DNA of 33,932 nucleotides from a bacterium (GTDB lineage Bacteria; Gemmatimonadota; Glassbacteria; GWA2-58-10), in assembly GCA_021372515.1 (NCBI GenBank), contig JAJFUG010000031.1, positions 1-33,932 of the forward strand. Direction: 5' to 3'. Positions 1-33,932 of the stretch are shown here, one piece after another. The stretch's first letter is position 1. Each line of letters opens with the position of its first letter. The translations under genes and the position numbers were made by a program. The notes under the pieces are model-generated. The model made no database searches and was not told where the DNA came from. It was given only the letters and a program-made list of their open reading frames with translations.

Positions 1-1149
1 GCGGCGCCGAATACCGCCGCGCCGGCCCAGGCCGCAGCGCAAGACAACGCAGCCACCACAGCCGAAGACACCGCTGCGGTTCATACGGCATATCCTCATG
101 CCGACCCTGAAAAACAAGCCAGAGAGAGTTACCTGTCCAGAGTGACGGAAGAGGGTTTGGAAAAATCGGTTAAGGATATCAAGCATCTGCCCCCGTCGGA
201 TTTCGCCCTCCTTCCCTCGGAAATCCAGGTATGGCTCGCGGCCGAAGGATATTCCATTCCCCAGCCCTATGACTCAACTGAACGGGTGAACGTCATATCC
301 GGGGATTTCTGTGCGGCTGGATCACAGGACTGGGCCGTGCTGGCCTCCAAAGACGAGATGTGCTGCATCATTGTGTTCCGTCATGGCTCCGCATCCGACA
401 CTCTGCTTGCAGCAGTGTCCCCCGAGCGTGATTACATGGGTTACACGGGGAACGGCCGGTTCGGGTTTATCCGACAAATCGAAACCGCTGATCCTTTTTA
501 TGGCGAGAAATACACACCTGTCAACATCGACAGCATTTTCCCCTCGACCGATCACTATGGTATCGGCGGCAAGGATCACGGAGGCTTACTGTACTGTGAC
601 AACGGGATATGGTACAGTTTTGAAGGCTATTACGACGAGATGTATCTTTCACCTGGGGTCTGGCTGGCGGCCACCGAGGCGGTCAAGCGCCTGCCGCCCT
701 CGGCGTTCCCGGACTTGCCCGCGCCCGCCAGGGAATGGCTCGAAAAAGAGGGCTACACCATCCCGCAATCTAACTACACCCGCAACCCGCACAACGTCAT
801 TTACGGTTCATTTTATGTGGCCGACACCCTGGACTGGGCTGTGCTGGCCTCCCGCGACCTCGAATCGCGGGTCATCGTTTTCCGCCGGGGTGTAGAACCT
901 GACACCTCCACCAAAACTCTTACGCAAGACTTGGATTACATGCAGGGCAACGGCCCTTATATTGAATTCCAAAGATACATAGAGGCAGTCGATAGAAGTT
1001 ATATCGCCTCAGGCTTTAAGCTGGAGCAAGAAGCTTTGCCTCTTGATCACGAGGGCATTGAAATCAGCAAGTTGGACCGATGGTCATATGTGCTTTATCA
1101 GTATAATGGTCAATGGTATAAAATATCTGAGTCTGACGAAGATGATTAG
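1..1149 (+). CDS. Two-domain protein of unknown function, probable lipoprotein (5' end outside window)
   Basis: The frame is open from base 1 to a TAG at 1147-1149, so the start lies upstream of the window; the GTG at 142 is only an internal codon. The first ~45 residues are Ala/Pro/Gln-rich, like the linker that follows the lipobox of the neighbouring paralogue, so I infer the same lipoprotein build. After it come two copies of one ~155-residue unit, at about nt 178-650 and 676-1146. Shared marks are LPPSxF, a WLxxEGYxIPQ stretch, DWAVLAS, an (I/V)IVF strand, a conserved HxGI and a final aromatic-rich WY strand. The second copy is nearly identical in DNA to the single copy in the gene at 1431-2132, which points to recent duplication. 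I do not recognise the family. The mix of short strands and conserved Trp/Tyr suggests a beta-rich extracytoplasmic domain, but that is inference. Confidence 0.75.
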   Translation, partial: AAPNTAAPAQAAAQDNAATTAEDTAAVHTAYPHADPEKQARESYLSRVTEEGLEKSVKDIKHLPPSDFALLPSEIQVWLAAEGYSIPQPYDSTERVNVISGDFCAAGSQDWAVLASKDEMCCIIVFRHGSASDTLLAAVSPERDYMGYTGNGRFGFIRQIETADPFYGEKYTPVNIDSIFPSTDHYGIGGKDHGGLLYCDNGIWYSFEGYYDEMYLSPGVWLAATEAVKRLPPSAFPDLPAPAREWLEKEGYTIPQSNYTRNPHNVIYGSFYVADTLDWAVLASRDLESRVIVFRRGVEPDTSTKTLTQDLDYMQGNGPYIEFQRYIEAVDRSYIASGFKLEQEALPLDHEGIEISKLDRWSYVLYQYNGQWYKISESDEDD

Positions 1150-1152
1150 CCT

Positions 1153-1420
1153 TCAGACCTTGGTGCAATGCCAGTGCTCTTTAGATTTTCCTTCATATTC
1201 CAGCTTGACCTTAAACCCGTAAGCAGGGGCGTTCAGTTCAAACCACGTTTTTTGCCTGAAATTCATATTCCGTGACCTTACATCCACATTCTCGCCGAAC
1301 ATATGGCACTCATGCGGAGGCTGAAACGGTTTCTTTTTACTCTTCTTCGTATCCTTAAGTTGGCAGTCGAAGCGTCCTCCGTTTATCAGGCTCACATCTT
1401 TCAAGTACTTTTCAAAAGAA
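1153..1420 (-). pseudogene. Possible 3' remnant of an unidentified gene
   Basis: A minus-strand frame ends with a stop at 1153, three bases from the stop of the gene on the other strand. Over the ~88 codons that do not overlap another gene, the translation looks protein-like: Lys-rich in the middle, with FDCQLKD, HECHMF, WFELNAPAYGF and a terminal HWHCTKV. The frame stays open upstream into the antisense of the next gene, but no ATG with a ribosome-binding site marks a start here; TTG and GTG codons exist near 1400. Base composition is more AT-rich than the neighbours. It may be the tail of a broken gene, a very short gene with an unusual start, or a chance frame. Function unknown. Confidence 0.3.
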
Positions 1421-1430
1421 GGAGGCTGCC

Positions 1431-2132
1431 GTGCCCGGACGGTTGATTTTCTTCCTGCTCGCCCTCTGTCTCTGCGCCTGTTCTCCCGGCGAGAAGCCCG
1501 CGCAGCAGCCAGCCGCGGCGCCGGATACCGCCACGCAGGTTCGGAAAATAATGCAGGATACTTCTGCCGCCCAGGCCAGTGTGGAAGCCGCCGCGGTGGC
1601 ACTCGAGCCCAAATGCGATACCTGTCCATCAATGGATGAAGATTATATCGAGGCGGCGGAGCGTATAAAGCGTCTACCACCTTCGGCATTCCCAGACCTG
1701 CCCACGCCCGCCAGGGAATGGCTCGAAAAAGAGGGCTACAGCATCCCGCAATCATGGCATACCGAGGAAGCACATAACGCCTTTTGGGGCGATTTTTTCA
1801 AGGCTGGCGCTGAGGATTGGGCTGTGCTGGCCTCCCGTAATCTCGAATCCCGTATAATTGTCTTCATCGGCGGGGTGGAACCGGATACTCTGCCGAACAC
1901 ACTTGAGAAAGATATCAGTTACTTAAGAACATATGGGCAATACCTCGAATACGGAAGAATGATTGATGTGATAGACAGTAGCTACATAGCCGAATATAAG
2001 GAAAAATCAGATAATTCAATTCCAATTACACACCAAGGTATTTACGTTGTAGGAAAAGATGGTTCATCTTATGCACTATATAACTACGAGCAGACTTGGC
2101 ACATGTTGCCGTTGCAAGATGAAGGTGATTAA
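1431..2132 (+). CDS. Single-domain lipoprotein of unknown function, paralogue of the preceding gene
   Basis: GTG start at 1431 behind a strong AAGGAGG box, TAA stop, 233 residues. The N-terminus is a classic lipoprotein signal: positive residue, Leu/Phe-rich core, then a LCAC lipobox and a Pro/Ala/Gln-rich spacer, so the product should be anchored to a membrane outside the cytoplasm. The body holds one copy of the unit duplicated in the gene at 1-1149, with RLPPSAF, WLEKEGYSIPQ, DWAVLAS and a terminal Tyr/Trp-rich strand. The N-terminal two thirds are GC-rich and almost identical in DNA to the second unit of the neighbour, while the last third is AT-richer and diverged. I do not recognise the family. 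The tandem arrangement suggests an expanding paralogous group. Confidence 0.8.
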   Translation: MPGRLIFFLLALCLCACSPGEKPAQQPAAAPDTATQVRKIMQDTSAAQASVEAAAVALEPKCDTCPSMDEDYIEAAERIKRLPPSAFPDLPTPAREWLEKEGYSIPQSWHTEEAHNAFWGDFFKAGAEDWAVLASRNLESRIIVFIGGVEPDTLPNTLEKDISYLRTYGQYLEYGRMIDVIDSSYIAEYKEKSDNSIPITHQGIYVVGKDGSSYALYNYEQTWHMLPLQDEGD

Positions 2133-2448
2133 AACTCGAGACGGATTTATATTGAATCAATAATAGCAATGATCACTATCCGAATCATCGCCTTGATAAT
2201 GGAATTTTGCACCGAACACCGAGGCGTATATATTCAACTTTCTAATTGCTTCCAGCCTTTCCTCTCAGGTATCGAATTCTCCCGCCTCTTGTATTTTGTA
2301 GTAAGACACGTCCCGCTCCACAAAACCCTGGCCCGCCGGGTGCGGGCGGATTATTATTGAAGCCTGTGCGCAACAGGGATCAATCCGCAACGCCGCGGTT
2401 TCGCAGCTATTCCATCCATGAATGCCGTACCTGCACCCCGGGGGCCGC
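2133..2448. other. Intergenic gap, no clear gene
   Basis: This 316-base stretch is AT-richer than its surroundings in its first half. Open frames here are short and have no ribosome-binding site or recognisable protein features. A small GC-rich hairpin (CCCGCC / GGGCGG type) lies near 2331-2348. I see no convincing promoter for the downstream gene. Confidence 0.5.
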
Positions 2449-3531
2449 ATGTCCAGACAGAGTGTTGTCAGATGTCAAGCAGGCTCTTTCGCAATCCTCG
2501 CCGCCGTGGCCTTGTTCGCCTGCGGCCCGAAAAAGGAGGTCAGTCCGATGGCGCCTGCCTACAGCGCGCGCGTGGAAACCGACTCGGCCAGCGGCCAGCC
2601 GGTGGTGGTGCTCGAACGCACGGGAGGGGAGCACCCGATGAGTGTCCGTGTCGCCCCGCAGTCGGGCGCGAACCTGTTCAGCCTGACCTATGACGGCAAG
2701 GAACTGCTGTACTCCGACCCCGACCTGAGCAAGCTGCCGGGCTACCATTTCGGCACGCCGGTGCTGTATCCCGCCCCCAACCGGGTGGCCAAGGGCGTTT
2801 TCAGCTTCGAGGGCCGCACTTTCGACTGGGGAGTCAACGAGAAAGACCGTTTCCTGCACGCCCTGGTGCACTCGGTGCCCTGGGAGTACGAGCCGCCCAC
2901 GGCCGCGGCTGACAAGGCCGAGCTTCTCACCTGGCTGGACTTTGCCCCCGGCACGCCCCTGTACGAGAAATTCGGTTTCAACCACCGCCTGAACCTGCGT
3001 TTCAGCCTGGATTCGCTGGGGGTGAAAGTCGCCTACGAGGTGGTGAACCGCGACTCGCTCACCATCCCGTTCGGCTTTGCCATCCACCCGTATTTCAAGT
3101 TCATCGACGACCGCAACGACATCTTCCTCTGCGTGCCGGCCAAGGCCCACATGCAGGCGGTCGACCTGATGCCCACCGGCGTGCTGGACTCCTTAGACGG
3201 CAGCCAGTACGACCTTCGCGCCCCCACCTCGGTGGGGCCGCTGGTGCTGGATGAGGTCTACTACGGGATGGAGCCGGACAAACCGGCCTATATCGAGTAC
3301 CGCGACAGCGGCCTCAAGCTCACCCTGCACAGCTCGCCCGATTTCACCCACATGGTGGTCTACGCCCAGCCGCAGAACCAGTTTGTCTGCGTGGAGAACC
3401 AGACCTGCTCGACCGACGCGCACAATCTGTACGCCCGTGGCCTGCAGGATGTGGCCAACCTTCTGTTCGCCAAGCCCGGCGAGACCGTGGGCGGCTGGGT
3501 GCGGTTCCAGATCGAGCCGCTGGCCCGCTGA
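2449..3531 (+). CDS. Aldose 1-epimerase-like lipoprotein
   Basis: The product resembles aldose 1-epimerases (mutarotases), which interconvert alpha and beta anomers of sugars. I place the start at ATG 2449 rather than 2422 because the nine extra residues precede a good lipoprotein signal whose lipobox is LFAC; the mature protein would then be about 340 residues, the usual size. Family marks are the FGTPVLYPAPNR region, HALVHSVPWE, the catalytic-type HPYF and a VENQTCSTDAHN motif near the C-terminus carrying the expected acidic residue. Export as a lipoprotein is unusual for GalM but common among homologues in polysaccharide-degrading bacteria. A strong terminator follows 35 bases after the stop, so it is the last gene of its transcript. 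Exact sugar substrate unknown. Confidence 0.85.
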   Translation: MSRQSVVRCQAGSFAILAAVALFACGPKKEVSPMAPAYSARVETDSASGQPVVVLERTGGEHPMSVRVAPQSGANLFSLTYDGKELLYSDPDLSKLPGYHFGTPVLYPAPNRVAKGVFSFEGRTFDWGVNEKDRFLHALVHSVPWEYEPPTAAADKAELLTWLDFAPGTPLYEKFGFNHRLNLRFSLDSLGVKVAYEVVNRDSLTIPFGFAIHPYFKFIDDRNDIFLCVPAKAHMQAVDLMPTGVLDSLDGSQYDLRAPTSVGPLVLDEVYYGMEPDKPAYIEYRDSGLKLTLHSSPDFTHMVVYAQPQNQFVCVENQTCSTDAHNLYARGLQDVANLLFAKPGETVGGWVRFQIEPLAR

Positions 3532-3566
3532 AAACGACCGACTGAGGATGCAGGATATTTGCCGCG

Positions 3567-3596
3567 AGAGGGCCGTGCTAACGGCCCTCTCTTTTT
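3567..3596 (+). terminator. Intrinsic terminator after the epimerase gene
   Basis: Perfect 10-bp stem AGAGGGCCGT / ACGGCCCTCT with a GCTA loop, followed by CTTTTT. It separates the epimerase transcript from the EF-G promoter just downstream. Confidence 0.9.
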
Positions 3597-3618
3597 AGGC
3601 CCTAATCGCCGCGTTTTC

Positions 3619-3647
3619 TTGACACTAAGCTGGACTTATTTTATATA
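3619..3647 (+). promoter_or_regulatory. Sigma-70 type promoter for the EF-G paralogue
   Basis: TTGACA at 3619-3624, a 17-bp spacer and TATATA at 3642-3647. The start codon lies at 3725, leaving a leader of roughly 70 bases. This is one of the best promoter matches in the window. Confidence 0.75.
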
Positions 3648-3724
3648 CAAAGCTTCTGAATTCTAACCGTGGACACTTGACGAGGTATTGCCATCAGGAC
3701 TATTTCACCCGGGGAGTGCGATCC

Positions 3725-5362
3725 ATGAAAAACTACGAGAGCAAGGACATACGTAATGTAGCTGTACTCGGTCACGGGAGCTGCGGCAAGACATCCCTCA
3801 CCGGGGCGCTCTGTTTCGCCTCGGGCAGCTCCAAAAGGCTCGGTAGCGTGGATGAGGGCAACAGCCTGACCGATTTCAGCGAAGATGAAATCGAGCGCAA
3901 GATTTCAATCAACCTGTCCGTGGCTTTCGCCGAGTGGAACAAGGCCAAGATAAACCTGATCGACACCCCGGGTTACCTGGATTTCATCGGCGACGCCTAT
4001 GCCTCGGTCCGGGCCGCCGACTGCGCGCTGATCGTGATTCACGCGGTCAGCGGCGTGGAAATAGGCACCGAGATGATGGTCCGCTTGGCCGCCGGCCGCA
4101 AGATGCCCACCGCGGTGTTTATCAACATGATAGACAAGGAACACGCCGATTACGAGAAGGTGTTCAACCAGATACGGGAGAGCTTCGAGGGCCATTTCGT
4201 GCCGCTGACCATCCCGATGGGCCTGGGCGACCAGTTCCACGGCGTGGTGGATGTGGTGCGCCGCAAGGCCTGCCCGGCGGAGGCCGGCACGCAGAGGGGC
4301 GAGTTCAAGACTCAGGATGTGCCCGCAGATATGGCGGATGAGGTGGAGGCCGCCTACAAGGAATTCATCGAGAGCGTGGCCGAGCTGGATGAGTCCCTGA
4401 TGGAGAAGTATTTCGCCGAGGAGCCACTGAGCGATGCCGAGATTTTCGCCGCACTGCGCAAGGGGGTGGCCGAGCGCTCGATCATCCCGGTGTTCTGCGG
4501 CTCGGCGATCAAGACTATCGGCGTGCGCCAGCTTCTGGATGGCCTGGACGAGATCATGCCCGACCCGACCATGATGCCGCCGCGCCCGGCGCACAAAGCC
4601 GAGGGTGGCCAGGAGGTGCAGATCGAGCTGAAATCCGGCGATCCGGCCTGCGCCCTGGTCTTCAAGACCATCTCCGAATCGCACGTGGGCGAGATGAGCT
4701 ATTTCCGCCTGCTTTCCGGTACGATCAAGACCGGTGACGAACTGATAAACTCCAACCAGAACAACCCCGAACGTCTGGGTCACCTCAGCATTTCACTGGG
4801 CCGCGAGCGGATCGAGGTTGAGCAGCTCTGCGCCGGCGATATCGGCGTGGTGGCCAAGCTCAAGTCCACCCATACCGGCAACACCCTGGCCGCCAAGTCG
4901 CGCCTGGTCAAGCTGGCCGACATCGAGTTCCCCAAGCCGGTGATGAACGTGGCGATCGAGCCGAAAATTCGGGGCGAGGAGGAGAAAATCGCCTCCGGCC
5001 TGCGTAAGCTGCAGGAGGAGGACCTCACTCTGCACAGCCATTTCGACCCGAGCCTGAAGCAGATGATTGTCTCCGGCATGGGCGAGTTGCACCTGGATGT
5101 GGTCCTGTCCAAGCTGAAGCGCAAGTTCAATGTCGAGGGCGAGTACGTCAAGCCGCGCATCCCGTACCGCGAGACAATCCGCAAGAAAGCCCAGGGCCAG
5201 GGCAAGTTCAAGAAACAGTCGGGCGGCCGCGGCCAGTACGGCGATTGCTGGGTCCGTCTGATCCCCCTGGAGAAGGGCGCAGGGGTCGAGTTCGAGGACT
5301 GCATTGTGGGCGGCGTGATCCCGGGCAAGTTCGTGCCCTCGGTGGAAAAGGGCGTGCGCTAG
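3725..5362 (+). CDS. fusA: EF-G paralogue, N-terminal part up to an in-frame TAG
   Basis: Translational GTPase of the elongation factor G family, the EF-G-like paralogue group rather than canonical EF-G (switch region reads EIERKISI instead of ERGITI). ATG 3725 is chosen because GGGGAG lies 8 bases upstream; the TTG at 3677 has no such site. Seen motifs: P-loop GHGSCGKT (residues 16-23), DTPG (80-83), NMID (134-137, where most EF-G have NKxD) and SAIK (260-263), then domains II, III and the start of domain IV (SGGRGQYGDCW). The frame hits TAG at codon 546, exactly where relatives have a Glu in the VEKGVRE helix; one base change from GAG explains it. The same frame continues at once with the missing part, so this is a full-length gene (696 codons) broken by one stop: nonsense mutation, sequence error or readthrough. 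Confidence 0.85.
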   Translation: MKNYESKDIRNVAVLGHGSCGKTSLTGALCFASGSSKRLGSVDEGNSLTDFSEDEIERKISINLSVAFAEWNKAKINLIDTPGYLDFIGDAYASVRAADCALIVIHAVSGVEIGTEMMVRLAAGRKMPTAVFINMIDKEHADYEKVFNQIRESFEGHFVPLTIPMGLGDQFHGVVDVVRRKACPAEAGTQRGEFKTQDVPADMADEVEAAYKEFIESVAELDESLMEKYFAEEPLSDAEIFAALRKGVAERSIIPVFCGSAIKTIGVRQLLDGLDEIMPDPTMMPPRPAHKAEGGQEVQIELKSGDPACALVFKTISESHVGEMSYFRLLSGTIKTGDELINSNQNNPERLGHLSISLGRERIEVEQLCAGDIGVVAKLKSTHTGNTLAAKSRLVKLADIEFPKPVMNVAIEPKIRGEEEKIASGLRKLQEEDLTLHSHFDPSLKQMIVSGMGELHLDVVLSKLKRKFNVEGEYVKPRIPYRETIRKKAQGQGKFKKQSGGRGQYGDCWVRLIPLEKGAGVEFEDCIVGGVIPGKFVPSVEKGVR

Positions 5363-5377
5363 GCGGCGAGCAAGGGC

Positions 5378-5815
5378 GTGCTGGCCGGCTGCCAGGTGGT
5401 GGATTTCAGGGCCGAGTGCTATGACGGCAGCTACCACACGGTGGACAGCTCCGATATCGCGTTCCAGATTGCCGGCAGCATGGCGTTCCAGAAAGTGGTG
5501 ATGGACGCCGACCCGGTGCTGCTCGAACCGATCGTCAATGTCGAGGTGCTGGTGCCCGAGGATTACATGGGCGATGTTATCGGCGACCTCAACTCGCGGC
5601 GCGGTCGGATCATGGGCATGACCAGCGAGGGCAGTTTCCAGAAAGTGGCGGCCAAGGTGCCCCTGGCCGAGATGTACAAGTACTCCACCTCACTGCGTTC
5701 GATGACCCAGGGGCGCGGCATGTTCACCAGCGAGCTTTCGCATTACGAGGAAACCCCGCGCGAGGTGATGGAAAAAGTGGTGGAGGAGAACCGCAAGGAG
5801 AAAGAGCAGGACTGA
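5378..5815 (+). CDS. fusA: EF-G paralogue, C-terminal part (rest of domain IV and domain V)
   Basis: Continues the frame of the preceding fragment without any shift. It carries the end of domain IV ([19 protein letters not shown], then [15 protein letters not shown]) and the whole of domain V ([31 protein letters not shown]), ending TGA at 5813-5815. Together the two parts give ~696 residues, the normal EF-G length. Domain V follows the family closely with no other lesion, so the break looks recent or artificial. A GTG at 5378 could in principle start a separate product, but there is no clear ribosome-binding site and the fragment would lack part of a fold, so I regard it as one gene with the upstream part. 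Confidence 0.8.
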
Positions 5816-5844
5816 CCCGGCGGCCGGGCGTTTGAAAAGCATGG

Positions 5845-5880
5845 GCCCCCGCGAGCGGGAAGCGAGCGGGGGCTTTTTTT
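5845..5880 (+). terminator. Intrinsic terminator after the EF-G paralogue
   Basis: Stem GCCCCCGC (5845-5852) / GCGGGGGC (5866-5873) followed by seven T. Lies 30 bases after the TGA. Confidence 0.9.
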
Positions 5881-5894
5881 GCCCCAAATAATAA

Positions 5895-6011
5895 AGGCTT
5901 TGGGATCTGCAAATCCCAAAGCCTGGCTGCACAATCAGCTTCCGCGAAGAAGCCTGCCACCCGGGGCGGGTAACAGAGAAATGATTTGTGCAGTTACAGC
6001 CCTTGCGGGCT
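5895..6011 (-). ncRNA. Candidate structured small RNA ending in a minus-strand terminator
   Basis: Read on the minus strand, three structural blocks follow one another: a hairpin AGCCC/GGGCT (6011-5998); a longer stem pairing 5982-5993 with 5927-5937 (CTGCACAAATCA / TGATTGTGCAG, one bulge) that encloses a GCTTC/GAAGC hairpin (5938-5953); and a perfect 12-bp hairpin (5895-5906 with 5913-5924, 6-base loop) followed by TTTATTATTT. The last looks like an intrinsic terminator. No protein frame is convincing here. The region between EF-G and parA is otherwise empty, so a standalone RNA is plausible; it matches no RNA class I can name. The same hairpins could also form in plus-strand RNA ahead of parA. 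Confidence 0.35.
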
Positions 6012-6173
6012 AATAATCTAATCGGCAAAATGAGAGAGAACTTTAAAAAATGGCATTTCTGTAGTCCGGAAAAATAGACCCCTCTTCGGCAGGCCCGCTA
6101 AATAAGGGCTTGCCAAGCGCGCCGGCCTGTGGTAAGCTCCTGCTTGAACCGGACGCACCGCCAGGGAGCCGTA

Positions 6174-6914
6174 TTGAAAAAGATTGCCATTCTCTCAATA
6201 AAAGGTGGGGTGGGCAAGACCACCACCACGATCAACCTGGGCCATGGGCTGTCGCTCAACGGCCAGCGGGTGATCCTGATCGACTGCGACCCGCAGAACA
6301 ACCTGGCCGAAATTTTCGACCTGGAGCTGGGTGGCGGCGTGAGTGACCTTCTGCTGGGACGCCGGGCCTGGATGACCGAGGTGCGGCGCAACCTGTTCGT
6401 TATCCCCTCGGGCGGACGGGCCATGATGGACGCCGAGTGGAAAGTCGCCGCGGCCCAGAACCGCGAGCGGGTCCTGAACGACAGCCTGGAGGACCTGGCC
6501 AACTGCGACTACGTGATCTGCGATTGCTCCAGCGCGATGAGCCTGGTCAACCTCAATGTCCTGCACTTTGTGGACTATGTCATCATCCCGGTGGGGATGG
6601 ACTACTTTTCGATCAGCGGGCTGAAAAACACATTCGAGATGGTGCGGGAGGTCTGCCGCGCCGACCCCCGTCACCAGCTCCGCCTGCTCGGCATCCTGGC
6701 CACGCAGTTCGACCTGCGCACGCGGGTCAGCCGGGAGATTTACGGCGTGCTGGGCCGCCTGTTCCCTAACGAGCTGTTCAAGACCGTGATCAACGTGAAC
6801 ACCCGCCTGAGGGAGTCCCCGGCCTACGGCAAGACCATTTTCGAGTATGACATCGCCTCCAGCGGAGCGCGTGACTATTTCAAGCTTACCTCGGAGATTC
6901 TGGCGCATGAATGA
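6174..6914 (+). CDS. ParA/Soj-family ATPase
   Basis: Cytoplasmic deviant-Walker ATPase of the ParA/MinD group, which bind ATP, dimerise and position DNA or protein cargo. The N-terminus reads KKIAILSIKGGVGKTTTTIN with the signature KGGVGKTT; LIDCDPQNNL is the Walker A' region, and YVICDCSSAMS is the Walker B strand with an atypical CDCSS where most have DxPP. I choose TTG 6174 because AGGGAG lies 5 bases upstream and the family motif begins right after it; a GTG at 6129 would add 15 residues without family support. No ParB or DNA-binding partner is adjacent. The stop overlaps the thiD start by 8 bases, so the two are translationally coupled. The gene stands apart from any visible partition cassette, so its cargo is unknown. 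Confidence 0.8.
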   Translation: MKKIAILSIKGGVGKTTTTINLGHGLSLNGQRVILIDCDPQNNLAEIFDLELGGGVSDLLLGRRAWMTEVRRNLFVIPSGGRAMMDAEWKVAAAQNRERVLNDSLEDLANCDYVICDCSSAMSLVNLNVLHFVDYVIIPVGMDYFSISGLKNTFEMVREVCRADPRHQLRLLGILATQFDLRTRVSREIYGVLGRLFPNELFKTVINVNTRLRESPAYGKTIFEYDIASSGARDYFKLTSEILAHE

Positions 6915-7722
6915 GATAAAGTGTCCGCCGCGCGCGCTCACGATCGCAGGCAGCGATTCGGGCGGCGGCGCCGGCATCCAGACCGACCTGAAAACATTCC
7001 AGGCGTTCGGTTGTTTCGGCATGAGCGCGATCACCGCTCTCACGGCCCAGAACTCGCGGGGCGTTCAGGGGGTGTTCAAGGTGCCGGCCGAGTTTGTCAC
7101 GGCCCAGATCGACTCCGTGCTGGGGGATATCGGCGCGCAGGCGGTCAAATGCGGGATGTTAGCCGACGGCGACATAATCGAGGCCGTGGCCGCGGCCCTG
7201 GAGCGCCACGGCACGCCGCCCCTGGTGCTGGACACGGTTCTGGTGGCCAAAAGCGGCGACCCGCTGCTCAAGGACTGGGCCGTTGAGAGCATGGTCGAAC
7301 TTCTGTTCCCGCTGGCGGTGCTGATTACGCCCAACCTGCCCGAGGCGGAGCGTCTGACCGGCCTGAGCGTGAAAGACCGCGCCGGCATGCTGGGCGCGGT
7401 GCAAAAGCTGCAAGCCCTCGGGGCCCCGGCTGTGCTTCTCAAGGGCGGCCACCTGAGCGGAGACCGTTTGCTGGATCTCCTTCTGCTGCCCGATGGCCGT
7501 GCGGTTGAGTACGAGAACGAGCGGGTGGATACGCCCCACACCCACGGCACGGGCTGCACTCTCTCGGCCGCCGTGGCCGCGGGCCTGGCCCGCGGCCTGC
7601 CGCTGGAGCGCGCGGTGAGCGCGGCCCGGGCCTATGTGCTGCGCGGTATCCGCCTGGCCCACCCGACCGGCGCAGGCTACGGCACCCTGGGCCACGCCCC
7701 GTTCGACCCGGACACGGACTGA
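6907..7722 (+). CDS. thiD: Hydroxymethylpyrimidine/phosphomethylpyrimidine kinase
   Basis: ThiD phosphorylates HMP and HMP-P in the thiamine pathway. The 271-residue product opens with TIAGSDSGGGAGIQTD, the ribokinase-fold signature for this family, continues with DTVLVAKSGDPLL (family: DPVMVAKSG), TPNLPEAERLTG and PHTHGTGCTLSAA with the anion-hole Gly and the reactive Cys. Start ATG 6907 lies inside the end of the parA-like gene, overlapping by 8 bases, with GGAG 12 bases upstream. No TPP riboswitch sequence is visible upstream, and no other thiamine gene is in the window, so it may serve salvage. An 8-bp inverted repeat (7746-7753 with 7770-7777) follows the stop but lacks a T run. Confidence 0.92.
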   Translation: MNEIKCPPRALTIAGSDSGGGAGIQTDLKTFQAFGCFGMSAITALTAQNSRGVQGVFKVPAEFVTAQIDSVLGDIGAQAVKCGMLADGDIIEAVAAALERHGTPPLVLDTVLVAKSGDPLLKDWAVESMVELLFPLAVLITPNLPEAERLTGLSVKDRAGMLGAVQKLQALGAPAVLLKGGHLSGDRLLDLLLLPDGRAVEYENERVDTPHTHGTGCTLSAAVAAGLARGLPLERAVSAARAYVLRGIRLAHPTGAGYGTLGHAPFDPDTD

Positions 7723-7828
7723 CACCTGTGACTCGCCTTCAAAGCCCGGCCCTCCCGCACGCCCGCGGCAGGGCCGGAAGTCTCCCCCATATTCAATCTA
7801 TCCGGACCACAGGGAAGGGATTCTCCGC

Positions 7829-9472
7829 ATGTATCTCAAAAGTATGATATTCACCGCTTTGCTTTGCGTTTCAGGGCTTTTCTGCGCAGCCACCCTGCCT
7901 GCAGCCGAAAGCCCGACCGCGCTCTGGCCGGTGGTGGAGCACGAGCTACATTATGACGCCGCGCTGGAGAACCCGTTCCGGGAGGTCCGGGCGACCGCAG
8001 TCTACTCCGGTCCCGCGGGTACGGAGAAAGTGAAAGTCGAGGGGTTCTACGCCGGGGGCGACACCTGGCGTTTCCGTTTTGTCACCCGCAACGCCGGGGC
8101 CTGGAAAGCCGAGCTGAGCCTTGTCCGGGACGGCCGCACGGTGGCTTCGCAGGCAGTTGAGTTCACGGTGGAGGAGGTGGCGCCACGCGGCTTTTTCCGG
8201 GTCAGCCGGACCAACTGCTACCGTTTCGAGTTCGAGAACGGCGAGCCGTTCTATCCGGTCGGCATCCAGCCCTGCGGCCACGACAGCGCCGGGCTGGATG
8301 GCCCCCCGGCGGGCCAGGGCCAGTGGCGCTCGGTGGGCATCGACACTTTTCTCGCCACCCACCGCGGGGCGGAGAACCTGTTCCGCATCCAGCTCGGTCA
8401 GGGCTCCACGGCCGGCTGCGCCTGGCAGGTGATGGCCGACTCGCTGCACGACGACCGCTACGACCTGGCCGAGCTGGACAAGCTGGACAACTTGTGCCGC
8501 CTGCTGCGGGCCGATGACTTCTCCGTGATGCTGATCATGTTCCAGGACATGAGCCTCTGGGGCACGGCCCCCAACGCTTTCGGCGACAACCGTGACCTGG
8601 CCGGCTGGAAGAACCCCGCCGACACGCGGCACGCCGCCGCGGTGGAGCAGTACCTGCGCTACATGGTGGCCAGGTTCGGGGCCTATGTGGATGTCTGGGA
8701 GCTGTTCAACGAGGACGCCTGGACCCCCAACGAGCGACTGGCCCAGATGGCGGCCTGCGTGCGCGGCTGCGACCCCTACGGCCACCCGGTCACCACCACC
8801 TACGAGCGCCCGGACCAGCCCTGGTGCGACCTGGTCACGGTCCACGAGTACATGTGGCTGCCGCCCAACGAGATCGACCAGCACCTGACCCACGAGTTCG
8901 CGCGTTTCAAGAGTTTCGGCAAGCCGGTGCTCTATACCGAGTTCGGCAACCAGGGCGAGTTGTCGAATCGCGACCCGGTCAAGTGGCGCATCGGGGTCTG
9001 GACCGCGTTCATGAACGAGAGCTCGCTGCTGTTCTGGAGCATGGGCGGAGTTATCACCCCGGACCGGGACAAGCCGGTGCGGGGGAACTCCAACGCCTAC
9101 CTGGGGCCCGAGGCGCGGCAGTATTTCCGTGTTTTCCACCGTCTGACCGACAGTGTCCCGCTGTCCCTGCGTCCGGTGATGACCGGTTTCGGGCAGAAAG
9201 GGGATGAAGTCCGGCGCTACGGCCTTTCCAACGGCGCTCTGAGCCTGGTCTACCTCCAGCACTACACCAGCCATGCCAGCGCGGCCAAGGCCGAGGTGTA
9301 TGTCTGGACCGGCTCGGGAAAGTTCAGCCTGCAGTGGATCGACCCGGCCACGGGCGAGACAGTCGCCCGGGAGGAGGCCCAGACCCCGGGCCAGGTGTTG
9401 ATTGTCAACTCGCCCGAGTTCAAGGTGGACCTGCTGGCGCGGATCGAGCGGCTGGGGGAGGCGACACAGTAG
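7829..9472 (+). CDS. Secreted clan GH-A-like glycoside hydrolase with N-terminal DUF5060-like domain
   Basis: Start ATG 7829 follows GGGA 8 bases upstream and opens a Sec signal peptide with a probable AxA site near residue 26; the mature protein is ~520 residues. Residues ~30-115 form a beta domain like DUF5060, found before cellulase-type barrels. The (beta/alpha)8 part carries VDVWELFNE (putative acid/base E295) and KPVLYTEFG (putative nucleophile E371), the retaining clan GH-A pattern; the C-terminal ~90 residues look like a small beta domain. Related proteins act on beta-linked glycans, but the substrate cannot be read from sequence. It stands alone with no polysaccharide-utilisation partner beside it and ends at TAG. 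Palindromic repeats separate it from the convergent reductase gene. Confidence 0.8.
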   Translation: MYLKSMIFTALLCVSGLFCAATLPAAESPTALWPVVEHELHYDAALENPFREVRATAVYSGPAGTEKVKVEGFYAGGDTWRFRFVTRNAGAWKAELSLVRDGRTVASQAVEFTVEEVAPRGFFRVSRTNCYRFEFENGEPFYPVGIQPCGHDSAGLDGPPAGQGQWRSVGIDTFLATHRGAENLFRIQLGQGSTAGCAWQVMADSLHDDRYDLAELDKLDNLCRLLRADDFSVMLIMFQDMSLWGTAPNAFGDNRDLAGWKNPADTRHAAAVEQYLRYMVARFGAYVDVWELFNEDAWTPNERLAQMAACVRGCDPYGHPVTTTYERPDQPWCDLVTVHEYMWLPPNEIDQHLTHEFARFKSFGKPVLYTEFGNQGELSNRDPVKWRIGVWTAFMNESSLLFWSMGGVITPDRDKPVRGNSNAYLGPEARQYFRVFHRLTDSVPLSLRPVMTGFGQKGDEVRRYGLSNGALSLVYLQHYTSHASAAKAEVYVWTGSGKFSLQWIDPATGETVAREEAQTPGQVLIVNSPEFKVDLLARIERLGEATQ

Positions 9473-9486
9473 GGAACGGTAAAACA

Positions 9487-9507
9487 GGGCACGGCATGCC
9501 GTGCTCC
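9487..9507. repeat. Palindromic repeat, type B (core ACGGCATGCCGT)
   Basis: GGGCACGGCATGCCGTGCTCC, a near-perfect palindrome followed by TAC, 14 bases after the glycosidase stop. It shares its core arms with the copy at 28361-28380. Between two convergent genes it may work as a terminator. Confidence 0.7.
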
Positions 9508-9532
9508 TACGCAAAATAAGGGTAGAAAACAC

Positions 9533-9561
9533 GTAGGGGAGGGTTTCAAACCCTCCCCTGC
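9533..9561. repeat. Palindromic repeat, type A (core GGGTTTCAAACCC)
   Basis: AGGGGAGGG / CCCTCCCCT arms around TTTCAAA, flanked by GT and GC. Related to the copies at 12494-12530 and 22601-22631 but with an A/T pair where those have C/G. It follows the type B copy by about 25 bases. Confidence 0.75.
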
Positions 9562-9589
9562 ATTGTTTGTCGCGCTATGTTATCTTTTC

Positions 9590-10657
9590 TTACGCCAGGT
9601 GCGCCCGCGGGCAGCCGTCGTCCACGTAGCCGTGGCGCAGGTAGAGCAGGGTCAGCTCGTTGGCGCTGGGGGCGAGCTTCTCGTTCCAGGAGCGCATTTC
9701 CTCGGCGCTCATGGGCTTGAACGTGCAGGCCATCTCCACCGCCCGGTCCACGTTATCTTTGTTGCTCATGCCCAGGGCCATGCCGTGCACCGGCAGGCTG
9801 AACCCGTAGCGCAGCAGCTCGTCCGCCGGGGCCTTGTCCGGCTCGTTGTTTCTCTGGATCAGGCGTCGCTGGCCCATGATCTTGAACGCCCAAACCCCTA
9901 TTCCCTGGCTGTTGGCCAGCGGGATGGACAGCTCCTCGAAGCTCGTGCCGGGGTTCTCCTCGAACTCACCCAGGAACGGCACCTTGCTGGCGTTGGCCGC
10001 GTGCAGCGAGGTGTCGAAATTGAAACGCTTGAGCGCCTCGGCCAGGGCCACCGGGTGGTTGTGGCTGGTCACGCCGATATAGCGCACTACGCCCTGCTCT
10101 TTCAGCTTGACCAGAGCGTCCAGCGCGCCGCTGCTGAACATGGCGTCCACATCCGACATCTTGGCCAGTCCGTGCATATTGGCCACGTCCACATAGTCGG
10201 TGCGGTAGCTTTTAAGGGTCTCCTCCACCTGCTGCATTACCTTGTCGCCGGGAGTGGTGGGCAGGTACTTGGTGCTGAGGTAGACCTCCTTGCGGTGCGG
10301 CTCCATCGCCTCGCCGATACGCCGCTGGCTGCGGCCGCCGTCGTAGTCCGCCCCGGAGTCGAAGAAGTTGATCCCCTTGCTGAAAGCGTACTGGATCAGG
10401 GCCACCGCCTCCTGATCGTCCTTGACCATGCTCAGGGCGCTGCCGCCGCCCAGGGCCACGGTGGAGGCGATCATATCAGTCTTGCCCAGCTTGCTTTTCG
10501 GGCAGACCAGGGCGGAGCCGGAGCCGCCGCTGCCGCTTTTCTGCGAGCAGCCGGCCGCAGCCGCTCCAGCGCCCAGGATCGCCGCTCCGGCGGCCCCGAT
10601 GCGGATGAAATCGCGGCGGCTGAGGTTGTCCAAGGGGCTTTTATCTTTCCTGTCCAT
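9590..10657 (-). CDS. Tat-dependent lipoprotein of the aldo/keto reductase family
   Basis: Product of 355 residues; ATG 10657 follows GGAGAGAGA. Residues 13-37 form a twin-arginine signal (SRRDFIRIG, hydrophobic stretch, AAGC lipobox, C37), so a folded protein, perhaps with bound cofactor, is exported and lipidated. The reductase barrel keeps the full catalytic tetrad: D100 (NFFDSGADY), Y105, K130 (LSTK) and H162 (MHG). Known relatives reduce carbonyls with NAD(P)H; NAD(P)H is not expected outside the cytoplasm, so a tightly bound cofactor or another role is possible. It is the second gene of a two-gene unit, 23 bases after the FMN-binding lipoprotein gene, which could supply electrons. Substrate unknown. 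Confidence 0.85.
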   Translation of the reverse strand: MDRKDKSPLDNLSRRDFIRIGAAGAAILGAGAAAAGCSQKSGSGGSGSALVCPKSKLGKTDMIASTVALGGGSALSMVKDDQEAVALIQYAFSKGINFFDSGADYDGGRSQRRIGEAMEPHRKEVYLSTKYLPTTPGDKVMQQVEETLKSYRTDYVDVANMHGLAKMSDVDAMFSSGALDALVKLKEQGVVRYIGVTSHNHPVALAEALKRFNFDTSLHAANASKVPFLGEFEENPGTSFEELSIPLANSQGIGVWAFKIMGQRRLIQRNNEPDKAPADELLRYGFSLPVHGMALGMSNKDNVDRAVEMACTFKPMSAEEMRSWNEKLAPSANELTLLYLRHGYVDDGCPRAHLA

Positions 10658-10680
10658 GGTTTATCTCTCTCCGGTTGAGG

Positions 10681-11175
10681 TTATTTGGCGCTCGCGGTCG
10701 TGTCTTCCAGCTCGGTCAGGTCGATTCCCAGCGCCGTGGCGGTGGCGGCCATGATCGTCCAGCTCGCCACCGAGGCCCCGGCCACCGCCTCCACGGGCAG
10801 GCTCTGGGAGTCGATGATGCGCTGGGGGATCAGCCGCGCCGCGGCCGGGTTGACATGGCTCGAGTCGACAATGGTGATCGCGGTCACTTTGCAGTGCTCC
10901 ACCTTGACCCGCACCGTGGCCGCCACTGTCAGGTTGTAGTCTGCTACTTTCTCGTCGGAATAGCCCTCGAACTCGCCGTCACAGGTGTCGATCGTGGCGT
11001 GGTCCATCAGGTTCACGATCCGGGGCTCAGGTATCGAGCTGCTGGCCGCGGGCTGGCTGTCCGCCGGGGCGGCAGCCTCGGCTGCGGTCGAATTTTCGGT
11101 CTTGGCGGACTGGCCGGAACAGGCCAGGATAATCGCGCTTGATAATAAAACGGCCAAACTGAGCGAACGTTTCAC
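10681..11175 (-). CDS. FMN-binding-domain lipoprotein (NqrC/RnfG-like fold)
   Basis: Starts with GTG 11175 behind GGAGAA; 164 residues. Signal peptide with lipobox ILAC (C19), then a ~30-residue Ala/Ser/Pro linker, then a domain with DGEFEGYSDEK, a run of alternating Val strands and SQSLPVEAVAGASVAS near residues 123-138. This matches the FMN_bind domain, in which ApbE attaches FMN through a phosphoester to Thr/Ser in a SGAT-type motif; here it reads AGAS, with S135 as the likely acceptor. It directly precedes the Tat-exported reductase gene, so the pair may form an extracytoplasmic redox module. No ApbE gene is in the window. Whether S135 is modified is inference. Confidence 0.75.
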   Translation of the reverse strand: MKRSLSLAVLLSSAIILACSGQSAKTENSTAAEAAAPADSQPAASSSIPEPRIVNLMDHATIDTCDGEFEGYSDEKVADYNLTVAATVRVKVEHCKVTAITIVDSSHVNPAAARLIPQRIIDSQSLPVEAVAGASVASWTIMAATATALGIDLTELEDTTASAK

Positions 11176-11490
11176 AGGCTTTTCTCCGGTCGGATCACTG
11201 GGTTCGGGTCGGTTGCTCTGCGGGCCGGGCGGGTGGAACCGGCCCGGTGCGGGCAGGGTTGGAACGCTGACAGACAGTTTTCAAAATAAAGCCGGTAACC
11301 CCATGAATGCAAAGAAAAAACACAGATACCCGGCGCGCGGATAAGTCCGGCCTTGACAGTGGCGCAGGCGGGGCGCATTATTTACTCTCCGCCGGGCTGT
11401 GCGGTAAGGTGACAAACAAGAATACGAGCGGATTTCCCGCCTGCGCGGGAGGCTGATTTTGCATATCACTGACAGAAAGGGAACGCTGAG
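11176..11490. other. Divergent intergenic region between FMN-lipoprotein and isomerase genes
   Basis: Holds the plus-strand promoter at 11353-11381 and, further down its leader, a small TCCCGC/GCGGGA hairpin near 11437-11452. A weak minus-strand box pair (TTGCAT, 17 bp, TTATTT) around 11300 may serve the lipoprotein gene. No coding potential seen. Confidence 0.5.
11353..11381 (+). promoter_or_regulatory. Sigma-70 type promoter for the isomerase-like gene
   Basis: TTGACA at 11353-11358, 17-bp spacer, CATTAT at 11376-11381; the gene starts at 11491. Confidence 0.7.
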
Positions 11491-12459
11491 ATGAAAATGA
11501 CGGATGATCCGAACATGCGGCGACGGGAATTCCTGACCCGGATGGGCCTGGCCGGGATGGCCCTGCCGCTGGGCCTGGGCGCCGCCTGCGGCAAGCCCGG
11601 CGCCCCGGCCGCGACAGCCGGAGCCGCAGCAGACACAGCCGCCGCGGCGGTGAGCGCCGCCGCATCCGGCCCCAAGGTGGGCCTTTGCACGATCGCTTTC
11701 CAGGAGCGGCCGCTGTTCGAGGTGCTGGAGCTGGCGGCCCAGGTGGGTTTCGACGGGGTGGAGCCCTGGGGCAAGCCCGACCACGTGCCCCTGAACACTC
11801 CGGATGAACGCGTGCGCGAGATACGGGCCAAGCTGGACAGCCTGGGCCTGGCCTGCAGCCACTACGGCAGCTACGTGCGCCTGGGCGAGGAACATCCTGC
11901 CGGGGAGCAGCAAACCAATATGAAGCGTTCGCTCGAGATTGCCGATATCCTGGGCACCCGGATCGTGCGTATCTGGGCCGGGGACAAGAACAGCGAGCAG
12001 CTCAGCGCCGCGGACTGGGACCGCATAGTGGAGGACGCCAAGGTCTACTGCGGCCTGGCCGAGCCCAAGGGCATGCAGCTGGCCATGGAGATGCACGGCA
12101 ACACTTTGACCAACCGCGCCGCGGCCATGGTCGAGTTGATTAACAAGGTGGGAAGCCCGGCCCTGAAAGCCAACTACCAGATCCTGAACGACACAGAGGA
12201 CCCCTACGAGCGCGCCAGTGTCGCCGCGCCCTACACGGTGATGGTGCACGCGCAGAACGTGGCGCCGGGCGGCGGCGAGCAACAGTCGCTGATCTCGGAG
12301 GGGGCGGTGGATTTCAACCGGATCTACGGAATCCTGGCCGCGGCCGGGTTCAAGGGCTACTTCGAGGTTGAGTTCGTCAAGGGCGCCGGCTACGAGGAGA
12401 AAGTTGACTCCCTGCAGCGCGACTGCGCTTACCTCAAGACAATCGGCAAGAAAGCCTGA
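11491..12459 (+). CDS. Tat lipoprotein, sugar-phosphate isomerase/epimerase family TIM barrel
   Basis: 322 residues from ATG 11491 (GGGA upstream; an in-frame ATG at 11497 is an alternative). The N-terminus has RRREFLTRMG followed by a hydrophobic run and a GAAC lipobox, then a ~30-residue Ala/Thr linker, so it is a Tat-exported lipoprotein. The barrel belongs to the xylose-isomerase-like/AP-endonuclease-2 family: VGLCTIAFQE, GFDGVEPWG, LAMEMHGNT, VMVHAQNV and GYFEVEFVKG hold the Glu/His residues expected to bind a divalent metal. Family members isomerise or epimerise sugars or dehydrate inosose; the substrate here is unknown. The convergent symporter gene next door could import the product, but this link is only positional. 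Confidence 0.82.
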   Translation: MKMTDDPNMRRREFLTRMGLAGMALPLGLGAACGKPGAPAATAGAAADTAAAAVSAAASGPKVGLCTIAFQERPLFEVLELAAQVGFDGVEPWGKPDHVPLNTPDERVREIRAKLDSLGLACSHYGSYVRLGEEHPAGEQQTNMKRSLEIADILGTRIVRIWAGDKNSEQLSAADWDRIVEDAKVYCGLAEPKGMQLAMEMHGNTLTNRAAAMVELINKVGSPALKANYQILNDTEDPYERASVAAPYTVMVHAQNVAPGGGEQQSLISEGAVDFNRIYGILAAAGFKGYFEVEFVKGAGYEEKVDSLQRDCAYLKTIGKKA

Positions 12460-12493
12460 GACCCGGGCGGAGAAGAGTCATAACGTGGCATAA

Positions 12494-12530
12494 CAGCGTA
12501 GGGGCGGGTTTCAAACCCGCCCCTACGCTG
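12494..12530. repeat. Palindromic repeat, type A, acting as bidirectional terminator
   Basis: Perfect 18-bp arms (CAGCGTAGGGGCGGGTTT and its complement) around one C, followed by TTTT on the plus strand. It sits between the convergent isomerase and symporter genes. Confidence 0.85.
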
Positions 12531-12561
12531 TTTTACGGCAGCAATGCGGGCAAGGCCGGTT

Positions 12562-14322
12562 CTACTCGATCACGCTTTCCCAGCCCATCTTGGAAAGGAT
12601 ACGGTACAGGGTGAGCGCCATCACCGCCGAAACTCCCAGACATATCACCCCCATGCCGGTTTCCTGCAGCAGCAGCTTGCCGATCCCGAACAGCACCCCA
12701 TAGATCATCAGCGCGGCGGCGATCCAGCAGACAAACAACGCCGGGTAGCCGCGGTCGCCCTTGACCTCGGGCATCTCGGACGCCACTTTGCGCCAGCCCG
12801 GTCCGCCCGGGTGCACCTGGCGGTAGAAAGCGTGCAGGTGCTCTTTGGTCACCGGGCTGGTCAGGAACGTGACAGTGAGCCAGACTATTGTCGTGAACGC
12901 CACGATGTAGTACAGCGTGCTGGGAAAAGCTATGTCTGTGAACAGTTTCATGTAGCCGTAGGCCAGGAACGGGGCGATCATGCCCGATATCTCGCTCCAG
13001 GCGTTGATCCGCCACCAGTACCAGCGCAGGATGAAAATCAGCCCCACGCCCGCGCCGCACTCGATCACGAACTGCCAGGCCGAGGTGATGGTCTGCAGGC
13101 CCATGGTGATCAGCAGCGATACCACCATCATCAGCACCGTGGTCCAACGGCTGATCATGACATAGTGTTTCTGGTCGGCCTTGCGGCGCACGAAACGGGT
13201 GTAGAAATCGTTGACCAGGAAACTGGTGCCCAGGTTGAGCTGGGTGGCGATGGTCGACATGTAGGCGGCGAAGAAAGCCGCGATCAGCAGGCCCTTGAGG
13301 CCCACCGGCAGGTAGTCGCGGATGATCATCACGAACCCGTCCCCGCGCTGATCCACCGGCAGGTTGGGGTAGAGGATCAGCGAGGCCAGGGCCACCAGGA
13401 TCCAGGGCCAGGGACGGATGCAGAAATGTCCGATGGTGAACCAGAGCGTGGCCAGCAGGCTGTGCTTCTCGTCCTTGGCGCTCATCATGCGCTGGGCGAT
13501 GTAGCCGCCGCCGCCCGGCTCGGCCCCCGGATACCAGCAGGCCCACCACTGCACGCCCACATAGGCCAAGAGCGCGGGCAGGGTCAGCTTGAGCACCCCC
13601 GTGGCAGTGCCCAGGTCGGACCCGCCGGCCACCGAGGGCAGGAAACGCAGGGTCTCGGGGCTCAGCTGGGACTTGATCCCGGCAATCCCGCCCACCTGGG
13701 GCAGCTTGACCGCCACCACGGCCAGCACTATGCAGCCGGTCATGGCGGTCAGGAAATGCAGCACGTCCACCACCGCCGAGCCCATCAAGCCGCTGGCCGC
13801 GGTGTACAGCATCACGATCAACATGCAGCAGGTGAGCACGATCCAGGGGTTTTCCCAGCCCATCGTTATGTGCAGGATCTTGAACATCGCCAGGTTGACC
13901 CAGGCGATCACCACGCTGTTGATGAACAGGCCCAGGGAGATGGCGCGGAAGCCGCGCAGGAACGCCGCCGGCTTGCCGCTGTAGCGCAGCTCGATGAACT
14001 CCACCTCGGTCATGATCCCGGAGCGGCGCCACAGGCGGCTGAAAAAGAACACCGTGAGCACGCAGCCCAGAAGGAAATTCCACCAGAACCAGTTGCCCGC
14101 CAGACCGTACTTGCCCACCAGCTCGGTCACGGCCAGCGGTGTGTCGGCGGCGAACGTGGTGGCGATCATCGACGTGCCTGCGATGTACCAGGGCAGGTTC
14201 CGCCCGCCCAGGAAAAAGTCCTGCGTGCTCCGCCCGGCCCGACGCGCAAAGTAGAGCGCCACCACCAGAACCAGAACAAAGTAGCCGAAGAAAATCAGCC
14301 AGTCGAGCATGTTCATGGACAT
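12562..14322 (-). CDS. Sodium:solute symporter (SSS family)
   Basis: Inner-membrane secondary transporter of the SSS family, which couple Na+ entry to uptake of sugars, amino acids or organic acids. I use ATG 14322, 7 bases after AGGGGA, giving 586 residues; the frame runs further upstream without a better site. The first helix (MLDWLIFFGYFVLVLVVALY) is followed by the family mark GRSTQDFFLGGRNLPWY and TSMIATTFAADTP, then about 12-14 membrane segments and NLGTSFLVNDFYTRF, typical of the core fold. The protein ends with a long tail including two more hydrophobic segments. A promoter (TTGTCA, 17, TTAAAT) lies upstream. It belongs to the SGLT-like clade with LacY-unrelated fold; substrate not identifiable, a sugar being likely from the surroundings. 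Confidence 0.88.
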   Translation of the reverse strand: MSMNMLDWLIFFGYFVLVLVVALYFARRAGRSTQDFFLGGRNLPWYIAGTSMIATTFAADTPLAVTELVGKYGLAGNWFWWNFLLGCVLTVFFFSRLWRRSGIMTEVEFIELRYSGKPAAFLRGFRAISLGLFINSVVIAWVNLAMFKILHITMGWENPWIVLTCCMLIVMLYTAASGLMGSAVVDVLHFLTAMTGCIVLAVVAVKLPQVGGIAGIKSQLSPETLRFLPSVAGGSDLGTATGVLKLTLPALLAYVGVQWWACWYPGAEPGGGGYIAQRMMSAKDEKHSLLATLWFTIGHFCIRPWPWILVALASLILYPNLPVDQRGDGFVMIIRDYLPVGLKGLLIAAFFAAYMSTIATQLNLGTSFLVNDFYTRFVRRKADQKHYVMISRWTTVLMMVVSLLITMGLQTITSAWQFVIECGAGVGLIFILRWYWWRINAWSEISGMIAPFLAYGYMKLFTDIAFPSTLYYIVAFTTIVWLTVTFLTSPVTKEHLHAFYRQVHPGGPGWRKVASEMPEVKGDRGYPALFVCWIAAALMIYGVLFGIGKLLLQETGMGVICLGVSAVMALTLYRILSKMGWESVIE

Positions 14323-14369
14323 CGGCGGTTCCCCTGTTGATGTTACGAGTGTACTGCAATGGAAGGATG

Positions 14370-14398
14370 ATTTAAGCGAGGTGACAATGCGGTGACAA
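14370..14398 (-). promoter_or_regulatory. Sigma-70 type promoter for the symporter gene
   Basis: On the minus strand TTGTCA (14398-14393), 17-bp spacer, TTAAAT (14375-14370); the start codon is about 48 bases downstream. Confidence 0.55.
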
Positions 14399-14440
14399 AA
14401 TAAACGCGGAAGCCCGATTATGCCACTTTTTAATTCGCCC

Positions 14441-14470
14441 TTGCCGTTGCGGGCGCGAAAACCATAGATT
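14441..14470 (+). promoter_or_regulatory. Possible promoter for the endonuclease-IV-like gene
   Basis: TTGCCG (14441-14446), 18-bp spacer, TAGATT (14465-14470). Weaker than other sites in the window. Confidence 0.35.
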
Positions 14471-14586
14471 GAGCGAGAGACTGATCGATAATTTCCGGCA
14501 GTGTCGGCCGGAGAGTGCAGGGGCCGGCCTCGGCCGCAGGATGGCAAATCAAATCAAAGAATAACGGTAAATGGGAGGACGGACAG

Positions 14587-15432
14587 ATGGCGGAGCTAAG
14601 GTTCGGCACGGGTGGAGTGCCGCTTTCGGCCAAGGACCGCAGCCTCGAGGCGGGGATACGGCGTCTGGTGGAGCTGGAGCTGGACCACATGGAGGTGGAG
14701 TTCGTGCACGGGGTGCGGATAAGCCAGGCCGCGGCCGAGAAAGCCGGGGCCCTGGCGCGCGAGTCGGGCATCTCGCTCACCTGCCACGGACCCTATTACA
14801 TCAACCTCAACTCCGAGGAGCCCGACAAACGCGAGGCCTCGGTGCGGCGCATCCTGGAAACCGGCCGGGCTGCGTACTGGCTGGGCGCACGGAGCATCAC
14901 TTTCCACCCGGCGTTCATGCTCAAGAACTCCGAGGCCGAGGTGCACGCCGTGGTGCGGGACGCCCTGCGGAACATCCTCGACACGCTGGCCGCAGAGGGG
15001 ATTACCGATGTAAGGGTCAGCCCCGAGCTGACCGGCAAGGAGAGCCAGTTCGGCAGCCTCAGGCACCTTCTGGCCCTGGCCGCGGAGGTCCCCGGCCTGC
15101 GGCCCTGCATCGACTTTTCGCACTACCACGCCCGCACCGGGGGCAAGCAGAACACCTACGAGGAATTCTGCGCCACGCTGGAGGCGATACGGAGCAGCCT
15201 GGGACGCGAGGCCCTGGAACACCTGCACATGCATGTCTCGGGGATCAACTACACGGCCAAGGGCGAGCGCAACCACCTGATACTCAAAGAAAGCGACCTC
15301 GAATACGTGGCGCTGATGCGTGCGCTGCGCGAATTCGAGGTCGGAGGCTGGCTGGTCTGTGAAAGCCCGAACCTGGAGGACGACGCCCGGCTGCTAAAGG
15401 ACACCTGGCTGGCCGCTCCGGCCGGGAAATGA
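14587..15432 (+). CDS. Endonuclease IV-like TIM-barrel protein
   Basis: ATG 14587 lies 8 bases after GGGAGGAC and gives 281 residues; the longer open frame upstream has no such site. The sequence resembles the short endonuclease IV-like proteins found in archaea and many bacteria: FGTGGVPLSAK, DHMEVEFVHGVRIS, SLTCHGPYYINLNSEE, SITFHPAF, VSPELTGK, CIDFSHYHARTGG, HLHMHVSGI and a terminal CESPNLEDDA. The His, Glu and Asp residues in these segments are those that bind the zinc cluster in Nfo, which cleaves DNA at abasic sites. A role in base-excision repair is therefore plausible, but TIM-barrel sugar isomerases share the fold. It ends ten bases from the convergent rubredoxin gene. Confidence 0.75.
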   Translation: MAELRFGTGGVPLSAKDRSLEAGIRRLVELELDHMEVEFVHGVRISQAAAEKAGALARESGISLTCHGPYYINLNSEEPDKREASVRRILETGRAAYWLGARSITFHPAFMLKNSEAEVHAVVRDALRNILDTLAAEGITDVRVSPELTGKESQFGSLRHLLALAAEVPGLRPCIDFSHYHARTGGKQNTYEEFCATLEAIRSSLGREALEHLHMHVSGINYTAKGERNHLILKESDLEYVALMRALREFEVGGWLVCESPNLEDDARLLKDTWLAAPAGK

Positions 15433-15442
15433 GCCCCAGAGT

Positions 15443-15550
15443 TCAGATTTCGACAAAACGGTCTTTGGGAGCGCCGCAATCCGGACAGAAATCGGGCGGC
15501 TCCTCACTGTCCTGTCGGTAGCCGCAGATTGTGCAAACCCATGTCTTCAT
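15443..15550 (-). CDS. Rubredoxin-like small iron protein
   Basis: A 35-residue product: MKTWVCTICGY, then EEPPDFCPDCGAPKDRF. The two CxxC knuckles (CTIC and CPDC) are those that bind a single iron in rubredoxin and in the C-terminal domain of rubrerythrin. It is shorter than classical rubredoxin (about 52 residues) and lacks the aromatic-rich part between the knuckles, as in the rubrerythrin tail. GAGGGA lies 7 bases before the ATG. It follows the YchF-like gene by 57 bases on the same strand and may be cotranscribed. An electron-transfer or oxidative-stress role is inferred; zinc instead of iron is possible. Confidence 0.8.
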   Translation of the reverse strand: MKTWVCTICGYRQDSEEPPDFCPDCGAPKDRFVEI

Positions 15551-15607
15551 CGTTTTTCCCTCACTTGAGGTTGAAGGAGCCGGCCAGGGAGTGGCGGGGC
15601 CGGGGCC

Positions 15608-16657
15608 TCAGACATTGAACCTGAAATTGATGATGTCCCCGTCCTGCACCGGGTAGGTCTTGCCCTCCAGGCGCAGCTTGCCCAGCTCTTTCATGCGAGC
15701 CATGTTCGGCTCGGCGCTGAAATCCGCGTACGAGACCACCTCGGCGCGGATGAACCCGCGCTGGATGTCGGAGTGGATCTTGCCCGCGGCGTTCAGGGCA
15801 TCCGTGCCCCGGTCGATGGTCCAGGCCCGCACCTCGTCCTTGCCCACGGTGAAAAAGCTGATCAGGTCGAGCAGGGCGTAGGCGGCGCGGATGAACTTGT
15901 GACGCGCCGGCTCCTCGATGCCCATCGCCTCGAGGAACTCGGCCTGCTCGGTGGGCCCCAGCTCGCTGATCTGTTGCTCCAGGGCCGCGCAGAACGAGAT
16001 CGCCTCGCCGCCGAAGCGTGCTTTGAGCGCCGGATCGGCCTCCAGGTTGCCCTCACCCGTGTTGATCAGCACCAGGCGCGGCTTGAGGGTGAGAAACTGG
16101 AACCCGGCCAGAAGGCGTTTCTCTTCCTCGCTCAGGCCCAGTTCGCGCAGGGGCTTGCCCTCGCCCAGGGCCGCGTTGCAGCGCTCGAGCAGCGCATGCT
16201 CGGCCGAGCCGCGCTTGCTCTCTTTTTCCAGCCGGGCCATGCGCTTTTCGATGATCATCAGGTCGGACAGGGCCATCTCCTCTTCCAGCGAGGTGACATC
16301 CGCCGCCGGGTCGATGCGGTTCAGCGGGTGGCTCACCGCCTCGTCCTCGAAGGCGCGGGCCACCACGGTGAACGCGTCCACCGTGCGCATGTACGACAGG
16401 CTCTGCGCGTCGATCCCGCCCGTGCCGGTGGCGGTTATCCCGCCCACGTCCACGAAGCTGATCTCGGCGAAGGTGGTTTTCTTGGGCTGGAAAATTTCAC
16501 TCAGGCGGTCGATGCGGCTGTCCGGGACTTTGATCAGCCCGACATTGGCCTCTTTGCCGCTGGTGATGAAACCATCCACCCGGGCGTGCAGGCCGGTCAG
16601 GGTGTTGAAGACAGTGGTTTTTCCGGAGAGTGGGTAACCGATCAGCGCTATTTTCAT
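15608..16657 (-). CDS. ychF: YchF/Obg-family ATPase, divergent
   Basis: 349 residues, close to YchF (about 363). P-loop GYPLSGKT at residues 7-14 differs from the usual GLPNVGKS; DVGG (70-73) stands for DxAG; NTGE (199-202) fits the NxxE motif that makes YchF prefer ATP over GTP. The C-terminal ~75 residues form the TGS-like domain with FIRAEVVSYADF and the hallmark KTYPVQDGDIINFRFNV. YchF binds ribosomes and is linked to oxidative-stress control; this copy belongs to a divergent branch, so the same role is likely but not certain. The ribosome-binding site is weak. It lies between tatA and the rubredoxin gene, all on the minus strand. Confidence 0.82.
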   Translation of the reverse strand: MKIALIGYPLSGKTTVFNTLTGLHARVDGFITSGKEANVGLIKVPDSRIDRLSEIFQPKKTTFAEISFVDVGGITATGTGGIDAQSLSYMRTVDAFTVVARAFEDEAVSHPLNRIDPAADVTSLEEEMALSDLMIIEKRMARLEKESKRGSAEHALLERCNAALGEGKPLRELGLSEEEKRLLAGFQFLTLKPRLVLINTGEGNLEADPALKARFGGEAISFCAALEQQISELGPTEQAEFLEAMGIEEPARHKFIRAAYALLDLISFFTVGKDEVRAWTIDRGTDALNAAGKIHSDIQRGFIRAEVVSYADFSAEPNMARMKELGKLRLEGKTYPVQDGDIINFRFNV

Positions 16658-16810
16658 TTTCTTTTGCCGGGAGCAGAATGCCGGCGGACGGACAGGGATT
16701 CAGTGATGTACAGGCTTTTTTGAGGCCTGTGCGAACCAGGCAGATACATTCCATGACAAGCCCGGCCGGAGGCTGGAAAGTCCGGCCGGGCTGCACGGGT
16801 GAGGGTCGAC

Positions 16811-17089
16811 TCAGTTGTTCTCGTCCTTGCGGGGCGCGCTGTTCTGCTGGCCGCCCTGCTGTTGCTGCTGCTGGGACCTGTTTTCGGAGTTGTAGCGGGG
16901 ACGGTCATCCCGGTAGTCTTCGTCGGAGGCGCCGGGGAGCTCGTTCTGAAGGTCTTTCAGACCTTTCTTGAACCCGCGGATGCTTTTACCCAACGAGGTG
17001 CCGATCTCGGGAAGGCGTTTGGCCCCGAAAAGCAGCAAAGCGATGAACGCGATTACGAGCAGTTCGCTGGTGCCGATGTTCGGTAGCAT
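16811..17089 (-). CDS. tatA: Sec-independent translocase subunit TatA
   Basis: 92 residues from ATG 17089 with AAAGGAGG upstream. An N-terminal membrane helix (ELLVIAFIALLLFGAKRLPE) with the FGAKRLPE hinge, then an amphipathic helix GKSIRGFKKGLKD and an acidic, Gln-rich tail, are textbook TatA/E. TatA oligomers form the pore for folded twin-arginine proteins in the inner membrane. At least three Tat-type substrates lie in this window (genes at 9590-10657, 11491-12459 and 25635-26780). No tatB or tatC is adjacent. The run of six Gln near the end is low-complexity. Confidence 0.93.
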   Translation of the reverse strand: MLPNIGTSELLVIAFIALLLFGAKRLPEIGTSLGKSIRGFKKGLKDLQNELPGASDEDYRDDRPRYNSENRSQQQQQQGGQQNSAPRKDENN

Positions 17090-17233
17090 GCTTTACCTCC
17101 TTTTGCCGGGCGATATATTTGACCGGCGTGAACTTTCGCTTGTGTGTTAAGGTTGAACTTCCACCCGTCAGTTCCCCTTGAAACGCGCAATACAGATTAA
17201 CCTATAATTAAATGCCTGAAAAGTAAAGAGTAA

Positions 17234-18481
17234 TTATTTTTCAGCCTCTGTCAGGGTGCGCCAGAGCAACTCGGCCGCTTTGACCACGGCACGCCAGCGC
17301 ACCTGCTCACGGTCGCCGCCGAAGGAGAAATGCCGCACCGCAGTGCCGCCGGGTCCGGCCAGGGCGATGAACACAGTGCCCACCGGTTTTTCGGGGCTGC
17401 CGCCCCCCGGCCCGGCGATCCCGGTCAACGACAGGGCGTAATCCGCGCCGGCGCGCTGACGGACGCCCTCGGCCATGGCCCGCGCCACCGGCTCGCTCAC
17501 CGCGCCGTGGGCCTGGATCAGAGCCTCCTCCACCCCCAGGAACGTGCTCTTGGCGGCGTTGGAATAGCTCACCACCGCGCTTTCCAGGTAACGGCTGCTG
17601 CCCGGGGCATCGGTGAATGTCTTCGCCAGCCAGCCGCCGGTGCAGCTTTCGGCCAGGGCCAGCCTCTGGCCGCGCCCGGCCAGGAGGTCGCCATCCACCT
17701 GGAACAGGTCGCGCTCATCGCGGCTGTATACTCCCTCCGCGGCCACCGCGGCCACGTGATCGGCGATCCGCTCGACAGTGCCGCTGTCCGCGACGGCCAG
17801 GCTCGGCGGGGGCGAGATGACCACATCCACCAGCCCGCCCTTGGGATAGTAGCTCAGGTACTCGCGGTCCGCCTCGGCCAGGCCCGCCTCGATGCGCTCG
17901 GCCAGCACGCTCTCGCCGATCCCCACTGTGCGCACCACCGCCGAGGGCCGCACCTCGCCGCCGAAACGCCGCTTGAGCAAAGGCACCACCTGCTCGTCGA
18001 TCAGCACCTCCATCTCCACCGGCACGCCGGGCAGCAGGAACAGCATCCACCCGGCCTCCTCCAGCAGCAGACCCGGCGCGGTGCCGCGCCGGTTGGGCAG
18101 GACAGTCGCCCCCTCGGGCACCAGGGCCTGACCCAGGCTGCTCTTGGGGATGCAGCCGTAGCCCATGCGGGCGAACAGGGCTTTCAGGTGCTGCATCACA
18201 CTTTCATCCTGCACCAGACCCCTATTGAAGAAACGGCAGGCGGCGCTTTTCGTTACATCATCCCGCGTGGGGCCCAGCCCCCCGGTGGCGACAATCACCG
18301 GCACGCTGCGGAAAGCCTCCTCCAGCGCGCCCAGGATCGCCGGGTCGTTGTCATCCACGGTGCGCACCTCGCGCACGGCGAAACCGCCGGCGTTGAGGGC
18401 CAGCGAGATGTACTGCGCGTTGCTGTTGAGCGTGCGCCCTTTGAGTATCTCGGCGCCGATGGTCAGAATGGTCACATCCAT
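17234..18481 (-). CDS. cinA: CinA-like protein with nicotinamide-nucleotide amidase domain
   Basis: 415 residues, normal for full-length CinA. The N-terminal MoaB/COG1058 domain shows TIGAEILKGRTLNSNA and ATGGLGPTRDDVT; the C-terminal domain shows LALAESCTGGWLA and TGIAGPGGGSPEKPVGTV, the mark of PncC-type NMN deamidase with its catalytic Ser. Such proteins recycle NMN to nicotinate mononucleotide and can hydrolyse ADP-ribose. The start codon overlaps the end of pgpA by 10 bases, so it is the last gene of the translationally coupled dnaX-to-cinA run. No clear terminator follows before tatA. Confidence 0.92.
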   Translation of the reverse strand: MDVTILTIGAEILKGRTLNSNAQYISLALNAGGFAVREVRTVDDNDPAILGALEEAFRSVPVIVATGGLGPTRDDVTKSAACRFFNRGLVQDESVMQHLKALFARMGYGCIPKSSLGQALVPEGATVLPNRRGTAPGLLLEEAGWMLFLLPGVPVEMEVLIDEQVVPLLKRRFGGEVRPSAVVRTVGIGESVLAERIEAGLAEADREYLSYYPKGGLVDVVISPPPSLAVADSGTVERIADHVAAVAAEGVYSRDERDLFQVDGDLLAGRGQRLALAESCTGGWLAKTFTDAPGSSRYLESAVVSYSNAAKSTFLGVEEALIQAHGAVSEPVARAMAEGVRQRAGADYALSLTGIAGPGGGSPEKPVGTVFIALAGPGGTAVRHFSFGGDREQVRWRAVVKAAELLWRTLTEAEK

Positions 18482-18921
18482 AGTTTCAACCCCAGAATGA
18501 CAAGCAGGGCCCAGGCCCCGGCGAAAATGTCATCGGTCATCACGCCCCAGCCGGCGGGAAGGTGCTCGGCGCGGCGGGCGGGGAAAGGCTTCACAATGTC
18601 GAAGAGTCGGAACAGAAGGAACGCCGCTCCGAGCCAGACCACCGAGTGCGCGTCGATACAGGCCGCCGAAAGGCCCATCCCGGCCACCTCGTCGATCACC
18701 ATCCGGCCGTTGTCGTGGCCCCAGTACTTCTCGGCCCGGGTGCAGACCGCCACCCCGACAAAATAGACGACCGCAGTGGCGGCCAGGGCCACGGGCAGGC
18801 TCCACCAGGCGGCGCAGAGCCAGATAATGACAGCGGCCACGAGCGAGCCGGCCGTGCCGGGAGCCAGCGGACTGAACCCGCTGCCCAGGCCCGAGGCGAG
18901 CAGCTTGACCAGAAATTTCAT
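18472..18921 (-). CDS. pgpA: Phosphatidylglycerophosphatase A
   Basis: 149 residues from ATG 18921, whose first bases overlap the pgsA stop (TGA 18920-18918). PgpA removes phosphate from phosphatidylglycerol phosphate in the inner membrane. The marks are GFSPLAPGTAGSLVA near the N-terminus, DNGRMVIDEVAGMG with the catalytic acidic residues, and FLLFRLFDIVKPFPA, with about four hydrophobic segments. Directly following pgsA, it would act on the product of that enzyme. The open frame extends upstream into pgsA, but the coupled ATG is clearly the start. Confidence 0.93.
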   Translation of the reverse strand: MKFLVKLLASGLGSGFSPLAPGTAGSLVAAVIIWLCAAWWSLPVALAATAVVYFVGVAVCTRAEKYWGHDNGRMVIDEVAGMGLSAACIDAHSVVWLGAAFLLFRLFDIVKPFPARRAEHLPAGWGVMTDDIFAGAWALLVILGLKLWM

Positions 18922-19601
18922 GCGCGGGACCGCCGGAGGATGATCGGAAGGTTGCGTATCACGTATTCGGCGGCTGAGATCAGCGATAGGGCCACGACCG
19001 CCAGGATCGTAATCCGGTTGAGCCAGTGGTGCAGCGGCGCAAACCAGGGGAAGGCGAAATCGGGGTGGAACTCGATCATCCGTCCGTGGATCACCTGCAC
19101 GATCACCGAGCCGATGAAGAACATCTGGCTGGCGGTCTTGAACTTGGCCAGGCGGCTGGCGGCGAAGATATGGCCGGTCCACATCCCGTAGTAGCGCAGC
19201 AGGGTGACCAGCAGCTCACGGCCCAGCAGGATCAGCAGCACGCTCAGGGTGACGTACTGGAACGCGTACACCCGGTCGCTCAGCATGTAGAACGGCACCA
19301 GGGTGGCGGCCAGCAGCAGCTTGTCCGCCACCGGGTCGACCAGCTTGCCGAAAGTGGTGATATTCTGGTGCCGCCGCGCCAGGATGCCGTCGTAGATGTC
19401 GGTCAGGCCGGCGGCAACGAACAGGTAGTAGGCCAGGATGAAATCCCAGAGCGAATGTCCGCTCAGGATCAGCCAGGCGATCACCGGGCAGAGGACGATC
19501 CGCACCAGGGTCAGGAAATTGGGCAGGTGACGGTGGCCCAGCAGGCCGTTGCCGTTGGGGCGGGCCGCTGACGCCCCGTTATTGTTCTTTGTCTCAGTCA
19601 T
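18918..19601 (-). CDS. pgsA: CDP-diacylglycerol-glycerol-3-phosphate 3-phosphatidyltransferase
   Basis: 227 residues from ATG 19601. PgsA makes phosphatidylglycerol phosphate from CDP-diacylglycerol and glycerol-3-phosphate in the inner membrane. The CDP-alcohol phosphotransferase signature DxxDGxxARx8GxxxDxxxD is complete (TDIYDG, ARR, TFGKLVDPVADK), and the N-terminal LPNFLTLVRIVLCPV is typical. Several membrane helices follow. The start lies within the end of recR (8-base overlap) and the stop overlaps pgpA, so recR, pgsA and pgpA are translationally coupled. The C-terminus is slightly longer than in E. coli. Confidence 0.92.
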   Translation of the reverse strand: MTETKNNNGASAARPNGNGLLGHRHLPNFLTLVRIVLCPVIAWLILSGHSLWDFILAYYLFVAAGLTDIYDGILARRHQNITTFGKLVDPVADKLLLAATLVPFYMLSDRVYAFQYVTLSVLLILLGRELLVTLLRYYGMWTGHIFAASRLAKFKTASQMFFIGSVIVQVIHGRMIEFHPDFAFPWFAPLHHWLNRITILAVVALSLISAAEYVIRNLPIILRRSRA

Positions 19602-20199
19602 GGTCGAGCACGTGACGGCCCCGCAGGGCCTGGCTGATGGTGAAAGAATCGGCGTACTCCAGATGGCCGCCGGCGGGAAGGCCGCAGGCGATCCGGCTGA
19701 CCTGGATGCCGCGCCCGTCGATCAGGCGCTGGATGTAGAGCGCAGTGGCGTCCCCCTCCACGCTGGGGTTGGTGGCCACGATCACCTCGCGCACCGGGGC
19801 CTCCCTGTCCTCCAACCGTCGGCTGAGCAGGTCGAACGAGAGCTGCTCCGGCCCCACCCCGTCCAGCGGGCTCAGATGCCCGCCCAGCACGTGGTACATC
19901 CCGCGGAAGATTCGGCTGGCCTCGATGGCCCGGATGTCGCTCGGCTCCTCGACCACGCAGAGCAGGCCGCGGTCGCGCTGCGTGTCGGCGCAGATCTCGC
20001 AGGGGTCGGTCTCGGTGATGTTGCGGCAGCGGGAGCAGAAAAACACGTTCTCTTTCAGCTCGCGCAGCGAATCGGCCAACTGGAACGTCACCTCGTCCGG
20101 GGCCTTGAGCAGGAAATAAGCCAGCCGTCCCGCTGTTTTCTCGCCGATACCCGGCAAGCGAGAGAAAGACCTGATCAGCTTTTCCACGCTGCGCGACAT
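19594..20199 (-). CDS. recR: Recombination protein RecR
   Basis: 201 residues, standard length. Helix-hairpin-helix region LPGIGEKTAGRLAYFLL, a zinc finger with two CxxC pairs (FFCSRC and DPCEIC), then a Toprim domain with LLCVVEEPSDIRAIEA and YHVLGGHLSPLDGVGPEQL. RecR works with RecF/RecO in loading RecA at gaps. Its ATG follows the ybaB stop by a single base, and its own end overlaps pgsA, giving the classic dnaX-ybaB-recR order. Confidence 0.95.
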   Translation of the reverse strand: MSRSVEKLIRSFSRLPGIGEKTAGRLAYFLLKAPDEVTFQLADSLRELKENVFFCSRCRNITETDPCEICADTQRDRGLLCVVEEPSDIRAIEASRIFRGMYHVLGGHLSPLDGVGPEQLSFDLLSRRLEDREAPVREVIVATNPSVEGDATALYIQRLIDGRGIQVSRIACGLPAGGHLEYADSFTISQALRGRHVLDHD

Positions 20200-20200
20200 G

Positions 20201-20530
20201 TCAGCCGCCGAACATGGTCGTAAGAAAGCCCGGCAGGCTCATGCCGCCAGCCAGACGGTTCATTTCCTCGCCCAGAATGGCGCGGCTTTTTTCCAGGGCG
20301 TTGTTGACCGCCGCAGTCACCAGCTCCTCCAGCATCTCGGGGTCCTTGGGGTCGAGAATGTCGGGGTCGATACGTATTTCGAGCAACTCCTGCTTGCCGT
20401 TGACCACGGCGCGCACCATGCCGCCGCCGGCCGCGCCCTCTATTTTCTGATTCTCCATCTGCGTCTGCATCTGCTTGAACCGTCCCTGCAGCTTCTGAGC
20501 CTGTTGCAGCAGTTGCGTTATGTTGTTCAT
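20201..20530 (-). CDS. ybaB: YbaB/EbfC family nucleoid-associated protein
   Basis: 109 residues; N-terminal helix rich in Gln/Lys (LLQQAQKLQGRFKQMQ) and central strand GMVRAVVNGKQELLEIRIDP, then EMLEELVTAAVNNAL, the usual YbaB pattern. These small dimeric proteins bind DNA. The gene lies between dnaX and recR, 99 bases after dnaX and one base before recR, the order kept in most bacteria. Confidence 0.93.
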   Translation of the reverse strand: MNNITQLLQQAQKLQGRFKQMQTQMENQKIEGAAGGGMVRAVVNGKQELLEIRIDPDILDPKDPEMLEELVTAAVNNALEKSRAILGEEMNRLAGGMSLPGFLTTMFGG

Positions 20531-20629
20531 TTTTCATCCCCGCCGTTGACACGGCTTGCGAAGCGGGTTGAAAGATTGCCGTCCGTTCCCCCGTGACAGC
20601 GGCGCGGACGACTGGGTGAGTCTCGAAAG

Positions 20630-22405
20630 TCAGATCAACTCCGGGTTGAACAACTCGTTGACCCGGGACAGGGCCGGGTCGGTGCGGCAGAGCATCTCGA
20701 ACGACTGCGCGGCCGGACTCTCATCCACCGAGGCCGGGGGCCGCTCCCCGGAGGGGCCGGGCGCGCTGTCCACCAGGTGCAGCTCGAGGTCCAGGCCGCT
20801 CAGGCCGAGTATCTCATCCAGGATCGAGCTGACGAGGCTACGGTTTTCGGCCGCGCGCAGCTTCTCGCAATCGAATTTGCGTGTCCGATCAATGTCCAGG
20901 CTCAGCCGCCGGCTGTCGAAAGCGCCGGGCGTAGCCGCGCCCAGGGCCAGCCCCAGCGCGTTGCGCTTAAGCTTCACCTGCTGCACGATCTTCGGCCAGT
21001 GGCGGCGGATCAGCTCCAGGTCGGCCGGGCCGGAATACTCGATCCGCTGCGGCTTCGCCGCTGCCGGAGGTGTGGCCTCCGGGGCGGGTGCGCTTGCCGC
21101 GGGTGCGGACTGGGCTGCGCTGCGCTCGACCTGGGGCCGCACGGGCGCCGCGGGTTTAGGCGGAACACCGGTTGCCGGGGCTGCGGCCGGCTGTCCGCTG
21201 TCGCGCACCTGGCGCGGCGCTGGAGGTGGAGCCGCGGGTGTCCGCGCACGGGCCGCGGCCGACGGGGCGCCGCTTTCGGACTCCAGGCGGGCGATCAGCT
21301 CGGCGATATCGGCGCTGCGCTCCAGCAGGGCCAGACGGATCAGAAGCAGCTCCAGGCAGATACGCTGCTGCGAGCTGCGCTTGAATGTCTCCTCGAAACC
21401 CAGCACAAGGTGCAGTGAGCGCACCAAGTCCTCGACCGCGAAACGTCCGGCCAGCTCGCCGTAACGCTCGCGGTAGGCGGCCGGGATGTCCTCCAGGCGC
21501 GACGGGTCGGCGCCCAGGCGCAGGACTATCAGGTTGCGAATGTGGGCGGTCAGCTCCTGGAAGAATTCCTCCAGGTCCACGCCGCTATCGACCAGACGGT
21601 CTACAAACCCCACCACGCCCAGGCTGTCCCGCTCGGCCAGCAGACCCGACAGCTCCAGGAACAGCTCGCTGTCGAACACCCCCAGCACCTGAGCGGCCAG
21701 CTCGGCCGTGAAATCGACGCCACAGAAAGCGATCACCTGGTCCAGCAGGCTCAGGGCGTCCCGCATCGCGCCGCCAGCCTTGCGCGTGACCATTTCCAGC
21801 ACCTCGGGCGGGGCGGACAGGCCCTCGCGGCTCAACACGCCCTGCAAGTGGGCCTGCATCTCGGCCGGCGGCACAGCCTTGAAATCGAAACGCTGGCAGC
21901 GCGACAGGATGGTCGGCGGCACCTTGTGCGGCGCGGTGGTGGCGAAAATGAAAATCACGTGGGAGGGCGGCTCTTCCAGGGTCTTGAGCAGGGCGTTGAA
22001 CGCCTCCTGGGTGAGCATGTGGACTTCGTCGATGATGTAGATCTTGTACCGGTTGCGGCTGGGGCTGTAGCCCACCCGCTCGCGCAGGTCGCGTATCTCG
22101 TCGATCCCGCGGTTCGAGGCCCCGTCGATCTCCAGCACATCGAGCGAGCTGCCCTGGATGATCTCGCGGCAGATTTCGCACTGGTTGCATGGGTCCTGGC
22201 CCACCGGGCTCAGGCAGTTGACCGCGCGCGCCAGAATGCGCGCGGTGGAGGTCTTGCCCACCCCGCGCGGCCCGGAGAACAGGTAGGCGTGGCTGATCCG
22301 CCCCCCGGCGATCGCATTGACCAGGGTGCGGCTCACATGCTGCTGCGCCACGATGTCACCGAAAACCAGCGGCCTGTATTTCCGCGCCAGAACGAGATAG
22401 CTCAA
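20630..22405 (-). CDS. dnaX: DNA polymerase III subunit gamma/tau
   Basis: Clamp-loader ATPase, 591 residues, from TTG 22405 (GAGGGG upstream) to TGA. LARKYRPLVFGDIVAQ opens the family pattern; Walker A GPRGVGKT is at 45-52, zinc-binding Cys at 64, 73, 76 and 79, DEVH at 126-129, then a sensor-1 region ATTAPHKVPPTILSRCQRF. Residues ~370-470 are a Pro/Ala/Gln-rich linker, and the C-terminal ~120 residues form the tau-specific part that contacts the polymerase and helicase. No A-rich slippery site that would make a short gamma form is evident. A promoter (TTGCCA, 17, TATTTT) lies just upstream; it heads the dnaX-ybaB-recR-pgsA-pgpA-cinA run. Confidence 0.95.
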   Translation of the reverse strand: MSYLVLARKYRPLVFGDIVAQQHVSRTLVNAIAGGRISHAYLFSGPRGVGKTSTARILARAVNCLSPVGQDPCNQCEICREIIQGSSLDVLEIDGASNRGIDEIRDLRERVGYSPSRNRYKIYIIDEVHMLTQEAFNALLKTLEEPPSHVIFIFATTAPHKVPPTILSRCQRFDFKAVPPAEMQAHLQGVLSREGLSAPPEVLEMVTRKAGGAMRDALSLLDQVIAFCGVDFTAELAAQVLGVFDSELFLELSGLLAERDSLGVVGFVDRLVDSGVDLEEFFQELTAHIRNLIVLRLGADPSRLEDIPAAYRERYGELAGRFAVEDLVRSLHLVLGFEETFKRSSQQRICLELLLIRLALLERSADIAELIARLESESGAPSAAARARTPAAPPPAPRQVRDSGQPAAAPATGVPPKPAAPVRPQVERSAAQSAPAASAPAPEATPPAAAKPQRIEYSGPADLELIRRHWPKIVQQVKLKRNALGLALGAATPGAFDSRRLSLDIDRTRKFDCEKLRAAENRSLVSSILDEILGLSGLDLELHLVDSAPGPSGERPPASVDESPAAQSFEMLCRTDPALSRVNELFNPELI

Positions 22406-22447
22406 TATAGTGTCCCCTCTGCCGGAATCCCGATTCCCTTATTATGA

Positions 22448-22476
22448 AAAATAGCTCATACCGCCCGGCTTGGCAA
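22448..22476 (-). promoter_or_regulatory. Sigma-70 type promoter for dnaX
   Basis: Minus strand TTGCCA (22476-22471), 17-bp spacer, TATTTT (22453-22448), 43 bases before the start codon. Confidence 0.55.
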
Positions 22477-22600
22477 CATATTCCTGCGCCGGTCCGGGGG
22501 CTGGAAGGGCGAGTTTATTGTTTGTAAATCGTTGGAGAACAGCATGATATGCAAGAGTTGCCTTTGCGCTGTCCTCCGCCGGCTGCCGGCTGCAAACGAA

Positions 22601-22631
22601 TGTAGGGGCGGGTTTCAAACCCGCCCCTACA
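22601..22631. repeat. Palindromic repeat, type A
   Basis: Perfect 15-bp arms (TGTAGGGGCGGGTTT and its complement) around one C. It lies between the end of the ADP-ribosylglycohydrolase-like gene and the dnaX promoter. A small open frame over it is a shadow of the repeat. Confidence 0.85.
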
Positions 22632-22686
22632 GGGCCGAACGACACTTTTTCCGGCAACGACGCTCGGACGGCGTTCCGGACTGGAC

Positions 22687-24186
22687 TCACTGGTAGATCA
22701 GGACCCACTGCAGGCGCGGCACCCCGTTGCCCTCCACGCGGCGCAGCTCCACCGTGTGGCTGCCCTTGACCAGGTCGTAGTTCCAGAACAGCGGCTCGCG
22801 GCGGTCGTGGTAGTTGCCCTTGATGTTCACGGTTTCGACCAGCTTGCCGTCAATCCGCACCTCGCAGCGCGCCTCGGCGCTGTCACCCTGCATGCGGCCA
22901 CCCACCACGAACGCGCTGCCCTCCAGGTTGAACGAGACCGGGCTCGTCAGGTCCTGATGCAGCTCGCGGTGCTCGACCGGCTTGAGGCCCTCGAAGCCGA
23001 GTTCCACCTGGTCCGGGGCCTTGGGCTCCTGGGTCTGGATGATCCAGGAGTCGGCGTCGGTCCGGCCGCCGGCGGCGGTCACGATCTTGGCCGCCACCCG
23101 CAGCGTGGCGTCCACCGCGCTGTCGATGCTGTAGTCGCTGTAGCTGAACTTGAGGTTTTCCACCTTGTCCAGGCCCAGTTTCCACTGTTCCGGGATGGCC
23201 GAGAAGCCGAGCATGGTCCCCAGGATGCCGGCGGCGTTGGAGGGATTGCAGTCGGAGTCCTGGCCGCAGCGGGTGGAGATGTCGATGGTGCGGCCCATGT
23301 CTCCGTCACCGTAAAGCAGGCCGACCACGATGTAGGCGCCGTTGATCACGGCGTCGATGTTGAACGGCTGCAGCGCGCCATCCGGGCAGCCGATATCGGA
23401 GCCCCATTTCTTTTCGATCTCGAACCAGGTGCGGCGCCAGTCATCCGGCCACTGCTCGTGCCAGGCGATGACATCCTTGATGCACTTGGCATAGCGGCTC
23501 TCCGCGGGCAGGCTGGCCAGGCCGAGCTCCACCACCCGTGCGATATCGTTCTCGGTGAAGGCGTGGGTGTACATGGCCGCGACGAACACTCCGCCGTAGA
23601 CCCCGTCGCCGTAGTTCATGATATGGCCCACGCGATTGGCGTAATCCAGCGCGGTCTGGGGCATCCCCGGGCACATCAGGCCGATGAAGTCGCTCTCGAT
23701 CTGGAAATCGATGTCATCGGCGTGGGGGTTGTTCTTCCAGTAGCCGCTGGCCGGGGGCATGATCCCGTTGAGGATGTTCCAGCGCGCCGATTGGTTGGCG
23801 TGCCAGAGGGTGAACCCGGCGTTGGCAAATTTGCCCGCCAGCACGTCTGTCGGGGCCTCGGGGCCGAGCGAGTCGAACACGGCCAGGAAGGACAGGTCCA
23901 TGTACAGGTCATCGTACAGGCCAGGATGGTCGCGGTAGGCGCGCAGCAGCGAGCTGTCGCTCCACTCGATGTTGACATAATCCTGGATCCAGGTGCTCTG
24001 CCAGCGGAATTCGGTCGGCCCGCCGTAGGTGCAGCCCACGGTCTGCCCGACCCAGCCGCCGTGCACCTTGTCGCGGATCACCGAGGTGGGCAGGATCACC
24101 TCGGCGGCATACAGTCCCGCCGTGCTCAAGCAGGCAGCCAGGGCCACGGTCAGGGCGAACACGCGTGAAGCGGGACGAAAGGACAT
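22687..24186 (-). CDS. Exported ADP-ribosylglycohydrolase-fold protein
   Basis: 499 residues from ATG 24186 (AGGAGA upstream), with a Sec signal peptide ending near AAEV (residue ~28). Residues ~35-370 fit the ADP-ribosylglycohydrolase family: HGGWVGQTVGCTYGGPTEF, YDDLYMDLSF (D92, D93, D97), HADDID, GDGVYGGVFVAAMY and GQDSDCNPSNAAGILG (308-320), which carry the acidic residues that bind two Mg2+. The last ~110 residues are a beta-rich domain like a carbohydrate-binding or lectin-like module. Classical members remove ADP-ribose from proteins or nitrogenase reductase inside cells; an exported form with an added beta domain more likely acts on a glycoside. It follows the DUF5009-like gene by 51 bases in an apparent operon. 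Confidence 0.82.
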   Translation of the reverse strand: MSFRPASRVFALTVALAACLSTAGLYAAEVILPTSVIRDKVHGGWVGQTVGCTYGGPTEFRWQSTWIQDYVNIEWSDSSLLRAYRDHPGLYDDLYMDLSFLAVFDSLGPEAPTDVLAGKFANAGFTLWHANQSARWNILNGIMPPASGYWKNNPHADDIDFQIESDFIGLMCPGMPQTALDYANRVGHIMNYGDGVYGGVFVAAMYTHAFTENDIARVVELGLASLPAESRYAKCIKDVIAWHEQWPDDWRRTWFEIEKKWGSDIGCPDGALQPFNIDAVINGAYIVVGLLYGDGDMGRTIDISTRCGQDSDCNPSNAAGILGTMLGFSAIPEQWKLGLDKVENLKFSYSDYSIDSAVDATLRVAAKIVTAAGGRTDADSWIIQTQEPKAPDQVELGFEGLKPVEHRELHQDLTSPVSFNLEGSAFVVGGRMQGDSAEARCEVRIDGKLVETVNIKGNYHDRREPLFWNYDLVKGSHTVELRRVEGNGVPRLQWVLIYQ

Positions 24187-24237
24187 AATCGGTCTCCTGT
24201 ATGGGTTGACTCCGACAGGCTCCGGACACGGTCCGGC

Positions 24238-25326
24238 TCAGCCCACCTTGAGGAATATTTTCCGTTTGTACAGCCAGTAGGTCACGTAGACATGCACGGC
24301 CAGGACCAGCCAGTACTGGAGTATCTGACCGGGCACGCCCAGCGGGCCGAGCAGCGGGCCGCTGAAAGTCCAGAGCCAGTTGTTGATGTTGCCGCGCAGC
24401 ATCTGGAAAAACACGTAGATCGAGATCGAGTTCATCCCGATCACCATGAAGATGAAAGACCAGCGGCGGATGTTCTTCACCTCGATCAGCCAGTAGAACA
24501 GGGCCAGCAGAAGGTAGGCCCAGCCGGCCGCGAAAATGGCCCAGGAGGCGGTCCAGATGCGCTTGACCAGCGGGATCGCCGGGTACAGCGCCGCCCCGAG
24601 CGCCAGGCAGACCACAGCGGCGATAAGCAGGGTGCGCACTTTCTTGCCCGCCGGGATGTCGCGGCGCAGCAGCTCGCCGGCCAGGATGCCGAAGATGACC
24701 GTCGCGATGGACGAGATGGCGTTGAACGCCGTGTAGCCGCCGCCGTCGGTCCGGTTGAATACCCACTGCTCCACCGCGGAGGCGAAATTGGCGTTCTTGG
24801 CCCAGGGGCCGCCCGGCCCGACTCCCGGCCAGAGCACGAAGCAGAGGGTGTGCACGAGCAGGATGCCCAGGGCGGCGGCGATCTGGACCTTGGTCCCGCG
24901 TCCCAGAACGAAGAAAGCGAAGAAATAGGCGATGGCGATCTGCTGCAGGACAGTGGTCAGATCGACCAGGATGGTGTTCTTGTGAATGGCCACGATCACG
25001 CAGCCGATGACGAGCAGTTGGAGCGAACGTTTGAGCGCGTGCCAGAATTGCTGGCTACGGCTCTGGCCGCGGGAGGCACGGATCGCGAAAGCGAACGGCA
25101 TCGCCGCCCCGACAATGAAGATGAACGAGGGCTGTATCAGGTCCCAGACCGAGAATCCCGCCCACTCGACATGCTCCACCTGGTTGGCCAGCCACTGCCA
25201 GGCCGGATTGCCGTCCAGCACCGAGAAACCGAAACCCGCCGAGGCCATGAAAAACATGGTGAAGCCGCGGTAGACATCCAGAGACAGCAGGCGACCGCCT
25301 GCCACCGAGCCTTCGTCTTTGCCCAT
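24238..25326 (-). CDS. NagX/DUF5009-like membrane acyltransferase
   Basis: I choose ATG 25326 (GGAG 8 bases upstream) over the 12-residue longer frame, giving 362 residues. The N-terminus RLLSLDVYRGFTMFFMASAG is the family hallmark shared with heparan-alpha-glucosaminide N-acetyltransferase and bacterial NagX; about ten membrane helices follow. Human HGSNAT acetylates terminal glucosamine using cytosolic acetyl-CoA, and bacterial members are often found near amino-sugar genes. Here the gene heads a two-gene unit with the exported ADP-ribosylglycohydrolase-like protein, which suggests linked action on an extracytoplasmic glycan. Substrate and acetyl donor are inferred, not shown. Confidence 0.8.
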   Translation of the reverse strand: MGKDEGSVAGGRLLSLDVYRGFTMFFMASAGFGFSVLDGNPAWQWLANQVEHVEWAGFSVWDLIQPSFIFIVGAAMPFAFAIRASRGQSRSQQFWHALKRSLQLLVIGCVIVAIHKNTILVDLTTVLQQIAIAYFFAFFVLGRGTKVQIAAALGILLVHTLCFVLWPGVGPGGPWAKNANFASAVEQWVFNRTDGGGYTAFNAISSIATVIFGILAGELLRRDIPAGKKVRTLLIAAVVCLALGAALYPAIPLVKRIWTASWAIFAAGWAYLLLALFYWLIEVKNIRRWSFIFMVIGMNSISIYVFFQMLRGNINNWLWTFSGPLLGPLGVPGQILQYWLVLAVHVYVTYWLYKRKIFLKVG

Positions 25327-25634
25327 CTGGGATCTCCGGGAGGAAAAGAGTGGATGAGTCACTGCCGTCCGGACAGAATCGCAACACTGGATGCAAAAGA
25401 AAGGATTTCCACTCGCGCGGCCGCACCGGTCGCCTGCTCGCTGGGCGAATATATTATTTAGGCAGAATGCTCGCGCCAGGCAAGGAAATTGTCTTTACAG
25501 CCGGTTGCGGAAAGAGTACTTTTTTTGTGAAGTGCAGGGCTGACTTCCCCCAGCCGTCCTCTCAACAACAAGTCCGGCCATTCGCCCGGGCACTTGCCTG
25601 CCGCGCCGGACAGATTTCACGAAAGGAGCCTCGC

Positions 25635-26780
25635 ATGGACCGTCGTGGGTTTTTCCGGAACGGACTGCTCGCTGCCGGAGCGATTCCGGCGGCGGCCCTG
25701 GCCCAGGCCGAAAGCAAGCCAGCGGCTCTCCCCATGAAATACCGACCCCTGGGCGCCACCGGTCTTTATGCCAGCGAGGTGAGTTTCGGCACCTACGGCT
25801 GGCAGAACGCGGGCGTGCTGGAGGCCGCCGTGGAGCGCGGGATCAACCTGGTCTGCACCTGCACCGACTACCAGAGCGGCGCGGCCGAGCGGGCGATCGC
25901 CCCGGCGGTGAAAAAGCATCGCGACAAGCTGATCCTCTCCACCGGCTGCAACTGCAACCGCGAGGTGGATGCCGACACCCTGGTCAAGAACCTGGAGGGC
26001 AGCCTGCGCAACCTGGGCGCCGACCATGTGGACATGTTCCTGGCCCACATGTGCGATGAGCCCCAGCAGGCGGCCAATCCGGCCATCCCGGAGGCTTTCG
26101 AGCGCATGAAAAAGGCCGGCAAGGCCGCCCACCTGGCGGTCAGCACCCACAGCGGGAGCTTGGAGGCCGTGCTGCGCAAGGCCATTGACCTGGGTTATTA
26201 CGAGATCATCCAGTGCAAGTACAATTTCATGGAGAACTCCAGCCAGGAGAAGCTGTTCGCCGAGGCGAGGAAAAAGGGCCTCGGCGTCGTGGTGTTCAAG
26301 ACCAAGGCCGGCTCGCGTGAAAGCGAGGTGAAAGCCTTGGCCGGCAAGGGCCTGGAGTACAACCAGGCCGTGGTGCGCTGGGCCCTGACCAACGAGGATA
26401 TCAGCTCGGTCTGCTGCGCCGTGCGCTCGTTCGACGACGTGAACAACTATTCCGACGCGGTGGGCAAGGAGCTTTCGTTCCAGGACCGGGACCTGCTGGA
26501 GATTTACCGCGCTGCGGTGGAGAACAGCTACTGCCGCTACTGCGGCGCCTGCGCCGCCCAGTGTCCGAACGGGGTGGATGTCGCCAGCGTGATGCGCTAC
26601 CAGATGTATTTCCGCTACTATGGGTTCGAGAAAGAGGCCATGGCCCGCTACTCCGCTCTGGACGAGGGCGTCCGCCCGCTGGCTTGCGCCGGCTGCGACG
26701 CTCCCTGCCAGACAGCCTGCCCGCATGGCCTGGCCACCCGCGAGAACCTGCTGGCTGCGCGCGAGATGCTTTCTGCCTGA
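25635..26780 (+). CDS. Tat-exported aldo/keto-reductase-like protein with C-terminal ferredoxin domain
   Basis: 381 residues from ATG 25635 (AAAGGAG upstream; the frame reaches further up without a site). N-terminal DRRGFFRNG plus a hydrophobic stretch and ALAQ is a twin-arginine signal. The barrel aligns to aldo/keto reductases, but the catalytic tetrad is broken: C74 takes the place of the Asp (NLVCTCTDY), G104 that of the Lys (LSTGC), while Y79 and H138 remain. The C-terminus holds eight Cys in two sets, 300/303/306/310 (CRYCGACAAQC) and 351/354/358/362, fit for one or two [4Fe-4S] clusters. Extra Cys around the barrel face are unusual. A normal hydride-transfer reaction seems unlikely; an electron-transfer or cofactor-binding role is inferred. 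No neighbouring oxidoreductase partner is evident. Confidence 0.82.
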   Translation: MDRRGFFRNGLLAAGAIPAAALAQAESKPAALPMKYRPLGATGLYASEVSFGTYGWQNAGVLEAAVERGINLVCTCTDYQSGAAERAIAPAVKKHRDKLILSTGCNCNREVDADTLVKNLEGSLRNLGADHVDMFLAHMCDEPQQAANPAIPEAFERMKKAGKAAHLAVSTHSGSLEAVLRKAIDLGYYEIIQCKYNFMENSSQEKLFAEARKKGLGVVVFKTKAGSRESEVKALAGKGLEYNQAVVRWALTNEDISSVCCAVRSFDDVNNYSDAVGKELSFQDRDLLEIYRAAVENSYCRYCGACAAQCPNGVDVASVMRYQMYFRYYGFEKEAMARYSALDEGVRPLACAGCDAPCQTACPHGLATRENLLAAREMLSA

Positions 26781-26903
26781 GGTTGAGGCGGTTCGGGACA
26801 ATGAAGCTTTTTGAGCCGGGGTGGGCCGTGGGGCCTGCCCCGTCTTGTTTTATAGGCTGAAAGCATAGCTCCCCGGCCGTTAAATCTTTTTCCGGCAAGA
26901 CCT

Positions 26904-26933
26904 TGAAAAACCCGCCCGGCCCGACATACAATT
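26904..26933 (+). promoter_or_regulatory. Sigma-70 type promoter for the 102-residue protein and ybaK genes
   Basis: TTGAAA (26904-26909), 18-bp spacer, TACAAT (26928-26933), about 115 bases before the first start codon. Confidence 0.5.
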
Positions 26934-27048
26934 AATTGAGGCCCCGCGGCGGCAGTTGTCCGCACCTGCACGGAGCGCCGCCGCCTGTCCCCGCTGGATC
27001 TTCCTGTTTCCCACGCCGCCTTTCACCTTTGCACGGGAGGTGAGGCAA

Positions 27049-27357
27049 ATGAAAGCCGCACTGCTGTTCACCGGGGGAGCGCCCCTGGTGATCCTGACAT
27101 CCCACCAGTCACTCACCGACCAGGGCCTGCTGGACAAGCTCGCCGCCAAGGGGATCGAGAAATTCCTCGCTTTCGAGATCCCGCTGGACCAGGCGCGCCA
27201 GCGCTACGGTGGCCATTTCGACGTGGTGCTGCGCGACCTGCGCGAGAGCGATGATCTGCGGGTCCTGGACTACAACGGCCAGCGGGCGTTCCGCCTGTTC
27301 CGGTTCGATGAGTTCGGCGAGCCGGTGATGCACGAGGCGGTGGCCGCGCCGGCCTGA
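27049..27357 (+). CDS. Conserved small cytosolic protein of unknown function
   Basis: 102 residues from ATG 27049, preceded by GGGAGGTGAGG; the longer open frame upstream has no site. The sequence starts MKAALLFTGGAPLVILTSH, continues with LLDKLAAKGIEKFLAFEIPLD, YGGHFDVVLRDL, DDLRVLDYNGQRAFRLF and ends F..FGEPVMHE. This compact alpha/beta pattern resembles short cytosolic proteins I have seen annotated only as hypothetical. No signal peptide or membrane segment is present. It is followed after 20 bases by the ybaK-like gene and probably shares its transcript, so a link to translation quality control is possible but unproven. Confidence 0.75.
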   Translation: MKAALLFTGGAPLVILTSHQSLTDQGLLDKLAAKGIEKFLAFEIPLDQARQRYGGHFDVVLRDLRESDDLRVLDYNGQRAFRLFRFDEFGEPVMHEAVAAPA

Positions 27358-27377
27358 ACCGCGGGAGGGCCGCGACG

Positions 27378-27845
27378 ATGACTCTGTCCAGGAAACTGAT
27401 CGAACGTCTGAACCACGAGGGCGTTGAGTACGACATTCTGCCGCACAATGTCACCTATACGGCCCAGGAAACCGCGGCCAGTATCCACACCACCGGGCGA
27501 CAGGTGGCCAAGCCGGTGATCCTCACCGACGGACACCGGTACGTGATGGCCGTGCTGGAGGCCCCGCACCGGGTGGACCTGGGCAAGTTCTCCCGGGCCT
27601 CCGAGATGCAGGACCCCCGCCTGGCCACGGAGAAGGAACTGCGCGACCTGTTCCCCGACTGCGAGCTGGGGGCGATGCCGCCGTTCGGCGAGCTGTATGG
27701 GATGCCCACCTGGGTGGACAGCCATCTGGAGCTGGATGAGCAGATCGCGTTCGACGGGGGCAGCCACTATGAAGTTATGCGGATGAAATATGACGATTTC
27801 AAGCGCATGGCCCATCCGCAGGTGGCGGATATAGCCCTGGCCTGA
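27378..27845 (+). CDS. ybaK: YbaK/EbsC-family aminoacyl-tRNA deacylase
   Basis: 155 residues; GGGAGGG lies 12 bases before ATG 27378. Members of this family (YbaK, ProXp) hydrolyse tRNA wrongly charged with Cys, Ala or Pro. The pattern fits: HNVTYTAQETAASIHTTGRQVAKPVIL, with the conserved Lys after the loop (VAKPV), YVMAVLEAPHRVD, LATEKELRDLFPDCELGAMPPFGELYGMPTWVD and DEQIAFDGGSHYEVMRM. The GxxPPFG segment is the usual substrate loop. Which tRNA it edits is not readable. A strong terminator follows 26 bases after the stop, so it ends the transcript that starts at the 102-residue protein gene. Confidence 0.88.
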   Translation: MTLSRKLIERLNHEGVEYDILPHNVTYTAQETAASIHTTGRQVAKPVILTDGHRYVMAVLEAPHRVDLGKFSRASEMQDPRLATEKELRDLFPDCELGAMPPFGELYGMPTWVDSHLELDEQIAFDGGSHYEVMRMKYDDFKRMAHPQVADIALA

Positions 27846-27871
27846 GTGCACGCTGATATCGTTACGCAACC

Positions 27872-27906
27872 GGGGGCTGCCCGAAACGGGGCGGCCCCCT
27901 TTTTTT
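27872..27906 (+). terminator. Intrinsic terminator after ybaK
   Basis: GC-rich 11-bp stem with one G-T pair (GGGGGCTGCCC with GGGCGGCCCCC) and a 6-base loop, followed by seven T. Confidence 0.9.
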
Positions 27907-27933
27907 GCCTGGCCCGGCGTAAGGGGGACGAGG

Positions 27934-28332
27934 CAGCAATGTCCGGTTAGGAACTTGCAGTGAGAAGCCGAAAGACCCTTTTCTGCTTTGGTTTCGGCCA
28001 AAGCAACAAAGCCAGCGGGGGCCGCAAACTCGTCCGCACCACGACTCTTCTTCTGGCGGTGGTGTGCCCGGCGCTTTGATTCCGCTGCCGCGATGCAGCG
28101 GCGGCGCTGCCGCGAATCGCCGCCGGGCCGTGCGGCAATTACAGCCCCGGACGTTTCACGTTCGATTACACGCTGCCCTGGCGGGAGGCTCAGGCAGGTG
28201 CGGCCCCCAAAGGCAACAGCGGCGGCCTGTCAGCCGCATGGGGCTTGGCTTTGACCCAGGATCGAGTCATTCCGATACGAACACTGTGTGCGCCCATAAC
28301 ATTCTACGCAAAAACCTAACCGGACATTGCTG
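27934..28332. mobile_element. Non-coding element with perfect 18-bp terminal inverted repeats (MITE-like)
   Basis: CAGCAATGTCCGGTTAGG at 27934-27951 is repeated in exact inverted form at 28315-28332, enclosing 363 bases. The inside has no convincing gene; it carries hairpins such as GCTTTGG/CCAAAGC (27985-28004) and CCGCTGC/GCAGCGG (28082-28101). Size, ends and lack of a transposase fit a miniature inverted-repeat element or the relic of an insertion sequence. I see no clear target-site duplication. It sits after the ybaK terminator, in the gap before the convergent transporter gene. No second copy is in the window. Confidence 0.6.
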
Positions 28333-28360
28333 GGACCGGGGGGATTTGTCCAAATAAAAA

Positions 28361-28380
28361 GGGCACGGCGCGCCGTGCCC
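28361..28380 (-). terminator. Palindromic repeat, type B, likely terminator of the sugar-transporter gene
   Basis: Perfect 20-base palindrome GGGCACGGCGCGCCGTGCCC. On the minus strand it is followed by TTTTTATTT, 50 bases after the transporter stop. Same repeat type as 9487-9507. Confidence 0.75.
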
Positions 28381-28430
28381 CTGCATATCGAACTATTTCT
28401 TACGGCCTTGGTCGACTCACTCTGACCGGC

Positions 28431-29441
28431 TCAGGCCACGCCCGCCGTGCGGGCGTAGATGATCAGGGCCAGACCGACCACGAACAGGATGAACATGCCG
28501 GTCAGCAGCTTGCCCGTGCCCTTGGGCGCCGCGGCGAACTCTTTCCAGACAAACACGCCCCAGAGCGCGGCCACCAGGGTCGCCCCCTGGCCCAGGCCGT
28601 AGCTGATCGCCGGGCCGGCCATGCCGCTGGCGATGATGCTGAAACTCATGCCCACGCACCAGATCACTCCGCCCAGCACTCCGGTAAGGTGTACGCCTAA
28701 CGAGCCCTTGAAATAATCGGACAGGGCCACCGGCTCCCCACGGAACGGGAAACGCATCACCAGGGTGTTGAGGATGAAATTGCTCAGGAACAGCCCCAGG
28801 GCGAACAGCACCACCGCCGTGTAGGGGGTGAGAAGCCCGGCCTCGGGCGCCGCGAAATCGGTCGCCATGGCCTGGGCCACCAGCGGGTAGAAAAAGCCCA
28901 TCATGATCCCGCAGATCACCGAAAGCACGATGCCTTTCACCTTGCCGCCGCCGGAGCCGCCGCCCAGGCGCTTGTAGGCCAGGGCGTCCAGGATGATCGC
29001 CACGGCCACTACCGCCACTCCGGTAAACAGCACCGTTGAGCTGCCCACCGGGTTGACCGCGTAGCTCTTGACCACGCCGATCACCAGGGCCAGGCCGATC
29101 CCCACCGGGAACGCCACCGCCATGCCCGCCAGGTCGATCGCCGCCACCAGCAGGATATTCGCCACGTTGAACACCAGCCCGCCCAGCAGGGCCGAGATCA
29201 CGTTGGATGAGCCGGCCTGACACAGGTCCTGCAGGAACGGCCGTCCCTCGCGGCCCAGGCTGCCCAGGCTGAAAGCGAAAGCCAGGGCCAGCAGAAGCAC
29301 ACCCAGGGCGTAGTCCCAGTAGAACAGCTCGAAACGCCAGGTGCGGCCGGCCAGTTTCTGGGTGTTGGCCCAGGAACCCCAGCAGAGCATGGTCACCACA
29401 CACAAAGCCACCGCCGGTGCGTAAGAATGCAGGATGAACAT
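28431..29441 (-). CDS. GRP-type sugar transporter (DMT superfamily)
   Basis: 336 residues with about ten membrane helices; ATG 29441 follows GGAGAG. The start AVALCVVTMLCWGSWANTQKLAG and the FYWDYALGVLL, NPVGSST and WKEF stretches match the glucose/ribose porter family (GlcU/RbsU, related to RhaT), proton-coupled sugar importers in the inner membrane. The two halves look like the internal repeat usual in the drug/metabolite superfamily. A glucose-like substrate is only a family guess. The gene stands alone, downstream of the SRP RNA on the same strand and followed by a palindromic terminator. Confidence 0.8.
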   Translation of the reverse strand: MFILHSYAPAVALCVVTMLCWGSWANTQKLAGRTWRFELFYWDYALGVLLLALAFAFSLGSLGREGRPFLQDLCQAGSSNVISALLGGLVFNVANILLVAAIDLAGMAVAFPVGIGLALVIGVVKSYAVNPVGSSTVLFTGVAVVAVAIILDALAYKRLGGGSGGGKVKGIVLSVICGIMMGFFYPLVAQAMATDFAAPEAGLLTPYTAVVLFALGLFLSNFILNTLVMRFPFRGEPVALSDYFKGSLGVHLTGVLGGVIWCVGMSFSIIASGMAGPAISYGLGQGATLVAALWGVFVWKEFAAAPKGTGKLLTGMFILFVVGLALIIYARTAGVA

Positions 29442-29595
29442 TGCGGCTCTCCGGGAAAATAGTTTCTCCGGTCCGGAAAAGCGGCGGGCCGGTTGCGGGA
29501 AACATCAGAGGCGACTCAAGGAAACGGCCGGAAACGGCCTGCGAATTTCGGTCGAGCCTGGGGGGGAGCGAAAAGAAAATGCCTGTAAATAAAAT

Positions 29596-29692
29596 GTCCC
29601 AGGCTGCCCACAGCGACAATCACTACAAGCGTACCGCTGCTACCTTCCGGTCCTGACGGGGTTAGCGAGCGACTGTCCTGTGGACCTGGGAC
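29596..29692 (-). ncRNA. ffs: Signal recognition particle RNA, small bacterial (4.5S) type
   Basis: On the minus strand the 97-base segment starts GTCCCAGG and ends CCTGGGAC, forming the closing stem. The apical part reads GTCAGGACCGGAAGGTAGCAGC, matching the conserved SRP domain IV loop (GGAAG tetraloop-like region and the asymmetric AGCAGC side) that binds Ffh. There is no Alu domain, so it is the short form. ATTTTATTT follows, fitting termination. An exact promoter lies upstream with its predicted start at the first base. Confidence 0.93.
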
Positions 29693-29697
29693 GCTTC

Positions 29698-29726
29698 AAG
29701 ATAGGGCAACGAACCCCTTCTGTCAA
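29698..29726 (-). promoter_or_regulatory. Promoter of the SRP RNA
   Basis: Minus strand TTGACA (29726-29721), 17-bp spacer, TATCTT (29703-29698). Transcription would begin ~6 bases later, at the RNA 5' end. It shows which promoter type this organism uses. Confidence 0.85.
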
Positions 29727-29768
29727 GACCCACGGCCCGAATGCCCACCCGAGGTGCGGGCCGACGGG

Positions 29769-30689
29769 TCAGGGGATGTAGTTGTCGAGAATGAAGTCCA
29801 GCGGGTTCTGCGGAACGCCGTTGACCACCACCTCGTAATGCAGGTTGGGTCCGGTGGTGATCCCGCTCTGGCCGACAAAGGCGATCAGGTCGCCGCGCTT
29901 GATTTCCTGGCCCACCCGGACATTGCTCTTCGACAGGTGCGCGTACTTGGTCACGATCCCGTAGCCGTGATCCACCACCACAGTCAGCCCGTAGCCCACC
30001 TGGTGCTTGGACATCACCACCCGGCCGTCAGCCGGGGCGATGATGGACTCGCCCATGCGGGTCGAGATGTCGATGGCGTTGTGGTACTGGGAGTTGTGGT
30101 AGATCGGGTGCTCGCGGCGGCCGAAGAAGCTGGAGATATAACCCTTGGTGGGTATGATCGACGGGTGATGGGACCACTTGTCTGCGCTGGACTGCATGCT
30201 CTGGATCGCATCGTCCAGGCTCTGCTTGATCAGGTCGGACTTGCGCAACAGGGCATCCACCTGGTCCTGCTGCTGGTAGATCTGACGGGCAGCCTGGCTG
30301 TTCAGCTCGAACAGCTCGTCATAGTTGCCGATGTACGCGCCGCCGACACCCACCTCGCGCACCTCGTTGTCCAGCAGGTCCAGCCCGGCGATCCGGCGGA
30401 AAACCTGGTTCTCGTCCATCAGACCGCTGATCCGCTGGGTCAGGCCGCTTATTTTCTGTTCGACACCGGTGAGTTTTTGAGTAAGGAGCTGGTTTTCGAG
30501 CTGAAGGTTTATGAGTTTCAGGTGGTTGTATTCTTTATTGAGGGAGATTACGGTCAGATACCCGATGCCGGCCAGGAATGTAAAACTGAACGTCAGAGCG
30601 GCGGCTACCAACCAATAGGAAATCTTGAGCCGGCGGACCCGGATTTCATCGTGGGGAACAACCAGGATTGTCCAACTTTTTTTGGGCAT
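29769..30689 (-). CDS. Membrane-anchored M23-family (LytM) protein
   Basis: 306 residues from ATG 30689. One membrane helix (residues ~24-48), then a coiled-coil stretch (~52-100 and again ~130-170), then the M23 peptidase domain (~185-305) facing the periplasm. M23 enzymes cut peptidoglycan cross-links with zinc. H203 and D207 (HNAID) and H284 are the expected zinc ligands and H251 (YAHLS) is present, but the usual HLH reads NLH: N282 replaces the catalytic-type first His. So it may be weakly active or act as a LytM regulator like EnvC/NlpD. It has its own promoter and no tight neighbours; the SRP RNA lies just downstream. Confidence 0.85.
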   Translation of the reverse strand: MPKKSWTILVVPHDEIRVRRLKISYWLVAAALTFSFTFLAGIGYLTVISLNKEYNHLKLINLQLENQLLTQKLTGVEQKISGLTQRISGLMDENQVFRRIAGLDLLDNEVREVGVGGAYIGNYDELFELNSQAARQIYQQQDQVDALLRKSDLIKQSLDDAIQSMQSSADKWSHHPSIIPTKGYISSFFGRREHPIYHNSQYHNAIDISTRMGESIIAPADGRVVMSKHQVGYGLTVVVDHGYGIVTKYAHLSKSNVRVGQEIKRGDLIAFVGQSGITTGPNLHYEVVVNGVPQNPLDFILDNYIP

Positions 30690-31174
30690 GACATATCTCC
30701 GTGCGGGTGGGACACGGTTTCGACGCGAATCTGGCAGGAGTTGCCAAAAGTTTAAGCTTGCCGCAAGAGCTTGTCAAGAATTTTTTCGCGGACTGTGGTG
30801 CGAGAACCGCTTTTTCGCTGGATCGGGTGGGTTTTGTGTCAAGAAACAAACAACAAAACACAACCCGAAAGCAAATAATTATCGCAATTTTCTCTGTTTT
30901 CGGGCCTGATTCGGGCGAAAATCCGCTTTTTGAGCCCCTGAACCGTCAAGATGAGGAATTTTTCAACTTGGGCCGGATCTCGCAAAAATCATCCTGAAGG
31001 GACCGAATGAAGCCGCAGCCTATGATACAACCGCCCTTCCCGAAACGCAACTGTGTTTTTTCAACCTTTTCACAACCGATCGGGTGCGGCCGTGCGGTGG
31101 GTCCGGCGATTAAGCCGTCCGGTCCGCGCGGGACCGGCGCGGGCCGGGCAGGACAAAGCCGGCGGCGGAGCGTG
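30690..31174. other. Intergenic gap with the M23 gene promoter
   Basis: 485 bases without a convincing gene. The part nearest the M23 gene has its promoter (30749-30777). The middle (30830-30960) is AT-rich with a GGGTT...AACCC imperfect inverted repeat near 30827-30864; the part towards folE2 has a CCGGTCC/GGACCGG hairpin (31119-31137) without a T run. Confidence 0.5.
30749..30777 (-). promoter_or_regulatory. Sigma-70 type promoter for the M23 gene
   Basis: Minus strand TTGACA (30777-30772), 17-bp spacer, TAAACT (30754-30749), 60 bases before the start codon. Confidence 0.7.
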
Positions 31175-31999
31175 TCACTGTGTGCCTGAGCGGGCGACGG
31201 ACGAGGGGTTGTCGTTTTTCTCGATCAGGGCGTAGGCGTTGTGGTTGTGGATCGATTCGAAATTTTCGGCCTCCACCCGGTACCAGTTCACCCCTGCCAT
31301 GTTCTCCAGGCGCAGGGCCGCCTCGCGCACCACGTCCTCCACAAAGCGCGGGTGGTTGTAGGCGTACTCGGTGACATACTTCTCGTCCCGGCGCTTGAGC
31401 AGCGGATAGAGCGCGCAGCTGGCCGACTGCTCGGCCAGCTCCACCAGGTCCTCGATCCAGATGAATTCGCTGAAACGCACGCTCAGGCGCACCACCGAGC
31501 GCTGGTTGTGCGCCCCGTAGTCGGAAATTTCCCTGGAGCAGGGGCAGAGCGTGGTCACCGGCACCTCGACCACCAGGATGAAATCCGTGTCCCGGCTGTC
31601 GCTGCCCAGCGAGCCGATGAAGCGGCAGAGGTATTCCTGCAGCGCTTTCGACTTGGAGACCGGGGCTTCCCGCTGGATGAAATAGGGGAATTCCAGTTCC
31701 ATGTGCGCCACCTCGGCGTTCATTTTCTGACGCATTTCGGCCAGTATTTCGTGCAGGTTGTCGGCGGCGATGTCGCCCCGGTGCCGGTTGAGGATCTCGA
31801 TGAACCGGCTCATATGAGTGCCGCGGAAACTGTGCGGCAGCAGGACTGACATCTGGATGCGCGCCACCGTGTTCTGGCTGCCGTTGGCCCGGTCCTGCAC
31901 GGTGATCGGGTAGCTCAGGCCCTTGACTCCCACTTTCTGGATCGTCAGGTTGCGGTGGTCGGTCTCGCTCTGTATGTCACGCAGGGGCTTGTCGCTCAA
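31175..31999 (-). CDS. folE2: GTP cyclohydrolase FolE2
   Basis: 274 residues from TTG 31999, which has GAGGAGG 6 bases upstream; no ATG fits better in this frame. FolE2 (type IB, metal-flexible) turns GTP into dihydroneopterin triphosphate, first step of folate synthesis and also of queuosine-type pathways. Marks: NGSQNTVARIQMSVLLPHSFRGTHMSRF near the N-terminus and VEVPVTTLCPCSREISDYGAHNQRS, with the catalytic Cys in TLCPCS, and EKYVTEYAYNHPRFVEDVVRE near the end. It follows ddl by 24 bases and shares its transcript; no other folate gene is nearby. Confidence 0.93.
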   Translation of the reverse strand: MSDKPLRDIQSETDHRNLTIQKVGVKGLSYPITVQDRANGSQNTVARIQMSVLLPHSFRGTHMSRFIEILNRHRGDIAADNLHEILAEMRQKMNAEVAHMELEFPYFIQREAPVSKSKALQEYLCRFIGSLGSDSRDTDFILVVEVPVTTLCPCSREISDYGAHNQRSVVRLSVRFSEFIWIEDLVELAEQSASCALYPLLKRRDEKYVTEYAYNHPRFVEDVVREAALRLENMAGVNWYRVEAENFESIHNHNAYALIEKNDNPSSVARSGTQ

Positions 32000-32023
32000 T
32001 CCGCCCTCCTCGGGTGTTGCGTT

Positions 32024-33019
32024 TCATTTGACACCACGCCGCGCCAGGGCGTGCTCGATCAGGCGCTTCAATAAGCCGCTCAGGTCCAGGCCCAGCACGC
32101 GGGCGGCCTTGGGCAGCAGCGAGCTGTCGGTCATGCCGGGCTGGTTGTTCGCCTCCAGGCACCAGAGCGCACCGCTGTCCTCCAGCAGGAAATCGATCCG
32201 GGCGTAGTCCTCCAGGCCCAGGACCCGGAACGCGTCCATGGCGTGCGCCTGGGCCCGCGCGGCGGCCTCGTCCGGAATTTCGGCCGGGCAGATGTAGCGG
32301 TTGGCGTGGCTCTTGTACTTGGCTTGGAAATCGTACAGCCCGCCGGGCACGATGATCTCCAGCACCGGCAGAGCCTGGCCTGCCACCACGCCCACGGTCA
32401 GCTCGCGGCCGCGGATGAATTTTTCGACCAGGATACGGCGGCAGTAGGCGGCGGAGGACTCGGCCGCGGCCAAGATTTCGGCGGCCGAGGCGGCGCGGGC
32501 CAGCCCGATCGTGGAACCCTGGTCGGCTGGCTTCACTATGACCGGCAGTCCGATCGACGGCAGGGCCGCCTCCACTGCGGCGGGCCAGGAGTCGCGCTCA
32601 CGGCTGTCCAGCAGAAGGTAAGGCGGGGTGGGCACACCGGCTACGGCGAAAAGCTGCTTGCTCACCACCTTGTCCATGGCCATGGCGCTGGGACCCGGAG
32701 GGCTGCCCACGTAGGGCACTCCGGCCAGCTCCAGCACGGCCTGCACGGTGCCGTCCTCACCTTGGCCGCCGTGCATGATTATCAGTGCGATCTGTCCGCC
32801 CTGCAGCACCTTGATCGACTCCGCCGGGGGCAGAGTGCAGCTTTTGCGCTCCAGGGTCAGCGGGGCCGCGGACGGGTCGAACGCCTGCCAGTTCTGGCCC
32901 GGATCGAGAGCCGTCACCTCGTGCCCGCTTTTTTTCAGCGCCTCGATCACACAGGCTGCGCTCGAGAGCGAAACCTCGCGTTCAGTGCTCGTACCGCCGG
33001 CAAGGACCGTGACTTTCAT
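32024..33019 (-). CDS. ddl: D-alanine-D-alanine ligase
   Basis: 331 residues; GGAGGAAGAA precedes ATG 33019. This ATP-grasp enzyme joins two D-Ala for peptidoglycan. Seen marks: MKVTVLAGGTSTEREVSLSSA, ALIIMHGGQGEDGTVQ, SKQLFAVAGVPTP, VKPADQGSTIGLA, EKFIRGRELTVGV, an omega-loop AKYKS with the Tyr typical of D-Ala (not D-lactate) ligases, ARIDFLLE and LEANNQPGMTDSSLLPKAA with the Mg-binding Glu/Asn. In the last motif NNQPGMT replaces the common NTLPGMT. The folE2 gene follows after 24 bases. It lies apart from the usual mur cluster. Confidence 0.93.
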   Translation of the reverse strand: MKVTVLAGGTSTEREVSLSSAACVIEALKKSGHEVTALDPGQNWQAFDPSAAPLTLERKSCTLPPAESIKVLQGGQIALIIMHGGQGEDGTVQAVLELAGVPYVGSPPGPSAMAMDKVVSKQLFAVAGVPTPPYLLLDSRERDSWPAAVEAALPSIGLPVIVKPADQGSTIGLARAASAAEILAAAESSAAYCRRILVEKFIRGRELTVGVVAGQALPVLEIIVPGGLYDFQAKYKSHANRYICPAEIPDEAAARAQAHAMDAFRVLGLEDYARIDFLLEDSGALWCLEANNQPGMTDSSLLPKAARVLGLDLSGLLKRLIEHALARRGVK

Positions 33020-33415
33020 TCTTTCTTCCTCCGTTGGGTCGCGGGCCTGCCCGGGGGAGAGCCCGCTTGCAATTTTACCCGATCTCCGGTATAATTAGTG
33101 CGGCCTGGGCCGCTTCCCGCGCCGTTTCCACCGGGATGACGCCGCCGGCGGCTCTGACAGCGCGCGGGGTGAATTTATACCGCGCGGGTGACGTATAAAA
33201 TATGTAGACATATTCGTCATTCCGGCAGCCGGACGGCGGGCCGGAACGATGGTTTACAGCCTGTGCGGGGCGGCTGCAGGTTGGAATTCCGCTCCGGCGC
33301 ACGGGATAAGCGTGTTTTGTTCTCATAAGCTAACGATTCGACGGGAATTTTACAAGTACAGGCGAGTCTGCCGCGCCCTGAGCGGGCGGCGGATTGAATG
33401 CGGAGCGGGTGAAAA
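33020..33415. other. Divergent intergenic region between ddl and the TPR-like gene
   Basis: 396 bases. It holds a plus-strand promoter-like pair at 33067-33095. A minus-strand frame of 83 codons (33326-33075) has a partly protein-like end but no ribosome-binding site; I do not call it a gene. The centre around 33180-33215 is AT-rich. Confidence 0.45.
33067..33095 (+). promoter_or_regulatory. Promoter-like pair on the plus strand
   Basis: TTGCAA (33067-33072), 17-bp spacer and a perfect TATAAT (33090-33095). The next plus-strand gene starts ~320 bases later, so it would give a long leader. Confidence 0.45.
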
Positions 33416-33932
33416 GTGCGAAAAGCGAGTGAATCGATACTGATAGTCAGCCTGGCGCTTCTGGCCCTGGCCGGGCCGCTTTCGGCCTCCAAGGAGAGCC
33501 TGCGCCTTCTGAGCGGCGCGGCGCGTCAGGCCCAGCGTGGAGACACGCTCACCGCGCTTGAGGTGGTGGGACGCGTGCTGGTGCAGCCGGGCCGGGATGA
33601 GGCCAAGCCCTACGCCCTCTACCTGATGGGCTTGCTCGAAGCCGGACGGGGCAATGCCGATACGGCCGAGACCGCGTTCCGCCGCCTGATCGTCGAATAC
33701 CCCGTCTCCAATTACACCGGGGTCACCCTGGCCCAACTGGGCAACCTGTTGTACCAGCGGGCCCAGGACAGCGCCGCGGTGCGCGTGCTGGAGCCGCTGG
33801 CCACCGGGTTCCCGGACTCGGCGTTCACCGGCGCGGCCCTGGTGGTGATGCAGCGCGCTGCGGACCGCGCCCGCCTGGGCGAAAAGGCCATCCGGGCCGG
33901 GCTGCAGTACCTTTCCGGTGCTGGTGCGGGCC
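33416..33932 (+). CDS. Exported TPR-like protein, 3' end outside window
   Basis: Starts with GTG 33416, GGAG 10 bases upstream; 172 codons are open to the window edge. The N-terminus has a positive start and a Leu/Ala-rich core (LIVSLALLALAGPLSA), a probable Sec signal peptide. Then come helix pairs with TPR-like spacing: AARQAQRGDTLTALEVVGRVL, ALYLMGLLEAGRGNADTAETAFRRLIVEYPVSNYTGVTLAQLGNLLYQ and so on. The FRRLIVEYP...AQLGNLL pattern recalls the YbgF/CpoB and BamD-like repeats of periplasmic proteins. Function beyond a scaffold role cannot be told from the visible part. Confidence 0.75.
   Translation, partial: MRKASESILIVSLALLALAGPLSASKESLRLLSGAARQAQRGDTLTALEVVGRVLVQPGRDEAKPYALYLMGLLEAGRGNADTAETAFRRLIVEYPVSNYTGVTLAQLGNLLYQRAQDSAAVRVLEPLATGFPDSAFTGAALVVMQRAADRARLGEKAIRAGLQYLSGAGAG

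Follow-up and report, generated by a model that had tools for sequence, protein, structure and literature searches.

An isolated in-frame TAG in an EFG II-type elongation factor gene of a bacterial draft genome, probably a recent nonsense mutation

Paralogues of elongation factor G (EF-G) that belong to the EFG II subfamily always occur together with a further EF-G, in most cases EFG I, and six type I subfamily-specific residues are known for them, namely Gly, Leu, Ser, Thr, Gly and Lys at sites 19, 28, 64, 316, 360 and 379 of T. thermophilus EF-G (PMC3150367). In Bacteroides thetaiotaomicron, EF-G2 has been described as an alternative elongation factor that is not essential (PMC10294740). In-frame stops in constrained bacterial genes have been reported to be widespread and have partly been interpreted as read-through, and such read-through of isolated stops has been argued to be frequent, mainly from stops common to related species (Belinky et al. 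2021, PMC7918605). Here, we present an EFG II gene that resembles the latter cases in having one stop, no other decay and constraint on both sides, and that shares with amber recoding (pyrrolysine, suppressor tRNAs, TAG reassignment) the presence of TAG within an open frame.

The window, that is, the whole stretch of 33,932 nucleotides that was analysed, is an entire contig (C31) of a 99.5% complete draft genome of 4.87 Mb in 222 contigs. The whole gene covers positions 3725-5815 of the + strand, with 696 codons from the ATG at 3725 to the TGA, and is preceded by GGGGAG at a distance suitable for a ribosome-binding site. A promoter scan upstream of the gene found no consensus promoter. The features of the gene are as follows.

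3725 to 5359, + strand: EFG II-type EF-G paralogue, codons 1-545 (GTPase domain, domains II and III and the first part of domain IV), from Pfam and NCBIfam matches, six EFG II-specific residues and the Shine-Dalgarno-like GGGGAG
5360 to 5362, + strand: in-frame TAG, codon 546 (Glu in 31 of 33 homologues), from frame reading and homologue alignment
5363 to 5812, + strand: same-frame continuation with the remainder of domain IV (tip loop DGSYH) and domain V, from the second half of Pfam EFG_IV, EFG_C and 69-77% identity to family orthologues
5813 to 5815, + strand: TGA, the ancestral gene end, from frame reading

In agreement with the original prediction, the TAG is codon 546 of a 696-codon EF-G-like frame, in frame with the ATG at 3725 and the only stop before the TGA at 5813-5815. 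Read through with X at residue 546, the protein includes all EF-G domains, and its residues 1-694 match the profile NF009381 (elongation factor G subfamily) with 919 bits. Scored separately, the portion ahead of the TAG reaches 671 bits and the portion following it 229 bits, on contiguous stretches of the profile. The open frame past the TAG is more than chance, since both sides together match one full-length EF-G at this score, and since a codon-usage scan of 14 other 20-kb stretches of the genome (280 kb outside the window, 314 kb together with it) revealed no second frame clearly coding through a stop. The high-scoring read-through candidates elsewhere in this sample proved to be either adjacent genes that happen to share a frame or antisense shadows.

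All six EFG II-specific residues are present in the protein (G16, L25, S61, T315, G359 and K378 in the 1dar alignment), and the G2 motif RGITI is absent, with RKISI at residues 58-62 in its place. Based on these two features of its sequence, the paralogue belongs to EFG II, members of which are often annotated as EF-G2 or FusA2. A second, intact EF-G, which the original prediction had proposed to look for, is encoded on contig C92 (13425-15476) as an open frame of 697 codons; this canonical EF-G is 39% identical to the EFG II paralogue, carries the motifs AHIDAGKT and DTPGHVDF and adjoins an EF-Tu fragment. With the specific residues, RKISI for RGITI and a canonical EF-G alongside, the locus thus agrees with the described subfamily (PMC3150367), from which it differs only in the in-frame TAG.

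In the family to which the genome belongs, the gene order is aldose epimerase, EFG II, ParA-like ATPase and ThiD (phosphomethylpyrimidine kinase), which corresponds to window positions 2422-7722, and the syntenic neighbours of the TAG-bearing gene are intact. Four of the five other family genomes have an intact EFG II orthologue (67-69% identity) at the same position, flanked by the aldose epimerase gene and by the ParA-like ATPase and ThiD genes, and in the fifth genome, which is 88% complete, no EFG II orthologue was seen. As judged by this shared gene order, the TAG-bearing gene is the positional orthologue of the intact genes of the four family members. The EFG II neighbourhood, which is separate from the canonical fusA-tuf genes, is stable in the family.

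The position of the stop is strongly conserved among relatives. Among 33 aligned homologues, column 546 holds Glu in 31 (GAG in 23 and GAA in 8), Asp in one (GAC) and Ser in one (AGT), which makes the residue acidic in 32, and a stop in none, as anticipated by the original prediction, which had named Glu as the residue of relatives and GAG as a codon one base away. Because Glu is so prevalent, GAG is the likely parent codon, and one G-to-T change would explain the TAG. The Ser codon at this otherwise acidic column is found in one EFG II gene (L132, G088:C8). Further, among about 90 EFG II-type genes in the matches listed from 121 genomes of the phylum, an internal stop is present only in the gene described here; other stops flagged in this search (TAA in G034, TGA in G012 and TAG in G108) were dismissed, as reading of the DNA places none of them inside the aligned protein.

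Residue 546 aligns with Glu548 of T. thermophilus EF-G in domain IV, and termination at the TAG removes 151 residues, including domain V and the latter half of domain IV, in which the tip loop DGSYH lies. This corroborates the earlier reading that a stop here falls in domain IV and costs the ribosome-contacting end and domain V, with the Pfam matches EFG_IV at residues 477-595 and EFG_C at 598-684. His571 of the tip loop corresponds by alignment to T. thermophilus His573, which is important for translocation. A product of 545 residues is not expected to work and would most likely be inactive.

Both sides of the TAG had been described as well conserved, which holds for the joint NF009381 match and also for the tail, which is 69-77% identical to the four family orthologues, themselves 69-83% identical to each other in this part. 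Out of 153 columns that are invariant in 11 other EFG II proteins, the present protein departs at three, two of them before residue 546 and the third being residue 546 itself, and none after it. Relative-rate counts of the tail are similar to those of its sisters, with no slackening, and GC by codon position is equal in body and tail, so that invariant columns, relative rates, codon-position GC and reading frame gave no sign of further damage or relaxed constraint in the gene. With regard to pseudogene formation, the premature stop deletes conserved domains, and the absence of further decay would be expected only if the event were very young or the stop an error. Given this undecayed tail, the sequence suggests that the mutation is either very young or absent from the organism altogether.

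The explanation that we favour, as the somewhat more probable one, is a very recent single-base nonsense substitution in a non-essential EFG II paralogue. Most simply, GAG would have changed to TAG by a single base, translation would end by RF1 after codon 545, and the product would lack the tip loop of domain IV around His571 and domain V, while the canonical EF-G encoded elsewhere would sustain translocation and recycling. The loss could be fixed in the strain, or the consensus could have captured one variant of the population. We infer that the organism truly carries this base and that the mutation is recent. Dispensable genes commonly acquire single nonsense mutations, and this, together with the lack of any other such lesion in the assembly sample, is why we favour a real mutation over an error, although the preference is a modest one. 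Loss of EFG II could be tolerable given the intact canonical EF-G and the reportedly non-essential EF-G2 of Bacteroides (PMC10294740). Against a nonsense mutation, the species is represented by a single genome; moreover, nearly all relatives retain EFG II, and losing it is presumably a disadvantage over longer times.

The main competing explanation, which we regard as possible and, by a modest margin, less probable, is a consensus error or a minority variant in a metagenome-type draft, in which case the organism would carry an intact gene with a sense codon at this place. The fragmentation of the genome into 222 contigs is in line with such an error, and so is an EFG II gene that is fully constrained at all other places and has no second lesion. 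The undecayed tail fits a loss too recent for other decay, and a one-base assembly error predicts the same absence of a second lesion; indeed, the sequence expected from a real mutation is identical to that expected from a one-base error in the consensus. However, no other in-frame stop was found in the 280 kb sampled outside the window or inside the 54 ABC-ATPase matches of the genome, which indicates that the assembly is not generally rich in errors, and the intact syntenic neighbours point in the same direction. If a nonsense mutation is the correct reading, or an assembly error, the case is one more ordinary event in a dispensable paralogue and not a new reading of the genetic code. A caution also follows for annotation, as pipelines will show two fragments or a pseudogene where near relatives have a whole gene.

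Recoding of the TAG is not supported. In contrast to amber recoding systems, the genome has RF1 (contig C151), PylS was not found in it, none of the 41 tRNA genes found has a CUA anticodon, TAG ends normal genes and the case is single; pyrrolysine and TAG reassignment were therefore rejected. The tRNA search had been proposed by the original prediction; the 41 genes lack Phe, Ile and Pro(TGG) and are therefore an incomplete set, although a missed suppressor tRNA is unlikely. Two tRNA-Arg(TCT) copies with identical scores lie at the ends of two contigs (C16:4-77, L045, and C101:65-138, L046) and probably represent a single gene at which the assembly failed to join these contigs.

General reassignment had been judged unlikely from three genes with TAG as a normal stop, and this judgement stands, with one case in 314 kb and with TAG ending 29 of 155 long ORFs in this sample, as an approximate, greedy ORF count. 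The individual examples proved to be of unequal value: the symporter gene at 12562-14547 is firm, as its TAG follows the same residue as the TAA of its orthologue; the gene that stops at 9472 has a DUF5060 domain, and no gene continues in its frame beyond the stop; and the ORF ending at 1149 is weak, with no family match. Among the options originally listed, a recent nonsense mutation and a sequence error gained support, and suppression did not. A programmed frameshift was rejected, with no slippery heptamer around CGC TAG G, and is not needed, because the conserved protein stays in the same frame. Within the bin, only the canonical EF-G and further GTPases matched, and neither a second intact copy nor a strain variant of EFG II was found.

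Enough full-length EF-G2 might be made through leaky read-through or through a natural nonsense suppressor, with the stop acting as an expression damper, and we consider this improbable. The persisting constraint on the tail speaks for such read-through, as do the in-frame stops reported to be widespread in constrained genes, which have in part been interpreted in this way (PMC7918605). That study, however, leaned on stops in at least two species, and its argument is not directly applicable to a TAG private to one genome and found in no relative. Read-through is further opposed by the tRNA, PylS and RF1 results above and by the RNA fold of the 90 nt after the stop, which was no better than shuffles (z -0.28), so that a stimulatory structure was also rejected. 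A literature search on read-through of premature stops in metagenomic data found no match. An isolated TAG should be called recoding only where a suppressor, a shared stop or reads support it. An extended version, in which termination efficiency at its own stop would meter the factor and thereby couple its synthesis, by autoregulation, to how the translation machinery is faring, appears highly improbable. Should read-through be demonstrated, the control of a translation factor through the efficiency of termination would merit study. Finally, a split gene, with the tail translated separately from a start past the TAG and the two pieces cooperating, is very doubtful. An ORF of 145 codons from GTG 5378, the first such start, speaks for it, but this start falls within a conserved stretch of domain IV, a well-placed Shine-Dalgarno sequence is missing from all in-frame starts past the TAG, and no relative is split.

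The switch II motif of the paralogue is DTPGYLDF, with Tyr instead of the canonical His at codon 84 (window 3974-3976). Tyr is also present in most EFG II relatives for which the motif was read, with Ser in one (G018), and as this position is linked to GTP hydrolysis, EFG II paralogues with the altered residue may have a changed GTPase activity.
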